From Amylibacter marinus (GTDB lineage: Bacteria; Pseudomonadota; Alphaproteobacteria; Rhodobacterales; Rhodobacteraceae): a stretch of DNA of 64,000 nt. How positions within the stretch are numbered: position 1 is the stretch's first letter; each line of letters opens with the position of its first letter. The notes beneath the pieces are model-generated. The model was not told the DNA's origin. It made no database searches and saw only the letters and a list, made by a program, of their open reading frames with translations. The stretch lies in the NCBI RefSeq assembly GCF_030160015.1, contig NZ_BSNN01000002.1:744001-808000 (forward strand). The letters run 5' to 3'. Positions 1 through 64,000 of this stretch are shown in pieces. Position numbers and translations under genes: made by a program.

Positions 1-1
1 A

Positions 2-256
2 GCCGGGGACAGTTTGGATTTTTTCAAGGTTGAATATATCAACGATACGGTAATGCTACTGAGCGAGCGAGATCGGCATTTGGATGTGTTAACCTGTGTG
101 TCGACCAAAGGATCGCAGCTAACGATCACCTCTTCGGTCATGGTACATAATTGGTTTGGTCGCATCTATATGGTGCCGGTGGCACCTGCGCATCGCGTGA
201 TTGTGCGGCGTATGTTAAACAGGCTGGTCACGGCACAAGAGGCCCATAGCGCATAA
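2..256 (+). CDS. DUF2867-family protein, 3' end only
   Basis: The reading frame is open from the first base of the window, so this is the C-terminal part of a longer protein whose start lies upstream. The visible 84 residues carry a pattern typical of roseobacter DUF2867 proteins: an ERDRHLDV stretch, two beta-like segments, and HNWFGR followed by PVAPAH. The fold is probably SRPBCC-like. No biochemical function is known to me for the family. It ends just before a strong terminator and converges on the Deg protease gene. Family call is from recalled motif similarity only. Confidence 0.7.
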   Translation, partial: AGDSLDFFKVEYINDTVMLLSERDRHLDVLTCVSTKGSQLTITSSVMVHNWFGRIYMVPVAPAHRVIVRRMLNRLVTAQEAHSA

Positions 257-283
257 AAAAACCCGCCTAGAAAGGCGGGTTTT
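257..283. terminator. Bidirectional intrinsic terminator
   Basis: A stem of AAAACCCGCCT against AGGCGGGTTTT with a short loop lies between two convergent genes (stop codons at 256 and 301). It has T-rich ends in both directions, so it can serve the DUF2867 gene on the plus strand and the Deg protease gene on the minus strand. Confidence 0.85.
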
Positions 284-300
284 CGGTGTATTCATTTATT

Positions 301-1782
301 TTATTCAGCCAAAACCAAGCCAACAAAGCGCGCATTACCACCGCGTGCCACCAGCATCAGGACAGATTTACGACCCGCAGCGACCACATCGGCAAAGGCC
401 TTGGTGACCTGTTCCGGCGAGGTTACGGGTTCTTGTGCGATCTTTTGGATAACGTCGCCAACACGGATGCCTTTTACAAAAGCATCCGATGTTTCATCCA
501 CATCGATCACCACCACACCTTCTACCGAACCATCAATATTATACTGCTCTTTGAGACTATCGGATATCGGGGCAAGCTTCATGCCCTTTTCTGTGACGTC
601 CGCTGGCGTTTCTTCGGGCTTGGCAACCACTGGTGTAACCTCGGCCTTTTCTGCGTCCTCGCGGCGACCAAGTGTCACCAACAGCGTTTGTGTCTTGCCA
701 TCGCGGTAAATCACCACCCGCACAGCCTTGCCAACCTCGGCGTTGCCAACTGCGGCAACAAGCTCGCGGGTACCTACAACGTCTACCCCATCAAAGGTCA
801 GGATAACATCGCCGGCCAATATGCCCGCATCTGCGCCAGGGCCTGCGGGCACGCCGCTGACGATTGCGCCCTTGGCACTATCAAGGCCTAATGCAGAGGC
901 CATGTCACTGTCGATATCTTGGATTTGCACGCCCAGCCAACCACGACGGGTTTCACCGAACTCTTGCAGCTGTTGGACAACACGGCTTACAACCTTGGAC
1001 GACATGGAGAACCCAAGACCGATAGAGCCACCATTAGGAGAGATGATCGCCGTATTCACACCGATGACATCGCCATCCATGTTAAACAGTGGGCCACCAG
1101 AATTCCCGCGATTAATTGCGGCATCAGTTTGGATGTAATCATCATATGGGCCAGAGCGCAGCGAGCGATTGCGCGCCGAGATAATTCCAGCAGAAACCGA
1201 GAACCCCTGCCCCAATGGGTTACCGATAGCCATCACCCAATCACCGACCCGCGCGATATCGCTGTCGCCAAATGCAACAAAGGGCAGCGGCTCTTCGGCC
1301 TCGACCTTTAGAACCGCAACATCGGTTTTCGCATCACGTCCAATCAGCTTTGCATCGCGTTTCGTGCCATCGAAAAATTCGATGGTGATTTCATCGGCCT
1401 TATCAATAACGTGGTTGTTGGTTACAATAAATCCATCCGCCGAGATCACAAAGCCAGAGCCCAGCGCGGATGAACGGCGCGGACGGCTGGGGCCGGTATT
1501 TGGACCCTCGTTAAAGAAATCATCGAACAGATCGCCGAAGGGGCTGCCCTCGGGAACCTGCGGACGGTTTTCACCAGAGCGGCCCACCACGGTGGTGGAT
1601 GTGGTGATATTCACCACAGAGGGTGACAGACGCTCTGCCAGATCAGCGAAGCTGTCTGGGGCGCCTCTGGCGTGGCTGCTGATGGCGGAGGCAATCCATA
1701 GCATTATCGCCATGAGTGTGGCGTTTAAATAGATTGGCAACTGATCAACATATAGCTTCTTGGTTCTGGCGATTGGGGTCAC
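301..1782 (-). CDS. Deg/HtrA-family periplasmic serine endoprotease
   Basis: This is a trypsin-like protease plus two PDZ domains that degrades or refolds damaged envelope proteins. In the 493-residue product the catalytic triad is His124 (TNNHVI), Asp154 (KTDVAV) and Ser228 (RGNSGGP). PDZ1 follows from about residue 277 and PDZ2 lies near residues 410-490. A hydrophobic segment at about residues 18-34 after a basic N-terminus is a signal peptide or anchor. The start chosen is GTG at 1782, because a perfect GGAGG sits at 1789-1793; the frame remains open to an ATG at 1833. It lies 161 bases downstream of DUF2065 and hflKC on the same strand, a common arrangement in Rhodobacterales. Confidence 0.93.
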   Translation of the reverse strand: MTPIARTKKLYVDQLPIYLNATLMAIMLWIASAISSHARGAPDSFADLAERLSPSVVNITTSTTVVGRSGENRPQVPEGSPFGDLFDDFFNEGPNTGPSRPRRSSALGSGFVISADGFIVTNNHVIDKADEITIEFFDGTKRDAKLIGRDAKTDVAVLKVEAEEPLPFVAFGDSDIARVGDWVMAIGNPLGQGFSVSAGIISARNRSLRSGPYDDYIQTDAAINRGNSGGPLFNMDGDVIGVNTAIISPNGGSIGLGFSMSSKVVSRVVQQLQEFGETRRGWLGVQIQDIDSDMASALGLDSAKGAIVSGVPAGPGADAGILAGDVILTFDGVDVVGTRELVAAVGNAEVGKAVRVVIYRDGKTQTLLVTLGRREDAEKAEVTPVVAKPEETPADVTEKGMKLAPISDSLKEQYNIDGSVEGVVVIDVDETSDAFVKGIRVGDVIQKIAQEPVTSPEQVTKAFADVVAAGRKSVLMLVARGGNARFVGLVLAE

Positions 1783-1943
1783 TCTTATCCTCCATTTGGG
1801 CAATTTATAGGGCTCTCCTGTCGAGCCTATCATTAAAGATGTAGTTTTTACCTAAGTTTTCAAGTCAATTTCGGGTAATATACCTCAAAACCACGTGAAG
1901 GTATCACAGGTATTTATCACATTCCTGTTTAGCGGTTTTTTGC

Positions 1944-2138
1944 TTAGGCTACAAAAGCGCGCACCGCCCACAGCATCACAACCCCAAATGCGACGATGAT
2001 CAAACCAATGGTGCGCTTGCGGGTCAGGGGCATTTCAGACAGTGTCTGAAGCAGGTCTTGGTAACGCAAAGGGGCCAGTGCAAGCACCAGCCCCTCGATC
2101 ACAGCCACAAGGGCCAGTGCTGTTAGAAAATCGCTCAT
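1944..2138 (-). CDS. DUF2065 (YjeT-like) small membrane protein
   Basis: A 64-residue protein with two hydrophobic segments (about residues 5-24 and 43-62) around a short basic loop (MPLTRKRT). It matches the YjeT/DUF2065 family, whose role is unknown. Its ATG overlaps the hflC stop by 4 bases (ATGA), so translation is probably coupled to hflC. In gammaproteobacteria yjeT is also next to hflKC, which suggests a link to the HflKC/FtsH membrane protease complex; that link is inference from context. Confidence 0.85.
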   Translation of the reverse strand: MSDFLTALALVAVIEGLVLALAPLRYQDLLQTLSEMPLTRKRTIGLIIVAFGVVMLWAVRAFVA

Positions 2139-3007
2139 TCAGGCACGGTGTCTGACTTTAGATAATCAAAAAACTCGCTATCGGGTGAGATAACCAAGGT
2201 CGAATTGTCGCCCTTTAGCGCTGTTTCATAGGCCGAAAGCGAGCGGTAAAACGCGAAGAACTCCGGATCACGGCCAAAGGCCTCGGCGAAGATCGCATTG
2301 CGCTTCGCATCGGCCTCACCGCGGATGATATCCGCATCCTTTTGTGCGGCAGAGGTGGTCTCCACCACCAAGCGATCCGCCGACGCACGCACACGCTGTG
2401 CCGCCTCGTTACCGCGGGCGATTTCATCGGCCGCTTCGCGTTCACGCTCTGCGCGCATCCGCTCAAAGGTTTGCTCTAGGTTTTGCTGTGGTAGATCCGC
2501 ACGTTTGATACGCACATCGATCACCTCAACCCCCAGTGCCGCCGCTTTTAGGCGCGATGCATCACGGATCGCATTCATCAACGCCACACGATCCGCCGAC
2601 AGCAACGCGCTAGAGTTTTGATCCCCCAAAACCTCACGCAGTTCTGAATTTAGGATCGTTTCCAACCGCGCATTCGCCGAGCGCACACCACCAGAGCCGA
2701 CGGCCTTGCGGAATTGAACAGCATTGGTAATCCGCCAGCGGGCAAAAGCATCCACCTCAAAACGGCGGTTGTCCTTCATCGTCACCTCTAGGGGTTGGGT
2801 ATCAAGGGGCTGGATACGATCATCGTATTTCACGATTTCATGCAGACCAGGAACTTTGAAATTCAGGCCGGGCTCTGAAATCACACCTGTGACTTCGCCA
2901 AACCATAGACGTAGAACGGTTTGACGTTCGTCTACGATATAAGCAGAGGACAACCCAAGCAGGCCAAGAGCCACAACAAGCGGCAATAAAAGTGTAGAGC
3001 GTGCCAT
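2135..3007 (-). CDS. hflC: HflC, SPFH-domain membrane protease modulator
   Basis: A 290-residue protein with an N-terminal membrane segment (about residues 4-24), then the SPFH/band 7 domain and a long charged alpha-helical region rich in Glu, Arg and Ala (about residues 175-240). HflC pairs with HflK in a periplasm-facing complex that regulates FtsH. The length is normal. Its ATG overlaps the hflK stop by one base (TAATG), so the two subunits are translationally coupled. Confidence 0.95.
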   Translation of the reverse strand: MARSTLLLPLVVALGLLGLSSAYIVDERQTVLRLWFGEVTGVISEPGLNFKVPGLHEIVKYDDRIQPLDTQPLEVTMKDNRRFEVDAFARWRITNAVQFRKAVGSGGVRSANARLETILNSELREVLGDQNSSALLSADRVALMNAIRDASRLKAAALGVEVIDVRIKRADLPQQNLEQTFERMRAEREREAADEIARGNEAAQRVRASADRLVVETTSAAQKDADIIRGEADAKRNAIFAEAFGRDPEFFAFYRSLSAYETALKGDNSTLVISPDSEFFDYLKSDTVPE

Positions 3008-4149
3008 TAGTTTGCTCCTCCCTTAGGTTTAGACAATTCATTCAACGGTAGATACGGCACAACGCCCTGCCCGCCGCTATTCTCGTCGATGATCACCTTG
3101 TTCACATCCCCATAAACCTTTTCGATGGTTTCAAGGTATAAACGCTTGCGGGTCACCTCTGGTGCTTTAGCGTATTCCTCGTAAACAGCCTTGAAACGGG
3201 ATGCTTCACCCTCGGCTTGGTTGATGGTCTGTGCGCGGTAACCTTCTGCTTGTTCTAGCAATTGCGCCGCTTCACCACGTGCGCCTGCAACTTTGGTATT
3301 GGCATAGGCATCGGCCTGTTTTTCCAATGTATCGCGGGTTTGTTCCGCCGCTTGTACATCCCGGAAGGCATCTGCCACAGATTCTGGCGGATCAGCCTTG
3401 TCAAAGTTGACGCGAATGATGTTCACACCAGCATCATAGCTGTCCAAAGTTTCTTGGATCAATTCTTGTAGCTCTGCCGCGATCTTGCCCTTACCTGTGG
3501 TCAGGATCGGGGTCAGGTCGGTGCGTGCAACAATCTCGCGCATCACAGATTCAGAAACCGCGCGGATGGTTTCCTCTGGATCTTTTAGATTGAACAAGAA
3601 ATTTTGTGCATCATTGATGTTCCAAACGACCTGAAAATCGATATCAACGATGTTTTCATCCCCGGTTAGCATCAGGCCTTGATCTGCCCGTCCCCCGCGA
3701 CCAACACCAATATTTTCAGTGTTTTCGCGCGTTACTGGTACGATTTCTTTGGTCACAACAGGCCATGGTGCGAAGTTCAAGCCCTCGGATCCGGTTTTAT
3801 AGTATTCCCCAAAGAACAGCTCGACAGATTGTTCGGACGTATCAACGCGGTAAAAGCTGTTGAACACCCATAGACCAAACAGCGCAATCAAAATCAATCC
3901 AATGCCACCAAACCCAATACCAGGGCCCGAAGGTCCTGTGGAATTGGGGCGATTGCCGGTAGAGCCGCCTTTGCCGCCCATCAAAACACGTAGTTGATCC
4001 TGCCCCTTGCGGATAATATCGTCAATATCAGGTGGGCCGCCGTTGCCACCACCATTACCGCCACTGGGTGGGCGTCCACCGCCATTGTTACCAGAGCCAC
4101 GGTTATCACCGCCACCGCCCCATGGGCCACCAGAGTTATTTCCAGCCAT
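3007..4149 (-). CDS. hflK: HflK, SPFH-domain membrane protease modulator
   Basis: The partner of HflC, 380 residues. The cytoplasmic N-terminus is very rich in Gly and Asn (residues 1-45), followed by a DIDDIIRKGQDQLR helix typical of HflK, a membrane segment at about 79-98, the SPFH domain and a charged helical region. It is the first gene of hflK-hflC-DUF2065-(Deg). A sequence AGGAGG lies upstream of the ATG, although the spacing (about 13 bases) is longer than usual. Confidence 0.95.
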   Translation of the reverse strand: MAGNNSGGPWGGGGDNRGSGNNGGGRPPSGGNGGGNGGPPDIDDIIRKGQDQLRVLMGGKGGSTGNRPNSTGPSGPGIGFGGIGLILIALFGLWVFNSFYRVDTSEQSVELFFGEYYKTGSEGLNFAPWPVVTKEIVPVTRENTENIGVGRGGRADQGLMLTGDENIVDIDFQVVWNINDAQNFLFNLKDPEETIRAVSESVMREIVARTDLTPILTTGKGKIAAELQELIQETLDSYDAGVNIIRVNFDKADPPESVADAFRDVQAAEQTRDTLEKQADAYANTKVAGARGEAAQLLEQAEGYRAQTINQAEGEASRFKAVYEEYAKAPEVTRKRLYLETIEKVYGDVNKVIIDENSGGQGVVPYLPLNELSKPKGGAN

Positions 4150-4227
4150 AAATACAAAATCCTCCTGAGATTTATGCGTATTAGATTTTACCTGACACTA
4201 AATGTCAAAATATCAAGATGCCAGCCC

Positions 4228-5583
4228 CTAAACAGTGCGTGTTGGGGCGCCTAGCGTTACCAATTCTTCGGCCGCTGTTGGGTGTACGGCCATTGTGCGA
4301 TCGAAGTCTTGCTTGGTTGCACCCATTTTAATGGCCACACCGGCTAACTGGATCATCTCGCCGGCGCCGTGGCCCACAATATGAAGCCCCAGCACCTGCT
4401 GGCTATCCGTAGCGACAATCAGCTTCATCAGCATCTTTTCACTGCGCCCAGCCAAAATCACCTTCATTGGGCGAAAGCTGGCAACATAGACATCTATCTT
4501 GCCCGTTTCGCGTGCGGCCTCTTCTGATAGGCCGATGGTGCCGATTTCGGGTTGCGTGAAAACAGCTGTCGGGATCAGCTCGTGATCCGGTTGCGTTGGG
4601 TTTGATTTGAATACGGTTTCAATGAATGCTGCGGATTCCACAATTGCCACAGGGGTCAGTTGTACGCGGTCTGTTACATCCCCCACGGCATAGATCGAGG
4701 GCACAGAGGTCTGCGAAAACCCATCCACCTGTATTTGCCCCTTGGGGCCAAGGGGCACGCCGACCTCTTCCAAGCCCAGCCCATCGGTATTGGGCACGCG
4801 CCCCGTAGCATAGAGCACCTGATCAACCGTAAAGCTATCGCCCAGCGTTGGGGTAACCAGCAGGCCATCATCGGTTTTTTCAATGCTTTTGACATCGGTG
4901 TTCACCCGCAGATCCACGCCCTTGGCGCGCATTTCCTCGGCGACAAAATCCGCAACCTCAGCATCAAATCCGCGCAGAATTTGAGCACCGCGGTAAAACT
5001 GTATGGTTTCGGATCCTAAGCCATTCAAAATACAGGCAAATTCACAGGCGATATAGCCCCCGCCTACAACCAAAACGCGCTTGGGTTGGGCGGGTAGTTC
5101 GAATATTTCATTTGATGAAATCACATGTTCGCCGCCCGATATCGCAGGTACAAACGGCCGTCCACCTGTAGCGACCAAGATGTGCTTGGCAGTAATTACC
5201 TGCCCATCGGCCAACCTAACAGAATGCGCATCGTTCAGCACAGCACGCGTGCGAAAATGCGTGACCGCATTGTTATCCAGAACGGATTGGTAGATGCCCT
5301 CTAGGCGGTCGATTTCGGCGTTTTTGGCCTGCATAAACTTGGCCCAGTTGAAGCTGGCATCGCCCACAGACCAGCCATAGCCCGCCGCATCTTCGAAATG
5401 TTCGGAAAATTCTGATGCATAGACCATTAGTTTTTTGGGGACACAGCCGCGGATCACACAAGTCCCCCCGTAGCGGTATTCCTCGGCCAAGGCCACCGAT
5501 GCGCCCGATTGCGCCGCCAAGCGCGCGGCGCGCACCCCACCAGAGCCTGCACCAATTACGAAGAGATCAAAGTCAAAAGTCAT
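4228..5583 (-). CDS. gor: Glutathione-disulfide reductase
   Basis: An FAD-dependent class I disulfide oxidoreductase that reduces oxidised glutathione with NADPH in the cytosol. It has an N-terminal FAD fingerprint (FVIGAGSGG), the redox-active pair Cys42 and Cys47 (GGTCVIRGCVPKK), a second Rossmann motif (VVGGGYIACEFA), the ATGR motif and a C-terminal HPTAAEELV with the catalytic His-Glu. I start at ATG 5583 (MTFDFDLFV), one base after the rpiA stop; an in-frame ATG at 5592 would overlap rpiA. It is co-directional with rpiA, probably one operon. Confidence 0.93.
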   Translation of the reverse strand: MTFDFDLFVIGAGSGGVRAARLAAQSGASVALAEEYRYGGTCVIRGCVPKKLMVYASEFSEHFEDAAGYGWSVGDASFNWAKFMQAKNAEIDRLEGIYQSVLDNNAVTHFRTRAVLNDAHSVRLADGQVITAKHILVATGGRPFVPAISGGEHVISSNEIFELPAQPKRVLVVGGGYIACEFACILNGLGSETIQFYRGAQILRGFDAEVADFVAEEMRAKGVDLRVNTDVKSIEKTDDGLLVTPTLGDSFTVDQVLYATGRVPNTDGLGLEEVGVPLGPKGQIQVDGFSQTSVPSIYAVGDVTDRVQLTPVAIVESAAFIETVFKSNPTQPDHELIPTAVFTQPEIGTIGLSEEAARETGKIDVYVASFRPMKVILAGRSEKMLMKLIVATDSQQVLGLHIVGHGAGEMIQLAGVAIKMGATKQDFDRTMAVHPTAAEELVTLGAPTRTV

Positions 5584-5584
5584 A

Positions 5585-6376
5585 TTACGCATCCATTTCT
5601 AACAGCGCCGCGATTAAATCGGCCTCAGCCGCCAGATCATAGGATTTCTCAGACCAACCGCCAGTACCCTCACGAAAACGTGCTGTGCCATCTGCATCCC
5701 CCATAATAATAGTGCTGGCCATATCGATAAATAGACCGGTTTCCACAACCCCTGGAATGTTCAACATGGCATCAGACAGCGCCCTTGGCGCGATGATTTT
5801 CTCAGCGTAAATATCCAAAATATGATTGCCCTCGTCGGTGACAAAGGGTTGGGTTGGGCCGCCGCGCCAAGTAGTGCGCACCGCCAGCCCCAAGGATTTC
5901 AGCGCCTCTTCAACTTGGCGCTGGGTTGAAATCCACCCAAATTTCGTAACCTCGATCGGCAAAGGAAAGGCGCCTAGGTGATCGACCTGCTTGGAGGCGT
6001 CGGTGATGATAACCAGCCGTTTCGCATTGCTTTCTACGATTTTTTCCTGTAGCAATGCGCCCCCGCCCCCTTTGATTAGATCTAGGTTTGGGTCAAACTC
6101 ATCGGCGCCATCAATCGCCAGATCCAATGCCCCCAGGGCATCAAGAGATTGGATTTCAATCCCAAGGCTGGTGGCCAAATTCGTGGTTTGGGTGGAGGTC
6201 GCACAGGCCTGAAACATAAGGCCGTGATTGTTTTGGGCATGAGCCAACAGTTTGACCAGCCATGCGGCGGTAGATCCTGTACCCAGCCCGAGCTTCATTC
6301 CAGCACGCACCTCTTGCATCGCATGTTTGGCAGAGATGAATTTTCCGATTTCGGCGGGGGGAAGTGTATCAATCAT
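5585..6376 (-). CDS. rpiA: Ribose-5-phosphate isomerase A
   Basis: It interconverts ribose 5-phosphate and ribulose 5-phosphate in the pentose phosphate pathway. The 263-residue protein has the family motifs GLGTGSTA near residues 30-37, DGADE(F) and KGGGGALLQEK in the middle, and a C-terminal region with DADG. The length is slightly above that of E. coli RpiA because of extra N- and C-terminal residues. It is transcribed away from sdaA and is followed immediately by gor. Confidence 0.95.
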   Translation of the reverse strand: MIDTLPPAEIGKFISAKHAMQEVRAGMKLGLGTGSTAAWLVKLLAHAQNNHGLMFQACATSTQTTNLATSLGIEIQSLDALGALDLAIDGADEFDPNLDLIKGGGGALLQEKIVESNAKRLVIITDASKQVDHLGAFPLPIEVTKFGWISTQRQVEEALKSLGLAVRTTWRGGPTQPFVTDEGNHILDIYAEKIIAPRALSDAMLNIPGVVETGLFIDMASTIIMGDADGTARFREGTGGWSEKSYDLAAEADLIAALLEMDA

Positions 6377-6586
6377 GGCGACTTTCGGTTCTGTAAGCTG
6401 GGGTTAGGGAAACGGTTATGGAATCTGTTCAAACTATATGAGGTTTCAAATCTCAGGGCGACAAGAAAGCGCCGATATCGTCACGATAGCCCCTATTAAT
6501 GCCGCTTTTTAGTGCTATGAATTTTCAAACCGGATATATTCTGTTGGAAACCATCAAAATACCAGCACGATCACAGGGCAGAATTC

Positions 6587-7963
6587 ATGTTTCTAAGCAT
6601 CTTCGATATCTTTAAGATCGGCGTAGGCCCATCCAGTTCTCATACCATGGGCCCAATGGTGGCTGCGGGGCGGTTTCTGAATCAGCTGCTGGAACATGGG
6701 ATCAAGGCGCACAGCCTTGGCGCATCTTTGCATGGGTCATTGGCCTTCACGGGCAAAGGACACCAAAGCGACTTTGCGACCATTATGGGGTTGGCAGGTT
6801 TTGCGCCCGAAAGTTTTGATGCCGATGTGGGGCGCGCGACATATGCAGAAATTGCCCGTACGGGGGAAATCCATCCCGCGGGTCACACCGCCTATCTTTT
6901 CGATCCAGAAACATCTGTGCGATTTGATTTTGACCGTGTGCTAGAGGGACATGCGAATGGAATGGTTCTTTACGCCTACGACGCCATTGGCACGGTTTTA
7001 TTCGAAGAGACCTATTACTCTATCGGCGGCGGATTCGTAAAAACCAGTGCCGAGCTGGCCTCGGCCACGGTGCAAGACCCGGATCAAGGGGCAGTACCCT
7101 ACCCTTTTAAAACCGCCGATCAAATGGTGCACATGGCCGCCAACAGCGGCAAAAGCATTTCCGAGATGAAATGGGCAAACGAAATGGCCACACTAGAGGC
7201 CAAACAATTATCCGATGGCATTGCGCGCATTTGGGAGGTGATGAACACCTGTATCGAAGCTGGATTAAAAACCGACGGCATTCTACCCGGAGGTCTATAT
7301 GTAAAGCGCCGCGCCAAGGGAATTCATGAAAGCCTGCGCCGCGAACAGGGCCGAAATTTTGCCGCACCCCATATCATCAATGACTGGATGTCGTGTTATG
7401 CCATGGCGGTAAACGAACAAAACGCCGCCGGCGCACAGGTGGTAACGGCCCCAACAAATGGTGCGGCTGGGGTTATTCCTGCAACTCTGCGGTATTATCT
7501 TGATCATGTTCCGAATGCCAGCATGTCGAAGATACCTGAATTCTTGCTGACAGCGGCAGCAATTGGGGGGCTGATCAAAACCAATGCCTCGATTTCGGGG
7601 GCCGAGGTGGGATGCCAAGGCGAGGTTGGATCTGCATCGGCCATGGCCGCCGCGGGCCTATGTGCCGTGTTGGGGGGGACGGTTACGCAAATCGAAAACG
7701 CCGCAGAAATCGCGCTGGAGCATCATCTGGGTATGACCTGTGACCCTATCAAGGGTCTGGTTCAGGCACCTTGCATCGAGCGCAATGGTTTGGGTGCAAT
7801 CAAGGCCGTTTCTGCCGCCTCTTTAGCCCTGCGCGGGGATGGCAAACATTTGGTATCTCTGGATGCCTGTGTGGAAACCATGCGTCAAACCGGGCGCGAT
7901 ATGGATACCAAATACAAGGAAACGTCCCAAGGTGGGTTGGCGGTAAATATCCCCGAGTGCTAG
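6587..7963 (+). CDS. sdaA: L-serine ammonia-lyase, iron-sulfur type
   Basis: It deaminates L-serine to pyruvate and ammonia using a labile [4Fe-4S] cluster. It is the single-chain form (458 residues), with the beta domain first (SVFDIFKIGVGPSSSHT-like N-terminus) and the alpha domain after about residue 180. The three cluster cysteines are Cys343 (EVGCQGEVG), Cys385 (MTCDP) and Cys396 (APCIERN), in the usual spacing. The gene stands alone on this strand. Its stop overlaps that of the convergent thiamine pyrophosphokinase gene by 4 bases. Confidence 0.95.
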   Translation: MFLSIFDIFKIGVGPSSSHTMGPMVAAGRFLNQLLEHGIKAHSLGASLHGSLAFTGKGHQSDFATIMGLAGFAPESFDADVGRATYAEIARTGEIHPAGHTAYLFDPETSVRFDFDRVLEGHANGMVLYAYDAIGTVLFEETYYSIGGGFVKTSAELASATVQDPDQGAVPYPFKTADQMVHMAANSGKSISEMKWANEMATLEAKQLSDGIARIWEVMNTCIEAGLKTDGILPGGLYVKRRAKGIHESLRREQGRNFAAPHIINDWMSCYAMAVNEQNAAGAQVVTAPTNGAAGVIPATLRYYLDHVPNASMSKIPEFLLTAAAIGGLIKTNASISGAEVGCQGEVGSASAMAAAGLCAVLGGTVTQIENAAEIALEHHLGMTCDPIKGLVQAPCIERNGLGAIKAVSAASLALRGDGKHLVSLDACVETMRQTGRDMDTKYKETSQGGLAVNIPEC

Positions 7964-8619
7964 GTAAGCTGGGCGCATAATAAGCCCATCACATCACGTT
8001 CGATAACGACCAAGGCAGTACCCGAGACCATATCAATGCGTACCTGCGGCTCAGTTGTGTGATTTGAGGTGCTGATAATGCCCATTGGCGACAATTCCAA
8101 CCCATTTAGCGCATAAGCCAACCCAGCAGAACGCGCAATACAGCGTTCTAGGGGAAACAGCGAAAACCGGGTACCGCACGGCACAGAAACATTCAGCTGT
8201 TTCGGGCATGCGAAGCATAGATCCTGATCAGAGATCAAGATGGCCGGTGTGCCCGCATTTTTGGCCAAGGTTGAAAAGCTGGCCAATGTATGATCCAGCC
8301 GCTGCCCCAAAAAACCGAAGCAAAGGATTTGAGGTGCCGTAATACTGCGCAGCGCCTTTTCGAAATCGGTAAAATTCTGATCGGGAAGATGCAAGCGGGG
8401 TATCTGGATTTCAGCCTGATCAACACTGTCGAAATCCCCCAGCACACAGGCCACATCCAGCCCTAACTTTTGGGCGGTGTGGTACCCCGCATCTGCACAG
8501 AGAATGGGGCCCGTGAAATCTGTTAGAAATTTGCAATCCTTTGCGCAGACATCGCCCCCCCCCAACAAGACCACTGGTGTTTCAAATTCAAGGTTGGGCA
8601 GAGCGGCAGCGCGGGTCAT
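7960..8619 (-). CDS. Thiamine pyrophosphokinase (thiamine diphosphokinase)
   Basis: It transfers pyrophosphate from ATP to thiamine to make thiamine diphosphate. Visible signatures are an N-terminal LLGGGD, CADAGYHTAQKLGL near residues 40-55, and the metal-binding GDFDS at about 62-66, followed by DFEKAL and a RLDHTLA motif. The C-terminal part forms the beta-sandwich thiamine-binding domain. The 219-residue length is normal. AGGA lies 9 bases upstream of the ATG. No TPP riboswitch was seen upstream. Confidence 0.88.
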   Translation of the reverse strand: MTRAAALPNLEFETPVVLLGGGDVCAKDCKFLTDFTGPILCADAGYHTAQKLGLDVACVLGDFDSVDQAEIQIPRLHLPDQNFTDFEKALRSITAPQILCFGFLGQRLDHTLASFSTLAKNAGTPAILISDQDLCFACPKQLNVSVPCGTRFSLFPLERCIARSAGLAYALNGLELSPMGIISTSNHTTEPQVRIDMVSGTALVVIERDVMGLLCAQLT

Positions 8620-8767
8620 TGCGGCAGTTCCTATTCGGGTGCAAAATATTTTCAGGAGTTTACATTTAACAGTTTTTTGGGCTAAATCACAGTTGTAATT
8701 ACCTTTTTAACAAAAATATGCGCACCAACTTTCGGCGTGAAATAGCGTTACAGGCGAGGCGAGATTC

Positions 8768-9292
8768 ATGGAGCAGAACCCCAAAGACCCAAGCGTTTCC
8801 GTAAATTACGGCAGCTTCTCGCTCTCTGTATCTGGCTATGACGACCCCTTTGAAATGGTGCAACAGGTTACGAAATTCTATAGCCAGATTGCCGCCGAGA
8901 ACCCGCATTTTGGCTCGCAGCCGGTGGCGGCAGATTACACCGCCCCGACAGATCCTGCGCCAAAAAAATCGCCCGATCCCGCCGCCGATTTGGGGCCAAA
9001 ATTTAAACGTCGGCGCGATTACAAAATCGCCCATACAGAGCCAAAATCCAAGGCCCAGATATGGGATCCAGAAAATCAGCCCAAGGAAGTGTTGTTGTTA
9101 ACCGAGGCTATTTCCAGCTATGCGCGCACCGATCAGGCGCAAATCGAAGCAAGCTCCGCTCCTCTTCTAGTTGACGAAAATCAGCCTGAAACGGCGGGAG
9201 AAACGGGCGGGTTAAGCGAAAAGAATGATGGCAAAAAATTGTCATATTTACATCTAAAGTATCCTTTTCGGCGATTTCCTGACAACAAGTAG
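8768..9292 (+). CDS. Conserved Rhodobacterales protein, short paralogue with SYGSFS/DPFE N-domain
   Basis: A 174-residue soluble protein of unknown function. The first ~45 residues (SVNYGSFSLSVSGYDDPFE, then a helix ending in NPHFG) are clearly related to the N-terminus of the next gene. The rest is low-complexity, rich in Pro, Ala, Lys and Glu, and probably disordered. I recall many roseobacter proteins of unknown role that start with this kind of domain. Compared with the neighbour it lacks most of the middle and C-terminal region. No CtrA box was found in front of it. Confidence 0.6.
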   Translation: MEQNPKDPSVSVNYGSFSLSVSGYDDPFEMVQQVTKFYSQIAAENPHFGSQPVAADYTAPTDPAPKKSPDPAADLGPKFKRRRDYKIAHTEPKSKAQIWDPENQPKEVLLLTEAISSYARTDQAQIEASSAPLLVDENQPETAGETGGLSEKNDGKKLSYLHLKYPFRRFPDNK

Positions 9293-9390
9293 CCTTATTT
9301 CCGCCATATACCTTTCAGAAATCGTGAAAATTATCACAAATCAAGCCTGAAACGCGATTATTATATATAAACGTTTACAGAAATTACTTC

Positions 9391-9406
9391 TTAATACATC
9401 ATTAAC
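9391..9406 (+). promoter_or_regulatory. Perfect CtrA-box (TTAA-N7-TTAAC)
   Basis: The sequence TTAATACATCATTAAC matches the full alphaproteobacterial CtrA consensus TTAA, seven bases, TTAAC. It ends 55 bases before the ATG of the 349-residue paralogue, a reasonable position for activation or repression by CtrA. It lies in an A+T-rich leader of 169 bases that also holds an AACGTTT palindrome. CtrA binding is inferred from the consensus only. Confidence 0.6.
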
Positions 9407-9461
9407 GCTTAAGGAGAGTAACGTCGACTGCTCGGGGGCTCTCCACTGCCGGAGATATGAT

Positions 9462-10511
9462 ATGACCGAACAAGGAAATCGAATTCTATCTGTAAGTTAT
9501 GGAAGCTTCTCAGTTTCCCTCGAAGGGTTCGAAGACCCCTTTGAAATCCTTCGCGATATCACAGAATATTTTAGAGCAGTGCTGGCCGCCGATCCTAGCT
9601 TTGGTACCTTGGCAATTTCAAACGCAGACGCCTTTCTAAAGCAATTGGGAACAGAGGTCATCCAATCGGATGTTGATCTAAGTATGGATGCAGAATCCAT
9701 CACCGTGCGCCCGGTCGCCACGACGGAATTGAAACCCGAGGATGTTCTACGCCCACAAGCACCAGCTCAGATGCGCACAGATGTCGAACACCCTATTACG
9801 GAATTAGAATCTAGTGCCTTGCGTCCCCTGGAATTGGGGCCAGAACTAGAGCAACCCGTTATGGAACCGGCCCAAGCCGAGGCATTTTCTACCCCATCTG
9901 ATGAGAATACTGTAGCAATTACATCACAGCCCACAGCGCCTCTAACCACCGAGATCCAGACCGAGACCGAAGATATGATCAATACCGCAGACCAAGCATT
10001 GGGTCTGCCGTTGATGATCGAAGAGGTTGCCAGCATATCGACCAGCATTGAGCAAGAAGAGACCCTTGCCCATGCCGTGGGCGAGCCTGTGAAATATCGC
10101 ACTGATTTGGTCAAGACCGAAGCACGGTTTCATGATGCGGTTGCCAATCACGACGAGATGGCCTTTGTTGGTAACTCTACTGTTCCCAGTGATGCGCCCA
10201 AGGGCCCGCGCAAGTTCCGCATTATCCGCAATGAGTATACCGCGCCCTTAGAGGCACAGCCAGCCGAGACAGCTGATACAGAGAGTGTAGAGCCCTCAGC
10301 ACCTGAGGTTGGTATTCCTGAGGCCTCTATTGAGGATCAGAAGAGTCTGCGCAGCGCTAACCCTTTTACGCGGTTTTTCGACAAGGGTGAAACAGTGTCC
10401 GTACCTGTACAAGAAGATGATGAACAGGAAGCAGATGACTTTGTAGAGAGCTTTGCAAAGGCCGACGATGTGCGCGCGGCATTTCGCAAACTAAAGGCTG
10501 AAATCGCCTAG
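9462..10511 (+). CDS. Conserved Rhodobacterales protein, long paralogue with SYGSFS/DPFE N-domain
   Basis: A 349-residue protein of unknown function. The N-terminal ~50 residues (SVSYGSFSVSLEGFEDPFE, a helix, DPSFG) repeat the domain of the gene before it. Then come about 250 acidic, Pro/Thr/Glu-rich residues that look disordered, with a short basic KGPRKFRIIRNE motif near residue 245, and a C-terminal helix (DDVRAAFRKLKAEI). No membrane segment or catalytic motif is visible. A well-placed GGAG precedes the ATG; a CtrA box lies upstream and a strong terminator follows. Confidence 0.65.
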   Translation: MTEQGNRILSVSYGSFSVSLEGFEDPFEILRDITEYFRAVLAADPSFGTLAISNADAFLKQLGTEVIQSDVDLSMDAESITVRPVATTELKPEDVLRPQAPAQMRTDVEHPITELESSALRPLELGPELEQPVMEPAQAEAFSTPSDENTVAITSQPTAPLTTEIQTETEDMINTADQALGLPLMIEEVASISTSIEQEETLAHAVGEPVKYRTDLVKTEARFHDAVANHDEMAFVGNSTVPSDAPKGPRKFRIIRNEYTAPLEAQPAETADTESVEPSAPEVGIPEASIEDQKSLRSANPFTRFFDKGETVSVPVQEDDEQEADDFVESFAKADDVRAAFRKLKAEIA

Positions 10512-10530
10512 ATTTCAGCCTTGGTTTTTG
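10496..10530 (+). terminator. Intrinsic terminator after the 349-residue paralogue
   Basis: A perfect 10-bp stem, GGCTGAAATC against GATTTCAGCC with a 5-base loop, is followed by TTGGTTTTTG. The stop codon of the upstream gene lies in the loop. It separates this gene from the convergent DUF2842-purA unit and may also work on the other strand. Confidence 0.85.
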
Positions 10531-10535
10531 TGAAC

Positions 10536-10769
10536 CTATGTCTCTGGATCGACCGGCGCATCGGGGTCAGGCTTTCCCACCCCGCGAAACAGCGATTTAA
10601 ACGGCAAGGCCCAAGCAACCCCCAGCACCAAATACATCACAAACTGTAGGATGAAATGCAGGGGCGGCAGCATTGCGATGATGCCGATGCACAGGATGAT
10701 GTACACAGGCATCCAAATCAGCAACAGGACCAAAGACCAGCGGCGGCGTGCTTTGTAGGACAGCGCCAT
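10536..10769 (-). CDS. DUF2842 small membrane protein
   Basis: A 77-residue protein starting [11 protein letters not shown], with two membrane segments (about 12-32 and 36-56) and a short tail GVGKPDPDAP. This matches the DUF2842 family of alphaproteobacteria, whose function is unknown. Its ATG shares one base with the purA stop (TGATG), so it is translationally coupled to purA, an arrangement seen in many Rhodobacterales. Confidence 0.88.
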   Translation of the reverse strand: MALSYKARRRWSLVLLLIWMPVYIILCIGIIAMLPPLHFILQFVMYLVLGVAWALPFKSLFRGVGKPDPDAPVDPET

Positions 10770-12064
10770 CAGTCTTGGAACGGGTCGGTGACCAAAATCG
10801 TATCATCACGTTCTGGCGAAGTGGAAACAAGGGCCACGGGACAATCGATCAATTCTTCGACACGGCGCACATATTTGATCGCCGCAGCGGGCAGATCGTT
10901 CCATGTACGCGCACCTTCGGTGCTTTCTGACCAACCGGGCATTTCTTCGTAGATCGGCGTACAGCGGGCCTGTTCATCAGCAGCGGTTGGCAGGTAATCC
11001 AACCGTTTGCCATCCAGATCATAGCCCACGCATATTTTTAGGGTTTCGAACCCATCCAGAACATCCAGCTTTGTTAGGCAGATGCCTGTGATTCCAGATG
11101 TGGCGCAGGTTTGGCGCAAAAGTGCGGCATCAAACCAGCCACAGCGGCGCGCGCGCCCGGTGGTGGTGCCAAATTCGTGGCCGCGCTCACCCAACCGTTG
11201 ACCATCTGCGTCGAATAGCTCTGATGGGAAAGGCCCCTCGCCTACACGAGTGGTATAGGCCTTAACTATGCCAAGAACATAATCGATAGCGGTGGGGCCA
11301 AGGCCCACGCCTGTGGCCGATTGGCCGGCAATAACATTCGAGCTGGTGACAAAAGGATAGGTGCCGAAATCAATATCCAACAAGGCACCTTGGGCGCCTT
11401 CGAACAGGATGCGTTTGCCGGCCTTGCGTTTTTCGTTCAGGATTTTCCAAACCGGTGCCGAGAATGGCAGGATTTTCGGAGCGATTTCCATCAATTGTTT
11501 CAACAATACATCGCGGTCAATTTCGTCAAACCCAAGTCCTCGGCGCAGTGGGTTATGGTGCTGTAGCGCACGGTCAATGCGCGCCTCTAGCGTGGCCGTA
11601 TCGGCCAAATCAGCGACACGGATCGAGCGCCGCCCGACCTTATCCTCGTAGGCAGGGCCAATACCGCGCCCTGTGGTGCCGATTTTGGTACCCTTGCTGG
11701 CAGCCTCTTCGCGCAGGCGGTCCAGTTCGCCGTGGAATGGCAGGATCAGCGGCGTGTTTTCCGCAACGATCAGGTTCTCGGGAGAGATATCCACGCCTTG
11801 TTCTTGGATTGTGGCTATTTCATTCAGCAGGTGCCAAGGATCAAGAACCACGCCATTGCCGATAACAGACAATTTCCCGCCACGCACAACACCAGATGGT
11901 AGGGCATGAAGCTTGTAGACCTTGCCATCAATAACCAACGTATGGCCCGCATTATGGCCCCCTTGGAAGCGCGCAACGACATCGGCGCGTTCGGACAACC
12001 AATCCACAATTTTGCCTTTACCTTCGTCACCCCATTGGGCGCCTACAACGACTACATTGGCCAT
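10769..12064 (-). CDS. purA: Adenylosuccinate synthetase
   Basis: It joins IMP and aspartate with GTP to give adenylosuccinate, the first committed step to AMP. The 431-residue protein has the N-terminal [11 protein letters not shown] loop with the catalytic Asp, GHNAGHT with the catalytic His near residue 41, the [13 protein letters not shown] signature around residue 130 and the GTTTGRxRR region. Length and motifs are canonical. It is the first gene of the pair with DUF2842 and is divergent from the sulfatase gene. Confidence 0.97.
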
Positions 12065-12220
12065 GTGCTTCTCTTTCGCATATTAGATTTCCGCCGTTCT
12101 CTATAAACAATGGTGCAGGTCTGTGAAACAGCGAATTTATACGAATGTGCACAGTGGGCAGTGTTTTTTGAACGGAAAGGTACCTGCCCTGCGTATAAGA
12201 GTAGAGAACAGGAGAGTTTC

Positions 12221-13504
12221 ATGAAAAGAATCGCCACCCTAACATTGATCACCGCCTTGATTGCCGTGCAAGTCGGTACCGCCAACGCCAACCCCAATAT
12301 TTTATTAGTGATCGCGGATGACATGGGGCGCGAGGTATCCCCCTGTTATGATTTAGGTTCGGACAAGCCGGCAATGCCTACGCTAGAGCATCTATGCGCA
12401 ACTGGGATGGTGCTTGAAAATGCATATGTGGCCCCCACATGCTCACCAACCCGCGCCAGTATCATCACCGGAAAATACGGGTTTCGTACCGGTGTCGGAT
12501 CAGTGATCAAGGGATCTGCGAAAGGATTATCCAGCCATGAGACCAGCCTGTTCGATCTGTTCAGCGCGCAGGCCCCCACCTATGCCACGGCGGTGATCGG
12601 CAAATGGCATCTGGCAAAATCAGACAGTAATCATCCAGCCAAGCTGGGGGTGGAAAATTATTATGGGCTAATATCAGGCGGATTGGGCGACTACTACAAC
12701 TGGACTGCCGTGGAAAACGGCAAACGTGTTAAGGTGCGCGACTATTCCACCAGCCACCTGACAGACCGAGCAATCGAATTCATAGGCGCGCAAAACAGCC
12801 CTTGGTTTCTGTGGCTGGCCTATAATGCGCCCCACACGCCTTTTCATGTACCACCTGCGGATTTACACAGCCAAGGTACACTAAATCCAGATGCCAAGAT
12901 CACCCCCAGAAATGCACGCCCCTACTATTTGGCCGCGCTAGAGGCACTGGATCACGAACTGGGCCGCTTGCTAGGTGGCCTAGATGCCAAAACACGCGCA
13001 AACACAGTGATTATATTTATGGGTGACAATGGATCACCTGGGAAAATTTCGCGCCGGTTTTATGCAAGCCGTGGTGCAAAAGGCGGTATTTTCGAGGGCG
13101 GAACCCATGTGCCTATGGTATTTTCTGGCCCGAGGGTCATGCAGGGCCGCAGTGAAGCTCTGGTTAATTCTACCGATTTATTTAGCACCATTGCCGCGCT
13201 AGCAGGCATTCAGGCCCATGCGCCCGATAGCATCAGCATGATCCCACTGTTACAAGGGCGCCCCAATGGTCGAGACTATGCCTATGTCGAGCATTTTGGC
13301 CCCACAGTTTCCCGTGCCAACGCGGGGTGGGCGATCCGAGATCAGCGCTACAAATTGGTAGAACTGGAGGATCATGCACCTATGTTATTTGATCTCAAAC
13401 ATGATCCCAAAGAGCATATTGATCTATTGTCGGGCGCCGCAGATGCGCGCGCTTTGGCCGCCAAGGCAAATCTTTTGCAGGCATATGCCCGCTTAGGCAA
13501 ATAA
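12221..13504 (+). CDS. Exported Cys-type sulfatase (arylsulfatase family)
   Basis: A 427-residue sulfatase hydrolysing a sulfate ester of unknown substrate. Residues 1-24 are a signal peptide (MKRIATLTLI, ending in ANA). Metal-binding Asp33-Asp34 (IADDMG) and the formylglycine motif Cys74-Ser-Pro-Thr-Arg (CSPTR) are present, as is MGDNGSP near residue 268 with further metal ligands. Cys74 would need maturation to formylglycine by a sulfatase-modifying enzyme, which is not in this window. The start at 12221 is preceded by AGGAGAG; the frame is open upstream to 12110. A weak promoter-like pair (TTGAAC and GTATAA) lies at about 12170-12200. No sulfated-polysaccharide cluster surrounds it. Confidence 0.85.
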   Translation: MKRIATLTLITALIAVQVGTANANPNILLVIADDMGREVSPCYDLGSDKPAMPTLEHLCATGMVLENAYVAPTCSPTRASIITGKYGFRTGVGSVIKGSAKGLSSHETSLFDLFSAQAPTYATAVIGKWHLAKSDSNHPAKLGVENYYGLISGGLGDYYNWTAVENGKRVKVRDYSTSHLTDRAIEFIGAQNSPWFLWLAYNAPHTPFHVPPADLHSQGTLNPDAKITPRNARPYYLAALEALDHELGRLLGGLDAKTRANTVIIFMGDNGSPGKISRRFYASRGAKGGIFEGGTHVPMVFSGPRVMQGRSEALVNSTDLFSTIAALAGIQAHAPDSISMIPLLQGRPNGRDYAYVEHFGPTVSRANAGWAIRDQRYKLVELEDHAPMLFDLKHDPKEHIDLLSGAADARALAAKANLLQAYARLGK

Positions 13505-13571
13505 CCCATCGACACACCCTCTGGTTTCGCTTAGAAAGCCGCAAGTTAATTCGCAGATAAAGGCGCCCGTA

Positions 13572-13931
13572 ATGCAAACCGTTGTTCTAGTTCTATTGTT
13601 GATCTTTGCCGTTGGCTTGATCGGTATCGTATTGTTGCAACGCTCTGAGGGCGGTGGACTGGGTATTGGCGGCGGTGGCGGCGGTGGTATGGGCGGACGC
13701 CCAAAGCCAAGCCCCTTAGCGCGGGTTACATGGTTTTTGGCCATTGGATTTTTCGCATCCTCGATCGCATTGACCATCATTTCGGCCCAAGACAGCCGCG
13801 GACGTTCTGTTTTGGATGGGGTAGACGTAGAAAACGGTGCCGCCGAGGGCTTGAACGCGGATAGTCTGGGCGACAATCTATTGCCCCCCAGCACCTCTGA
13901 TGAACCAGCACTACCACCCAAAGCCGAATAA
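13572..13931 (+). CDS. secG: SecG, preprotein translocase subunit
   Basis: A small subunit of the SecYEG channel. It has two membrane segments (about residues 3-20 and 54-72) separated by the typical LLQRSEGGGLG motif and a Gly-rich loop with seven consecutive glycines. The acidic, Pro-rich tail after residue 75 is variable in the family. It precedes pyrG by 201 bases, a linkage common in Rhodobacterales. Confidence 0.92.
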   Translation: MQTVVLVLLLIFAVGLIGIVLLQRSEGGGLGIGGGGGGGMGGRPKPSPLARVTWFLAIGFFASSIALTIISAQDSRGRSVLDGVDVENGAAEGLNADSLGDNLLPPSTSDEPALPPKAE

Positions 13932-14036
13932 TATTTACGCGCCCTTATTGGCCACTCTGCTGTGGTTAAGATGGGCGAAAATCGGGAATATCTGGTCATT
14001 TTCAGCACGAGAACCACAAGATAAAGGGGAAAACCC

Positions 14037-14065
14037 TTGCTTGAATCTTGCGAATCTCGTATGAC
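14037..14065 (+). promoter_or_regulatory. Candidate sigma-70-type promoter for pyrG
   Basis: TTGCTT and TATGAC are 17 bases apart in the secG-pyrG interval and would start transcription about 60 bases before pyrG. Both hexamers match the consensus only partly. A G-rich hairpin-like element (GGGGG, TTTTTAG, CCCC) lies downstream at about 14081-14098 and has no clear T tail. Confidence 0.35.
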
Positions 14066-14132
14066 TTAAATCCCGTGTACTGGGGGTTTTTAGCCCCTAA
14101 AAAATAACAATAATAATCACGGGGGCCAAAGC

Positions 14133-15782
14133 GTGGCACGATATATTTTCATTACCGGTGGCGTTGTATCTTCGCTGGGCAAGGGTCTGGCCTCGGCGGC
14201 ATTGGGTGCATTGTTACAGGCACGCGGATACTCGGTACGGCTGCGCAAACTTGATCCCTATTTAAACGTTGATCCCGGTACCATGTCCCCCTTTGAACAT
14301 GGCGAGGTGTTTGTTACCGATGATGGCGCGGAAACCGATCTGGATTTGGGCCATTACGAGCGCTTTACCGGTGTTGCGGCACGCCAGACCGACAGTATTT
14401 CATCAGGCCGCGTCTATACCACCGTGCTGGAAAAAGAGCGCCGCGGCGATTATCTGGGGAAAACCATCCAAGTAATCCCTCATGTGACCAATGAAATAAA
14501 GGATTTCATTGAAATCGGTGATGACGAGGTCGATTTCATGCTCTGCGAAATTGGCGGTACCGTAGGCGATATCGAGGGGTTGCCGTTTTTCGAATCTATC
14601 CGTCAGTTTTCACAGGATCGCCCGCGCGGCGAATGTATTTTCATGCATCTAACCCTGCTGCCCTATCTGGGTGCATCGGGTGAATTGAAAACCAAGCCAA
14701 CACAGCACTCGGTGAAAGAGCTGCGCTCTATCGGCATTGCGCCAGATATTTTGGTCTGTCGTTCGGAACAGGACATCCCAGAGAAAGAAAAGGCCAAGTT
14801 GGCGTTGTTTTGCAATGTACGCCCAGATGCTGTTATTCCAGCCTACGATCTGGATACGATTTACGATGCACCGCTGGCCTATCACAAGGCCGGGATGGAT
14901 CGCGCGGTGCTTGCGGCCTTTGGGCTAAGTGACAGCGCCCCTGCCCCTGATCTATCTGTATGGGAGGATGTATCCGATCGCATGCACAATCCCGATGGCG
15001 AAGTGAAGGTGGCGGTTGTGGGCAAATACACCCAGCTGGAAGATGCCTATAAATCGATTTCAGAGGCCCTAACCCATGGCGGTATGTTCAACCGAGTGAA
15101 GGTGAAACTGGAATGGATCGATGCCGAGGTCTTTGACACGGCCGATAATGTGGCCGAAAAATTGTCCGGATTCCATGCGATTTTGGTACCCGGTGGATTT
15201 GGTGAGCGCGGCACAGAAGGCAAGATCAAGGCCGCCCAATACGCCCGCGAAAACAAAATTCCCTATCTAGGGATCTGCTTGGGCATGCAGATGGCCGTAA
15301 TCGAGGCGGCGCGTAATCTGGCCAAGATCGACAATGCAGGATCCGAAGAGTTTGACCACGAAGCGGGCGACAAGCGCTTTGAACCTGTGGTTTACCACCT
15401 GAAAGAATGGGTCGAGGGTAATCGGACGATCGAGCGGGCCGTGAATGATGACAAGGGCGGAACCATGCGTCTGGGCGCATATAACGCCACATTAAACAAG
15501 GATTCAAAGGTGGCCGAGGTATACGGTGGCACCTCTATTTCCGAGCGTCATCGCCACCGCTATGAGGTGGATATCAAATACCGCAAACAGTTAGAAGATT
15601 GCGGTTTGACCTTTTCTGGCATGTCACCTGATGGCAAGTTGCCCGAGATTGTCGAGGTAGCTGATCACCCGTGGTACATCGGCGTACAGTATCACCCCGA
15701 GCTGAAATCAAAACCCTTTGAGCCACATCCGTTGTTTCGTGATTTTGTACGTGCAGCGGTCGAGCAGAGCCGCCTAGTTTAG
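14133..15782 (+). CDS. pyrG: CTP synthase
   Basis: It aminates UTP to CTP using glutamine and ATP. The N-terminal synthase domain starts [15 protein letters not shown] with the Walker-type loop, and carries [12 protein letters not shown]-like residues around 140. The C-terminal class I amidotransferase domain has its nucleophile Cys in GICLGMQ (near residue 380) and the His-Glu pair in QYHPE near 520. The 549-residue length is normal. The start is GTG at 14133, the codon that gives the canonical [11 protein letters not shown]-terminus. The 3' end overlaps the convergent glycosyltransferase gene by 9 bases. Confidence 0.97.
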
Positions 15783-16805
15783 GGGCGTCTCCGGCTCTGA
15801 GAAATCAAAGCCCATCTGCTGATAGACCTTTAAAATGCGCCGCCGCGTTTCAACGGCGCGGCGCGGCATAAACAAATTCTTGCGCAAGAACCAAAACGCA
15901 TAGCGATCGTATTCGCTGGTTATAACCGGCTGTGCCAGCGCGCTTGCAAGCGCATCTGTCGTTTTGCAGGTGGTAGCGATGTGGTGAAAATCTGTCTCGC
16001 CGCACAGGATCGCTGGCGTGTGATGCAAATAGCCCTCAAATCCAGTGGCCGAACTTTGGGATAGCGTGAGGGCTGCATTTTCCATCAGGTCGTGGATGCT
16101 GGCATCTGTCACCCATATTTGGTTTTCTGGCGCATGATAACGGCGTAGATCGGCCATCTCTTCGCTGGTTTGATTGGGGTGGGGTTTTATATAGATCGCG
16201 CGCCCTGCACGATTCTCTATCGCTGTGTCGATCATTTCCTGCGCGCTTAGGAAATGTTTGTGATAGCGCGGGGGATTAAAATCCTGTGCGAATATTGTGA
16301 TACTATCTGGGATGATCACAGAAGGCCGCCGCGCGGCCTGTGCGAATTTAGTTTGATTATTTGCAATGGTACGGCTGCGGATCAAATCCATAAACTCGGT
16401 GGCATTTTGATCATTGATCGTAAATGCATTAAATTTCTTGTCGCGGATCGATGAATTGTTGCGCGTGGCGTTGCGATCAAAATACCAAAAGCCACGTATA
16501 TATCCAGGCACAGTGTTTATAACATTTGGCGCGCTGCGCGGCGTATCAAGCATGCACAAATGTAGATGGCGTGGATCAAGGATCATGTCATCGATCCATT
16601 GCCCTGCCTTAAGTAAAACGGGGCGATGCCCATTGGCCTGGGCGATTTCTACCGCCATATTGATCATCGGCAATTTGCCCGCCTGAAACGACCGCGCCAA
16701 TTTTTCAGGCGCATGAATGAACAGGCATGTGTCTGCTGAAAGAAGGAGCGCCAAATTTTCCAAAGACGGGGTTAGCAATTGCAAGTGCGACACAGCATAT
16801 TCCAC
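15774..16805 (-). CDS. Capsule-synthesis-type glycosyltransferase-like protein
   Basis: About 343 residues, without membrane segments. The second half resembles capsular polysaccharide transferases of the KpsC/KpsS type: IYIKPHPN, then [20 protein letters not shown] followed by [18 protein letters not shown], the nucleotide-sugar binding pattern of that fold. Substrate unknown. The start is uncertain: the frame has no early ATG; candidates are GTG 16805, GTG 16793 (with GGA upstream) and TTG 16868. Nearby genes are not a capsule cluster, so it may act on another surface glycan. Confidence 0.6.
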
Positions 16806-16895
16806 AAATCCAGTTACCCAAGTATCGCAAAGTTTTGTGATGAGAAACAGCCCAAATTGCCTTGCCAAATTTTGGGCATTTTTCTAAAGTTCACT

Positions 16896-17342
16896 ATGCT
16901 CAAAGATATCCTAAATGCGTTTCAATCGCCCCGCCCGACAAAATTGAACACAGATGATGTACGTGTGGCATTGGGGGCGCTATTGGTGCGGGTGGCGCGC
17001 GCCGATGGTGAATATGCGCAGGTAGAAAAACAGACAATCTTACGGGTATTGGCTCGCCGCTTTGACCTTGGGGCGGATGATGCGCAAGCGCTGTGCACAG
17101 AGGCCGAAGATTTGGAAAGCCAGGCCCCCGATACCGTGCGCTTCACCCGCGTGGTCAAAGAAGGCGTAGCCTATGAGGACCGAGCCAGCATTGTTGAAGT
17201 CCTGTGGGAAATAGCCTTGGCGGACGGTGCACGCGACAATGAAGAGAGCAATTTTCTGCGTTTAACCTCGGATTTATTGGGGGTAACGGATCGTGACAGC
17301 GCCTTTGCCCGCCAACGTGTAATCACCCGTCAGGCCGACTAA
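16896..17342 (+). CDS. TerB-like (tellurite resistance family) helical protein
   Basis: A 148-residue protein with the TerB-type all-helical fold. It shows two repeats of an acidic motif, RADGEYAQVEKQTI near residue 40 and LADGARDNEESNFL near residue 110, which in TerB bind metal. No other ter genes are near, so a role in tellurite resistance is not implied. The ATG at 16896 gives MLKDILNAF; the frame is open further upstream but would overlap the divergent glycosyltransferase start. Confidence 0.72.
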   Translation: MLKDILNAFQSPRPTKLNTDDVRVALGALLVRVARADGEYAQVEKQTILRVLARRFDLGADDAQALCTEAEDLESQAPDTVRFTRVVKEGVAYEDRASIVEVLWEIALADGARDNEESNFLRLTSDLLGVTDRDSAFARQRVITRQAD

Positions 17343-17421
17343 TTTCTGCGAAAATGTCGGGAATGGGCTTGCACCATTTGGGTGTGCAAGTAATTTGATC
17401 AAAAGCTACTCGGGTGAGCAT

Positions 17422-18105
17422 ATGAAAATTGGTATTTTACAAACAGGGCTTGGGCCTGATGTTTTGGTTGATGAGTTCGGCGATTATCCGGATATGTTTC
17501 AGGTGTTTTTAGCTGGGCGGGGGTTCACCTTTGAAACCTATCGCGTGCTAGAGGGACAATTCCCCGATAGTATCGAGGCCTGTGATGGCTGGCTGATCAC
17601 CGGTTCAAAGTTTGGCGCCTATGAAGATCACGCATGGATACCGCCGTTGGAAGATTTTATTCGGGATGTATTCACCCAGAAACACCCCATAGTCGGTGTG
17701 TGTTTTGGCCACCAAATCATTGCACAGGCTCTTGGTGGGCAGGTGGAGAAATTCAAGGGTGGCTGGAAAGTTGGCCGCCAATCGTATAGTACAGGTGACG
17801 ATCAGCTGACTTTGAATGCCTATCATCAGGATCAGGTGATTACCCCACCCCCAAGCGCCACCCGTATATTGGGCAACGAACATTGTAAAAACGCAGTGAT
17901 TTACTATGGCGACACGGCTCTTACGGTTCAGCCTCACCCCGAATTTAGCTCTGATTTTGTAAAAGCGTTGATTGATGCGCGTGGGATCGGGGTGATTGCG
18001 CCCGAGATTCTGCAATCGGCTCGTGATGGCCTGCTACCAGATGTCGATGCGCAGAAAGTGGCCGACATGTTCGAGGCGGTACTGAAGGGGCGTAAAAATA
18101 GCTAG
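17422..18105 (+). CDS. Class I glutamine amidotransferase-like protein
   Basis: A 227-residue stand-alone amidotransferase domain. The nucleophile is in GVCFGHQ (about residue 93) and the His-Glu pair in QPHPEF (about residue 174). It resembles the GMP synthase amidotransferase domain and related gamma-glutamyl peptide hydrolases; no synthetase partner is adjacent, so hydrolysis of a gamma-glutamyl compound is possible. I start at ATG 17422 (MKIGILQTG), preceded by GGTGAG; the frame opens at 17395. Confidence 0.78.
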   Translation: MKIGILQTGLGPDVLVDEFGDYPDMFQVFLAGRGFTFETYRVLEGQFPDSIEACDGWLITGSKFGAYEDHAWIPPLEDFIRDVFTQKHPIVGVCFGHQIIAQALGGQVEKFKGGWKVGRQSYSTGDDQLTLNAYHQDQVITPPPSATRILGNEHCKNAVIYYGDTALTVQPHPEFSSDFVKALIDARGIGVIAPEILQSARDGLLPDVDAQKVADMFEAVLKGRKNS

Positions 18106-18170
18106 GCAGGTCAGTTCACGTCTGTTAGATATTTCGAAAGTTAGTTTCGGAAATTCTGAAAGAAGAGACC

Positions 18171-19349
18171 ATGACACTAGATTTACACACCGCAGAACCA
18201 ATCCCAGAGGCCGCCCGCGCAGAGCTAGAGCGTGTGTTACAAAGCGGCGATTTATTCCGCTATCACGCGAAATCTGATGCACCAGTAACAGTGCTCGAAC
18301 AAGAATTTGCCGCCCTTTTGGGCAAGCGTTTTGCTTTGGCGGTCAGTTCTTGCTCTGCAGCGCTGTTTCTTACGCTGCGTGCTTTGGATCTGCCCAAAGG
18401 GGCTAAGGTTTTGATCCCTGGGTTTACCTTTGCCGCCGTTCCGTCCGCGGTGGTACATGCAGACTGTGTGCCGGTTTTGGTAGAGGTTGGTGAGAACTAT
18501 CGCATGGATATGGTCGATTTCGAGGCCAAGCTGACAGATGACATTGGTGCGGTTATTGTCTCGCATATGCGCGGGCATACCTCTGATATGGATGTGATCG
18601 AGCGTCTGTGTAATGCCAAGAACATCCCCATTGTAGAAGATGCGGCGCATTCGCTGGGCACGCTGTGGAATGGGCGCAAAATCGGCGCAATTGGTGCCGT
18701 TGGGTGCTTTAGCTTTCAGTCCTACAAGCTGGTGAATGGTGGCGAGGGTGGTATTTTGGTAACCGACGACGAGGATATCATTGCCCGCGCGGTCATCATG
18801 TCTGGTGCCTATGAAAACAATTGGCAAAAACACGATTGCGGGGCCGATACATTTGGCAAATATCAAAATATGTTGCCGCTGTATAACACTCGCCTGTCTA
18901 ATCTATCGGCGGTGGTTATTCGCCCGCAACTGGATGAATTGGCGCGCCGTGTTCATGATGGCCTGCGCAATCACGACCATTTGGCACATATGCTGAATGC
19001 CAGTGATTTCATCGATGTGCCCCCTGCCCTAGAACCAGAGACCCGCGCACCGGATTCGATCCAGTTTAATCTCACCGGATTTAGCGATACACAGGCCGAG
19101 GCATTTATGGCCGCCTGCAAATCGGCCGGTTTGGGACTATCTATTTTCGGATTGCATACTGAAAACGCTCGTGTTTTCTGGAATTGGAAGTTCCTCGATG
19201 ACATTCCCGCTCTGCCTAAAACCCGTGCGATGCTGATGCGGGCCTGTGATGTACGCCTTCCTGCACGCCTAAGCTTGGAACAGGTGGAACTGATCGGCAA
19301 GATCATCCTTGATGCTGTTGCCCATAGCCGCCAAGAGGCCGCGGCCTAG
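18171..19349 (+). CDS. DegT/DnrJ/EryC1/StrS-family aminotransferase
   Basis: A PLP-dependent enzyme of the family that usually aminates nucleotide-linked keto-sugars. In 392 residues one sees the cofactor-binding region SSCSAALFLTLRAL near 60, PGFTFAAVPSAV, the VEDAAHSLG motif near 156, and the Schiff-base Lys186 in SFQSYKLVNGGEGG. Substrate unknown. No sugar nucleotide genes flank it. Its stop overlaps that of the convergent LysR gene by 4 bases. Confidence 0.82.
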   Translation: MTLDLHTAEPIPEAARAELERVLQSGDLFRYHAKSDAPVTVLEQEFAALLGKRFALAVSSCSAALFLTLRALDLPKGAKVLIPGFTFAAVPSAVVHADCVPVLVEVGENYRMDMVDFEAKLTDDIGAVIVSHMRGHTSDMDVIERLCNAKNIPIVEDAAHSLGTLWNGRKIGAIGAVGCFSFQSYKLVNGGEGGILVTDDEDIIARAVIMSGAYENNWQKHDCGADTFGKYQNMLPLYNTRLSNLSAVVIRPQLDELARRVHDGLRNHDHLAHMLNASDFIDVPPALEPETRAPDSIQFNLTGFSDTQAEAFMAACKSAGLGLSIFGLHTENARVFWNWKFLDDIPALPKTRAMLMRACDVRLPARLSLEQVELIGKIILDAVAHSRQEAAA

Positions 19350-20314
19350 GGCAGAAGGCGGAATTTTTGCTCTAGCCACGGGGTGATTTCCAGCATTTTA
19401 TCAATCATCTGCGCCTTAATCGCCGGGCGCAGAGCTTCTGCGATCTCTGCCGGTATCCTATCCATTGCGCCCTTCTGAGCGATCAGAGAAATACTGCGCG
19501 ACATTGATTTAAACGGCAATGGCATCAAATCGATACTGTCCATAAACCGCTGTGCGCGCAAAAAACCCATGGGGGTGGTTATTGTCCATCCGGTGCCATC
19601 AGCGACCAAACTAAGGATTGCGTGATAGTTATTAAACTCAAATTTATTAGGCAGGGAAATACGTTGTCTGGTAAGGTGGGTCTCGATTTGGCGCCCCATC
19701 ATTTCGCGTGACGAGTATCGAACGAAGGGCAATTTAAACAGCTGCTCTTGAACATCTCCTCCCTGATCTACAGCCCCCCTGGGGGCAGCCACGATAAAGG
19801 GTTCGGTGACCAGCGGATAGATATCCATCCAACCCTGTGCGTTATCCAAATCGGCCGTCACGATTACATCCAGCGCCTGCGATTGCAGATCGCTGGTCAG
19901 GGTGTAGCTGTTACCGCTTTCGAGTAGAAAGCGACAATTACGCATTTTGCGGGCCAGGGATTTCATCAAGGCCGGCGTAATATCCGCATCAAAATCATCA
20001 ATCACGCCAAGACGCAGGCGCACCATTTTCGAATGATCAAATTGCGCCAGCTCGGCCTTGGCCTGCATGACTTCGGATAGAATAACCCGCGCTCGGCGTA
20101 AAAACATCTGTCCCATTTTTGTGGGTTTCATGGGCCGTGTTGATCGATCTAGCAACTCAGTTCCTAGCGCGGCCTCTAGGTTTGATAGGTGTTGGGATAC
20201 GGTTGATGCGCTGGCCTTCAGGCGTGTGGCGGCGGCCGAGATTGTGCCCTCCTCTACCGAGGCTACAAAAATCTCTAGCGCCCAAAGCGAAAATTTATTT
20301 GGTGTATCAACCAT
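19346..20314 (-). CDS. LysR-family transcriptional regulator
   Basis: 322 residues with an N-terminal winged helix-turn-helix (about 8-67; SAAATRLKASASTVSQHLSNLEAALG region) and a C-terminal substrate-binding domain. The inducer is unknown. ATG at 20314 has AGGGG eight bases upstream; the frame stays open to 20407. It is divergent from hisB and the shared region carries nested palindromes (20400-20449), which may be its own operator. A role in controlling the convergent DegT gene or the his genes is possible but not shown. Confidence 0.82.
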   Translation of the reverse strand: MVDTPNKFSLWALEIFVASVEEGTISAAATRLKASASTVSQHLSNLEAALGTELLDRSTRPMKPTKMGQMFLRRARVILSEVMQAKAELAQFDHSKMVRLRLGVIDDFDADITPALMKSLARKMRNCRFLLESGNSYTLTSDLQSQALDVIVTADLDNAQGWMDIYPLVTEPFIVAAPRGAVDQGGDVQEQLFKLPFVRYSSREMMGRQIETHLTRQRISLPNKFEFNNYHAILSLVADGTGWTITTPMGFLRAQRFMDSIDLMPLPFKSMSRSISLIAQKGAMDRIPAEIAEALRPAIKAQMIDKMLEITPWLEQKFRLLP

Positions 20315-20399
20315 CGATATGCCCCTTTGCGCCAAAGATGCTGGAATTACGGTGCAATAACAAGCCAAAGTTCCCAGTCCGGCGACTGGCGTGTAGTTC

Positions 20400-20449
20400 T
20401 GATCCAATTACCACAAAATTTAGCGCATATGCATATGACACTTGGATCA
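20400..20449. promoter_or_regulatory. Nested palindromes between lysR-type gene and hisB
   Basis: An outer perfect inverted repeat, TGATCCAA (20400-20407) and TTGGATCA (20442-20449), encloses a perfect 12-bp palindrome, CATATGCATATG (20426-20437). It sits in the divergent region, about 60 bases from the hisB start and 85 from the regulator start. The arrangement suits a LysR-type operator, but could also be a hairpin in a leader RNA. Confidence 0.45.
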
Positions 20450-20510
20450 CAGGGCACAGCGTTTTATAAGCGGCATGACGAATTCGCCGAAATCCAACCA
20501 AGGACCCGCT

Positions 20511-21104
20511 ATGCGTATTGCAAAAATCAGCCGCGACACGGCCGAGACAAAAATCAGCGTCGAGATTAATCTGGACGGCACCGGTGTCTATGACAATAAA
20601 ACCGGTGTTGGGTTTTTCGATCACATGTTGGATCAACTTTCGCGCCATTCCTTGATTGATATGACGGTACGTGCCGAGGGCGATTTACACATTGATGATC
20701 ACCACACCGTCGAGGACGTGGGTATTGCCCTTGGCAAGGCCATTTCTCAGGCCGTAGGGGATAAGAAGGGCATTCGCCGCTATGGATCTAGCCTGTTGGC
20801 TATGGATGATGCCCTAGTGCGCAGCGCACTAGATCTGTCTGGGCGACCTTATTTGGTGTGGAATGTAGAAATTCCAACCCAAAAAATCGGGTCGTTTGAC
20901 ACCGAATTGGTTCAAGAGTTTTTCACAGCCTTGGCCATGCAGGGTGGGATCACGCTAAATGTAAATGCGCTGGATGGATTTAACAGCCACCACATTGTCG
21001 AGGCGACATTTAAATCAGTGGCACAGGCCCTGCGCGAAGCACTTGAGACAGACCCGCGCAAGGCAGATTCTATACCCTCGACCAAAGGAACCCTGTCAGA
21101 ATGA
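20511..21104 (+). CDS. hisB: Imidazoleglycerol-phosphate dehydratase
   Basis: Catalyses the sixth step of histidine synthesis. It is the monofunctional form (197 residues), without the phosphatase domain of E. coli HisB. The metal-binding motifs [12 protein letters not shown] and [14 protein letters not shown] are intact, as is the C-terminal [14 protein letters not shown] at 20511 ([10 protein letters not shown]) fits the family start; the frame is open from 20442. It overlaps hisH by 4 bases. Confidence 0.96.
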
Positions 21105-21736
21105 CAACGGTAATAGTTGATTATAATTCGGGTAACCTGCGCAGCGCTGAGAAGAGCTTTCAGCGGATGGCAGATGAGCTGGAAGTTGGCAAGATTGTGG
21201 TATCGGATGATCCGGAAATGGTGCGCCGCGCAGACCGCGTGGTATTGCCCGGTGTCGGTGCCTTTGCTGATTGCCGCCGCGAGCTGGGCGCCATTGATGG
21301 GCTGTTTGGCGCCATCGAAGAGAAGGTGAAATCAGGCGCACCCTTTATGGGGATTTGTGTCGGCATGCAGATGATGGCCACGCAGGGCCTAGAGCATGGC
21401 CAACACGCGGGTTTTGATTGGATCAAGGGCGACGTGGTCAAATTGGCCCCCACAGATCAGGGATTGAAAATCCCGCATATGGGGTGGAATGCCCTAGAAA
21501 TACAAACCGCGCATCCGGTTTTTGACGGGATCGAAACCGGCCAGCACGTCTATTTTGTGCATTCCTATCATTTACAACCCGAGCGCGGGGCTGATTTGAT
21601 CGCCAGCGTAGATTATGGCCAGCCGATTACGGCTGCGGTGGCGCGCGATAATATTATCGGCACACAGTTTCACCCAGAAAAAAGCCAATCAACCGGCCTG
21701 CGATTGATTGGCAATTTCTTACGCTGGAACCCGTAG
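21101..21736 (+). CDS. hisH: Imidazole glycerol phosphate synthase, amidotransferase subunit
   Basis: It produces ammonia from glutamine for HisF. 211 residues of class I amidotransferase fold, with the nucleophile Cys in GICVGMQ (near residue 85) and the His-Glu pair in TQFHPEKSQ (near residue 190). The start overlaps the hisB stop (ATGA). After hisH the histidine genes are interrupted by an oppositely oriented gene before hisA. Confidence 0.96.
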
Positions 21737-21738
21737 GG

Positions 21739-22128
21739 TTATTTAACACGTGTCCATGTGCCGCCATCGCGGCACACCACCAAGACACAGCCCTGCACTT
21801 TTAGGGTGTTTCCGGTTAACTGCATTTTCGATTTATAGGTTTTGTCGCGATCTGGTGACCAAATCTTACCCCCGGAATAGGCGCCATTACCATCTGCGGA
21901 CATGCCCCAGATGATTTTTTTACCCACGTTTTCGGATTTCAGCACATTGCCGTCAGAGGAAAAGGATTTCACCAGTGTGCCACAAATGTCGGCGCCACAG
22001 GCCTCTACTTGGATATGGCCATAATTGCCATTATCGTCTTTGGTGGTTTGCCATGTGCCATAGGCGTCATCGGCCACGACGGGTGATGCCAATGCGACAA
22101 GCGCCGCGAACAGTGCTGTTTTTTTCAT
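21739..22128 (-). CDS. DUF2147 exported protein inserted among his genes
   Basis: A 129-residue protein with a signal peptide (residues 1-20, ending VVADD) and a beta-rich DUF2147 domain: GTWQT near the start, CGADICGTLVK in the middle, and CVLVVCRDGGTWTRV at the end. Four cysteines suggest disulfides. Function unknown. ATG at 22128 has a perfect GGAGG seven bases upstream. It lies antisense between hisH and hisA, so read-through transcripts of the his genes would cover it in reverse. Confidence 0.85.
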   Translation of the reverse strand: MKKTALFAALVALASPVVADDAYGTWQTTKDDNGNYGHIQVEACGADICGTLVKSFSSDGNVLKSENVGKKIIWGMSADGNGAYSGGKIWSPDRDKTYKSKMQLTGNTLKVQGCVLVVCRDGGTWTRVK

Positions 22129-22267
22129 CAATAATCCTCCCAAGATTTTTGTTACTCTGCGTGTCTGGGGTGGACTGCGTCAAGAATTACCTTTGGTCAC
22201 AATGACACTTTGCAATTCTGTGCTGATCCGCTAACAGGCAACAAGCAGAAAATTTCCGAGGCCGAAA

Positions 22268-22990
22268 ATGATCCTATATCCCGCAATTGATTTAAAAGAT
22301 GGTGCATGTGTGCGCCTATACAAAGGTGAAATGGACCAAGCAACTGTGTTCAATGATAACCCTGCGGCGCAGGCGCGGGCCTTTGTTACGGCTGGGTGTG
22401 ATTGGTTGCATTTGGTGGATTTAAACGGTGCCTTTGCAGGGGCACCTGTGAATGCCGCCCCGGTAGAAGAAATTTTAAAAACCTGTGATGTACCGGCCCA
22501 GTTGGGCGGGGGCATTCGCGATCTTGCCACCATAGAAAATTGGCTATCCAAGGGATTACAGAGGGTAATCCTAGGAACAGTAGCCGTAGAGCAGCCCGAT
22601 CTGGTACGCGAAGCGGCGCGTAAATTCCCAGGCCATGTGGCCGTGGGCATTGATGCGCGCGACGGCATGGTGGCCACGCGTGGGTGGGCCGAGGAAACAA
22701 ATGTAGAGGTGACAGATCTAGCCCGTCAGTTCGAAGATGCAGGTGTGGCTGCGATTATCTACACCGATATCAACCGCGATGGCGCGATGCAGGGCCCCAA
22801 TGTAGCGGCAACTGCCGCGCTGGCCAATGCCGTTGGCATCCCTGTAATTGCATCAGGGGGGGTATCGTCTATGGCCGATCTGGAGGCGCTGAAATCCTGT
22901 GGCGCGCCGCTGGATGGTGCCATTTCTGGCCGCGCCCTATATGACGGTAAAATCGATGTGGCAGAGGCAACCGCATTTTTGAAGAGCTAA
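22268..22990 (+). CDS. hisA: ProFAR isomerase (phosphoribosylformimino-AICAR-P isomerase)
   Basis: The fourth-step isomerase of histidine synthesis, a (beta/alpha)8 barrel of 240 residues. The general acid/base residues lie in AIDLKDG (Asp8) and in the VGIDARDG and [14 protein letters not shown] regions. The two phosphate-binding loops are GGGIR and ASGGVSS. It probably has its own promoter in the 139 bases between it and the DUF2147 gene. Confidence 0.96.
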
Positions 22991-23037
22991 GAAACAGCAC
23001 CGTTGCACTTAATCGCCTAGAACCGTAAGAAAAGCAT

Positions 23038-23796
23038 ATGCTAAAAACACGCATCATACCCTGCTTGGATGTCAAAGATGGCCGTGTGGTCAAGGGCGTT
23101 AACTTCGTTGATCTGATTGATGCTGGTGATCCGGTAGAATCGGCCAAGGCCTATGATGCGGCAGGGGCGGACGAATTATGTTTCCTAGACATCGCGGCCA
23201 CAGTTGAAAATCGCGGCACCATGTTTGATGTGGCGCGGCGCACCGCCGAGCAATGCTTTATGCCCCTAACCATTGGGGGGGGCGTTCGTGTTCCAGAGGA
23301 TGTGCGCAATCTATTGTTGGCAGGGGCCGATAAGGTCTCGTTTAATTCAGCGGCAGTGGCGAACCCTGATGTAGTCGCAGACAGCGCCAATCGCTTTGGA
23401 TCGCAATGTATTGTTGTGGCGATTGATGCAAAAACCGTATCCCCTGGCAAGTGGGAAATCTTCACCCATGGCGGGCGCAAGGCCACGGGAATTGATGCCA
23501 TCGAATTTGCCAAGTTAGTTGAAAGCAAAGGTGCCGGTGAAATCCTACTGACCAGCATGGATCGCGATGGCACGCGCGATGGTTATAACCTGCCCCTAAC
23601 CCGTGCAATCAGCGACGCAGTAAGCATTCCCGTTATTGCATCTGGCGGGGTTGGCAATTTGGATCATTTGGTCGAGGGGGTAACCAAGGGTGGTGCATCT
23701 GCCGTATTGGCCGCATCCATCTTCCATTTTGGTGATTATACAATCAAAGAAGCTAAAACCTATATGGATGCCGCTGGCGTCCCAGTGAGATTATGA
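23038..23796 (+). CDS. hisF: Imidazole glycerol phosphate synthase, cyclase subunit
   Basis: It uses ammonia from HisH to close the imidazole ring, releasing IGP and AICAR. A 252-residue (beta/alpha)8 barrel with the catalytic Asp11 in [12 protein letters not shown] and the second Asp in the VVAIDAKT strand near residue 130. Phosphate loops GGGVR and ASGGVG are present. The ATG lies in a CATATG; it overlaps hisE by 4 bases at its end. Confidence 0.97.
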
Positions 23797-24116
23797 CCAT
23801 GCCCAATGTTCTAACCCGACTTGCCCGCACAATCGAAAACCGCAAAGGCGGCGACGAGAAGAAATCTTATGCAGCCAAGCTGTTTAAACGTGGCCCCGAA
23901 AAATGCGCTGAAAAATTTGGCGAAGAGGCGGTAGAGGCGATTATTGCCGCGGTGAAAAACGACAAGAAAAACCTGACCGAAGAAGCGGCCGATGTGCTAT
24001 TTCATATGTTTATCATGCTGTCGTCACGCGATGTGAAGTTTGACGATGTTCTAAAGGAGCTAGAGCGGCGCGAAGGCACCTCTGGGATCATCGAAAAACA
24101 ACAGCGCAAGAAATAA
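23793..24116 (+). CDS. hisE: Phosphoribosyl-ATP pyrophosphatase
   Basis: It hydrolyses phosphoribosyl-ATP to phosphoribosyl-AMP, the second step of the pathway. The 107-residue protein is of the MazG-like helical type, with the metal-binding [13 protein letters not shown] and EEAADVLFH motifs. No fused HisI domain is present, as is usual in alphaproteobacteria. It ends two bases before the convergent glycosyltransferase gene, with no clear terminator. Confidence 0.95.
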
Positions 24117-24117
24117 C

Positions 24118-25107
24118 TTAGCGCATCCACAGCTTGTGGTTTTTCAACCGTTTGCGGATAACTTCCTCAGATCTTGGCAGGTTCTGACGGTTGAATAACG
24201 GTCTGATTTTATGGCCTTTTCTCTGGAAAATCAGCTTCTTAAACGGCTCATGATTTTTCAGAACTTTCTTGAATTTATTGGGGGCAACCAGTTGCTCCAG
24301 AAACTCTACCGCCGTATCGGGTGCTGTGGCATAGAACAGAGACATCACACGGTAATGGGTGGTAATTTCCCCGTCCAGTAGGCCGCTGGGCAGAGTGTCA
24401 CGCCCGCCCCCAAGTGTGTGAATAACCAGCGGCAATGCCACTTGATCTAGCCAAGGGCGCAGGGATTGCGTCTCCAACTGTTCTGGCGGGTTCGCATCTA
24501 TTTCAGATGCATATTTAAAGAACAGATCACCAAATTCACGGGGGCACTTGTAAAAGAAAAATCCCGCGTTGAAATACAGATAGCGCCGCCAATGCTCTGC
24601 AGGCATATCCATGTCCAGCGAGGTTTCAAAATCTAGATCAAATTTATCATAGAGTGCTTTCCAAATTTCAGCGTAGCTCGGCCCATAGAGATCGATTTCT
24701 GGCCAAGTGGCCTCGCGCTTCATTGATGCCATGGGGCGTGTGAAATCAAAGGGAACCTGTGTTATCGGGCCTGTGAATATCGTATCCGTATCAAAAAAGA
24801 CAAAAGGCTGGTCAGCGGGCATGGCGCGCAGGCCCAGTATCTTATTTGAGTGGGGATAATCGCTGCCAAAATGGCGATTTTCGAAAGGAATAATCTCAGC
24901 GCCCTGCCCCAAAAGGATATCACGCGCACCTGCATCCTGCATACGCGGGTCATAGGCCCACTCCTCTGAAGGTTGAGGTTCTAGAAAAATCAGCCGGCCT
25001 TCGAAATCGGGGTTATGTGCGCGAAAACTCAGGGCGAAAATTATGGCCTCGTATTCAAGGCGGCCATGTTGAACCACGGCGCAAATGTTGTAGATTTTCT
25101 TGCTCAT
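24118..25107 (-). CDS. GT-A-like glycosyltransferase, unassigned family
   Basis: A 329-residue protein that looks like a nucleotide-diphospho-sugar transferase: a Rossmann-like start (IYNICAVVQHG), then FVFFDTDTIFTGP near residue 105 with a DxD metal motif, and NAGFFFYK near residue 185. The basic C-terminus (KNHKLWMR) may be peripheral. Acceptor and donor unknown. The start is uncertain among ATG 25107 (MSKKIYNI, preferred), ATG 25119 and further upstream codons. Confidence 0.65.
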   Translation of the reverse strand: MSKKIYNICAVVQHGRLEYEAIIFALSFRAHNPDFEGRLIFLEPQPSEEWAYDPRMQDAGARDILLGQGAEIIPFENRHFGSDYPHSNKILGLRAMPADQPFVFFDTDTIFTGPITQVPFDFTRPMASMKREATWPEIDLYGPSYAEIWKALYDKFDLDFETSLDMDMPAEHWRRYLYFNAGFFFYKCPREFGDLFFKYASEIDANPPEQLETQSLRPWLDQVALPLVIHTLGGGRDTLPSGLLDGEITTHYRVMSLFYATAPDTAVEFLEQLVAPNKFKKVLKNHEPFKKLIFQRKGHKIRPLFNRQNLPRSEEVIRKRLKNHKLWMR

Positions 25108-25289
25108 TAGCCCTGCCATTGCCTGTATATCTCTGCGTCCTGCATAGCACAAATTGATCGCGGGCCAAGCGGTTGCGCACATCTTGTGCTATTATTTTCT
25201 GGATCAGATTACATGCTGAATTGACCCAGATGAAAACGCTTGTACAGAATCTGATATAAAGACACAGTATCACCTATCGTACTCACCAG

Positions 25290-25303
25290 CTGACGATCGT
25301 CAG
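25290..25303. promoter_or_regulatory. 14-bp perfect palindrome upstream of the DmdA-like gene
   Basis: CTGACGATCGTCAG is a perfect palindrome ending 68 bases before the ATG of the DmdA-like gene. It lies in a 264-base divergent region and could be an operator for a dimeric regulator. No second copy was noticed elsewhere in the window. Confidence 0.45.
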
Positions 25304-25371
25304 ATATAAATGCCACCAGTAGCACCATCGATGTTTTGATGAACGCTAGATTAGCACAGAATGGAGACCCG

Positions 25372-26475
25372 ATGGCACAAATAGGCCCCAGCACACGTCT
25401 GCGCGTATCCCCCTTTTATCAGGCAACATTGGCCGAAGGCGTTACATCGTTTTCACCCTATAATAAGATGCTGATGCCGGTTTCCTATGGGGACTTAGAT
25501 GCCGAGTATTCCCGCCTGATGCAGGGGGTTTCGCAATGGGATGTATCCGTTGAACGTCAGGTGGAAATCACAGGCCCTGATGCCACTACATTGGTGCAAC
25601 TAATTTCGGTGCGCGATTTGTCTAGTATTCAGGTTGGACGGGGGAAATACATACCCATGTGTGATCATCGCGGCGTGCTGATCAATGACCCCGTGGTTTT
25701 AATGTTGGGGCAAAATCATTTTTGGCTGTCTATTGGGGACGATAATATTCTGATGTGGGCGCGTGCTATTGCCGCCGAGCGGGGGCTGAAGGTGGTGGTA
25801 AACGAGCCTGATGTCTCCCCTATGGCTCTACAGGGCCCCGATGCCGAGGCCGTGATGGCCTCATTATTTGGTGATTGGGTTAAAGATTTGAAATATTTCT
25901 GGTTTAGAGAAACCGAGCTACAGGGAATCCCGCTGGTGATTCAGCGCTCCGGCTACTCCAAACAAGGAGGATTTGAAATTTATCTGCGCGATGGCAATCG
26001 AGGCACAGAGCTGTGGAACATCGTGCGCGAGGCCGGTGCACCGTGGAACATTGGCCCTGGTGCGCCAAATACCACCGAGCGCATAGAGAGCGGACTATTA
26101 TCCTATGGCGGAGATAGCGATGATCAGACCAACCCATATGAAGTGCGCTTGGGCAAATACGTAAACCTTGATCTCGGCGACGAGGTCGTGGGCATAACGG
26201 CCTTGCGCCAAATTAACCGCGAAGGCCCCAAACGGCATCAGCTTGGCGTGATCCTTGGTGATCAATCAAGGCATTCCGCTCATTTCGTATGGTATGAAAT
26301 TCACAAAGAGGGCCGCGCAGTCGGACATATGACCAATGGCACCTATTCGCCCCGTGCCAAGGCTATGATTGGCTATGCGCTTGTATCAACATCCGTTGAA
26401 ATTGGTGATCAGGTATCGGTGCTCCGAGAGGCGGGCATCGATGCGGCGCGCATTGTTGATTTGCCGTTTTTTTAG
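25372..26475 (+). CDS. DmdA-like aminomethyltransferase-family (GcvT-fold) protein
   Basis: A 367-residue tetrahydrofolate-dependent methyltransferase-fold protein. It shares many positions with DMSP demethylase DmdA as I remember it: WDVxxERQV, a DHRG..INDPV strand, EPDVSPMALQGPDA, RSGYSKQGGFEIY and ERIESGLLSYGGD. DmdA transfers a methyl group from dimethylsulfoniopropionate to THF. The usual roseobacter neighbour acuI is absent and the protein resembles a known roseobacter side-branch, so it may be a paralogue with another methylated substrate. ATG 25372 has GGAG six bases upstream; the frame opens at 25336. Confidence 0.7.
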   Translation: MAQIGPSTRLRVSPFYQATLAEGVTSFSPYNKMLMPVSYGDLDAEYSRLMQGVSQWDVSVERQVEITGPDATTLVQLISVRDLSSIQVGRGKYIPMCDHRGVLINDPVVLMLGQNHFWLSIGDDNILMWARAIAAERGLKVVVNEPDVSPMALQGPDAEAVMASLFGDWVKDLKYFWFRETELQGIPLVIQRSGYSKQGGFEIYLRDGNRGTELWNIVREAGAPWNIGPGAPNTTERIESGLLSYGGDSDDQTNPYEVRLGKYVNLDLGDEVVGITALRQINREGPKRHQLGVILGDQSRHSAHFVWYEIHKEGRAVGHMTNGTYSPRAKAMIGYALVSTSVEIGDQVSVLREAGIDAARIVDLPFF

Positions 26476-26531
26476 GGAAAAAATCCGCCATCATACCGAA
26501 TAGTTCATATTTATGATCATTTTAGGAATAA

Positions 26532-26615
26532 TGGTGGGCGACCCTGGAATCGAACCAGGCGTGCGTCTCCGCGAGGGAGTTACAGTCCCCTGCCACACCT
26601 TGCGGCCTGTCGCCC
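26532..26615 (-). tRNA. tRNA-Tyr (GTA)
   Basis: A class II tRNA on the minus strand. The acceptor stem pairs GGGCGAC with GTCGCCC; the anticodon loop is CTGTAAC with anticodon GTA; there is a long variable arm; the T-loop is TTCGATT; and CCA is encoded at 26532-26534. The span is 84 bases including CCA. Confidence 0.95.
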
Positions 26616-26752
26616 TAAGAGCACCGAAGCGCTCTTAACGAGGCACTGATTAGTCGTCTAATTCGGGGGCGTCAACCATAAAAGAGCGCTTTGTTCACTT
26701 GCGTGCACATGGCTCGCTGTGCGAAGACCATCCAAAGCGAAAGATTGGTATT

Positions 26753-27547
26753 ATGGCCCCTAGATCAAAGAAAAAACCTGCATGGATTGTGGAAAAAGAG
26801 CGTAGCCGCCGTGCGGGTGGTGCCGAAACAGTGTGGTTGTTTGGGATTCATGCAGTACGCGATGCCTTGGCGAATCCCATGCGAGAGCGATTGCGCCTGA
26901 TGGTCACAAAAAACGCCCATGATAAACTAGAGGCCGAGATCAAAGCATCAGGCATCGAACCCGAAATATTAGACCCCCGTAAATTCAACCCACCGATCGA
27001 TGCGCAATCGGTGCACCAAGGGGCCGCCCTAGAGGTAAAACCGCTGGATTGGGGCGATCTGTCCTCCACCTGCGCCCCGCGCAAGGATCCCACCCCACGC
27101 GTTGTTGTATTAGACCGTGTGACCGATCCACATAATGTCGGGGCGATTTTGCGCAGCGCCGAAGTGTTTGGCGCACGTGCGGTCATCGGCACCCAGCGCA
27201 ATTCAGCACCCGAAACCGGAGCCTTGGCCAAAACCGCATCGGGTGCATTAGAGCGCCAGCCCTATGTAAAGGTGCGCAATTTGGCCACTGCCCTGAGGAC
27301 ATTGCGTGATATGGGCTACTATATCATTGGCATGGATGGCACGGCCAACAGCACGGTTGATGATGCGGTATTTCTGCATGGCAAGGGGCCATTGGCTATT
27401 GTGCTGGGGGCCGAAGGCCCAGGTCTGCGCGATTTAACCAAGCAGACCTGTGACGAGCTGGTCAAAATTGATTATGCCAGCGATTTTGGCTCTTTGAACG
27501 TATCTAATGCCGCAGCTGTAGCGCTATATGCGGCCAAGCCCAAATAG
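26753..27547 (+). CDS. rlmB: 23S rRNA (guanosine-2'-O)-methyltransferase RlmB / TrmH family
   Basis: A SpoU/TrmH-class enzyme, 264 residues, that methylates 23S rRNA G2251 if it is RlmB. The N-terminal substrate-binding domain starts with VWLFGIHAVRDAL. The SPOUT knot domain carries motif 1 (LDRVTDPHNVGAILRSA), motif 2 (IVLGAEGPGLRDL) and motif 3 (GSLNVSNAAAVALY). The basic start (MAPRSKKKPAW) at ATG 26753 is chosen; the frame extends to 26699. It is transcribed divergently from tRNA-Tyr. Confidence 0.9.
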   Translation: MAPRSKKKPAWIVEKERSRRAGGAETVWLFGIHAVRDALANPMRERLRLMVTKNAHDKLEAEIKASGIEPEILDPRKFNPPIDAQSVHQGAALEVKPLDWGDLSSTCAPRKDPTPRVVVLDRVTDPHNVGAILRSAEVFGARAVIGTQRNSAPETGALAKTASGALERQPYVKVRNLATALRTLRDMGYYIIGMDGTANSTVDDAVFLHGKGPLAIVLGAEGPGLRDLTKQTCDELVKIDYASDFGSLNVSNAAAVALYAAKPK

Positions 27548-27553
27548 CGGTCA

Positions 27554-27599
27554 CAGCAGGTAACCTCTGCGAGAGGGCTGCTAACAGGCGTGATTTTTT
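27554..27599 (+). terminator. Probable terminator after rlmB
   Basis: AGCAG (27554-27558) pairs with CTGCT (27578-27582), with an inner CCTC/GAGG pairing. A run of six T residues follows at 27594-27599, about 12 bases after the stem, which is farther than ideal. Confidence 0.45.
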
Positions 27600-27632
27600 G
27601 TGGTAGCAAGGAGTAAACCACAGGAGATCATT

Positions 27633-28085
27633 ATGAAAATTACAAGACGTATAACCTTGGCGTTTCTAGCTTCTTTGCCCCTTGCAGGCGTTCCTGCATG
27701 GGCAGACACATCAGAAATCTACGTTGGCAACAATGGGTTTGCCATCAATGGGTTTGATGCGGTGGCCTATTTCACCCAGTCCGATCATGTAATGGGCGAT
27801 GAGGCACACCAGACGTCCTATAATGGGGCGACATTTTTGTTTTCATCGGCGCAGAATAAATCCACATTCGAGGCCGATCCAGAAAAATATGCCCCTCAAT
27901 ACGGCGGCTACTGTGCCTTTGCTGTTTCCAAAGGTGCGATCGCAAAATCCGATCCGGATGCATGGACGATTGTCGATGGCAAATTGTACATGAATTTCGA
28001 TCTTCAAGTACGCCATCGTTGGCGCCAAGATATTCCCGGTAATATCGCCAAAGCCGACAAAAACTGGCCCGGAGTTTTAAACTAA
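27633..28085 (+). CDS. Exported YHS-domain protein
   Basis: A 150-residue periplasmic protein with a signal peptide (residues 1-25, PAWA cleavage) and one YHS domain: GFDAVAYF, YNGATFLFSSAQNKSTFEADPEKYAPQYGGY in outline, then CAFAVSKG. The Cys of the YHS domain (about residue 93) is typical of metal-binding members. Function unknown; such proteins often accompany metal handling or oxidases. ATG 27633 follows CAGGAGATC. It overlaps the convergent SIMPL gene by 4 bases. Confidence 0.85.
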   Translation: MKITRRITLAFLASLPLAGVPAWADTSEIYVGNNGFAINGFDAVAYFTQSDHVMGDEAHQTSYNGATFLFSSAQNKSTFEADPEKYAPQYGGYCAFAVSKGAIAKSDPDAWTIVDGKLYMNFDLQVRHRWRQDIPGNIAKADKNWPGVLN

Positions 28086-28771
28086 GGCAAAACAGCATAA
28101 ACCACTGTGATCTGTGCCGAGAAATCCAAACTGCCTGCTTGGATCGGCACAGATTCAACCGATGCCGCGCGCCCCATCGCCCGCAACGCCCCGGATGGCC
28201 CTCGCGCCACCTCTGACACCGAAATCACCCGCCCCAATTTCAAACCGGCCGCATCGGCGTACAGGTTGGCGCGTCGTTGCGCATCCGATACCGCCTGCCT
28301 GCGCGCCATATCCATCTGTTTTTCTGTATCCTGCATGGCAAAAGATATGCCATTCATGGAATTGGCCCCAGATTTAATCAGCACATCCAGCAAGGGCCCT
28401 ATGTTGGCTATGTTGCGCAACTGAACCACCACCGCGTTTTGGGCTTGGTATCCCGTGATTTTGGGTTGTTGGGTGTTATTTTGGCGCCTTTCCCATTGCG
28501 GGTGCAGATTGATCTGAGTCGTCTGTATATCGCTTGGCGCGATATTTGCGGAGGTCAGCGCATCCAACACACCCTGCATTTTAGCGCTGTTTTGCATCAT
28601 CGCCTCATTTGCCGATGGTGCGGTACTGATGACACCAAGGTTGATCAAGGCCATGTCTGGAATGGCGCTTACCACCCCTCGCCCCATGACAGTAATGCGA
28701 TTATCCCCTTCGCCGCGTGCGGGGGTGATCAATGTGATCAGGGATAGAAAAATATAAAAATAGAGGCGCAT
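28082..28771 (-). CDS. SIMPL-domain (DUF541) periplasmic protein
   Basis: 229 residues with a signal peptide (1-20, ending PARG). The DUF541/SIMPL domain follows: ITVMGRGVVSAIPDMALINLGV, then MQGVLDALTSANI, YQAQNAVVVQLRN, and DAQRRANLYADAAGLKLGRVISVSE. Family members are stress-related periplasmic or outer-membrane proteins that form oligomers; no enzymatic role is established. It is divergent from the PilM/PilP-like gene. Confidence 0.88.
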   Translation of the reverse strand: MRLYFYIFLSLITLITPARGEGDNRITVMGRGVVSAIPDMALINLGVISTAPSANEAMMQNSAKMQGVLDALTSANIAPSDIQTTQINLHPQWERRQNNTQQPKITGYQAQNAVVVQLRNIANIGPLLDVLIKSGANSMNGISFAMQDTEKQMDMARRQAVSDAQRRANLYADAAGLKLGRVISVSEVARGPSGALRAMGRAASVESVPIQAGSLDFSAQITVVYAVLP

Positions 28772-28901
28772 CGCAACATCCTTTCACGTCAAGAGCTAAA
28801 CCCGAAATTTAGAGGAATATATTAAAATCTTCCACTTGTTTCCCGTTGCTTCGCATCATAACGTAAATACAACACGCACGCCTATTATATTTGGAAAATT
28901 C

Positions 28902-30701
28902 ATGCTGTCTGGGCACAAACACGCGCTTGGCTTTCGTAATGGAGCCTTGACACTCTATTCTTCTGTCAAACGCGGTAAATGGAGTGCCACAGAAACGGTT
29001 TCGCCCTGCGACCCTGAAAACGTGGTTTTTCGCCAAAAGTTGAATGCTTTTTTCCTTTCTACGGCCCAAAATGAAGGGCGCATTGCTGTTTTTCTGTCTG
29101 ACGAAGATATCCATCAAATTCCCCTGCCTGATGGCGTTGAAAGTGATGATGCCGCCAGCATTGCACAAGCGGTAGCAAAACATGCAAGTATTCCCGTTGA
29201 TCAGCTATCCTTTGACACAATTCTGGGCGCTAAGGGGCAAGAAGATCGGGTTGTATATGCCGCCAATGAAACCTTAGCGCGAGCCGAGGCCTTTTTGCAA
29301 AACTATGGGTTTAACATCGCCTATTTCAGCTGTTTTCCCGATCAGGCGAGGGATCGCCCAGAAGCGCGATTGCGCCAAGGCCAACACTCGACTTCTACGC
29401 CAAAGCGGCATAGATTGCCCATTATGATATTAGCAACACTCACTTTTATAGCAAATACCTTTCATGGAGCGCCGCTGGGGACCCTAGATACGGCCTCTAC
29501 ACTGGGTGTTTCTACACCGATTTCCACGCATAAATCTTCTACAGAACCCGAACCCTATATTCTGAATTTGGCCCGCAAGTCTATCGATCACAATACGGTA
29601 GATACCCAATCGGTACTTCCACGTCCTATGCCGCAGTCCACCCCCAAGGTTAGCGCCGATATTCCAGATATGTCACCCCCAAGCGCGATGCAGCCGCTTC
29701 GCCCAAATGCGCCACTCGGGTTTCAGATAAATTACACCCTACCGATAAAAGATGTGGCGCCTTTTACGTTGACCCAACAGGTATCCTCAGATGCCCGCCA
29801 TAAATCATTGACCCAAGTGGCCTTCGTATCCTATGGGTCAGACTGGGGACCGATTGATGCGGTTGGGCGCCCAAGCCCGCGCCCATTTACCCCCGTGCCG
29901 GCTCTGCCCGATGAGGCACCAACCACGCCGGATCCCCAGAACCAAGTACCCGAAACAACCACAGAACAGAGCATTGCCGCCCCGGCGGTGCCCACGGAAA
30001 ACTCCACCAATACGCCCGCTACTGCCGCGCCGTTGCCATCGAGCATAGAGGCCGCCCTAAAGGATTCCGCAAGCGCACCGCTGCCCGAGCAGCCCGCCGT
30101 ATCCGAAACCGCGACCCCCTCCAATATCACCCCCAGCTCAGCGCGGGCGTTAAAACGCCCCCCCCTACGCCCCCAGAGTTTTGCCGCGTTGCCCACCGCC
30201 AAGTCAAAAAGGCCAACGCCTCGCCCCGCGTTTATCGGCCCAAGCCCGAAGCTCAGCAGCACCGAAGAGGCCATCGCAGAGGATTTGCTACAGCAGGCAA
30301 TTATAGACGATGCCAACCGCAAGGAAAACATCGCCAACGCCAGCCGCTTGGCCTTGAACGGGGCCAAGCGGCCAGCGCGCAGGCCTTCAAATCTGCCGCA
30401 AATTAAGGTTGCAACGGCAACAGTTGTAAAGCCTGCGCCAAAAAAACCTGCCACTGTGGCCAATACCGCCCCCGAAAAAGAAACCCGTGCCAGCACCACA
30501 TTCAACAAACGATCACTTAGCTTGGTTGGTGTTTTCGGCACACCGTCAAACCGCAAGGCAATGTTCCGCACATCTACGGGCGGCTATCGAACAATCAAGC
30601 CTGGTCAATCCGTCAGCGGCTGGAAATTGGTTGGCGTCAGCGAAAGCTCGGTTAAGGTAGCCAAGGGATCGCGCAGTAAAACCCTGCGCATGCCAGAATA
30701 G
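28902..30701 (+). CDS. Membrane protein resembling PilM/GspL (N-term) fused to PilP/GspC-like C-term
   Basis: A 599-residue protein. Residues 1-165 look like a shortened actin-like domain of the GspL/PilM type (IAVFLSDEDIHQIPLPDG; a VDQLSFDT strand). One membrane segment follows near 178-195 (PIMILATLTFIANTF). About 330 Pro/Thr/Ala-rich periplasmic residues contain repeated RPxxRP motifs (PSPRPFT, PPLRPQS, PTPRPAF, PARRPSN). The last 60 residues (LVGVFGTPSNRKAMFR, GYRTIKPGQSVSGWKLVGV) resemble the beta domain of PilP/GspC. Role unknown; no pilus or type II secretion genes are adjacent. Start ATG 28902 gives MLSGHKHAL; the frame opens at 28836. Confidence 0.6.
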   Translation: MLSGHKHALGFRNGALTLYSSVKRGKWSATETVSPCDPENVVFRQKLNAFFLSTAQNEGRIAVFLSDEDIHQIPLPDGVESDDAASIAQAVAKHASIPVDQLSFDTILGAKGQEDRVVYAANETLARAEAFLQNYGFNIAYFSCFPDQARDRPEARLRQGQHSTSTPKRHRLPIMILATLTFIANTFHGAPLGTLDTASTLGVSTPISTHKSSTEPEPYILNLARKSIDHNTVDTQSVLPRPMPQSTPKVSADIPDMSPPSAMQPLRPNAPLGFQINYTLPIKDVAPFTLTQQVSSDARHKSLTQVAFVSYGSDWGPIDAVGRPSPRPFTPVPALPDEAPTTPDPQNQVPETTTEQSIAAPAVPTENSTNTPATAAPLPSSIEAALKDSASAPLPEQPAVSETATPSNITPSSARALKRPPLRPQSFAALPTAKSKRPTPRPAFIGPSPKLSSTEEAIAEDLLQQAIIDDANRKENIANASRLALNGAKRPARRPSNLPQIKVATATVVKPAPKKPATVANTAPEKETRASTTFNKRSLSLVGVFGTPSNRKAMFRTSTGGYRTIKPGQSVSGWKLVGVSESSVKVAKGSRSKTLRMPE

Positions 30702-30702
30702 C

Positions 30703-32085
30703 CTATAAAAGTATCGCCGCCGCAAATCCCAAGAATGCTAAAAATCCGATAACATCCGTAACCGTGGTGACCAATGCGCTAGAGCCCAGCGCTGGGTCCA
30801 CTCCGAAACGATCGAGAATCAGCGGCACATAAATACCCGCAAGGCTGGCAACGATTAAATTGATGATCATCGCCAAGCCCAGCACAACCCCCAACATTGC
30901 TGATCCATACCAAATAGACCCGATGCCCCCAATGATGATGGCAAAAGCCAAGCCATTTAACACGCCAACAGAGAATTCGCGCCCAATCACGCGCCATGCA
31001 TTCGCGGGGGTTAAATCCTTGGTTGCCAATGCGCGAACGGCCACAGTCAGGGTTTGCGTACCTGCATTTCCCCCCATCGAGGCGACGATAGGCATCAAGA
31101 CCGCCAAGGCGACGATGGCCTCTATGGTTGAGGTGAATTGCGCAATAACCAAAGAGGCTAGAATGGATGTCAGAAGATTGACCGCCAGCCAAGGGAAGCG
31201 CTGTTTCGCGGTATCCCAAATAGTATCCGTCAGGCTTTCGTCCCCAACACCTGCCAAGCGCTTGATATCTTCTTCAACTTCTTCGCCCAACACCTCCATT
31301 GCGTCATCGCTGGTGATCACACCGACCAGTCGGCTTTTGTCATCAACCACGGGCGCGGAAACCATATTATATTGGTTAAACGCATAGGCCACATCCTCTT
31401 GGGATTGGGTGACGGGGATGGTGATGAAATCTTCGTCCATCACACTGCTCAGCAGAACTTCACGCGGCTTAGTCAACAGGCTAAACAGCGCCACCTTACC
31501 CACCGGTTTCAGGCGTGGATCAACCAAGATAACTTCGTAAAATTCATCCGGCAATCCACCAGAAGATCGCAGAAAATCAATCGCTTGACCGATGTTCCAA
31601 TGGGTTGGTGCCATGACCACCTCGCGTTGCATCAGGCGCCCAGCGGTCTGATCCGGGTATTGCAGAGATTGACGCACAGCAACCTGATCAGCATCCTCAA
31701 GTGCGCCCAGAACCCGCTCTTTTTGATCCTCTTCCAGCTCTTCGATCAGATCGACGACATCGTCGGTTTCCAGGTCTTTAAAGGCCTCGGTGACGACGGT
31801 ATCAGGCATTTCTTCTAGCAGCTCAGCCGAGATATTCTCGTCCAGTTCACTTAAAACTTCGCCGTCGACCTCGTGCCCCCATAATTCGACCAGCTTCGAG
31901 CGTTTAGAGGGGGAAACCTGTTCAAGAATATCAGCCACATCCGCCGCGTGCAGCGGATCAAGCAAAGCGATCAGGCGCGGCTGGTCATTATGTTCGACAC
32001 AGTCCAAAACCGCATCTATCAGATCAGCATTGATCTCATAGGCGCGCTCGCCCAATTCAGAATCGCCATCGACAGGGGTATTCAT
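30703..32085 (-). CDS. mgtE: MgtE-type magnesium transporter
   Basis: A 460-residue Mg2+ channel/transporter. It has a cytoplasmic N-domain of acidic helical repeats (residues ~20-135), two CBS domains (~140-265) that sense Mg2+, and a C-terminal pore with about five membrane helices (~290-458) including the PIVASMGGNAGTQ segment. It starts 20 bases downstream of the SPOR gene on the same strand, so the two are probably co-transcribed. Confidence 0.95.
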   Translation of the reverse strand: MNTPVDGDSELGERAYEINADLIDAVLDCVEHNDQPRLIALLDPLHAADVADILEQVSPSKRSKLVELWGHEVDGEVLSELDENISAELLEEMPDTVVTEAFKDLETDDVVDLIEELEEDQKERVLGALEDADQVAVRQSLQYPDQTAGRLMQREVVMAPTHWNIGQAIDFLRSSGGLPDEFYEVILVDPRLKPVGKVALFSLLTKPREVLLSSVMDEDFITIPVTQSQEDVAYAFNQYNMVSAPVVDDKSRLVGVITSDDAMEVLGEEVEEDIKRLAGVGDESLTDTIWDTAKQRFPWLAVNLLTSILASLVIAQFTSTIEAIVALAVLMPIVASMGGNAGTQTLTVAVRALATKDLTPANAWRVIGREFSVGVLNGLAFAIIIGGIGSIWYGSAMLGVVLGLAMIINLIVASLAGIYVPLILDRFGVDPALGSSALVTTVTDVIGFLAFLGFAAAILL

Positions 32086-32105
32086 AGCGTATCGCCTATC
32101 TAATT

Positions 32106-33104
32106 TTATTGGATCGCCGCATTCACCGTAGCGCTAGATACGATTTTGGCATCACCATACCCCAAAGCCCTGGATTGATAGAACGCCGATTTTGCATTGC
32201 CGTCTGATGAAAACGGCCCCACATAAAGACGGTGGTTTTTACCCACTGGGAAAATCATGCTTTCATGCCCACTGGCATAGAATTTGGCCGCCAGAACCTC
32301 TGCGAGGTCTGTGGCAGTAAACGTGGCAACCTCTACATAAAATCCAGGCGCAACGGTTGATTTAGGCGCTGGAGCTGACTTGGCGGCTTGTTTTGCAGCG
32401 GTGGCCTTGGCCTCGCGCTCGGCTTTCCTAGCGGCCTTTTTGGCGGCCCTGTCTGCGGCGGCTTTCTCTTGGGCCTTGGCACGCTCGGCCGCTCTGGCCT
32501 GAGACAGCTCTTTGGCGCTAGGTGTTTTGGGCGCTGGTTTCTCTGTTGTCGTTGTAGAGGCTAGCTTGGCCGCGGGCTCTGCTTTGGTTAGGTTGCCTTG
32601 CTCATATTCTTTTTGCAATTGGCGCAATTCTTGTTTGCTGAGCTTTTTCTCGCGTTGGGTCGAGGCCGTGGCCACCGGAATCGGGGCCGTGGCCTTTGGC
32701 TTTGTCACCGGCTTTGGCGTCTTTTTGGCAGCAGTCGGCTTAGCCTTTACTGGTTTTGCCTTTTTTTCAGGAGGCTTGGGGGCTTCTTTTTTGGGGGGAG
32801 CTTCATTCACCTTGGCCGTATTTTCAGCCGCTGGTGTTTCTGCTTTAGCAACCTTAAACGTTGGGGTTAGATCATCGGAACAGATGTGGCGACGTGAGAC
32901 ATCAACCCGCGGCACCCAGTTTACCACACCCAGACGCCCTGCCCGTACAAACACACAGCCGTTGTTATCGACATATTGCTGGCCGTTAAATCCCGCTGGC
33001 GGAAGGTTTGCGGGGTTTTGAATCCCCTTTAGTGCACGTGCATGTGTGACATTGGCACTGATCAAAATTGCGGCCGTACAGAATAGAATTTTCGAATAGT
33101 TCAC
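32106..33104 (-). CDS. SPOR-domain exported protein with Lys/Ala/Pro-rich linker
   Basis: 332 residues: signal peptide (1-23, ending THARA), a short domain with conserved Cys (VDNNGCVFVRAGRLGVVNWVPR; RRHICSDD), a long Lys/Ala/Pro-rich and then helical Ala/Lys/Arg/Glu region (about 85-250), and a C-terminal SPOR domain (FYVEVATFTATDLAEVLAAKF to the end) that should bind denuded peptidoglycan at the septum. The start codon is GTG at 33104, preceded by AAGGGGACGGG. A TATAAT lies close upstream (about 33120). Confidence 0.82.
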   Translation of the reverse strand: MNYSKILFCTAAILISANVTHARALKGIQNPANLPPAGFNGQQYVDNNGCVFVRAGRLGVVNWVPRVDVSRRHICSDDLTPTFKVAKAETPAAENTAKVNEAPPKKEAPKPPEKKAKPVKAKPTAAKKTPKPVTKPKATAPIPVATASTQREKKLSKQELRQLQKEYEQGNLTKAEPAAKLASTTTTEKPAPKTPSAKELSQARAAERAKAQEKAAADRAAKKAARKAEREAKATAAKQAAKSAPAPKSTVAPGFYVEVATFTATDLAEVLAAKFYASGHESMIFPVGKNHRLYVGPFSSDGNAKSAFYQSRALGYGDAKIVSSATVNAAIQ

Positions 33105-33217
33105 AAACCCGTCCCCTTATTATATTTTTGTCACCTAAACACCAGTGGCGACTCCTTCCCCTTATAATAGCGCAAAATTCCCAAAGCGCATCACCCTAAT
33201 TGCCTCTATTTCAAGCG

Positions 33218-35110
33218 CTATGTTTTAGGGTAGCCGATTGTGCCCAATGCGGTGGTGATCTCAGACAAGATAGTTGGATCGTCGATCGTTGCCGGCATGG
33301 TATATGGTTCGCCGTCGGCAATTTTAGCAATTGTTCCGCGTAAAATTTTACCCGAGCGGGTTTTTGGCAATCGATCGACCACAACCGCCAATTTGAATGC
33401 TGCCACGGGGCCAATCTCTCCACGCACCCGTTTTATGCACTGGGCTATCAGATCGTCTGGGGAGGTTTCACAGCCCGCATTCACACACAGAAAACCAACC
33501 GGCAATTGGCCCTTTAACTTGTCCGCGGCACCAATTACCGCGCACTCGGCCACATCGGGGTGACCGGCTAGAACCTCTTCCATTTGGCCCGTTGACAACC
33601 TATGACCTGCGACGTTGATCACATCATCGGTGCGCGCCATGATATATAAATAACCATCCGCATCTTTGTACCCCGCATCCCCCGTTTCGTAATATCCATC
33701 GTATGTTTCTAGGTAGGAGGATTTAAAGCGCTGTTCGGCGTTCCACAATGTCGGTAATGTGCCCGGCGGCAGGGGTAGTTTTATGGCAATGGCACCCAGT
33801 TCTCCTGCAGGTTTTTCAACACCCGCCTCGTCCAGAATTTGGACATCGTATCCAGGCATCGGTACCGTTGGGGATCCCATTTTTATGGGCAACTGTTCTA
33901 TACCCAGCGGATTTGCAGCAATGGCATAGCCCGTTTCTGTTTGCCACCAATGATCGATGACCGGAACCTTTAGATAGTTTTGCGCCCAATGGATGGTGTC
34001 TGGATCAGCGCGTTCGCCGGCCAAAAACAGTGATTGGAGGCAGCTGGTATCATAGTCGTCCAGAAAACTCGCAGCTGGGTCCACACGTTTGATTGCGCGA
34101 AAGGCAGTGGGGGCCGTGAACAGGCATTTCACATTATGTTCGCTGACCACCCGCCAGAATGCACCGGCATCGGGCGTGCCAACGGGTTTGCCCTCGAACA
34201 CAATAGAGGTATTGCGGTTCAACAACGGAGCATAGCAAATATAGGAATGCCCGACCACCCAGCCCACGTCAGAGGCAGCCCAGAATACATCACCCGGATC
34301 CATATTATAGATGTTCTTCATGGTCCAATTCAGAGCCACCAAGTGACCCGCGCTGTGGCGAACCACCCCCTTGGGTGCGCCTGTGGTACCCGAGGTATAG
34401 AGGATATAAACAGGGTGATCGCCACGCACAGCCACACATTCAGCGGGCGTTGCCTGTGCAACCGTCTGCTGCCAATCGCAATCTTGTGGTTTGGACATAT
34501 CTGCTGCGCATTCGGGACGTTGCAGAATTAGGCATGTGTCTGGGCTGTGCTGTGCGATTGAAATTGCTTCATCCAATAGAGGCTTATAGGCAATCACCCC
34601 AGAGGGTTCTATCCCACAAGAGGCCGACAAAATCGCCTTAGGCGTGGCGTCATCAATGCGCGTGGCTAATTCTTTGGCCGCAAAGCCACCAAACACCACC
34701 GTATGGATTGCGCCAATACGGGCACATGCCAGCATTGCGATCACCGCCTCGGCGATCATTGGCATATAGATCAACACCCGATCGCCAACAACCACACCGC
34801 GCTGTTGTAATGCACCACCAAGGTCCGCCACGCGCGATTGTAATTCTGCATAAGTGATTTTTGACTGGTTTCCAGTAATTGGACTATCATAGATCAGCGC
34901 AACCTGATCACCGAACCCAGCCTCCACATGGCGATCCACTGCATTGTAGCAGGTGTTGACCTGCGCATCTTTGAACCACTCAAATAGCGGGGAATTTTCC
35001 GAGAAAAGAGCCTTGGATGGGGGCGAAATCCAATCGATATCTTGTGCCAGCGTCATCCAGTATTGCTCTGGGTTATTTTGCCAAGCCTGATAGGTGGTTT
35101 GATACGACAT
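33218..35110 (-). CDS. prpE: Propionyl-CoA synthetase
   Basis: An AMP-forming acyl-CoA ligase, 630 residues. The P-loop TSGTTGAPKG is at 239-248; the region SDVGWVVGHSYICYAPLL and the WWQTETGYAIAANPLG motif are of PrpE type rather than Acs; the acetylation-site Lys588 lies in TRSGKILRG. It activates propionate, and perhaps acrylate or acetate, relevant to DMSP-derived carbon in marine bacteria. ATG 35110 has GGAGGAG upstream. It is monocistronic with a long, structured upstream region. Confidence 0.88.
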   Translation of the reverse strand: MSYQTTYQAWQNNPEQYWMTLAQDIDWISPPSKALFSENSPLFEWFKDAQVNTCYNAVDRHVEAGFGDQVALIYDSPITGNQSKITYAELQSRVADLGGALQQRGVVVGDRVLIYMPMIAEAVIAMLACARIGAIHTVVFGGFAAKELATRIDDATPKAILSASCGIEPSGVIAYKPLLDEAISIAQHSPDTCLILQRPECAADMSKPQDCDWQQTVAQATPAECVAVRGDHPVYILYTSGTTGAPKGVVRHSAGHLVALNWTMKNIYNMDPGDVFWAASDVGWVVGHSYICYAPLLNRNTSIVFEGKPVGTPDAGAFWRVVSEHNVKCLFTAPTAFRAIKRVDPAASFLDDYDTSCLQSLFLAGERADPDTIHWAQNYLKVPVIDHWWQTETGYAIAANPLGIEQLPIKMGSPTVPMPGYDVQILDEAGVEKPAGELGAIAIKLPLPPGTLPTLWNAEQRFKSSYLETYDGYYETGDAGYKDADGYLYIMARTDDVINVAGHRLSTGQMEEVLAGHPDVAECAVIGAADKLKGQLPVGFLCVNAGCETSPDDLIAQCIKRVRGEIGPVAAFKLAVVVDRLPKTRSGKILRGTIAKIADGEPYTMPATIDDPTILSEITTALGTIGYPKT

Positions 35111-35259
35111 TGAAACTCCTCCCAAAGTGTTGTGCCCATGATTGCCCAAATCGGTTGGGCATTGTGATGGTTTATGCCAGCACATAAGAATTTTGGGGCA
35201 AGCATATCAACATCGCAAGTGACAAATTGACATAGGAACGAAGATCAGGGGAAAGAATA

Positions 35260-35350
35260 AAAGGCAAAGACCGAAACTGAATCAAGAGGGGACGATTCAG
35301 ATGCCCGTAAGGTAGGGGACAATGTGGGCGGATACTCGATCTTTGCCTTT
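35260..35350 (-). ncRNA. Candidate structured RNA with twin identical loops
   Basis: An outer perfect 11-bp stem, AAAGGCAAAGA (35260-35270) with TCTTTGCCTTT (35340-35350), closes two hairpins. Hairpin 1 is CTGAATC/GATTCAG (35277-35300). Hairpin 2 is based on GCCC/GGGC (35303-35329). Both loops carry AGGGGAC on the plus strand, GTCCCCT on the minus strand. Strand is uncertain: on the minus strand the outer stem extends by a wobble and ends in TTATTCTTT like a terminator, which favours an sRNA or prpE leader; on the plus strand hairpin 2 gains two G-U pairs. I do not recognise a known family. Confidence 0.45.
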
Positions 35351-35360
35351 CATCAATTAA

Positions 35361-35378
35361 GATAGCTAAATTGCTATC
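35361..35378. repeat. Inverted repeat, operator candidate
   Basis: GATAGC and GCTATC flank a 6-base A+T-rich spacer (TAAATT). It lies just outside the structured RNA candidate, where the promoter for a minus-strand transcript would be, so it could be an operator for that RNA or for prpE. Confidence 0.4.
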
Positions 35379-35545
35379 TCCACCTATGAGAAGGCCATTA
35401 ACCGTACTCGTTTACAAATGCTTACACATCAAAAGCACAATTTAAGCAGATTGCCGCCAGTGCGCGCCACCCGTAGGCAGGAAATTGCCGAAACAACACT
35501 CAACCCATGCGGGTAAATATTAACAATTCACCACAAATTGCGGTC

Positions 35546-35902
35546 TTATGTGCGGTCTTCGGCGAAGATATTCGGAAAGCTGACCATGGATTTACTGATA
35601 TCAACCTGCATTAGCGATTCGTAATCCTGTGGATCAAATGGATCACCCAGCGCGACCACCTCGCGCCCGATAAGCCAGCTTAGACGTCCGGCATCCAAAT
35701 TCCCGCGTACAAAGGGCTCGGCACCGAACTGCTCAATCAATGTTTGTAGAAAAACCTCGTCGGCTTTACGGTCCACATTGCGCCGATCCGCATAGCGCTC
35801 GCGGCGGATGATCTCAGTCGGGCCCGATTTGTTTGGGCGGCGAATGGTGAATTGAAAATCTGTTCCAGGAAGTCTGGATGGGAATCCGCGGTGCTTGTGC
35901 AT
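35546..35902 (-). CDS. Conserved hypothetical protein, 118 residues
   Basis: I do not recognise this protein. It is soluble, with a basic first half (RLPGTDFQFTIRRPNKSG; RRERYADRRNV) and an acidic second half (FGAEPFVRGNLDAGRLSWL; VALGDPFDPQDYESLM). It has no cysteine, signal peptide or membrane segment. ATG 35902 has GAGG five bases upstream and is preferred; the frame remains open to a TTG at 35971. It is divergent from the exporter gene at 36000 by about 100 bases. Confidence 0.55.
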   Translation of the reverse strand: MHKHRGFPSRLPGTDFQFTIRRPNKSGPTEIIRRERYADRRNVDRKADEVFLQTLIEQFGAEPFVRGNLDAGRLSWLIGREVVALGDPFDPQDYESLMQVDISKSMVSFPNIFAEDRT

Positions 35903-35999
35903 TTGGGCCTCGGGTTTTGATTTAGCGTGTTCTAGACCATAGTTGTACCGATACACAACTGTATTGGACAAGCCTTGCTGAGTGATTTAGCAAGTTGGC

Positions 36000-37223
36000 A
36001 TGACTGATTTATCTCCTGTGCGTTTCTTGGATCGCGTCAGTCCTCCGCATATATTGACCCTAACAGTTATGTCGGCGGCATCCGCGATTCCAATGAATAT
36101 TTTTGTGGCATCTTTGCCCGCAATGGCTGTGGCATTTAACGTATCCTATGCGGTGATGGCGCTGTCCATTTCTCTGTATTTGGCCACAGCTGGTGTTGTG
36201 CAGGTTATTGTTGGACCGCTGTCCGATCGTTTTGGGCGTCGCCCTGTTACCCTGTGGGCCTTGGGGATTTTTCTGCTGGCAACGCTGGGGGCTACATTCG
36301 CACCTGATTACTATAGCTTTATGGTTTTTCGCATTATTCAGGCCGCGGCTATTACGCTGACGGTGATCGCGCGGGCTACAATCCGCGATATGGTAACGCG
36401 CGAGAAAGCTGCCAGCATGATTGGCTATGTCACCATGGGGATGTCTGTGGCCCCCATGCTGGCCCCTGCAATTGGCGGCTATATCGAGGGCGCATTTGGT
36501 TGGCGCGCCAACTTTATCGCCCTGTTTGGCACCGGAATTTTGACGTTTGTGTTGATATATTTTGACCAAGGCGAGACCAATTTGTACAAATCCAGCAGTT
36601 TCGCCCAGCAATTTAAAACCTATCCAAATCTTTTGAAATCCAAACGATTTTGGGGCTATGTTTTTTCGGGCGCATTGGGGATTGGGATGTTCTTCTCGTA
36701 TCTATCAAGTGCGCCGATTATAGGTGAGCGGGTGTATGGGCTATCGCCACAACAGGTTGGGCTATATTTGGCCATCACGCCTCTGGGGTATTTCGTGGGC
36801 AATGGCATTTCTGGACGTCACGCCGTGACATGGGGCATACCGCGCATGTTGTTGCTGGGCAGCATTTTGGGATTACTGGGCATGGTGGCTGGACTGATTT
36901 CAATTCAGTTAGCACCAAACTCTCCGTTGGCATTTTTTGCATTCACCGCCTCTATTGGATTGTGCAATGGGATGATCCTACCCAGCGCCAATGCGGGCCT
37001 GCTGGATGTACGCCCCGAATTAGCGGGTTCTGCCGCGGGATTGGGCGGGGCATTAATGACCCTAACGGGTGCATTCTTGGGGGCTATGGCCACTTTATAT
37101 GTTGATACCGCCCATAGCGCGGCACCAATGATCCTGTTCGTTTTGGGGATCATGGTACTGGCGCTGATTGTGATACTGTGGACGATTGGCCAAGAGAAAA
37201 AGCAACTGGTCGGTTTTTCTTAG
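36000..37223 (+). CDS. Bcr/CflA-family MFS drug exporter
   Basis: A 407-residue major facilitator with 12 predicted membrane helices. The loop 2-3 motif is GPLSDRFGRRPV (near residue 65). A region MSVAPMLAPAIGGYI in helix 5 is the antiporter motif C typical of Bcr/CflA. It probably exports drugs or metabolites by proton antiport. The alpha/beta hydrolase gene follows eight bases after its stop, so the two may be an operon. Confidence 0.88.
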   Translation: MTDLSPVRFLDRVSPPHILTLTVMSAASAIPMNIFVASLPAMAVAFNVSYAVMALSISLYLATAGVVQVIVGPLSDRFGRRPVTLWALGIFLLATLGATFAPDYYSFMVFRIIQAAAITLTVIARATIRDMVTREKAASMIGYVTMGMSVAPMLAPAIGGYIEGAFGWRANFIALFGTGILTFVLIYFDQGETNLYKSSSFAQQFKTYPNLLKSKRFWGYVFSGALGIGMFFSYLSSAPIIGERVYGLSPQQVGLYLAITPLGYFVGNGISGRHAVTWGIPRMLLLGSILGLLGMVAGLISIQLAPNSPLAFFAFTASIGLCNGMILPSANAGLLDVRPELAGSAAGLGGALMTLTGAFLGAMATLYVDTAHSAAPMILFVLGIMVLALIVILWTIGQEKKQLVGFS

Positions 37224-37231
37224 AGGTTCTG

Positions 37232-38023
37232 ATGAGGCTGCTAAAGATATGTTTGGTGCTATATCTTGCGGTGTTTGCAGGGGTTTGGGCCTTGCGAATT
37301 CAGTTTATTTATCCCTTTGATCCTACACATGTGTCACCTGTCAGTGCAGGCGAACCTAGATTGCGCGAATATCTTGTTAACAGCTATGATGGCACAGAAC
37401 TGGTCGTATGGGCCGCAGCCGCCACTGGATCGAAACCGTTGGTTTTCTATTTTCACGGCAATGCGGGTAATCTAGCCAGTCGCACGGGCCGCTTTAGGCG
37501 ATTTTTGGATCGTGGGTATGGTGTAGTGGCAATGGCCTACCGCGGGTCATCGGGATCGGCAGGTCAGCCCAGCGAGGCCCATATTTCCCAAGATGTCCTG
37601 TATTTGCACGACAATCTTCCCCTCGCCCATAGTGGCGCGCTGATTTATTACGGCGAAAGTTTGGGTACAGGGGTAGCCATTCAGTTGGCACATGCGCGCA
37701 GACCAGATGCTCTTATCCTAGAGGCACCCTATCAATCCGTGGTTAAATTGGCCGCGGATGCTTGGCCGATATTTCCTGTGGCACAGGTGCTGGATCAGCG
37801 TTGGGAAAGCATCGATTATATTTCCCAGATCGATATGCCCCTATTGGTTATACATGGTAAACGCGACCAAGTGATCCCCATCGAACATGGCAGGGCAATT
37901 TTTCAGGCTGCCAAATCTGTGGATAAGCAGCTGTTTGTGCAACCAGATAGGAACCATCACAACCTGTGGTCTGTTCAAGGGCAAACCCAAATTTACAGTT
38001 TCATTGACAAGATAGAAAAATAA
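37232..38023 (+). CDS. Membrane-anchored alpha/beta hydrolase
   Basis: 263 residues with an N-terminal hydrophobic anchor (about 3-22) and an alpha/beta-hydrolase domain resembling the Bem46/ABHD13-17 type. Oxyanion region FYFHGNAGN near 77, nucleophile Ser in YYGESLGTG near 141, Asp in HGKRDQVIP near 205, His in the DRNHHNLW segment near 237. Substrate unknown. ATG 37232 follows TTAGAGG. Confidence 0.8.
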   Translation: MRLLKICLVLYLAVFAGVWALRIQFIYPFDPTHVSPVSAGEPRLREYLVNSYDGTELVVWAAAATGSKPLVFYFHGNAGNLASRTGRFRRFLDRGYGVVAMAYRGSSGSAGQPSEAHISQDVLYLHDNLPLAHSGALIYYGESLGTGVAIQLAHARRPDALILEAPYQSVVKLAADAWPIFPVAQVLDQRWESIDYISQIDMPLLVIHGKRDQVIPIEHGRAIFQAAKSVDKQLFVQPDRNHHNLWSVQGQTQIYSFIDKIEK

Positions 38024-38045
38024 GGGCCCCAGAGGGCCCCTATTC
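38024..38045. terminator. Hairpin between convergent hydrolase and pntB
   Basis: GGGCCC (38024-38029) pairs with GGGCCC (38034-38039) around a CAGA loop. The 3' flank on the plus strand is CTATTCTT, only moderately T-rich. It lies in the 22 bases between two convergent genes and probably serves both. Confidence 0.5.
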
Positions 38046-39422
38046 TTAGATTGATTGTAGCAGTTGATCCAAGGATGCCTTGGCATCACCATATAGCATC
38101 CTGGTGTTTTCCTTGAAGAACAGCGGGTTCTCGATGCCCGAATACCCCGTTCCCTGACCGCGCTTAGAGACGATAACCGATTTCGCCTTCCAACATTCCA
38201 ATACAGGCATACCTGCGATGGGGCTGTTTGGGTCTTCTTGGGCGGCGGGGTTCACGATGTCATTAGACCCGATCACAATCGCCACATCAGTTTCTGGGAA
38301 ATCCTCGTTGATTTCATCCATCTCTAACACGATGTCATAGGGAACCTTGGCCTCTGCCAAGAGCACGTTCATATGCCCAGGCAGACGACCAGCAACGGGG
38401 TGAATTGCGAAACGCACGTTCTTACCTTTGTCGCGCAGACGGCGCACCAATTCAGACACGGATTGTTGCGCCTGTGCCACCGCCATGCCATAGCCCGGAA
38501 TGATCACAACACTGTCTGCATCCTCCAACTGCGCGGCAACGCTGCTTACATCTGTCGCCACCATCTCGCCGTCGATCTCCATCGCAGGCCCCTTGGTACC
38601 GCCAAAGCCGCCCAAAATCACAGAGACAAACGACCGGTTCATCGCCTTACACATGATGTAGGACAAAATCGCACCAGAAGACCCCACAAGCGCACCGGTT
38701 ACGATCAACAGATCATTGCCCAATAGGAAACCAGTGGCCGCCGCCGCCCAGCCAGAATAGCTGTTCAACATAGATACCACCACGGGCATGTCCGCGCCAC
38801 CAATGGCCGCAACCAAATGCGCCCCAACCAAGAATGCAATGATCATCATCAAATACAGCGTCCAAGAGCCAGCGTGATCCATATACAGGATCAATAAGCC
38901 AAAGCTTAGGATAACCGCACCAGCATTCAGCCCATGGCGAAATGGCAGGATCAAGGCCTTGCCATCAATCTTACCTGCCAATTTAAGGTAGGCCACAATC
39001 GACCCAGTAAATGTGATCGCGCCAATAAACACACCCAAGAACACTTCGATTTCGTGGATCACCACCTCAGCGTGGGTCAAATCATGGGTGCCCGTGATGT
39101 CGGAATTAAGCCCGATGAAAACAGCCGCCAAGCCCACAAAACAGTGCAAGGCCGCAACCAGCTGTGGCATTTCCGTCATTTCAACGCGTTTGGCAACAAC
39201 CGCACCGATAATCGCGCCAACCACCAACAATGGCAGCAGCAGTGCATAGGACCAGCCGCCCACACCCGGGCCAAAGATCGTGGCGAAAACCGCGATTCCC
39301 ATACCCACAATACCATACCAAACGGCGCGCTTGGCCTTCTCTTGGTTGCTTAACCCGCCCAGTGCAAGGATGAACAAAACAGATGCCGCGATATAGGCGG
39401 CAGTAACAATACCTGTACTCAT
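38046..39422 (-). CDS. pntB: NAD(P) transhydrogenase subunit beta
   Basis: The proton-translocating transhydrogenase beta subunit, 458 residues: about eight or nine membrane helices (residues 1-260), then the NADP(H)-binding domain III ([14 protein letters not shown] near 288; [36 protein letters not shown]). With PntA it makes NADPH from NADH using the proton gradient. It starts 12 bases after pntA. Confidence 0.97.
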
Positions 39423-39434
39423 TAGTCTTTCCCC

Positions 39435-41003
39435 TTACGACTTTTGGAACATTTGCAACATGCGGCGGGTGACCATAAAGCCACCAACGATGTTAATGGT
39501 GGCAATCAACACAGAAATTCCCGCCAAAAGGGTAACGATGAAACCGCCACCCCCAATTTGCAATAACGCCCCAAGGATAATGATCCCTGAAATCGCATTG
39601 GTCACCGCCATTAGAGGTGTATGAAGGGAATGGCTGACATTCCAGATCACTTGGAAGCCAATGAAACAGGCCAAGGCGAATACGATAAAGTGCTGCATAA
39701 AGGATGCCGGTGCATAAGCCCCGATCAACAACATCAATGCCCCGCCTGTGGCCAACAAAATAGTTTGCTGCAGGCCCGCTTTTTTCATGGCCGCGGCCTC
39801 GGCGGCGGCAATTTCTTCCGCTGTGGGTTCAGGCGCGCTAGGGGCCTTGGCCGCGATCGCCTGAATTTTGGGCGGAGGTGGCGGGAAGGTAATTGCGCCT
39901 TCATGGGTAATGGTTGCCCCGCGGATAACATCGTCTTCCATGTTGTGGTTCACAACCCCATCCTTTTCTGGGGTCAAATCAGACATCATGTGACGGATGT
40001 TATTTGCATAGAGCGTTGAAGATTGCGCGGCCATGCGGCTGGGCAAATCCGTATAACCAATGATCGTTACGCCATTTGCAGATAGGATTTTTTCATCAGC
40101 AACGGTCAAATCACAATTGCCACCACGTTCGGCGGCCAGATCTACAACCACAGAACCTGACTTTTGCAAGGCCACCATGTCTTCTAGCCACAGTTTAGGC
40201 GCATCACGCCCCGGAATTAGCGCCGTGGTGATCACGATATCCATGTCTGGTGCCAGCTCGCGGAATTTTTCCAGCTGTTTTTCACGGAACTCGGGGCTAG
40301 AAGGTGCGGCGTAACCACCGGTTTCTGCGCCATCTGTTTGCTCTTCTTCGAAATCCAGATAAACGAATTCTGCGCCCATAGACTCGATTTGCTCGGCAAC
40401 CTCGGGGCGAACGTCAAATGCATAAACCACCGCACCCAGTGATGTAGCCGCGCCAATTGCGGCCAGACCGGCGACACCTGCCCCCACAATCAAAACCTTG
40501 GCTGGGGGAACCTTGCCTGCGGCGGTTACTTGGCCAGTAAAAAAGCGACCAAAGTTATTGCCCGCCTCCATCACCGCGCGGTAGCCTGCGATATTGGCCA
40601 TGGATGACAGCGCATCCATTTTCTGGGCACGGCTGATACGCGGGACCATATCCATGGCAATCACATGCGCGCCCTTGGCGTTTGCCGCATCCATCAGCTC
40701 GGTGTTTTGGGCTGGGTAGAAGAAAGAGATCAGTGTCTGCTCTTTGCGCAGACGTTTGATTTCCACATCCTCTGGTGGGCGAACCTTGGCGACCACATCG
40801 GCCTCTTTAAATAGCGCAGCCGCCGTTGCAGCGATTTTTACGCCAGCATCCTTGTAATCCTGATCAGAAAACCCTGCGGCCAGACCTGCCCCTTTTTCAA
40901 TAGAGCATTCATAGCCAAGTTTCTGAAGTTGAGTGGCGGATTCTGGCGTCATCGCAACGCGGTTCTCTCCGTCAAATATCTCTTTTGGTGTCCCGATACG
41001 CAT
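39435..41003 (-). CDS. pntA: NAD(P) transhydrogenase subunit alpha
   Basis: 522 residues: the NAD(H)-binding domain I ([10 protein letters not shown] start; [33 protein letters not shown] Rossmann loop near 170) and a C-terminal membrane part with four helices (about 410-520). It is the fused form, not the split PntAA/PntAB of Rhodospirillum. ATG 41003 has a perfect AAGGAGG; the frame is open to 41090. First gene of pntAB. Confidence 0.97.
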
Positions 41004-41157
41004 GACAAACCTCCTTTGTTCAAGCATTGCCGCATTGGGGATCGGCAATTTATAACCAGATGAATCGATCCTCTGGAATGTGCGAGGCAATGTTGCACAT
41101 CAATCAGGGGATGGGAAACGCTAAATGACTAAATTCTGCAAAAAACGATAGGTCGAT

Positions 41158-41176
41158 GCCAGAATCTTGTTCTGGC
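41158..41176. repeat. Hairpin in the yebC-pntA interval
   Basis: GCCAGAA and TTCTGGC form a perfect 7-bp stem with a 5-base loop, upstream of pntA and downstream of the yebC terminator. It could be part of the pntA leader or an operator. Confidence 0.35.
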
Positions 41177-41194
41177 GTCCTGCGTGCGACACAT

Positions 41195-41228
41195 ATGAAA
41201 ACAGGCACGGGGAAAATTCCGTGCCTGT
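41195..41228 (-). terminator. Intrinsic terminator of the fau-yebC gene run
   Basis: On the minus strand a perfect 10-bp stem, ACAGGCACGG against CCGTGCCTGT with an 8-base loop, is followed by TTTCAT. It lies 40 bases after the yebC stop and ends the minus-strand run that begins at fau. Confidence 0.85.
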
Positions 41229-41267
41229 GCAATAATCTAGAGCAGAACTAGAATGCCAATCTAGGCC

Positions 41268-42008
41268 CTATAGTTGTGCCATAACTTCGTCAGAGGCATC
41301 CATATTGGTGGTTACGTTTTGGATGTCATCATCATCTTCCAAAGCCTCGATCAGGCGCATCAATTTTTCTGCACCCTCTAAGTCTACCTCTGTAACGGTC
41401 GTGGGTTTCCAGATCAGCTTGGTCGTTTCGGATTCGCCTAGTGCCTTTTCAAGAGCCGTGGACACCTCATTCAAATCCGTAAATTCACAATATACATCAT
41501 GCCCCTCATCAGAGCTCTCTACATCCTCAGCCCCTGCCTCGATCGCATGATCAAGCATCGTATCTGCATCGCCGGCACTTGCCGGGTACACCACCAGCCC
41601 TTTGCGTTCGAACATAAAGGATACCGCACCAGTTTCGGCCAGATTACCGCCAGATTTGGTAAACAGAGAGCGCACGGTAGATGCGGTGCGGTTTTTATTG
41701 TCGGTCATAGCCTCGACGATCACTGCAATGCCACCGGGGCCATAGCCCTCGTAGCGGATTTCGTCATAGTTTTCCGCATCCCCACCTGTGGCCTTGCCGA
41801 TGGCACGTTCGATCACATCCTTGGGCACAGAATTTGATTTCGCCTCTTTCACCGCTAGGCGCAGGCGTGGGTTTTTCTCGGGATCGGGGTCGCCCATTTT
41901 CGCGGCAACAGTGATCTCTTTGGACAGTTTTGAAAACAGTTTCGAGCGCAGCTTATCCTGACGGCCCTTACGGTGTTGGATATTTGCCCATTTGGAATGG
42001 CCGGCCAT
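41268..42008 (-). CDS. YebC/PmpR-family protein
   Basis: A 246-residue YebC-family protein: [19 protein letters not shown]-terminus, [34 protein letters not shown] in the middle, and an acidic C-terminus. Members act as transcription regulators and, more recently, as factors that help ribosomes through difficult proline-rich sequences. Length is normal. It is the last gene before a strong terminator. Confidence 0.95.
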
Positions 42009-42084
42009 GGTGTGATCCCTTTGCTAATTTGCCTTGGCGCTTTATAAGAAGCCCTGCCACAGGTTTCAAGCGCCATTGCCCGCG

Positions 42085-43863
42085 CTATAATTCCCAAAAT
42101 ACCGGGATCAAGGCCGAGGCCACCAACCCAATTATAATATTCAATGGCACACCAATTTTCATAAAATCAGTAAAGGCATAGCCACCGGGGCCGTAAACCA
42201 AAGTATTGGTTTGATAGCCAATTGGCGTGGCAAAGCTGGCGCTGGCGGCAACCATCACCGCCACGACCAATGGGCGAGGATCCATGCCCAGCGCCCCCGC
42301 CAGCGCGATGGCAATGGGGGTAACCACCACCGCAACAGCGTTATTAGAAACCAATTCTGTCAAAACCGAGGTCAGCAGATAGATCGCCCAGATTACGAAA
42401 AACGGCGGCAGGCCATACAACAGGGGTGCAACCGCATTGGCGATCAATGCCACCGCCCCCGATGCCTGTAGTGCCGCACCAATCGCCAGCATTGAAAAAA
42501 TCAGCACCAACAGGCGCCCATCGACGGCATCAAAGGCCTCTTCGGCATCTATACAGCGGGTCAACAACACCAGCGCCACCGCAATGACCGCCACGGCGAA
42601 AATAGGCGCAAAGCCCAATGCCGCTAGTGTTACCACCCCGAACAGGGCCAATAGGATTATTGGGGCATGCCCGCGGCGATAGGCGCGCTCAGTTGGTTCG
42701 GCTAGATTCACCAAATTCATTTCATCCGCAAGGCGCGCAATATCTTCGCCCGCCCCCTCTAACAAAATGGTATCCCCCACCTTAATCACGATATCATCCA
42801 GCTGGCTGCCGATGTTTTGATTTTTGCGGTGCAGGGCCAACGCATAGACGCCGTAGCCGCGGCGCAGGTGCAATTTCCCCAAGCGGCGCCCGATCATGCG
42901 GCATCCTGGAGTGATCAGAGCCTCAACCGTAGTAGCCTCTTTCGAGGAGACACTATCAGCGACAGATACATCACGGCCTTCCTTTAGGCCTAACAATTCA
43001 CCCACAGGAGTTTTCATCACAACCCGATCCCCCGCCATCAGCTCGATGCTGCCTAGGCGACGGCGCAAGCTGTTATCAGCACGCAGTACGTCAATTACAC
43101 GCCCGCCGTCGCGCTTAAACATATCCACATCGCGTGGTTGTTGCCCGATCAATGCGCTGTCTGTTGGGATCACCAATTCGGTTATAAAGCGCTTGCTGTT
43201 GTTGCGCCCCAGCATATCCGACATGCTGGAACGATCCGGCAACAACCGGTTTGCAAACAATCGAAGGTATACCCCCCCCACCAAAACCAAGATAATCGCC
43301 AGTGGTGTCACCTCGAACATAGTAAAAGGCGCCAAGCCCTCGGCGCGTGCCACCCCATCCACCAACAGGTTGGTCGAGGTTCCAATCAGCGTCAAAATAC
43401 CACCCAAAATTGCCATATAAGACAGCGGGATCAGCAGTTTAGAACCGGAAACGCCCAATATCTTGGCCATTTGCATAGCTATCGGGATCATGATCACAAC
43501 CACAGGGGTATTGTTCATAAAGGCCGAAGCGATCACCACAAAGATCGCCAGCCCAAAGAGCACGCTTTTGGGCCTTTTTGACCCCAATGCGGTTACCATC
43601 TCTGTTAGCTGTGACAAGGCCCCTGTGCGGATCAAGGCCCCCGAGAGAATGAACATGGCCGCGATAGTCCAAGGGGCAGGATTGGAAAACACATCCAGCG
43701 CCATTGAATAAGGCAAAATACCACTCAGCAGCAAGAACGCCGCCCCAGATAGCGCGATCACCTCGGTGGGATAGACCTCGCGGATAAAACCTGCGAACAT
43801 GACACCAATGACCCCCATCGCCAAGAAGGGGTGGAGGAACTCGGGAATAAACGAAACCAGCAT
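42085..43863 (-). CDS. SLC13/DASS-type permease with RCK_C (TrkA-C) domains
   Basis: A 592-residue membrane transporter. An N-terminal set of helices (residues ~5-200, with NNTPVVVIMIPIA and GTSTNLLVDG motifs), a central cytoplasmic pair of TrkA-C/RCK_C domains (about 215-375), then a second set of helices (about 390-590; VSNNAVAVVVTPIA and PIGYQTNTLVYGPGGY). The twin Asn-containing loops are the substrate and Na+ sites of this superfamily. Substrate unknown: sulfate, dicarboxylate or another anion. Confidence 0.88.
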   Translation of the reverse strand: MLVSFIPEFLHPFLAMGVIGVMFAGFIREVYPTEVIALSGAAFLLLSGILPYSMALDVFSNPAPWTIAAMFILSGALIRTGALSQLTEMVTALGSKRPKSVLFGLAIFVVIASAFMNNTPVVVIMIPIAMQMAKILGVSGSKLLIPLSYMAILGGILTLIGTSTNLLVDGVARAEGLAPFTMFEVTPLAIILVLVGGVYLRLFANRLLPDRSSMSDMLGRNNSKRFITELVIPTDSALIGQQPRDVDMFKRDGGRVIDVLRADNSLRRRLGSIELMAGDRVVMKTPVGELLGLKEGRDVSVADSVSSKEATTVEALITPGCRMIGRRLGKLHLRRGYGVYALALHRKNQNIGSQLDDIVIKVGDTILLEGAGEDIARLADEMNLVNLAEPTERAYRRGHAPIILLALFGVVTLAALGFAPIFAVAVIAVALVLLTRCIDAEEAFDAVDGRLLVLIFSMLAIGAALQASGAVALIANAVAPLLYGLPPFFVIWAIYLLTSVLTELVSNNAVAVVVTPIAIALAGALGMDPRPLVVAVMVAASASFATPIGYQTNTLVYGPGGYAFTDFMKIGVPLNIIIGLVASALIPVFWEL

Positions 43864-43912
43864 TTGCGATCCTATTCAAATTGCAGACAATGTATCAACT
43901 GCGTCGCTTTGC

Positions 43913-44824
43913 TCAAGGGGTCTGTTGCGCATGTGCTGTATTGTCCCCCTTCGGGTGCACCAATGCCAACGCGCCTAACATACAGGCCAATGCAGCCCAA
44001 ATATATCCGGTATAGATTTCGCCCAGCAACCACAGTGACCAAATCACTCCAAATATGGTGACCAAATAGGCCACCAGCCCCGCGAATACAGGACCGGCGC
44101 GGCCAATCATCCAGATATATCCCCCATAAGCAAAGGCATGCAATGTGCCCGCCGCTAGGATTGCAAGATCCGATCTATCCAGCCCGCCCTGCCAGATTGG
44201 GGCAAACCCGCCAAACATCCAGAAATACACGCTTAGCGCGATAATCCCGCAAACAGATGCGCCAAGAAGTGTCTCGTGAGTTGTAAGCCCATCTAGGCCA
44301 AAATGGGCGATAAAGTTATCCTCGATGGCATAGCACAGCGGCGCGACCAAGGCGATCAGCACATAGTATTTGCTACTGCCTGCAGGCAATGCGGCCTCGG
44401 GGCCGATCAACAAAAATATCGCACTGGCGCCCAGTAAAATGCCAGACAGGCGCACCACATTGGGGATTTCTTGGCCGGTCAATATGGCGATTGGCATGAT
44501 GAATATGGGAACCAAGGCAATAGTGATGGCCACAACACCTGCTGGCAAATGATGCATCGCCGTAATTGAAAAAACCGCCGGAAGCAGAGAACCGAAGCCC
44601 GCAATCCACAAAAATAAGGCAAAGCGCTTCCTGGTGATTTTGACCCTGCGACGCCGCGGTAAAAACAACAGGAATGCGACCAGTGCTGTCATCACCTGAA
44701 ACCAGAATATCATCACTGGTGCGCTATGGCCCGTTTCAAGTGCGATTTTAGTCAGTGGGATCGTTGCGCCCCAAACCGCCCCTAACAATATCAGCGGGGC
44801 AAAGAGCCACAACTTAGAATTCAT
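43913..44824 (-). CDS. EamA-family (DMT) transporter
   Basis: 303 residues with ten membrane helices in two EamA repeats. Characteristic stretches are GAVWGATIPLTKIAL at the start and ARLGPVFAGLVAYLVTIFGVIWSLWLLGE-like residues in the second repeat. It may export amino acids or metabolites. Its ATG overlaps the ymdB stop by 4 bases, so it is translationally coupled. Confidence 0.85.
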   Translation of the reverse strand: MNSKLWLFAPLILLGAVWGATIPLTKIALETGHSAPVMIFWFQVMTALVAFLLFLPRRRRVKITRKRFALFLWIAGFGSLLPAVFSITAMHHLPAGVVAITIALVPIFIMPIAILTGQEIPNVVRLSGILLGASAIFLLIGPEAALPAGSSKYYVLIALVAPLCYAIEDNFIAHFGLDGLTTHETLLGASVCGIIALSVYFWMFGGFAPIWQGGLDRSDLAILAAGTLHAFAYGGYIWMIGRAGPVFAGLVAYLVTIFGVIWSLWLLGEIYTGYIWAALACMLGALALVHPKGDNTAHAQQTP

Positions 44825-45636
44825 TGGGGCATCGATTGTTGCAATCGCCCACCCTGACGGATCTGCAAAACTGATTTCGCTAGCCCAGTTGCATCATCTG
44901 TTTCGATCATGATGCCAGACAGGGTTGCCTCGCCTGCGGCGGGGGTAAAGCGCTCTTTATTCATACCCGTGATAAAACGGCGCATTGGCTCATCTTTCTG
45001 CATCCCAATGACGGAATTATAATCCCCGCACATGCCTGCATCGGATTGATGCGCGGTGCCACGCGGTAAAATTTGTGCATCGGCTGTCGGGATATGCGTG
45101 TGTGTTCCCACCACCAATGAGGCGCGCCCATCCAGCCAGTGCCCCATAGCCACCTTTTCAGATGTTGCCTCCGCGTGGAAATCAACAATCACCGCATCGA
45201 CAGATCCCTTCATCGGGTGAACCCGCAGGGCGGCATCCAAGGCAGAAAACGGATCAGAAAAAGGTTTTTTCATGAAAACTTGCCCCAGTGCCTGAGCAAC
45301 CAAGACCTTCTTGCCATTGCGTGCCTTGATCACTCGCGCGCCCTTGCCCGGGGCCGCAGGGGCATAATTTAGCGGGCGGACGATGCGCGGGTCTTGTTCG
45401 CAGAAGCTCAACATATCGCGTTGATCAAAGGCGTGATCCCCCAAGGTAATGCAATCGGCCCCTGCCTCAAACAACACCTTGGCATGCCCGCCAGACAGCC
45501 CCATGCCGCCGGTGGCATTTTCACCATTGATCACGATGAAATCCAGCCCCCAGTCTTCGCGCAATTTTGGCAGGCGTTCGCTGATGGCTTTGCGTCCTGC
45601 GCGCCCCATAACATCCCCAAGAAACAGTATTTTCAT
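44821..45636 (-). CDS. ymdB: YmdB-family metallophosphoesterase
   Basis: A 271-residue calcineurin-like phosphodiesterase (TIGR00282 type); the Bacillus homologue hydrolyses 2',3'-cyclic nucleotides. Metal ligands are in FLGDVMGRAGR (Asp8), NGENATGG (Asn/Glu near 39), and VVGTHTHIPTAD near 178-189. The usual GNH motif reads GDH here (ITLGDHAFDQ, near 68), which I believe is a lineage feature. The gene lies between fau and the EamA transporter. Confidence 0.88.
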   Translation of the reverse strand: MKILFLGDVMGRAGRKAISERLPKLREDWGLDFIVINGENATGGMGLSGGHAKVLFEAGADCITLGDHAFDQRDMLSFCEQDPRIVRPLNYAPAAPGKGARVIKARNGKKVLVAQALGQVFMKKPFSDPFSALDAALRVHPMKGSVDAVIVDFHAEATSEKVAMGHWLDGRASLVVGTHTHIPTADAQILPRGTAHQSDAGMCGDYNSVIGMQKDEPMRRFITGMNKERFTPAAGEATLSGIMIETDDATGLAKSVLQIRQGGRLQQSMPQ

Positions 45637-45655
45637 GAATCTCTCCCCCCCACGC

Positions 45656-46219
45656 TTAAAACGTCAGGATGCCCTTTTCTGTTATTATTGCATCCAACGC
45701 ATAATCGGTATCCTCGCGCGGAACCATCATGACCTCTTGCTCTGAATAGGCAAATCCAACAGCCTGCACATCCTTGGTTTCGGACAATTGCGCAAAACTG
45801 CGATCATAGAAGCCGCCTCCGTAGCCCAGACGATACCCCCCCCGATCAAATGCCGCCAAGGGGGTAATCACTATATCAGGGCGCAGTACCGTTGCATTTT
45901 TGGGCACCGAGGTGCCGAATGCACCCTTGGTCATTTCGGCATCTGGCGCCCACTGGTGAAATTCTAGCGGCATTGCTGTGCCCATAACCACCGGCACGCA
46001 GACCACCCGCCCCCGCGCCACCATTTTAGACATGGCATTTAGCGGTGACAGTTCTGTGCGAATGGGAAGATAGGCCGCAATGATCGCCGCCTCGTCCTGC
46101 ATTTTTAGAAATGATATCAGCTGCGCGTTGGCCTTCGCATCCACACCCGATATATGGGCCTGCGCGCGCGCGGCAAAGGCCGCCTGACGGCATTGCTGTT
46201 TAAGGCTACTTATATCCAT
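45656..46219 (-). CDS. 5-formyltetrahydrofolate cyclo-ligase
   Basis: It converts 5-formyl-THF to 5,10-methenyl-THF with ATP. The 187-residue protein has a basic ATP-binding start (LKQQCRQAAFAARAQ), AAYLPIRTEL in the middle and the signature RLGYGGGFYDR near 127. ATG 46219 has GAGGG four bases upstream; the frame is open further upstream. The 6S RNA candidate lies directly upstream on the same strand, the same order as ssrS-ygfA in E. coli. Confidence 0.92.
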   Translation of the reverse strand: MDISSLKQQCRQAAFAARAQAHISGVDAKANAQLISFLKMQDEAAIIAAYLPIRTELSPLNAMSKMVARGRVVCVPVVMGTAMPLEFHQWAPDAEMTKGAFGTSVPKNATVLRPDIVITPLAAFDRGGYRLGYGGGFYDRSFAQLSETKDVQAVGFAYSEQEVMMVPREDTDYALDAIITEKGILTF

Positions 46220-46304
46220 TTTACCCTCGGGTTCATCTATGCCCTGATTGGGGCTTTTGAGTTGCTTTTGCAATGGAATTTATTGGGAAAGGTTGGCGGG
46301 CCCG

Positions 46305-46331
46305 CAAAATCATGCCGTTGAGCAATCAACG
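46305..46331 (-). terminator. Hairpin at the 3' side of the 6S RNA candidate
   Basis: On the minus strand CGTTGA and TCAACG form a perfect 6-bp stem with a TTGC loop (46316-46331), followed after a few bases by ATTTTG. It may terminate or mark the 3' end of 6S RNA before fau. Confidence 0.4.
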
Positions 46332-46500
46332 CATCGGTGGAAAGGAGTCATTTCCGGGAGCCTGTGTAAAACAGGTGGGCACCGGGTGTGATAGACCAGG
46401 ATCAGTCACAGAGCCAGCTCCCTCAAGAAAGATTATCGGCCACTGAAATAGAGTTTCTCACCTGAAGGGCAGAACCCGCCAGCCCCTAAGCTAGCCGATA
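46325..46500 (-). ncRNA. ssrS: Probable 6S RNA (SsrS)
   Basis: The minus strand upstream of fau reads like a 6S RNA. The 5' bubble strand GGCCGATAATCTTTC resembles GAGCCGATATTTCAT of E. coli 6S, and the 3' strand AAATGACTCCTTTCCACC resembles its counterpart. The closing stem pairs GGTG(A)GAAA (46454-46462) with TTTCCACC (46336-46343). The apical part has C-rich and G-rich complementary stretches (CCCGGTGCC; CAGGCTCCCGG). 6S RNA binds the housekeeping RNA polymerase holoenzyme. Exact ends are uncertain. The rest of the 351-base gap (46501-46570 and 46220-46304) holds nothing I can name. Confidence 0.65.
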
Positions 46501-46570
46501 CACCGGCAAATGGCAAGGTGGAGGATAATCTTACCCTTAAATTTGATCCCATTTTATTTAATCTTTATTA

Positions 46571-49006
46571 ATGACCGCAGGTCAGGATTGGTCCAAGCAT
46601 ATGGGCCAAAACATGAAGCACCAAGACCTAGAGAAACAACGACAACCAGCGGTAAACGGCGTGAAATCCCTGCCACAGACGCCGCAATCAGTGCTCTTCT
46701 ACGGGTGTCTGTTTGAACAGGGGCGCGCGCAAACTGCCGAGGCAGTTCAATTCAATGCTCGACTGATCGAGACTGGGTGGGATTTACACACGGTTTCTGG
46801 TCGAACCGATACGCTGAATCAAAAGATCGTTAACTATCGCACCCCCTATAAGTTTAAACGATCTGTTGCGTTTCTGGCTAAATATGACCGTGTTATCATC
46901 CAGTTAGCAGAATTCGCCCACCCCAGTTATCAATGCGGAACCATATGGCGCAAAACCAAAGAGCGGGTTCGCATGCATCGGATGTTAAATTTGCTCATTC
47001 AATCAGGACATCGAGTGCATTTGGTTGGCACCCGACGTCAGATGTTTCAATCCGGCCTCGTACATCTGCCCAAACATGCCAGCTTCGACACCCTGCCTGC
47101 GCTTTTGTGTGCGTTGGGGGGCGTTGAGCCGCCCCTCAAATCCAAGAGTATCCAACGGGCAACACGTGTTCTGTACGATCACGCCAATTACCTTCATCAA
47201 GACGGGCGTTTTACGGCGACACGGTTGCACAGCCAACTTCAACATCAGGCGCATCCAGACGACGATCTTGTAAAAATCTGCGAGTTCGCCCAAAGCTCTG
47301 CGTTCTTTCGTCATGGGCTGGTCACACGGGTGCGTCGCGCGCGCATTCAGCCCAGCGCACCCGCAGTTCAGACCACGCCCCCCCATCCTCTGCGCGATAT
47401 CGCGATGCATAATGCCGAAGAGTCGGGTTTACCCAGATACGCCCTACATCTGCGGGCATTTTTTGGGCTGACAACGACATATCCCATCGCAACGCACCAG
47501 CAAAAAGAAGCGTTTTTGCGCTGGTATGTAGAAAAATCACGTGAACGATTGCCTGATTTTTGGGTACCCCGCCCAACCGATGATCGTCCCAATTTGGACA
47601 CGGATGCCAGTAAGGATGCCCTAGATATCGCACATTATCTAGAAGACCCAAATCACGCTAAGCTGTGCAATCCCGAAATTCGCGCGCTATTGCAAAAACG
47701 TGTTTGCGAGACTGGGCCCACCGGATTGGCTATTCTGTTGGCACTGTTGGTGCGACTGCCTGTCAGTCAGGAGGTGCTGGATAACCCATGGCAGGCGGGG
47801 GAAATCGCACACTGGTTTAGCAAGGTCGTATTAAATATCGAGCCAGAGCTAGGCCCACGAAATGCTCCTCTGCTCTCACAAAGCACGGGCAGGTGCATTG
47901 CGCAGATATCTGGGTTGTCGAATGGTGGGTCGGGATTGGCTGTGAATTTTGAGATGACACGACAGGCCTTGGACAAGTTATCGATCCCTGCAACCCTATT
48001 AGATGTTGAAAACAGAGCGCCCCCACAACAGCACACGAGCCATAGCGCGCAGACCAAAGTGCGCAAAAATTTCATCATCCATCACGTCAACGCAGATCGC
48101 GTGCCTCTGGCCTGTATGACCCCACAGCTGTGTCACCGGAACGATATTTTTCATATCGGATATTTCCTATGGGAAACCAGCGCCTTGCCAGAGATCCATC
48201 AACTGGGCATCGATTTGATGAATGAGATTTGGACTCCCAGCACATTCGTAACCGATCTTTACCGCGCCAACAGCAATCAAGTGGTAAAAACAATGGGCAA
48301 GTCAATTCCTCAACTATCAGATCTAGCGAATATGGCGGATAAAGCCACGCGCGATCCGAACTCTTTCACGGTTGTGAATGCCTTTGATTTTCACTCTTCG
48401 CTAGAACGTAAGAACCCTCTTGCTACGCTTATTGGATTTCAACGCGCCTTCCCGAAAAAACAATACCCACATGCGCGCTTGATCCTGAAATCAACACCCA
48501 GCGCATCCGGGCATTGGGGTGATCCAAACGATCAATTGGCACAAATTCGCAAGGCTCAAATCCAGGATTCTCGGATAAAATTGATCGAAGAGCGCATCCC
48601 TACGCTACAGTTTTTTCAACTAATTGCTCAGGCCGATTGTGTTGTTTCCAGCCATCGAGGCGAGGGTTTTGGGTATCTACCAGCCTATGCTCTGGCGCTG
48701 AAACGGCCGCTGATATGCACCAATTGGGGGGGAAATACCGATTTTTGCACGAAAAGAACCAGCCTATTGCTAGAGCCTAACCTAATACCTGTACCACAGG
48801 GGCATTCAATTTATGAGGCAAAGGGTGCGCAATGGGCCAATGTAGATCCAAACCAAATTGCTACGCATCTGCATTCTGTATTAGACGACCCGTTGCAGGC
48901 AAAAAAACGTGCGCAAAAAGGGTTTGATGAGGTTTGGGCGCGTTACGCCCCCGAAACCTATGCCAACAGTATTTCGCAGCGATTACAGGATCTAGGCTTG
49001 ATCTAG
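46571..49006 (+). CDS. Large glycosyltransferase: unknown N-terminal domain plus GT4-like GT-B domain
   Basis: Up to 811 residues, no membrane segment. The C-terminal ~370 residues look like a complete GT-B glycosyltransferase of family 4 type: GLSNGGSGLAVNFEMTRQAL near 458, GYFLWETSALP, NAFDFHSSLERKNP near 618, and the donor-binding segment HRGEGFGYLPAYALA near 697 followed by NWGGNTDF. The N-terminal ~400 residues begin with a Rossmann-like VLFYGCLFEQG and are not recognised. Start is uncertain: ATG 46571 lacks a ribosome binding site; ATG 46601 or 46613 are alternatives. Confidence 0.68.
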   Translation: MTAGQDWSKHMGQNMKHQDLEKQRQPAVNGVKSLPQTPQSVLFYGCLFEQGRAQTAEAVQFNARLIETGWDLHTVSGRTDTLNQKIVNYRTPYKFKRSVAFLAKYDRVIIQLAEFAHPSYQCGTIWRKTKERVRMHRMLNLLIQSGHRVHLVGTRRQMFQSGLVHLPKHASFDTLPALLCALGGVEPPLKSKSIQRATRVLYDHANYLHQDGRFTATRLHSQLQHQAHPDDDLVKICEFAQSSAFFRHGLVTRVRRARIQPSAPAVQTTPPHPLRDIAMHNAEESGLPRYALHLRAFFGLTTTYPIATHQQKEAFLRWYVEKSRERLPDFWVPRPTDDRPNLDTDASKDALDIAHYLEDPNHAKLCNPEIRALLQKRVCETGPTGLAILLALLVRLPVSQEVLDNPWQAGEIAHWFSKVVLNIEPELGPRNAPLLSQSTGRCIAQISGLSNGGSGLAVNFEMTRQALDKLSIPATLLDVENRAPPQQHTSHSAQTKVRKNFIIHHVNADRVPLACMTPQLCHRNDIFHIGYFLWETSALPEIHQLGIDLMNEIWTPSTFVTDLYRANSNQVVKTMGKSIPQLSDLANMADKATRDPNSFTVVNAFDFHSSLERKNPLATLIGFQRAFPKKQYPHARLILKSTPSASGHWGDPNDQLAQIRKAQIQDSRIKLIEERIPTLQFFQLIAQADCVVSSHRGEGFGYLPAYALALKRPLICTNWGGNTDFCTKRTSLLLEPNLIPVPQGHSIYEAKGAQWANVDPNQIATHLHSVLDDPLQAKKRAQKGFDEVWARYAPETYANSISQRLQDLGLI

Positions 49007-49033
49007 GCTCGCCTTCATTCATAGAATGAAAAG

Positions 49034-49474
49034 ATGGCAGTAGATGGCAAAAAGCTGGGAAAATTATTGGCAAGGGGTGTAACGCGCCACCTTGCGCAAT
49101 TGAATTATCGTACTTTGACTGAATTCACCCTGAGCACTGGGCGCAGGGTCGATGTGATTGGACTGGGCCCTAGAGGGGAGGTTTGGATTGTTGAATGCAA
49201 ATCCAGTAAGGCGGATTTTCAATCTGATTCTAAGTGGATGGACTATTTGGAATGGTGTGACCGATTTTTCTGGGCCACGCCACTAGGTTTCCCGCTAGAC
49301 ATCCTGCCCAAAAATATGGGGATCATTTGCGCAGACCCCTATGGTGCAGAAATCGTTGCACCAGCGGCAGAAACCAAGCTTTCAGCACCACGTCGCAGAA
49401 GTCTTACGCTGCAATTTGCCCGCAACAGTGCCCAAAGGTTACATGCCCTAACCGATCCTAAAATTGATACCTAG
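49034..49474 (+). CDS. MmcB-family DNA repair protein (PD-(D/E)XK-like)
   Basis: A 146-residue protein matching the alphaproteobacterial MmcB family, studied in Caulobacter as a DNA-damage gene. The nuclease-like core shows GRRVDVIGLGPRG, then EVWIVECKSSKADF, that is D-x(n)-E-x-K near residues 39-57. It is 27 bases after the glycosyltransferase stop. I saw no GTTC-N7-GTTC SOS box directly upstream. Confidence 0.78.
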   Translation: MAVDGKKLGKLLARGVTRHLAQLNYRTLTEFTLSTGRRVDVIGLGPRGEVWIVECKSSKADFQSDSKWMDYLEWCDRFFWATPLGFPLDILPKNMGIICADPYGAEIVAPAAETKLSAPRRRSLTLQFARNSAQRLHALTDPKIDT

Positions 49475-49477
49475 CAG

Positions 49478-49660
49478 CTACTTAGCTCGCGCAGCGGCAG
49501 CGGCGGCGCGAATCTCTTCTGCGATCTCTTCGGCCTCTTCAGGTTCGAAATCCATTGGAACCTCGAAACCATTCCCTTCGATATACAAACGGACCATTCC
49601 CGAGCTGGTCGGGCCAATTTGCAGGTTAGCTTCGATATCTGATGCGGAATTAATACCCAT
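49478..49660 (-). CDS. DUF6324 small protein
   Basis: A 60-residue acidic protein, MGINSASDIEANLQIGPT start, a short beta-like part (MVRLYIEGNGFEVPMDF) and an acidic-to-alanine helix (EPEEAEEIAEEIRAAAAA). It matches a small protein family conserved in Rhodobacterales; function unknown. ATG 49660 follows AAGGATAG. It is convergent with the mmcB gene. Confidence 0.75.
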   Translation of the reverse strand: MGINSASDIEANLQIGPTSSGMVRLYIEGNGFEVPMDFEPEEAEEIAEEIRAAAAAARAK

Positions 49661-49727
49661 TTTTCTATCCTTTTTGTCGTGCATGCTCGCTATCAACAGA
49701 AAGTCACAAATTCAAGCCCGATCGCTA

Positions 49728-49755
49728 TTGATAGTTGTTTGCGCATAGGTTACAT
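49728..49755 (+). promoter_or_regulatory. Candidate promoter of tRNA-His
   Basis: TTGATA (49728-49733) and TTACAT (49750-49755) are spaced by 16 bases, and end 12 bases before the mature tRNA 5' end. Confidence 0.4.
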
Positions 49756-49767
49756 GACCCGAGATGT

Positions 49768-49844
49768 GCCGGCGTAGCTCAGTAGGTTAGAGCGCTTGAT
49801 TGTGGATCAAGAGGCCCCCCGTTCGAGCCGGGGCGCTGGTACCA
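49768..49844 (+). tRNA. tRNA-His (GTG), without encoded G-1
   Basis: Acceptor GCCGGCG pairs with CGCTGGT (two G-T wobbles); D-arm GCTC/GAGC; anticodon arm CTTGA-TTGTGGA-TCAAG with anticodon GTG; T-arm CCCCG/CGGGG with TTCGAGC; discriminator A73 and encoded CCA. The base before position 1 is T, so the normally universal G-1 is not encoded and position 73 is A rather than C. Confidence 0.95.
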
Positions 49845-49855
49845 TCCCCCCAAAC

Positions 49856-50848
49856 TTAATCTTCGTTGTGGATTGTAACTTGGCCGCCACCAGATTTTTT
49901 TGAATCATACATTGCTTGGTCCGTAGAATTGTATGCCTCGTCAAAATCACACGGGCTATCGATAATTCGTATTCCGATGCTGGCGCTAATGCGGCATTTT
50001 TCACCCTGAAAATTGATGGGCTTTTCCAGCTCTTCTATAATCCGATGCGAAAGCCGCTTTACCGCTTTTACATCAGAAAAATCGCCAAGCAGCAGAACGA
50101 ACTCGTCGCCCCCTGCCCGTACCACCAAATCCGATGGGCGCGTTAACAGGCCCAATTTTTCGCTAACAATTTTCAGCACCCGATCCCCAGCGGCATGCCC
50201 CAGCGTATCATTGATCGATTTAAACCGATCTAGATCGATCAGCACCAAGGCGAAGGGAATGAATTTCTGACGCCGCATGATCCGATTAACAAAGGCATGT
50301 AGCGCACGCCGATTGTGCAATCCCGTCAGCGGGTCTCTATCAGCCTTGGCATAGGCCTCTTTGCGATCCTTGTTCATCTCAATCGCTACTTTTCGAGATT
50401 CCCGCAATAGGGCCTGCTGTACCTCGATTAAATAGATCATATCGATACTGGGATCGGTAGGGGCAAAATCAGTGGCAACCAAGTTTAGATTTTCGATAAT
50501 ATGAATGGCGTTCACGCCAAGGGAAAAATTCACCAAGTACCCCTGTTCCATGGGTAGTTTATGGGCGATTGCGTTCAGGCGCTTTGCATTTCCATTACAC
50601 AGGTTGACCCGCAGGGACTGTTCCCCATCAGCTTCGCCCTTTGCGGATTGCATGAATAGTTGTGGATTGCGCAGCTCGAAATGATCAAAGAAGCTAGAGC
50701 CTACGGCCGAGTCTTCGTTTAATATCTTATGCAATGTTGGCCCTAAATGGATTAATTTAAAACCATTATCCAGCATGCAGTGCATAGGCATAAACCGATC
50801 CATGAACATCCATGATGTGGTTAAGCTTTTGGTTGAGAATTGAAACAT
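49856..50848 (-). CDS. HNOBA-GGDEF diguanylate cyclase, partner of H-NOX
   Basis: 330 residues. Residues ~20-125 resemble the HNOBA (H-NOX-associated, PAS-like) domain (MLDNGFKLIHLGPTLHKIL). A linker helix (about 135-168) leads to a GGDEF domain: DPLTGLHNRR near 172, LIDLDRFKSIND near 204 and the active site GGDEF at 246-250. The product inhibition site RxxD (RPSD, 237-240) is five residues before it. It should synthesise c-di-GMP under control of the H-NOX protein encoded 8 bases upstream. ATG 50848 follows AGGGGATCGG. Confidence 0.88.
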   Translation of the reverse strand: MFQFSTKSLTTSWMFMDRFMPMHCMLDNGFKLIHLGPTLHKILNEDSAVGSSFFDHFELRNPQLFMQSAKGEADGEQSLRVNLCNGNAKRLNAIAHKLPMEQGYLVNFSLGVNAIHIIENLNLVATDFAPTDPSIDMIYLIEVQQALLRESRKVAIEMNKDRKEAYAKADRDPLTGLHNRRALHAFVNRIMRRQKFIPFALVLIDLDRFKSINDTLGHAAGDRVLKIVSEKLGLLTRPSDLVVRAGGDEFVLLLGDFSDVKAVKRLSHRIIEELEKPINFQGEKCRISASIGIRIIDSPCDFDEAYNSTDQAMYDSKKSGGGQVTIHNED

Positions 50849-50856
50849 CCGATCCC

Positions 50857-51438
50857 CTAAGCGGCGCTGGGTTGGGAATTTAGCCCAGCATCGTTAAATA
50901 TATGTATTCTGAAGATATCGCGGTCTATTCCACCCTGAACACGTGGTTGATGCGTTACCGTAACCAGCGCCCCATAATCATCAGCCATGGCCCGCAACAG
51001 CCCTAAAAACACCGCACCATACCCTTGTTTTTCGAATTCATATTTCACGATAAATTCGTCGGCCGCTTTGCGGTCAACCTGCATTAGGGGCATATCAAGA
51101 TCGGGTATGGCGATCGATGCGCGGTCATAAACATCCTCAAGAGAGTGGAGGAAGCCAACATAGTTAACCCCGCCCAATCTCAACAGGCGCCGCACCGAAG
51201 GCGAGCAATGTTCGGAGACAAGAAATGTACCAAAATCTTCTAGAATTTCATCGCGCTTGCGTTGAACAATCTGCGAAATTGAATCCAATATCAGTTCGGA
51301 ATAGAATTCATCGTAGGGCAACACCGTTTCGAAATTTTGAAACGGCAAATCCGCATCTGCGCAGACTTCATGCCAGACCTCACTTCCATATATACTGACA
51401 ACGAAACACTGTAGTCCGCGATTTACCATTCCATGCAT
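50857..51438 (-). CDS. H-NOX (HNOB) heme nitric-oxide-binding-type protein
   Basis: A stand-alone H-NOX domain of 193 residues (MHGMVNRGLQCFV start, VLPYDEFY, LEDFGTFLV). The proximal heme ligand is His98 (FLHSLEDV), and Pro112 follows (IPDLDMP). The heme-propionate motif YxSxR is degenerate: Tyr133 is kept but Ser and Arg are replaced (YEFEK). The end of the fold is normal (GLLRAMADDYGALV). It likely senses NO and controls the adjacent cyclase. Of three ATGs in a row, 51438 has the best-spaced GGGA. Confidence 0.85.
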   Translation of the reverse strand: MHGMVNRGLQCFVVSIYGSEVWHEVCADADLPFQNFETVLPYDEFYSELILDSISQIVQRKRDEILEDFGTFLVSEHCSPSVRRLLRLGGVNYVGFLHSLEDVYDRASIAIPDLDMPLMQVDRKAADEFIVKYEFEKQGYGAVFLGLLRAMADDYGALVTVTHQPRVQGGIDRDIFRIHIFNDAGLNSQPSAA

Positions 51439-51525
51439 CATCATTTCCCATACTGATGCACCCTGTCTACATGGTTTGACTTAAGCAATATTTGAAATTT
51501 TTCATTGGATTTGAATCGAAATGTT

Positions 51526-52218
51526 CTATCTAAGCACCGCTGATAGGCCCCGAATATCATCAAGTATAAGATCAGCCCTGTGCCCCAAATCCGCGCGGCT
51601 CGCCGGCCCCGATAGCACCGCTATATTTTTCCCAACCTTGGCATGATATCCCGCATCCAGATCATGGGTGCTGTCGCCAATCATCGCGACCTCGCTGGGG
51701 TGAAGATTAAATGCCTGACAAAATCCCAGAATGGTGTCTGGAGCCGGTTTTGGGGCATGACCGCTATCATAGCCAATCACGCTGGAAAATAGCCCACGGA
51801 TCGCAAGTTTTTCCAGCTGTTGTTCGGCGGATTTTTCGCTGGCATTTGTTATCACGCCCAGAATGTAGCCCCTAGATTTCAAATCCCCCAGCACCTGATT
51901 CAAATCACAAATTGGCGCTGGTTCCAGATCCTCGAAACAAGCCGCCCCAGCAGAATAAAACAGATCCACATCTAGCGCTGGATAGGCCGCCTGCATGCAA
52001 GCCAAGGTGTCATCAATCGTCCCATTCACGAAACTAGACCCCGCCAGAAAACAACCCCTAGCCGTATCAAACCCACATGCCAGCCCAAGCGCTGAGCGTA
52101 TTTCTGAATCATTCGGTACCAAGTGTTTTAAAAACGCGCCCATCCCAGGGGCCCAGCTTGCTTCGAAATCGATTAACGTGCCGTCTTTATCAAACAACAG
52201 TGCCTTAATAGTCGCCAT
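51526..52218 (-). CDS. HAD-family hydrolase, phosphoglycolate-phosphatase-like
   Basis: 230 residues of HAD superfamily: motif I DKDGTLIDF (Asp10, Asp12), motif II VITNAS near 109, Lys near 145 (APKPAPD) and motif IV GDSTHDLDAG near 168. The cap is helical (subclass I). Substrate probably a small phosphate ester. ATG 52218 starts one base after the DUF3572 stop, so the two are coupled; the frame is open upstream. Confidence 0.85.
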   Translation of the reverse strand: MATIKALLFDKDGTLIDFEASWAPGMGAFLKHLVPNDSEIRSALGLACGFDTARGCFLAGSSFVNGTIDDTLACMQAAYPALDVDLFYSAGAACFEDLEPAPICDLNQVLGDLKSRGYILGVITNASEKSAEQQLEKLAIRGLFSSVIGYDSGHAPKPAPDTILGFCQAFNLHPSEVAMIGDSTHDLDAGYHAKVGKNIAVLSGPASRADLGHRADLILDDIRGLSAVLR

Positions 52219-52219
52219 A

Positions 52220-52501
52220 TCATGTCCAATTCGGTATTTCCCCGCCCGGCAATGCCTGACGAACGTGATACACCATATCGTATTTGTAGCCATGGGCATC
52301 AGAGAATTCGCGCACCCAATCGTCATCCATTAAAATGAAATCCAGAACCGACCCCAAAAACATCGAATCTCGTGCATTGTCCTTGATATCCCCTAGATTT
52401 GCCCCAGTCGCACCAAGGAAGGTCATCAACAGATCCTCATGCCCTGCCAGCCATTCCAAGGCCTTAAGCGCAACAACATCTGCTTGTTCTTTGGATATCA
52501 T
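52220..52501 (-). CDS. DUF3572 protein
   Basis: A 93-residue helical protein matching alphaproteobacterial DUF3572 (ALEWLAGHEDLLMTFLGATG; FLGSVLDFILMDDDWVREF). Function unknown. ATG 52501 follows AGGAAACGAG. It heads a minus-strand run DUF3572-HAD, with H-NOX and HNOBA-GGDEF further down, and is divergent from the PleD-like gene. Confidence 0.85.
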   Translation of the reverse strand: MISKEQADVVALKALEWLAGHEDLLMTFLGATGANLGDIKDNARDSMFLGSVLDFILMDDDWVREFSDAHGYKYDMVYHVRQALPGGEIPNWT

Positions 52502-52596
52502 GGCTCGTTTCCTAAAATTCAAAATCAATTAGAAATGTTTCGTTAACAGATTCAAGGTTAACTGTCTCTTATGAAACTGCGATTTTGAGGTGAAAT

Positions 52597-53946
52597 GTGT
52601 CAGGTAGGATATTAGTAGCGGATTCAATAGCGTCGAACAGAATAGCATTGCGAGCCACATTGATTGACGAGTTTTTCGAGGTGACTTGCTGTGAGGATGT
52701 TGATGATCTGTTACACAATATTTTAAAAGCCCCGCCAGATATCATCATACTATCGGCCCGTTTTGGGCGATCTGACGGTTATGCCGTGGCAAAAAAGATA
52801 AAACTTAATCCCAAGTTCGCTGCAATCCCACTGATTTTAACAGCCGCTACCGGTCAAGAGGTGAACTGGGGCTGCGCCATCACCTCTCTAATTGATGATA
52901 TCAAGGTTTTCCCAAGGGAAAAGTCACAGCTGATCTCTAGCGTTCGGCATCACTATCGCCAGAAACGCGATATCGATACATTGAAAACACATGTCCAAAC
53001 CAAAGAGACCAGCGGATTTCATGATGTTGGGATCGAGTTGGGGAATGGATTTAAGGGCAGAGGGCGAATTACAGTCGTTAGCAACAGCGAGACAGCAAGA
53101 CTAACATTGCCAAAAAGTTTTGCGGTACAGCATCGTTTAGCGACCGCATGCACTATCGCCGATATAACAACAAACACTGATTTGATTATTCTGGATGACA
53201 CCAAACAGCATCTAAAACTACTGGCCGACCTAAAGTCCGACCCCCGCGCGTTGGAAATCCCTATTCTATGCCTGTGGAAGGATTTGCGCAAAAAACACTC
53301 CAAACGATCGCGCGAATTGGGGGCGGCGGATTGTTTGCCCTGCGAGGTGGGGGTGGATCAACTGGCCACGCGCATTCAATCCCTGATCAATGCCTATCGC
53401 TATCGCAACGAGTTGCAGAACCACATGCGAAGCTTGGTAAAAGATGCCAGTTTCGACCCCCTGACCGGATTGTTCAATCGCCGACATGCTGAAAACTATT
53501 TGGCCTCTGCCTTTGATGAAACGAAGATCAAGCCGACGTCCTTGGCCGCCTTGATGCTGGATGTCGATGATTTTAAATCTGTGAATGACCGGTATGGCCA
53601 TCATGCCGGTGATCAAGTGCTAAAAGAGCTGGCCAATCGTCTAAGCAAGAACCTGCGAAAGATGGATTTATTAGCCCGAATTGGCGGAGAAGAGTTTCTG
53701 GTGGTTATCCCCGATACCAATAAAATGCGCACCACTGAAATCGCTGAACGTCTGCGTGGATTAATAGAAGAACAACCCTTTGTCCTGAGCACAAAAAAGC
53801 TATCTCTGAACATCACTGTCAGCATCGGCATAGCCTGTAGAACGGTAGAGCATGAAACCGCAGATCACCTGCTAGACTGTGCTGATCGTGCGTTATATCG
53901 CGCGAAATCCAGCGGCAGAAATTGCATTCATTTACACGCGGCTTAG
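52597..53946 (+). CDS. PleD-like protein: two receiver-like domains plus GGDEF
   Basis: 449 residues. Receiver-like domain 1 (2-120) has Asp9 but Ser53 where PleD has its phospho-acceptor Asp (IIILSARFGRSDGY). Receiver-like domain 2 (about 155-265) is also divergent, as in PleD. The GGDEF domain has DPLTGLFNRR near 287, active site GGEEF (363-367) and the inhibitory RxxD (RKMD, 354-357). The start is GTG at 52597, with GAGG six bases upstream. Domain order and length equal PleD, but control by phosphorylation at domain 1 looks lost. Confidence 0.85.
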   Translation: MSGRILVADSIASNRIALRATLIDEFFEVTCCEDVDDLLHNILKAPPDIIILSARFGRSDGYAVAKKIKLNPKFAAIPLILTAATGQEVNWGCAITSLIDDIKVFPREKSQLISSVRHHYRQKRDIDTLKTHVQTKETSGFHDVGIELGNGFKGRGRITVVSNSETARLTLPKSFAVQHRLATACTIADITTNTDLIILDDTKQHLKLLADLKSDPRALEIPILCLWKDLRKKHSKRSRELGAADCLPCEVGVDQLATRIQSLINAYRYRNELQNHMRSLVKDASFDPLTGLFNRRHAENYLASAFDETKIKPTSLAALMLDVDDFKSVNDRYGHHAGDQVLKELANRLSKNLRKMDLLARIGGEEFLVVIPDTNKMRTTEIAERLRGLIEEQPFVLSTKKLSLNITVSIGIACRTVEHETADHLLDCADRALYRAKSSGRNCIHLHAA

Positions 53947-53948
53947 GG

Positions 53949-54416
53949 TTACTCTGGTCTCTTGCGTTTGCGCTTTTGATCCAAATTTTGCAAAAATTCC
54001 GCCCTCTGAGCATCCGTCATATCAGAGATCACCGCTATCCAAACGCTATCACCCCGCTTGGCCTTCTCGGCCCGATACTGGTTTTGGCGCGCGAAAATCT
54101 CTTCCAGAGTGGCCCTATCATATGGCACGGCGGCAATGGCCGCACGCATTTCACGGCGCAATCCCAGGTGCAGGTCACGTTGCGGTTCGAACTTTTTACG
54201 CGCGGCCTTGAACTGTATGCGCAAATTCGCACGCGCCTCGTCTGGCAGCGCTGAGATCATTTCCCGTGGCCCATGCAAATTTCCAATCTGATGTTTGGAT
54301 TTGGGTGCGGGCTTAACGGCAAATCCGACTACTGCGGCCACGAACAGCACATTCAAGCAGATCGATGCGATCAACAAGGGTTTCTTCCAGCCAGATTTTG
54401 GTGTTTTCTCACTCAT
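53949..54416 (-). CDS. Periplasmic metal-sensor-like protein (Metal_resist/CpxP-type)
   Basis: 155 residues: a membrane anchor (about 14-34) and a helical periplasmic domain resembling the Metal_resist/CpxP group (LPDEARANLRIQFKAARKK; LRREMRAAIAAVPYDRATLEEIFARQNQYR; MTDAQRAEFLQNL). Its ATG overlaps the anti-sigma stop by 4 bases. In context it should modulate the sigma/anti-sigma pair in response to an envelope signal. Confidence 0.75.
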   Translation of the reverse strand: MSEKTPKSGWKKPLLIASICLNVLFVAAVVGFAVKPAPKSKHQIGNLHGPREMISALPDEARANLRIQFKAARKKFEPQRDLHLGLRREMRAAIAAVPYDRATLEEIFARQNQYRAEKAKRGDSVWIAVISDMTDAQRAEFLQNLDQKRKRKRPE

Positions 54417-54781
54417 GATGCATTCTCCAAGAAAGCGACATCAAACAGCGTCGTTTCACCAAAGCTATTGTCCATTTCGTAACCCTCATCTTGGGCGATC
54501 TCGGATTCGATACCAAGAACCATACCCGCAGAAGACGAATAGCCGATATACAACCCAAAGACAGCACAGGCGGTAAGCGCGGCCATGGATGGCCATTCGC
54601 CCGCGGCAAGCAATTTCTGATACCACTGCAATCTGGGCTGTGGGCGCGCGGGCTTTTCATGGGCATTTTGTGCATCCGTCAGGACACGCGCCAAAAACGC
54701 ATCCGAAACAACGGGCAAGGCATCGCGCTCTTGTGCGAACAGTGCATCTAAATGATTCATATCTAATTCGTCATTTTTCAT
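54413..54781 (-). CDS. Probable anti-sigma factor (membrane)
   Basis: 122 residues: a cytoplasmic acidic helix (LDALFAQERDALPVVSDAFLARVLTDA) and one membrane segment (about 67-85), then a short periplasmic tail. Start overlaps the sigma gene stop (ATGA). It has no zinc-binding HxxxCxxC. Similar roseobacter proteins carry misleading names in databases. The anti-sigma role is inferred from position and topology. Confidence 0.7.
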   Translation of the reverse strand: MKNDELDMNHLDALFAQERDALPVVSDAFLARVLTDAQNAHEKPARPQPRLQWYQKLLAAGEWPSMAALTACAVFGLYIGYSSSAGMVLGIESEIAQDEGYEMDNSFGETTLFDVAFLENAS

Positions 54782-55359
54782 GTTGTGTATCCTAACTGAT
54801 CTTTCTCTGCCGCCAATATTTTTGCAAGGGCCCGCCGCCCGCGAGAGGTTAGGCTTTCTACGGCCTCAACCGATATTTCCATAACATCCGCAATCTCGGG
54901 GTTTGACAATTCGTCGATGTGGCGCAGTGATACGGCTAATTTTTGACGCTCGGGTAACGCATTCAGTGCAGTGTGCAATTTCGAAAATCGCGCCTGTTGC
55001 TGAAGTGTTTCCTCTGCTGACGGTGCATCATCCTCTGGCTCGGGGATATCATCCAATGCCGCCCCGCGCTTGCGCCGCAAACGATCGGTGCACATATTGC
55101 TGACCACACGGTATAACCACGTTGAAACCTTGGCTTCGCCTTGGCGCCAATCGGGTGCGATTTTCCACAACCGCATCAACGCTTCTTGGGCGATATCTTC
55201 GGCCTCTGTTTGGTCGTTTAGCATCCGATACGCCAGCCCCATCATCCGCGCAGAATGACGCAACGCCAAGCTCTGCGCAGCAGTTTGATCCCCATTCGCA
55301 TAGAGAACCATAAGCGCATCATCGCCAACGTCTTGCAAAGAATCCAATGCCATTACCAT
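54778..55359 (-). CDS. ECF-family RNA polymerase sigma factor
   Basis: 193 residues with region 2 (YRMLNDQTEAEDIAQEALMRLWK; KVSTWLYRVVSNMCTDRLRRKR) and region 4 (LNALPERQKLAVSLRHIDELSNPEIADVM, then ISVEAVESLTSRGRRAL). It is translationally coupled to the anti-sigma and sensor genes and lies downstream of the EF-hand gene, from which a hairpin separates it. ATG 55353 is an alternative start. Confidence 0.92.
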   Translation of the reverse strand: MVMALDSLQDVGDDALMVLYANGDQTAAQSLALRHSARMMGLAYRMLNDQTEAEDIAQEALMRLWKIAPDWRQGEAKVSTWLYRVVSNMCTDRLRRKRGAALDDIPEPEDDAPSAEETLQQQARFSKLHTALNALPERQKLAVSLRHIDELSNPEIADVMEISVEAVESLTSRGRRALAKILAAEKDQLGYTT

Positions 55360-55392
55360 CTTTCGAAACTAGGGCCAGAGGGATGAAACCAC

Positions 55393-55425
55393 AACCTAGC
55401 TAGGCTGATAAAGCCGAGCTAGGTT
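55393..55425. repeat. Strong hairpin between EF-hand gene and ECF sigma gene
   Basis: AACCTAGCT (55393-55401) and AGCTAGGTT (55417-55425) form a perfect 9-bp stem, extended after one mismatch by GGCT/AGCC. On the minus strand the 3' side continues TGTGGTTTC, a poor T tail, so it could be a weak terminator, an RNA-stability element or an operator between the two genes. Confidence 0.55.
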
Positions 55426-55436
55426 GAGAGCCATAT

Positions 55437-55937
55437 TTACTCCTCGATTTTTTTGCCTTTTCCTTTGGCTTTGCCTTTTTTCTTTCCCTTGGCCGCTTCT
55501 GCTTCTTCTTTCGAGATTTTGCCGTCGCCATTTGTGTCTAGCTTTTCAAACATCTTATTAGAGTTTGGGTGTTTCATCTCGTCAGAAGATAGTTTGCCAT
55601 CTTCGTTTGCGTCCATTTTCTCGATCATTTTGTCCAAACGACCCTCTTTCATTTCGCGCTTGCGCTCTTCAGCGCGCGCTTCAAATGCGGCGGTGATTTC
55701 TTCTTTGGTTAGAAAACCATCACCATCGGTGTCTTGGGCGTTAAAACGGGCCAATTGATTGGCTTCCATTTCTTCTGGTGTGACAAAACCATCTGAATTG
55801 CTATCAAGCGTTTCAAAATTAAAGCCGCGCTTCTTGCCGTGCCCCTTGCGATCTTCATCAGCATGCGCAGCGGCGAATGCGCCCATTGCGGCGATTATTG
55901 TTGTGGCCAATACAGTCGTTTTTGTAAGTTTGTTCAT
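55437..55937 (-). CDS. Exported four-EF-hand calcium-binding protein
   Basis: 166 residues. Signal peptide 1-26 (ending AHADE), then four canonical 12-residue EF-hand loops at 45-56, 69-80, 109-120 and 134-145 (DSNSDG, DTDGDG, DANEDG, DTNGDG) and a Lys/Gly-rich tail (after 150). It should bind Ca2+ in the periplasm. ATG 55937 follows CGGAG. Directly upstream of the sigma unit, it may be a signal input or target of that sigma factor. Confidence 0.85.
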   Translation of the reverse strand: MNKLTKTTVLATTIIAAMGAFAAAHADEDRKGHGKKRGFNFETLDSNSDGFVTPEEMEANQLARFNAQDTDGDGFLTKEEITAAFEARAEERKREMKEGRLDKMIEKMDANEDGKLSSDEMKHPNSNKMFEKLDTNGDGKISKEEAEAAKGKKKGKAKGKGKKIEE

Positions 55938-56092
55938 TTTCTGCTCCGTTCGCTTACGCTTGATTGCGTTTCTAATAGTAAAACGTAGGTGGCGTGGAAT
56001 TCCGTCGCATGGTTTCAATTTTTATGAAATAACCTTGCCAAACAGACCCTTTGTCGCATTTCCATAAATCAGCACGCGCCCTATAAAGCACT

Positions 56093-56488
56093 ATGACAGA
56101 TATAGCCCATGCACAGTTTCGCCCAGAGCGAGACGCCAAAAAAGCGATGATCACTGGCTGGAAGCGCAAATGCCCAAATTGTGGCACCGGTGAGATGATG
56201 AACAGCTATCTGAGCGTCAATGACGCTTGTCCAGATTGTGGCGAAGAATTGCACCATCACAGATCAGATGACGGCCCCGCCTATGTAACCGTTTTGATAT
56301 CGGCGCATCTTTTCGGGGCCTTGATGTTGCATCTGTTTGAAAAGTATCGCCCCGACGTCTGGGTTTTGACGCTGGGCGTGTCCTTGGCCTTTATTGCCTT
56401 TGCCAGCTACATGCTGCCCCGTGTCAAAGGGTGCTTTGTAGCCCTACAATGGGCCAAATACATGCATGGGTTCGGTCAGAACCGCTAA
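56093..56488 (+). CDS. DUF983 membrane protein with zinc-ribbon
   Basis: 131 residues: an N-terminal zinc-ribbon with CPNCG and CPDCG (residues 27-30 and 46-49), then EELHHHRSDDGPAYVTVLI and two membrane helices (about 63-80, 85-104). DUF983 proteins are alphaproteobacterial, of unknown function, sometimes linked with heme-copper oxidase biogenesis. It overlaps the convergent EamA gene by 4 bases. Confidence 0.85.
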   Translation: MTDIAHAQFRPERDAKKAMITGWKRKCPNCGTGEMMNSYLSVNDACPDCGEELHHHRSDDGPAYVTVLISAHLFGALMLHLFEKYRPDVWVLTLGVSLAFIAFASYMLPRVKGCFVALQWAKYMHGFGQNR

Positions 56489-57381
56489 CCAAACATAATA
56501 AGCAAAACCACCGAAAGCACAATCAATGTCATGCCAAGTGCCTCGCGTTGAGTCGTATGCTCTTTGAATACAAAACGTGAGCTAAGCGCCGCAAAAACCA
56601 TTTCTATCTGACCCACGGCATTAACATAGGCTACATTTTGCAGGCTAAAAGCCACGAACAGACAGCCGGATCCGACCATGCTGGTTAGTCCCACCAATGC
56701 TGTAATTTTCCAATGTCTGATAACGCGAATGACCTCGCCACGCTGCATCATCACCAAATACAGCCCCAGCAACAGCAGTTGAATCCAAATGGCGAATGCC
56801 AGCGAAAACATCCCGCGATGCACGGCGCCCAAATCTGCAAGCTCCAGCGCCGCACCACGATAAAAGACCCCGCTAGCGCCAAAGAAAAATCCAGCCGCCA
56901 GCCCCAGTACTGTCGATCGTTGTAAAAGATCACGCCACGAAACCAATGCGTTACTTGGCGCAGAGCTAAGCAATAGAACCCCGCAAAAGCCCAGCACAAT
57001 AATGCCCCAGCCCATCAAAGGCAGCGCATCGCCCAACAACACGGCACCAAAAACTGCCGCCTGTAGTGTTTCGGTTTTTTTGAATGATATGCCCACCGCA
57101 AAATTCCGCTGCTTGAACAAAACCACCAAGCAAACCGTTGCCAAAATCTGACAGATGCCGCCAGCGGTGACAAAGCCCAAAAACCAAACTCCAATTGGGG
57201 GATAGGCTGTACCACTGTGGGAAAACAGTGCCCAAAGCAGGATCGCGACCAGCGGTGCTGACCATAGATAACGCGCAAAGGTGGCCCCCGCGGCACTAAG
57301 CCCCGTCGCGGCCAGATGCTTTTGCATCATAAATCGAAAATTTTGTACCAAGGCCGCAAGAACAGCCAGAAATATCCACAT
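56485..57381 (-). CDS. EamA-family (DMT) transporter
   Basis: 298 residues, about ten membrane helices; the second repeat has MVGSGCLFVAFSLQNVAYVNAVGQ-like features. Distinct from the other DMT gene at 43.9-44.8 kb. It begins two bases after the aldo/keto reductase stop, so both are probably co-transcribed. Substrate unknown. Confidence 0.82.
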   Translation of the reverse strand: MWIFLAVLAALVQNFRFMMQKHLAATGLSAAGATFARYLWSAPLVAILLWALFSHSGTAYPPIGVWFLGFVTAGGICQILATVCLVVLFKQRNFAVGISFKKTETLQAAVFGAVLLGDALPLMGWGIIVLGFCGVLLLSSAPSNALVSWRDLLQRSTVLGLAAGFFFGASGVFYRGAALELADLGAVHRGMFSLAFAIWIQLLLLGLYLVMMQRGEVIRVIRHWKITALVGLTSMVGSGCLFVAFSLQNVAYVNAVGQIEMVFAALSSRFVFKEHTTQREALGMTLIVLSVVLLIMFG

Positions 57382-57383
57382 CT

Positions 57384-58427
57384 CTAGAAGGGCATTGGGT
57401 TTTGGCGATGCACCTTGGCCAAATCAGACAGGCATTCCTCAGTAAGCTCAATCCGGGTAGATGCCAAAATATTTTCCAGTTGCCCTTCGGCGCGCGCACC
57501 GAAAATGGCAGATGCCATAAACGGGCGCGTCCGGCACCACGCCAAGGCCATCTGACAAGGGTCAAGCCCATGTTTTCTGGCAACGTCAACATAGGCATCA
57601 GCGGTGGCCCGCGCCCGCGCGGTTAAACGCCCCCCAAGCCCTTGGGCGATAGTCGCACGCGATCCTTCCGGTAGAGCGTTATTGGAATATTGCCCAGACA
57701 GCAGTCCCGTAGCCAAGGGCGAGTAACACACCAACCCCACCTGTTCATTATGGGCAAGTTCGGCCAAATCGGTATCAAACAAACGGCACATCAAACTGTA
57801 TTCGTTTTGCAGAGATTCCATACGCGGCAGGCCCTGTTCCTCGCTGATACGCAACCACTGTGCGGTGCCCCATGCGCTCTCGTTGGATAGGCCAACCGCA
57901 CGCAATTTTCCCGCCTGTTTCAGCTTGTCCAGTGTTTCTAGAACCTCGGCCATATGATCCAAGGTTTGGGCCTTGTTTTGTGCGCTGGGATCAAATTCCC
58001 AGTTCTGGCGAAACATATAAGAGCCGCGATTGGGCCAATGCAGCTGGTACAGGTCGATGTAGTCGGTTTGTAATGAAGTAAGAGAGGCCTCTATTGCCGC
58101 GGTCACGGTTTGCGCTGAAATCGGGGCGCCATCGCGCACCCCCTTAAATCCGGCGCCAGAAACCTTGGTGGCCACATAGACCTGATCGCGCTTACCCGAT
58201 GTACCCAGCCATTGGCCCAATATCCGTTCGGAATCGCCCTGTGTTGGTTGGCTGATCGGGTTTACAGGATACATTTCTGCGGTATCAATAAAGTTCACAC
58301 CATGATCCAGCGCTGTCTCAATTTGCTGGTGCGCCTCTTGGGCGGTGTTCTGTGTCCCCCACGTCATCGTGCCAAGGCAAAGTTCGGATACCACCATATC
58401 GGTTTGGCCAAGCTGATTATATTGCAT
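57384..58427 (-). CDS. Aldo/keto reductase (Tas-like)
   Basis: 347 residues of the NADPH-dependent (beta/alpha)8 aldo/keto reductase family. The catalytic tetrad is visible: Asp and Tyr in FIDTAEMYPVN (near 48-54), Lys in VATKVS (near 86) and His in YQLHWPNRG (near 129). The N-terminus MQYNQLGQTDMVVSELCLGTMTWG and long insert are typical of the Tas subfamily. Substrate unknown. Confidence 0.9.
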   Translation of the reverse strand: MQYNQLGQTDMVVSELCLGTMTWGTQNTAQEAHQQIETALDHGVNFIDTAEMYPVNPISQPTQGDSERILGQWLGTSGKRDQVYVATKVSGAGFKGVRDGAPISAQTVTAAIEASLTSLQTDYIDLYQLHWPNRGSYMFRQNWEFDPSAQNKAQTLDHMAEVLETLDKLKQAGKLRAVGLSNESAWGTAQWLRISEEQGLPRMESLQNEYSLMCRLFDTDLAELAHNEQVGLVCYSPLATGLLSGQYSNNALPEGSRATIAQGLGGRLTARARATADAYVDVARKHGLDPCQMALAWCRTRPFMASAIFGARAEGQLENILASTRIELTEECLSDLAKVHRQNPMPF

Positions 58428-58594
58428 GTAAATTCCTATGGAGAATGGGCTGTATTTTCACAAACTATATAACCACCCTTCACCGCTGACCAGTAGATTT
58501 CGAGGTCTGGATGTCGGATAACTTTCTCGATGCATAACTGTACCTGAGTGACATTTCCGCCGAGATCAGATTAGAATTTGATCAATGGCCCAAA

Positions 58595-58622
58595 CTGGTG
58601 ATAATGCAGACCAAATTATAAT
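58595..58622 (+). promoter_or_regulatory. Candidate promoter of the djlA-like gene
   Basis: A perfect TATAAT at 58617-58622 lies 20 bases before the ATG; the -35 candidate CTGGTG at 58595-58600 (16-base spacer) is weak. The 215-base interval upstream holds nothing else recognised. Confidence 0.4.
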
Positions 58623-58642
58623 CCTGCAAAGGTCAATACACC

Positions 58643-59329
58643 ATGTCAGTTTGGTCCAGAATATCAGAAGCACTTGCCGCACTCACCAGTGGCGAGAGCC
58701 TAACATCGGTGATTGATCGCCTGCGCACCCCTCCTGAACGTTCTGTGGCCTTTACCATCGCCGTGATTGCCCTAGGTGCAAAAATGGCCAAGGCAGATGG
58801 TTTGGTTACCAAAGACGAGGTCACAGCTTTTCGGCAGGTCTTCCACATTGCCAAGCGCGACGAGGCCAAGGCCGCACAGGTGTTCAATCTGGCGCGCCAG
58901 GATGTGGCAGGCTATGAGACCTATGCAAAAACTGTATGGTCGCTGTTTAGCAATGATCAAAAGGTTTTGGAGAACTTGGTCGAAGGGCTGTTTCACATTG
59001 CCATGGCCGATGGCCGCTATCACCCAAACGAAGATGACTTTGTACACCGTGTGGCACAAATGTTTGATTTATCAGAGGCGGCGTTTCGCTCTATGCGCAC
59101 ACGCTTTGTGCCCGATGCCCCTGCTGATGCTTATGATGTGTTGGGGGTCACACCCGACACCCCATTGGACGAGGTTCGAAAAGTTTGGCGCCAGAAAATT
59201 CGAGAAACGCACCCCGATATTCTAATTTCCCAAGGTCTCCCAGAAGAGGCTATCACCATGGCCACAAAAAAAATGATAGCGATCAATGAAGCATGGGAGC
59301 AGGTCTACGAAAGCCACACGCCCGCGTGA
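58643..59329 (+). CDS. DjlA-like co-chaperone: TerB-like domain plus C-terminal J domain
   Basis: 228 residues. The N-terminal ~150 residues form a TerB-like helical domain with the acidic motifs KADGLVTKDEV (near 50) and MADGRYHPNEDD (near 124). The C-terminal J domain (about 165-228) has AYDVLGVTPDTPLDEV and the HPD tripeptide in RETHPDILI. It should stimulate DnaK. Unlike E. coli DjlA, it has no N-terminal membrane segment. It overlaps the next gene by one base (TGATG). Confidence 0.85.
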   Translation: MSVWSRISEALAALTSGESLTSVIDRLRTPPERSVAFTIAVIALGAKMAKADGLVTKDEVTAFRQVFHIAKRDEAKAAQVFNLARQDVAGYETYAKTVWSLFSNDQKVLENLVEGLFHIAMADGRYHPNEDDFVHRVAQMFDLSEAAFRSMRTRFVPDAPADAYDVLGVTPDTPLDEVRKVWRQKIRETHPDILISQGLPEEAITMATKKMIAINEAWEQVYESHTPA

Positions 59330-60369
59330 TGCGTATTGCAACCTATAATATTGAATGGTTCAGCAGTCTGTTTGACGCCGAGGATCACTTGATCAACGAT
59401 GACAGCTGGTCTGGGCGCTATGATGTTGTAAAACGCGACCAAAGCCACGCCATTGCCGATGTTCTGCGGATGGTGGATGCAGATGCGATCATGATCATCG
59501 AGGCCCCCGACAGCAGTAATTCGCGCTCTAGCACCCGTGCACTTGAAAATTTTGCGCGCCATTTCTCACTGCGCCAGAACAAGGCAATCAGCGGCTTTGC
59601 CAATCATACACAGCAAGAGATTTCGCTGCTGTATGATCCGCAAAAAATGTCGCTTCGTCATGACCCAATAGGAGAAGAGACCCCAGAAAACGGGGTGTTT
59701 TCACCACGTTTTGATCGTACGAAGATGCACCAATCCGCTGATGGTACCACCAAAGAGATCACCTTTTCCAAGCCCCCCCTAGAGGTGGTTTTGAAACCCA
59801 AACCCAGCGGTGCAGAAATCCGCTTGATTGGTGTACACGCCAAATCCAAGGCCCCCCACGGTGCAAAAAACCCACAAGAGGCGGCAAAAATATCGATTAA
59901 AAACCGCAGCAAGCAACTGGCACAGTGTCATTGGATCAGACAGCGTGTGGTGGAACATCTGAGCAAGCAAGAGCCCCTGATTGTTCTTGGGGATTTCAAC
60001 GACGGGCCGGGATTAGACGAATATGAAAAACTGTTCGGCCAGTCCGGAATAGAGATCGTGTTAGGCGCAGATGGCCCCGCACAACATCGCCTGTTGGATC
60101 CCCACGCCCTACAGGCGATGCGCCCGCCCTATGTGATCCGTAAGAGCACCTCTCGCTTTTATGATCACCGTACAAAAACCTATCTAAATGCCCTGTTGGA
60201 TTACATCATGATCAGCCCAGACTTGGTGCCCAAGGTGACAGATGGTTGGAAAATATGGCACCCCTTTGATGACCCAGAGTGTTTTGATTGCGCTGAAACA
60301 CGCGAGGCATTGTTGCTGGCGTCGGATCATTTCCCCGTAAGTTTGGACATAAAATTAACTGCAGACTAG
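59329..60369 (+). CDS. Endonuclease/exonuclease/phosphatase-family protein
   Basis: 346 residues of the EEP (DNase I-like) fold: RIATYNIEWF at the start, IMIIEAPDSS near 55 with the metal Glu, GVHAKSK near 171, LGDFNDGPG near 218 and a C-terminal SDHFPVSL. Without a signal peptide, it acts in the cytosol on an unknown phosphoester. ATG shares one base with the djlA stop, hence coupled. Confidence 0.85.
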   Translation: MRIATYNIEWFSSLFDAEDHLINDDSWSGRYDVVKRDQSHAIADVLRMVDADAIMIIEAPDSSNSRSSTRALENFARHFSLRQNKAISGFANHTQQEISLLYDPQKMSLRHDPIGEETPENGVFSPRFDRTKMHQSADGTTKEITFSKPPLEVVLKPKPSGAEIRLIGVHAKSKAPHGAKNPQEAAKISIKNRSKQLAQCHWIRQRVVEHLSKQEPLIVLGDFNDGPGLDEYEKLFGQSGIEIVLGADGPAQHRLLDPHALQAMRPPYVIRKSTSRFYDHRTKTYLNALLDYIMISPDLVPKVTDGWKIWHPFDDPECFDCAETREALLLASDHFPVSLDIKLTAD

Positions 60370-60374
60370 AAATA

Positions 60375-60707
60375 ATGCTGGTTTGCGCCCATATTAGCCC
60401 CATGACCCTAGGATATCTAAAAATCGCGCCCATGGTTTTTATCGCGACCGTATCAATGGCGCAGGCCGATGATCGCTTGGATTTGCTTTTCGATTTCATG
60501 GAAGAATTCAGCGAACAAACCCAGCCGATGCTGGAGGAATTCATGGACGATTTAGCCCCGAAACTAGAACAGTTTCAGGAATTAATCAGCGATTGGAGCC
60601 TGTACGAGGCACCCGAGGTATTACCAAACGGTGATATCATCATTCGGCGTAAGTCTGCCCCCCTTGGTAAAGAACCTAGCCCAAAACAGAAGGCCTTGGA
60701 AATTTAG
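60375..60707 (+). CDS. Small exported protein of Rhodobacterales
   Basis: 110 residues. After a signal peptide (about 1-31, MVFIATVSMAQA), an acidic helix (LLFDFMEEFSEQTQPMLEEFMDDL) leads to a conserved end YEAPEVLPNGDIIIRRK. I remember similar small roseobacter proteins, sometimes misnamed as AAA+ ATPases, but no function. Start is uncertain between ATG 60375 and ATG 60402. Confidence 0.65.
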   Translation: MLVCAHISPMTLGYLKIAPMVFIATVSMAQADDRLDLLFDFMEEFSEQTQPMLEEFMDDLAPKLEQFQELISDWSLYEAPEVLPNGDIIIRRKSAPLGKEPSPKQKALEI

Positions 60708-60756
60708 CTATAATTTGGCCTTTCCAAGCCCCCTATCGTCACCTATCGTTATAGCT
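60706..60756. repeat. Inverted repeat in front of the M3 peptidase gene
   Basis: AGCTATAA (60706-60713) and TTATAGCT (60749-60756) are perfect inverses around a 35-base loop that holds a direct repeat, CTATCGT-cac-CTATCGT. It spans the interval between the small exported protein and the peptidase gene. Confidence 0.35.
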
Positions 60757-60776
60757 TGAATTTTAAGGATAGAGCC

Positions 60777-62606
60777 ATGATAAAACCCTTTGCAACCTTT
60801 GAGTTACTGCGCGACAACGCCGAGCCTGCGGGCATGGAATTTGGCGATATGCCCAGCTGGAATTTGGATGATCTATACCCTTCGCAAGATGGGCCAGAGA
60901 TCACAGCCGATCTAGAGAAAATCGAAACCGCCTGCAAAGATTTTGCCGCTGATTATCAGGGCAAGATGGATGCGCTGGATGCCGACGAATTGCTGACATG
61001 TATTTTGCGCTACGAAGAGATCGAGGGATTATCGGGGCGCGTGATGTCTTATGCTGGACTGCGCTATTATCAAAACACCACCGATGCACAGCGCGCCAAA
61101 TTTATGTCTGATATGCAGGGTAAAATCACCGAGTTCACAACGCCGATGGTTTTCGTATCCCTGGAAATAAACCGCATCGAAGATGCAAAAATGCAAGAAA
61201 TGTTGCAGGGACATGCTGGTCTTGCGCGATTTGCCCCGATCATAGAAAACCTGCGCAAAATGAAGCCCTATCAGCTGTCAGATGAGCTGGAAAAATTCCT
61301 TCATGACCAATCAGTTGTGGGGGCGGCCGCGTGGAACCGGCTGTTTGATGAAACCATGGCCAGCCTGACATTTGATATAGATGGCGAGGAATTAAATTTA
61401 GAAGCCACATTAAATCTGCTGTCTGACGCCGATCGTGCCACCCGCGAAAAAGGCGCTCGCGCGTTGAGCGCGGTTTTTGCACAGAACCTGCCCCTATTTG
61501 CGCGGATCACCAATACGTTAGCAAAGGAAAAAGAGATTGAAGACAAGTGGAGGAATATGCCCAGCCCACAGCATTCCCGCCATCTGTCCAATCAGGTCGA
61601 GCCCGAGGTCGTTGAAGCCTTGCGCAATGCGGTTGTGGCCGCTTATCCAAAATTATCGCACCGCTATTATGCGTTAAAGGCCAAGTGGATGGGACTTGAA
61701 ACCATGGAAGTTTGGGATCGCAATGCGCCCTTGCCCGATGGCCCCCGAGAAAAAATTCAGTGGGATGAAGCACAAAAAATGGTGATGGAAGCCTATGGCG
61801 ATTTCTCGCCGCAAATGGCGGAAATTGCAGCACCATTTTTCAGCGATGGTTGGATTGATGCGGCGGTTAAACCAGGTAAAGCCCCAGGCGCATTTTCCCA
61901 CCCCACAGTTACGGATGTGCACCCCTATGTGATGCTAAACTACATGGGAAAACAACGTGATGTGATGACCTTGGCCCATGAATTAGGGCACGGCGTGCAT
62001 CAGGTTCTGGCGGCAAAACAGGGAGAATTACTGGCCTCTACGCCACTGACGCTAGCCGAGACAGCATCTGTGTTTGGCGAAATGCTGACTTTTCAAAAAT
62101 TGCTGGATAACGCCCCAGATCAGGCAGCGCGCAAGCGCCTGTTGGCGGGCAAGGTCGAGGATATGATCAACACCGTGGTGCGCCAAATCGCCTTTTACGA
62201 TTTTGAATGCAAATTGCATGCGGCGCGTGCCAATGGTGAGCTGACACCGGATCAAATCAATGAAATCTGGATGTCTGTCCAAGCAGAGAGTCTAGGGCCG
62301 GTTTTCAACTTTGTTGAAGGCTATGAGACATTCTGGACTTATATCCCGCATTTCATCCATTCGCCATTTTATGTCTATGCCTATGCCTTTGGTGATGGGT
62401 TGGTGAACGCGTTATATGCAGTCTACGAAGAGGGCGACGCGGATTTCCAAGGCAAGTACTTTGACATGCTCTCTGCGGGCGGCTCCAAGCACCACTCCGA
62501 ATTGTTAGCGCCCTTCGGGTTGGATGCCAGTGATCCGAAATTCTGGGACAAGGGGCTTAACCTGATCAGCTCGATGATTGATGAGCTGGAAGCGATGGAA
62601 GACTAG
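60777..62606 (+). CDS. pepF: M3-family oligoendopeptidase F
   Basis: A 609-residue zinc metallopeptidase cutting short peptides in the cytosol. The HELGHGVHQ zinc site is near residue 400, with the third ligand Glu in TLAETASVFGE some 26 residues on. The N-terminal helical domain contains DLYPSQDGPEI and several acidic helices. ATG 60777 follows AAGGATAG; the frame is open from 60756. A hairpin terminator follows. Confidence 0.92.
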   Translation: MIKPFATFELLRDNAEPAGMEFGDMPSWNLDDLYPSQDGPEITADLEKIETACKDFAADYQGKMDALDADELLTCILRYEEIEGLSGRVMSYAGLRYYQNTTDAQRAKFMSDMQGKITEFTTPMVFVSLEINRIEDAKMQEMLQGHAGLARFAPIIENLRKMKPYQLSDELEKFLHDQSVVGAAAWNRLFDETMASLTFDIDGEELNLEATLNLLSDADRATREKGARALSAVFAQNLPLFARITNTLAKEKEIEDKWRNMPSPQHSRHLSNQVEPEVVEALRNAVVAAYPKLSHRYYALKAKWMGLETMEVWDRNAPLPDGPREKIQWDEAQKMVMEAYGDFSPQMAEIAAPFFSDGWIDAAVKPGKAPGAFSHPTVTDVHPYVMLNYMGKQRDVMTLAHELGHGVHQVLAAKQGELLASTPLTLAETASVFGEMLTFQKLLDNAPDQAARKRLLAGKVEDMINTVVRQIAFYDFECKLHAARANGELTPDQINEIWMSVQAESLGPVFNFVEGYETFWTYIPHFIHSPFYVYAYAFGDGLVNALYAVYEEGDADFQGKYFDMLSAGGSKHHSELLAPFGLDASDPKFWDKGLNLISSMIDELEAMED

Positions 62607-62614
62607 GTAACTAT

Positions 62615-62638
62615 GGCCAAGCGATCACGCGCTTGGCC
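62615..62638. terminator. Hairpin between convergent pepF and phosphotransferase genes
   Basis: A perfect 9-bp stem, GGCCAAGCG (62615-62623) with CGCTTGGCC (62630-62638), and loop ATCACG. Flanks are A+T-rich but without long T runs. It fits a bidirectional terminator between genes ending at 62606 and 62641. Confidence 0.65.
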
Positions 62639-62640
62639 TA

Positions 62641-63588
62641 TTAGTCCTGGAACAAGGAAGTCAGACGATTCAGAACCGTTTCTGATTTTTCTGGTTTGCT
62701 CTTCTTGGTTTCATAAAAATCAATCTGATTTCGTGCGTACCGCAGCCCTACCAACCGCGTGATAAAGCACAGGCGGTCAATATCCACCCCAGCATAATGA
62801 TGGGCATATTCCGCAAGCTTTGGACGCAACGGCGCGCTCGCACTATAGCAACTGGCAAGGGCCATTTTTGCTAGATCAAATTCTGGAATATCATAACGCC
62901 ATTCTGAGAAATCGATGCAATACATCTCGCCCTGTTCGAATAGAATATTTGCATCGTGTAAATCACCGTGGCAAAAAACCATATCGAGGTGTGCCTCTGG
63001 CATCGTCGCCGCCATTTGTGACAGCTGTTCGAAACAATCCAGCAGGGTTTCCTTGGCGCGGGCAGAGGTCAATGCTGCTATTTTTTCTTCGAAGTCCTGC
63101 TCGTGTAAAATCTGGGTGGCTGCCCAGAATTGTTGTTTTGGGCCTTTGGTGTGATGCAGTGTTTTGACCCAATTGAAAATCGCCTCGTTAAACTCTGGCC
63201 GAGATAGTTGTGCGTTTTGACGCAGATTTTTCCGCAGATCATTGCCTTTGACTCGCGTCATAAAAATACAGGGAACATCTGGGTCAAATCCCAAAACCTC
63301 GGGATAGCGAAAACCTGCTTGTATCGGATTTTCCCGAGATAGGATTTGATAGGCTTCGTGCTCTTTGGCCAAACTTTGATCAGATTTATCAAGAATGATT
63401 TTAACAATCACCTCTTTGCCCGTTGTCAATTGGCGGCACCGAAACAAAAAATGAGGGCGCGCGGCTGCAAGATTGGCCGAGACCAACTTGATGTCCTTTG
63501 AGAGAGAGAGTTCTACGAACAGAGGGGATTTGCGACAGGCCTTTAGCGCCGCAGTTAACTTTAGAAAATATTGGAAACGTTGTCGCAT
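62641..63588 (-). CDS. APH-type phosphotransferase (kinase-like fold)
   Basis: 315 residues with an aminoglycoside/choline kinase-like fold: an N-lobe with VIVKIILDK (Lys near 63), the catalytic loop CHGDLHDANILF near 207-218 and the metal motif CIDFSEWRY near 225. The substrate cannot be told from sequence; choline, fructosamine, lipopolysaccharide and other targets are all seen in this family. ATG 63588 is preferred over a TTG at 63624. Confidence 0.75.
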   Translation of the reverse strand: MRQRFQYFLKLTAALKACRKSPLFVELSLSKDIKLVSANLAAARPHFLFRCRQLTTGKEVIVKIILDKSDQSLAKEHEAYQILSRENPIQAGFRYPEVLGFDPDVPCIFMTRVKGNDLRKNLRQNAQLSRPEFNEAIFNWVKTLHHTKGPKQQFWAATQILHEQDFEEKIAALTSARAKETLLDCFEQLSQMAATMPEAHLDMVFCHGDLHDANILFEQGEMYCIDFSEWRYDIPEFDLAKMALASCYSASAPLRPKLAEYAHHYAGVDIDRLCFITRLVGLRYARNQIDFYETKKSKPEKSETVLNRLTSLFQD

Positions 63589-63664
63589 GTGTACTTTTAA
63601 TTTGAACTGAGCCAACCCTACCAATAATCACCACAGACGCATAGGTCTATTTGAAGTATATGGA

Positions 63665-64000
63665 TCAACCTTCGGCAGTTAACATACCCTGTTCTTGAGC
63701 CAGCTCTTGCATGCGTTTTTGCAGTTTTTCAAAGGCCCGCACCTCGATCTGGCGAATGCGTTCGCGGCTGACATCATACTGACCAGACAGCTGTTCTAAT
63801 GTGGTGGGTTTATCCAGCAATCTGCGTTGATGTAGGATATCCTGTTCGCGCTCGTTTAGGATTTCCATGGCCTGCGCCATTAATTCACGCCGTGCAACCA
63901 ATTCATCCTTCTCTGCAAAATCAGAGGCTTGGTCTGCGTTCTCATCCTCTAGCCAGTCTTGCCATTCCGCCTGCCCTTCGGTCGGGTCGCCAATCTGCGC
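63665..64000 (-). CDS. rpoH: RNA polymerase sigma-32 (heat shock), 3' end only
   Basis: The frame is open to the window edge, so only the last 111 residues are seen. They include a linker (GQAEWQDWLEDENADQ) and region 4: ILNEREQDIL, LLDKPTTLEQLSGQYDVSRERIRQIE and a C-terminal KLQKRM helix, as in RpoH. RpoH directs the heat-shock regulon including chaperones and proteases. The start lies to the right of the window. Confidence 0.93.
   Translation of the reverse strand, partial: AQIGDPTEGQAEWQDWLEDENADQASDFAEKDELVARRELMAQAMEILNEREQDILHQRRLLDKPTTLEQLSGQYDVSRERIRQIEVRAFEKLQKRMQELAQEQGMLTAEG

Follow-up and report, generated by a model that had tools for sequence, protein, structure and literature searches.

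What does the DNA between a prpE-like gene and its upstream neighbour in Amylibacter marinus encode? The region lies in the window, by which we mean the whole 64,000-nucleotide stretch that was analysed (contig NZ_BSNN01000002.1, positions 744,001 to 808,000), and an earlier note on this DNA had drawn attention there to a perfect 11-bp stem enclosing two hairpins whose loops share a heptamer. Both observations are exact: positions 35260-35270 (AAAGGCAAAGA) are the perfect reverse complement of 35340-35350, and the plus-strand copies of AGGGGAC at 35287 and 35314 are the only ones in the whole window (the complementary word GTCCCCT has three plus-strand copies, at 9823, 26585 and 33111, and the one at 33111 falls within the ribosome-binding region of a minus-strand SPOR gene). 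We conclude that this intergenic DNA is very probably the gene of a small, folded RNA whose two C-rich loops could mask ribosome-binding sites, and that the RNA is a real and new sRNA candidate. The features of the locus, in window coordinates, are the following:

33218..35110, minus strand: prpE-like acyl-CoA synthetase gene, the next gene downstream (Pfam AMP-binding domains).
35214..35231, minus strand: conserved ATTTGTC block, lying between prpE and the RNA (three-species alignment).
35253..35388, minus strand: whole candidate RNA of ~135 nt, made up of a 5' hairpin, a closed three-way-junction domain and a U-rich 3' end (match of the held-out model R3, below; fold z -6.24).
35257..35275, minus strand: 3' arm of the outer stem, continuing into TTTTATTCTTT (sequence and predicted fold).
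35277..35300, minus strand: hairpin 2, whose loop GTCCCCTCTT contains the conserved CCCCUCU (pair changes, loop core).
35303..35329, minus strand: hairpin 1, whose loop ACATTGTCCCCTACCTTAC contains the conserved UGUCCCCU (pair changes, loop octamer).
35336..35353, minus strand: 5' arm of the outer stem, ATGAAAGGCAAAGATCGA (15 scored pairs form in 3/3 species).
35360..35379, minus strand: 5' hairpin AGATAGC/GCTATCT (same place in 3/3 species; it lies beyond the span that the earlier note had considered).
35388..35417, minus strand: tentative promoter, TTGTAA (35412-35417), 18 nt and CTTCTC (35388-35393), picked by eye from the three-species alignment.
35451..35459, minus strand: a TGGCGG(CAA) box that is conserved past the DUF stop.
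35546..35902, minus strand: conserved upstream gene for an unnamed protein (called "DUF" here), which marks the locus across the family.

The arrangement had been judged unlikely to arise by chance, and this is true of the complete fold but not of the stem and the repeated heptamer taken alone. Inverted 11-mer repeats with a spacer of 40-120 nt occur once in the window and 0, 2, 3, 2 and 3 times in five Markov windows, and a 7-mer recurs no more than 60 nt away at 411 start positions in the window. The minus strand of 35255-35355, on the other hand, has a predicted folding energy of -39.9 kcal/mol (z = -7.71), which none of 200 shuffles equalled; the plus strand of the same element gives z = -3.29, and 3/200 shuffles were equally low. 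The outer stem is indeed longer on the minus strand, as had been suggested, with 20 pairs in the predicted fold, but hairpin 35303-35329 is weak there (4 pairs around a 19-nt loop), and the earlier remark on extra plus-strand pairs in one hairpin is correct for this hairpin in the window.

The element matches no Rfam family at threshold, and the earlier note had recognised none: the whole window gives one tRNA only (Rfam 15, gathering score), a search of 35150-35560 at E up to 10 gave four matches, the best of which scored 14.8 bits where the gathering score is 100, and searches of 23 loci (9 + 14) gave no match to the element at the gathering score. The 126-nt element DNA is present in a single copy in its own genome and was not found in the other 60 genomes of the relatives search. 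The prpE gene is present in 33/33 genus genomes, and when the DNA upstream of it was compared in the 29 that have a full-length locus (window genome included), two congeners, L003 (genome G028) and L004 (genome G022), were found to carry the same RNA between the DUF gene and prpE; their RNAs fold with z -6.3 and -7.5, each with 0/200 shuffles as low. A covariance model made from the three sequences (R1) matches exactly those 3 of the 33 genus genomes. The held-out model R3, made from the two relatives only, matches 35253-35388 on the minus strand (E 1.4e-5), and no other site of the 64 kb matches at E up to 10; when R3 was run on whole genomes, however, G000 was scored as a miss and none of its three first-look candidates scored.

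Searches of family genomes, species genomes and viral contigs found no convincing copy outside the three genus genomes. Across 315 family genomes (about one per genus, with stricter filters) R1 returned the window and one weak match (E 0.0265), which looks coding by eye. The exact outer-stem pattern occurs at 4 places in 3 of 295 family genomes, where only the window's own copy looks real by eye, and nowhere in the viral contigs; in the species-genome collection it selected 35 stretches that were then scored with R1. Among these, Rhodobacterales bacterium UBA7416, which has the same RNA as L003/G028, alone stands out, with 122.7 bits. The next forward match (34.2 bits, E 5e-6) falls in an Acidobacteria record that has AAAGGCAAAA/CTTTTGCCTTTT repeats; we take it for an unrelated repeat, the loci having been preselected for the exact outer stem; since R1 gives 34 bits to such repeats, scores near 30 bits are not decisive by themselves. 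Several AAAGGCAAAA...CTTTTGCCTTTT-like inverted-repeat copies are present in L044, L047, L057, L062 and L073 (Acidobacteria bacterium 13_1_20CM_3_53_8), and these are possibly a miniature repeat family.

The structure, strand, fixed loops and position of the RNA are conserved among the three species. Helices were aligned by hand, and the pair counts describe a structure that is drawn from three sequences only: all 15 outer-stem pairs form in the three species (2 with two-sided changes, 2 with one-sided changes and 11 invariant), the loop-closing pairs of hairpin 1 show two-sided changes in 4/4 cases among the three, hairpin 2 shows them in 4/7 pairs (window versus L003; L004, where this hairpin is weak and the predicted fold different, was excluded from the count), and the 5' hairpin in 6/7 hand-aligned pairs. 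Stems and loops are conserved in both relatives, and the prpE-upstream comparison shows pairing-preserving changes in all four helices. The loop words do not change: UGUCCCCU, the octamer of hairpin 1, and CCCCUCU of hairpin 2 are identical in 3/3 species, and UCCCC, which is complementary to Shine-Dalgarno sequences, is present in both loops of all three. Full-length folds have z values of -6.24, -5.80 and -6.13 on the RNA strand versus -3.73, -2.54 and -1.49 on the opposite strand, and no reading frame is open across the RNA in all three species. The minus-strand reading of the earlier note is supported in part: the results favour a structured RNA on that strand, with C-rich, anti-Shine-Dalgarno-like sequence in both of its loops.

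The flanking genes place this RNA in a wider setting. The downstream protein has propionate--CoA ligase as its best NCBIfam match, below the curated cut-off. The DUF gene product is 118 aa long and has no Pfam or NCBIfam family; its gene is present in 30/33 genus genomes and 43/46 family genomes (the window's own genome is counted in both). Relatives of the DUF protein are also encoded on 34 plasmid records, many of them rhizobial. Up to 330 nt past the DUF stop were read in 27 of the 30 genus loci (no frame was found in 3, and a contig edge cuts one locus off after 123 nt). Among the loci read, TGGCGG stands 23-86 nt past the stop in 6 besides those of the three species. At 20 of the 30 genus DUF loci (20/33 genomes; loci L083-L092 and L094-L103, for example L090:2057-2123) a nearly invariant UUUCAUUUCCCCUCUA, with one A-to-G change, precedes a covarying terminator-like hairpin; TTTCATTTCCCCTCTA, likewise with one A-to-G change, lies directly 5' of the hairpin and T tract in 20/30 loci, and in the alignment of 20 each of the 10 predicted hairpin pairs has changed on both sides at least once. 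With either A or G allowed, the exact 16-mer was found in 1/315 family genomes, itself a genus member, and is absent from the window genome; the 12-mer contained in it is absent from G000, G022 and G028. In all, 20 genus genomes have this genus-type element, 3 have the window type, and neither was detected in 10, of which 3 have no DUF-gene match and one has a locus that ends at a contig edge. The pccA gene starts downstream on the same strand in 17/20 genus-type loci (95-265 nt), and Rfam gave no match at the gathering score for the 11 genus-type loci searched. Pairing of the genus C-rich segment with the ribosome-binding site of pccA, the next gene, was considered and rejected, as these sites vary; the genus core was likewise given up as having a perfectly matching 12-nt target, since AGAGGGGAAATG occurs at only 19 places in the 33 genomes, all of them the element itself.

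Other genera have a CCGTTACCCTTCCCC-like sequence before a hairpin at the same site after the DUF gene. The motif CCCTTCC (CCCUUCC in RNA), which was chosen after being seen, lies no more than 230 nt past the DUF stop in 13 of 28 other-genus loci, in each case at a distance of 148-172 nt; it was found in 0/28 when the opposite strand was searched, and in 17/1186 random windows of the same loci. (These loci, within L106-L134, are the 29 fetched of 42 other-genus DUF matches minus L125, where no DUF frame was found; L135, a Paracoccus locus, was read by eye and is outside the scored set.) Downstream of 12 of the 13 CCCTTCC loci is pccA, on the same strand (176-783 nt). A covariance model of the genus core made without the other genera (R2) matches at the expected place in L120 (E 1.7e-4), L110 (E 0.011) and L134 (E 0.051) among the 29, and gave 7 further matches (E 0.078-0.8), three of which are in the window, away from the RNA.

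How might the window RNA act? It is probably a structured minus-strand sRNA of ~135 nt that acts in trans through its C-rich loops on Shine-Dalgarno sequences, and a remodelled occupant of its site (below); its transcription, termination, anti-Shine-Dalgarno pairing, targets, use of Hfq and descent from the family element are what we infer. The transcript would run from 35388 to 35253 on the minus strand, with the 5' hairpin first and then the domain closed by the long stem, in which two hairpins would present UGUCCCCU and CCCCUCU, and transcription would stop at the closing stem and the U-rich tract that follows it. Termination by the outer stem would require closure over ~73 nt. Similar hexamers with equal spacing are found by eye at the position of the tentative promoter in both aligned relatives; a consensus scan of the region gave 0 promoter-like sites and no standard terminator. 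In trans, the exposed C-rich loops would pair with G-rich Shine-Dalgarno sequences (AGGGGA-like), and this pairing would block or destabilise the target mRNAs, probably with Hfq.

AGGGGACA stands before an ATG at 27 places in the three genomes versus 11 for the reversed pattern. No orthologous site of this kind was found in the three genomes, and no conserved target with this pattern; in the single homologous pair among these sites the other protein's site is at residue 192 and not at the same start. The SPOR gene, whose ribosome-binding site had been pointed out as containing AGGGGAC, is not supported as a target, as the sequence before its start in the two relatives is AGGAAGAG or AGGATGAG and not AGGGGAC.

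Of the other explanations, the one that survives best assigns the element to the end of the DUF mRNA, either as a plain terminator that ends or stabilises this message or as an RNA cut from its 3'-UTR, and we consider it unlikely. The element is on the same strand as the DUF gene, ~160-190 nt downstream of its stop, the C-rich site is tied to that gene across the family, and 3'-UTR-derived sRNAs are known in Rhodobacter (PMC8625941), but a plain terminator has no need for invariant loop words over changing stems, nor for a 73-nt branched interior. If the RNA were processed from the DUF mRNA, the product would still be an sRNA.

A 5' leader of prpE, which the earlier note had entertained, would be an attenuator or riboswitch-like RNA within the prpE mRNA whose folding sets read-through or translation, and we judge this less likely than a separate sRNA and improbable overall. 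The RNA does lie directly upstream of prpE on the same strand in 3/3 species, its outer stem and U tract could serve as an attenuator, and 17/20 genus-type elements are upstream of pccA, which likewise belongs to propionate metabolism. However, the conserved block around ATTTGTC, which may be prpE's own control site, separates the RNA from prpE, and pairing of the loops with the prpE start is nothing unusual (it is equalled by 13.6 to 77.8% of random windows); moreover, of the 9 genomes in which the DUF gene precedes prpE, 5 have neither RNA type, and the C-rich site is found after the DUF gene also where prpE is not next.

That the element is a functionless chance fold or the fossil of a mobile repeat is very improbable: the 11-bp stem and repeated 7-mer are by themselves within chance and the RNA was not found in 30/33 genus genomes, but its presence in three species, the two-sided changes, the fixed loops, the held-out match and the single copy all speak against it. 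Scarcely credible is the plus strand as the RNA, with GGGGA-loop hairpins that would be decoys for a CsrA-like protein; CsrA decoys do take the form of hairpins with GGA in two loops, the plus strand has a z of -3.29, and one hairpin has more pairs on it in the window, but the fold is weaker on the plus strand in 3/3 species (down to z -1.49), the outer-stem G-U pairs form on the minus strand only and become mismatches on the plus strand, and both flanking genes are on the minus strand.

If the RNA is a separate, trans-acting sRNA, where did it come from? The DUF gene precedes prpE in 9/29 genus genomes, of which 3 have the window RNA, one (G019) has a genus-type core and 5 have neither. The C-rich loops of the window RNA start 226 and 253 nt past the DUF stop, those of the relatives start at 179 and at 210 or 212 nt, and the genus cores stand 212-255 nt past the stop (7 loci read with the core directly after the gene). 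The genus- and family-type elements are like the window RNA in site and strand, and the genus type has CCCCUCU as well, but their core is single-stranded just before a short terminator hairpin, whereas the words of the window RNA are in two loops of a closed domain. R2 does not find the window RNA, and R3 gave nothing better than E 4.5 against 27 genus loci, the genus-type loci not being found, so the argument for descent is one of position and a short C-rich core. Judged by site, strand, distance and C-rich core, the window RNA seems to be the genus-type gene; judged by the covariance models, it does not. Our term for it is therefore a remodelled or replaced occupant, and its apparent place in an sRNA site common to the family is a matter of position, not of a sequence model.

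In the prpE tree the three carriers fall within one group of 8 genomes (support 90/92) whose other 5 members are without the RNA; the tree requires two changes for the carriers, for example one gain and one loss, and they form one clade in only 4% of bootstrap trees. A history that may be put forward tentatively, and which we regard as possible, is that the family has an sRNA gene beside pccA, with a C-rich segment and marked by the DUF gene, and that in the 8-genome lineage with the DUF-prpE order this RNA vanished (5 genomes) or changed its body plan (3 genomes), exchanging a single-stranded seed and short terminator for a closed three-way junction that has a seed in each of two loops and uses its closing stem as the terminator. 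G019 (L026/L087) has a genus-type core together with a window-type gene order upstream of prpE, and a further C-rich stretch, ACTCCCCCGC, lies there in a predicted hairpin upstream of prpE.

Among known systems, the closest kind by analogy of motifs is the C-rich, anti-Shine-Dalgarno-like sRNA of Alphaproteobacteria (CcsR/cuckoo, AbcR). The CcsR/cuckoo RNAs of Rhodobacter and other Alphaproteobacteria have the C-rich motif CCUCCUCCC in hairpin loops and a possible anti-Shine-Dalgarno action, and AbcR1/AbcR2 have C-rich anti-Shine-Dalgarno loops; the window RNA resembles the former as an alphaproteobacterial sRNA with a C-rich loop motif and the latter in the type of its loops. Membership in the CcsR group was considered and rejected, as the loops contain UGUCCCCU and CCCCUCU and not CCUCCUCCC, and the DUF1127 partner of that group was not found in the five neighbouring proteins scanned. 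CcsR1-4 form a set of four homologous RNAs that share an RpoHI/RpoHII promoter and a transcript with ccaF1, a DUF1127 gene (PMC10253847), whereas the window has one RNA with a closed three-way junction. For AbcR1/AbcR2 of Rhizobiales a short RNA motif is described as mediating regulation (PMC5461406); the window RNA differs in having no Rfam match at threshold. UpsM and StsR of Rhodobacter sphaeroides are also Rhodobacteraceae sRNAs. UpsM, the 5' leader of the dcw cluster, has its end at a Rho-independent terminator that precedes a gene (PMC5089854), and StsR acts on UpsM (PMC8307010); neither is tied to the DUF-pccA locus in the parts of these two papers drawn on. The word propionyl is absent from the main text of a paper on Paracoccus denitrificans sRNAs (PMC5107571), and in the open-licence literature searched, supplements aside, no paper was recognised as describing the element.

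If this reading is right, the Rhodobacteraceae, which are widespread in water and include model bacteria, have beside propionate metabolism a conserved regulatory RNA that is missing from Rfam, and the window would be a tractable example of an sRNA that rebuilds its structure around conserved pairing words. Its fixed address downstream of one conserved gene lets the RNA be located and deleted in laboratory strains.

Rfam also gave a sub-threshold isrL match at L102:1039-1215 on the minus strand (24.0 bits, E 0.0057; the gathering score is 35), which overlaps the genus-type element. Small genes that by eye appear to encode glycine-zipper lipoprotein-like products lie between the DUF gene and pccA in many of the genomes, L084, L088, L098, L114 and L135 among them.
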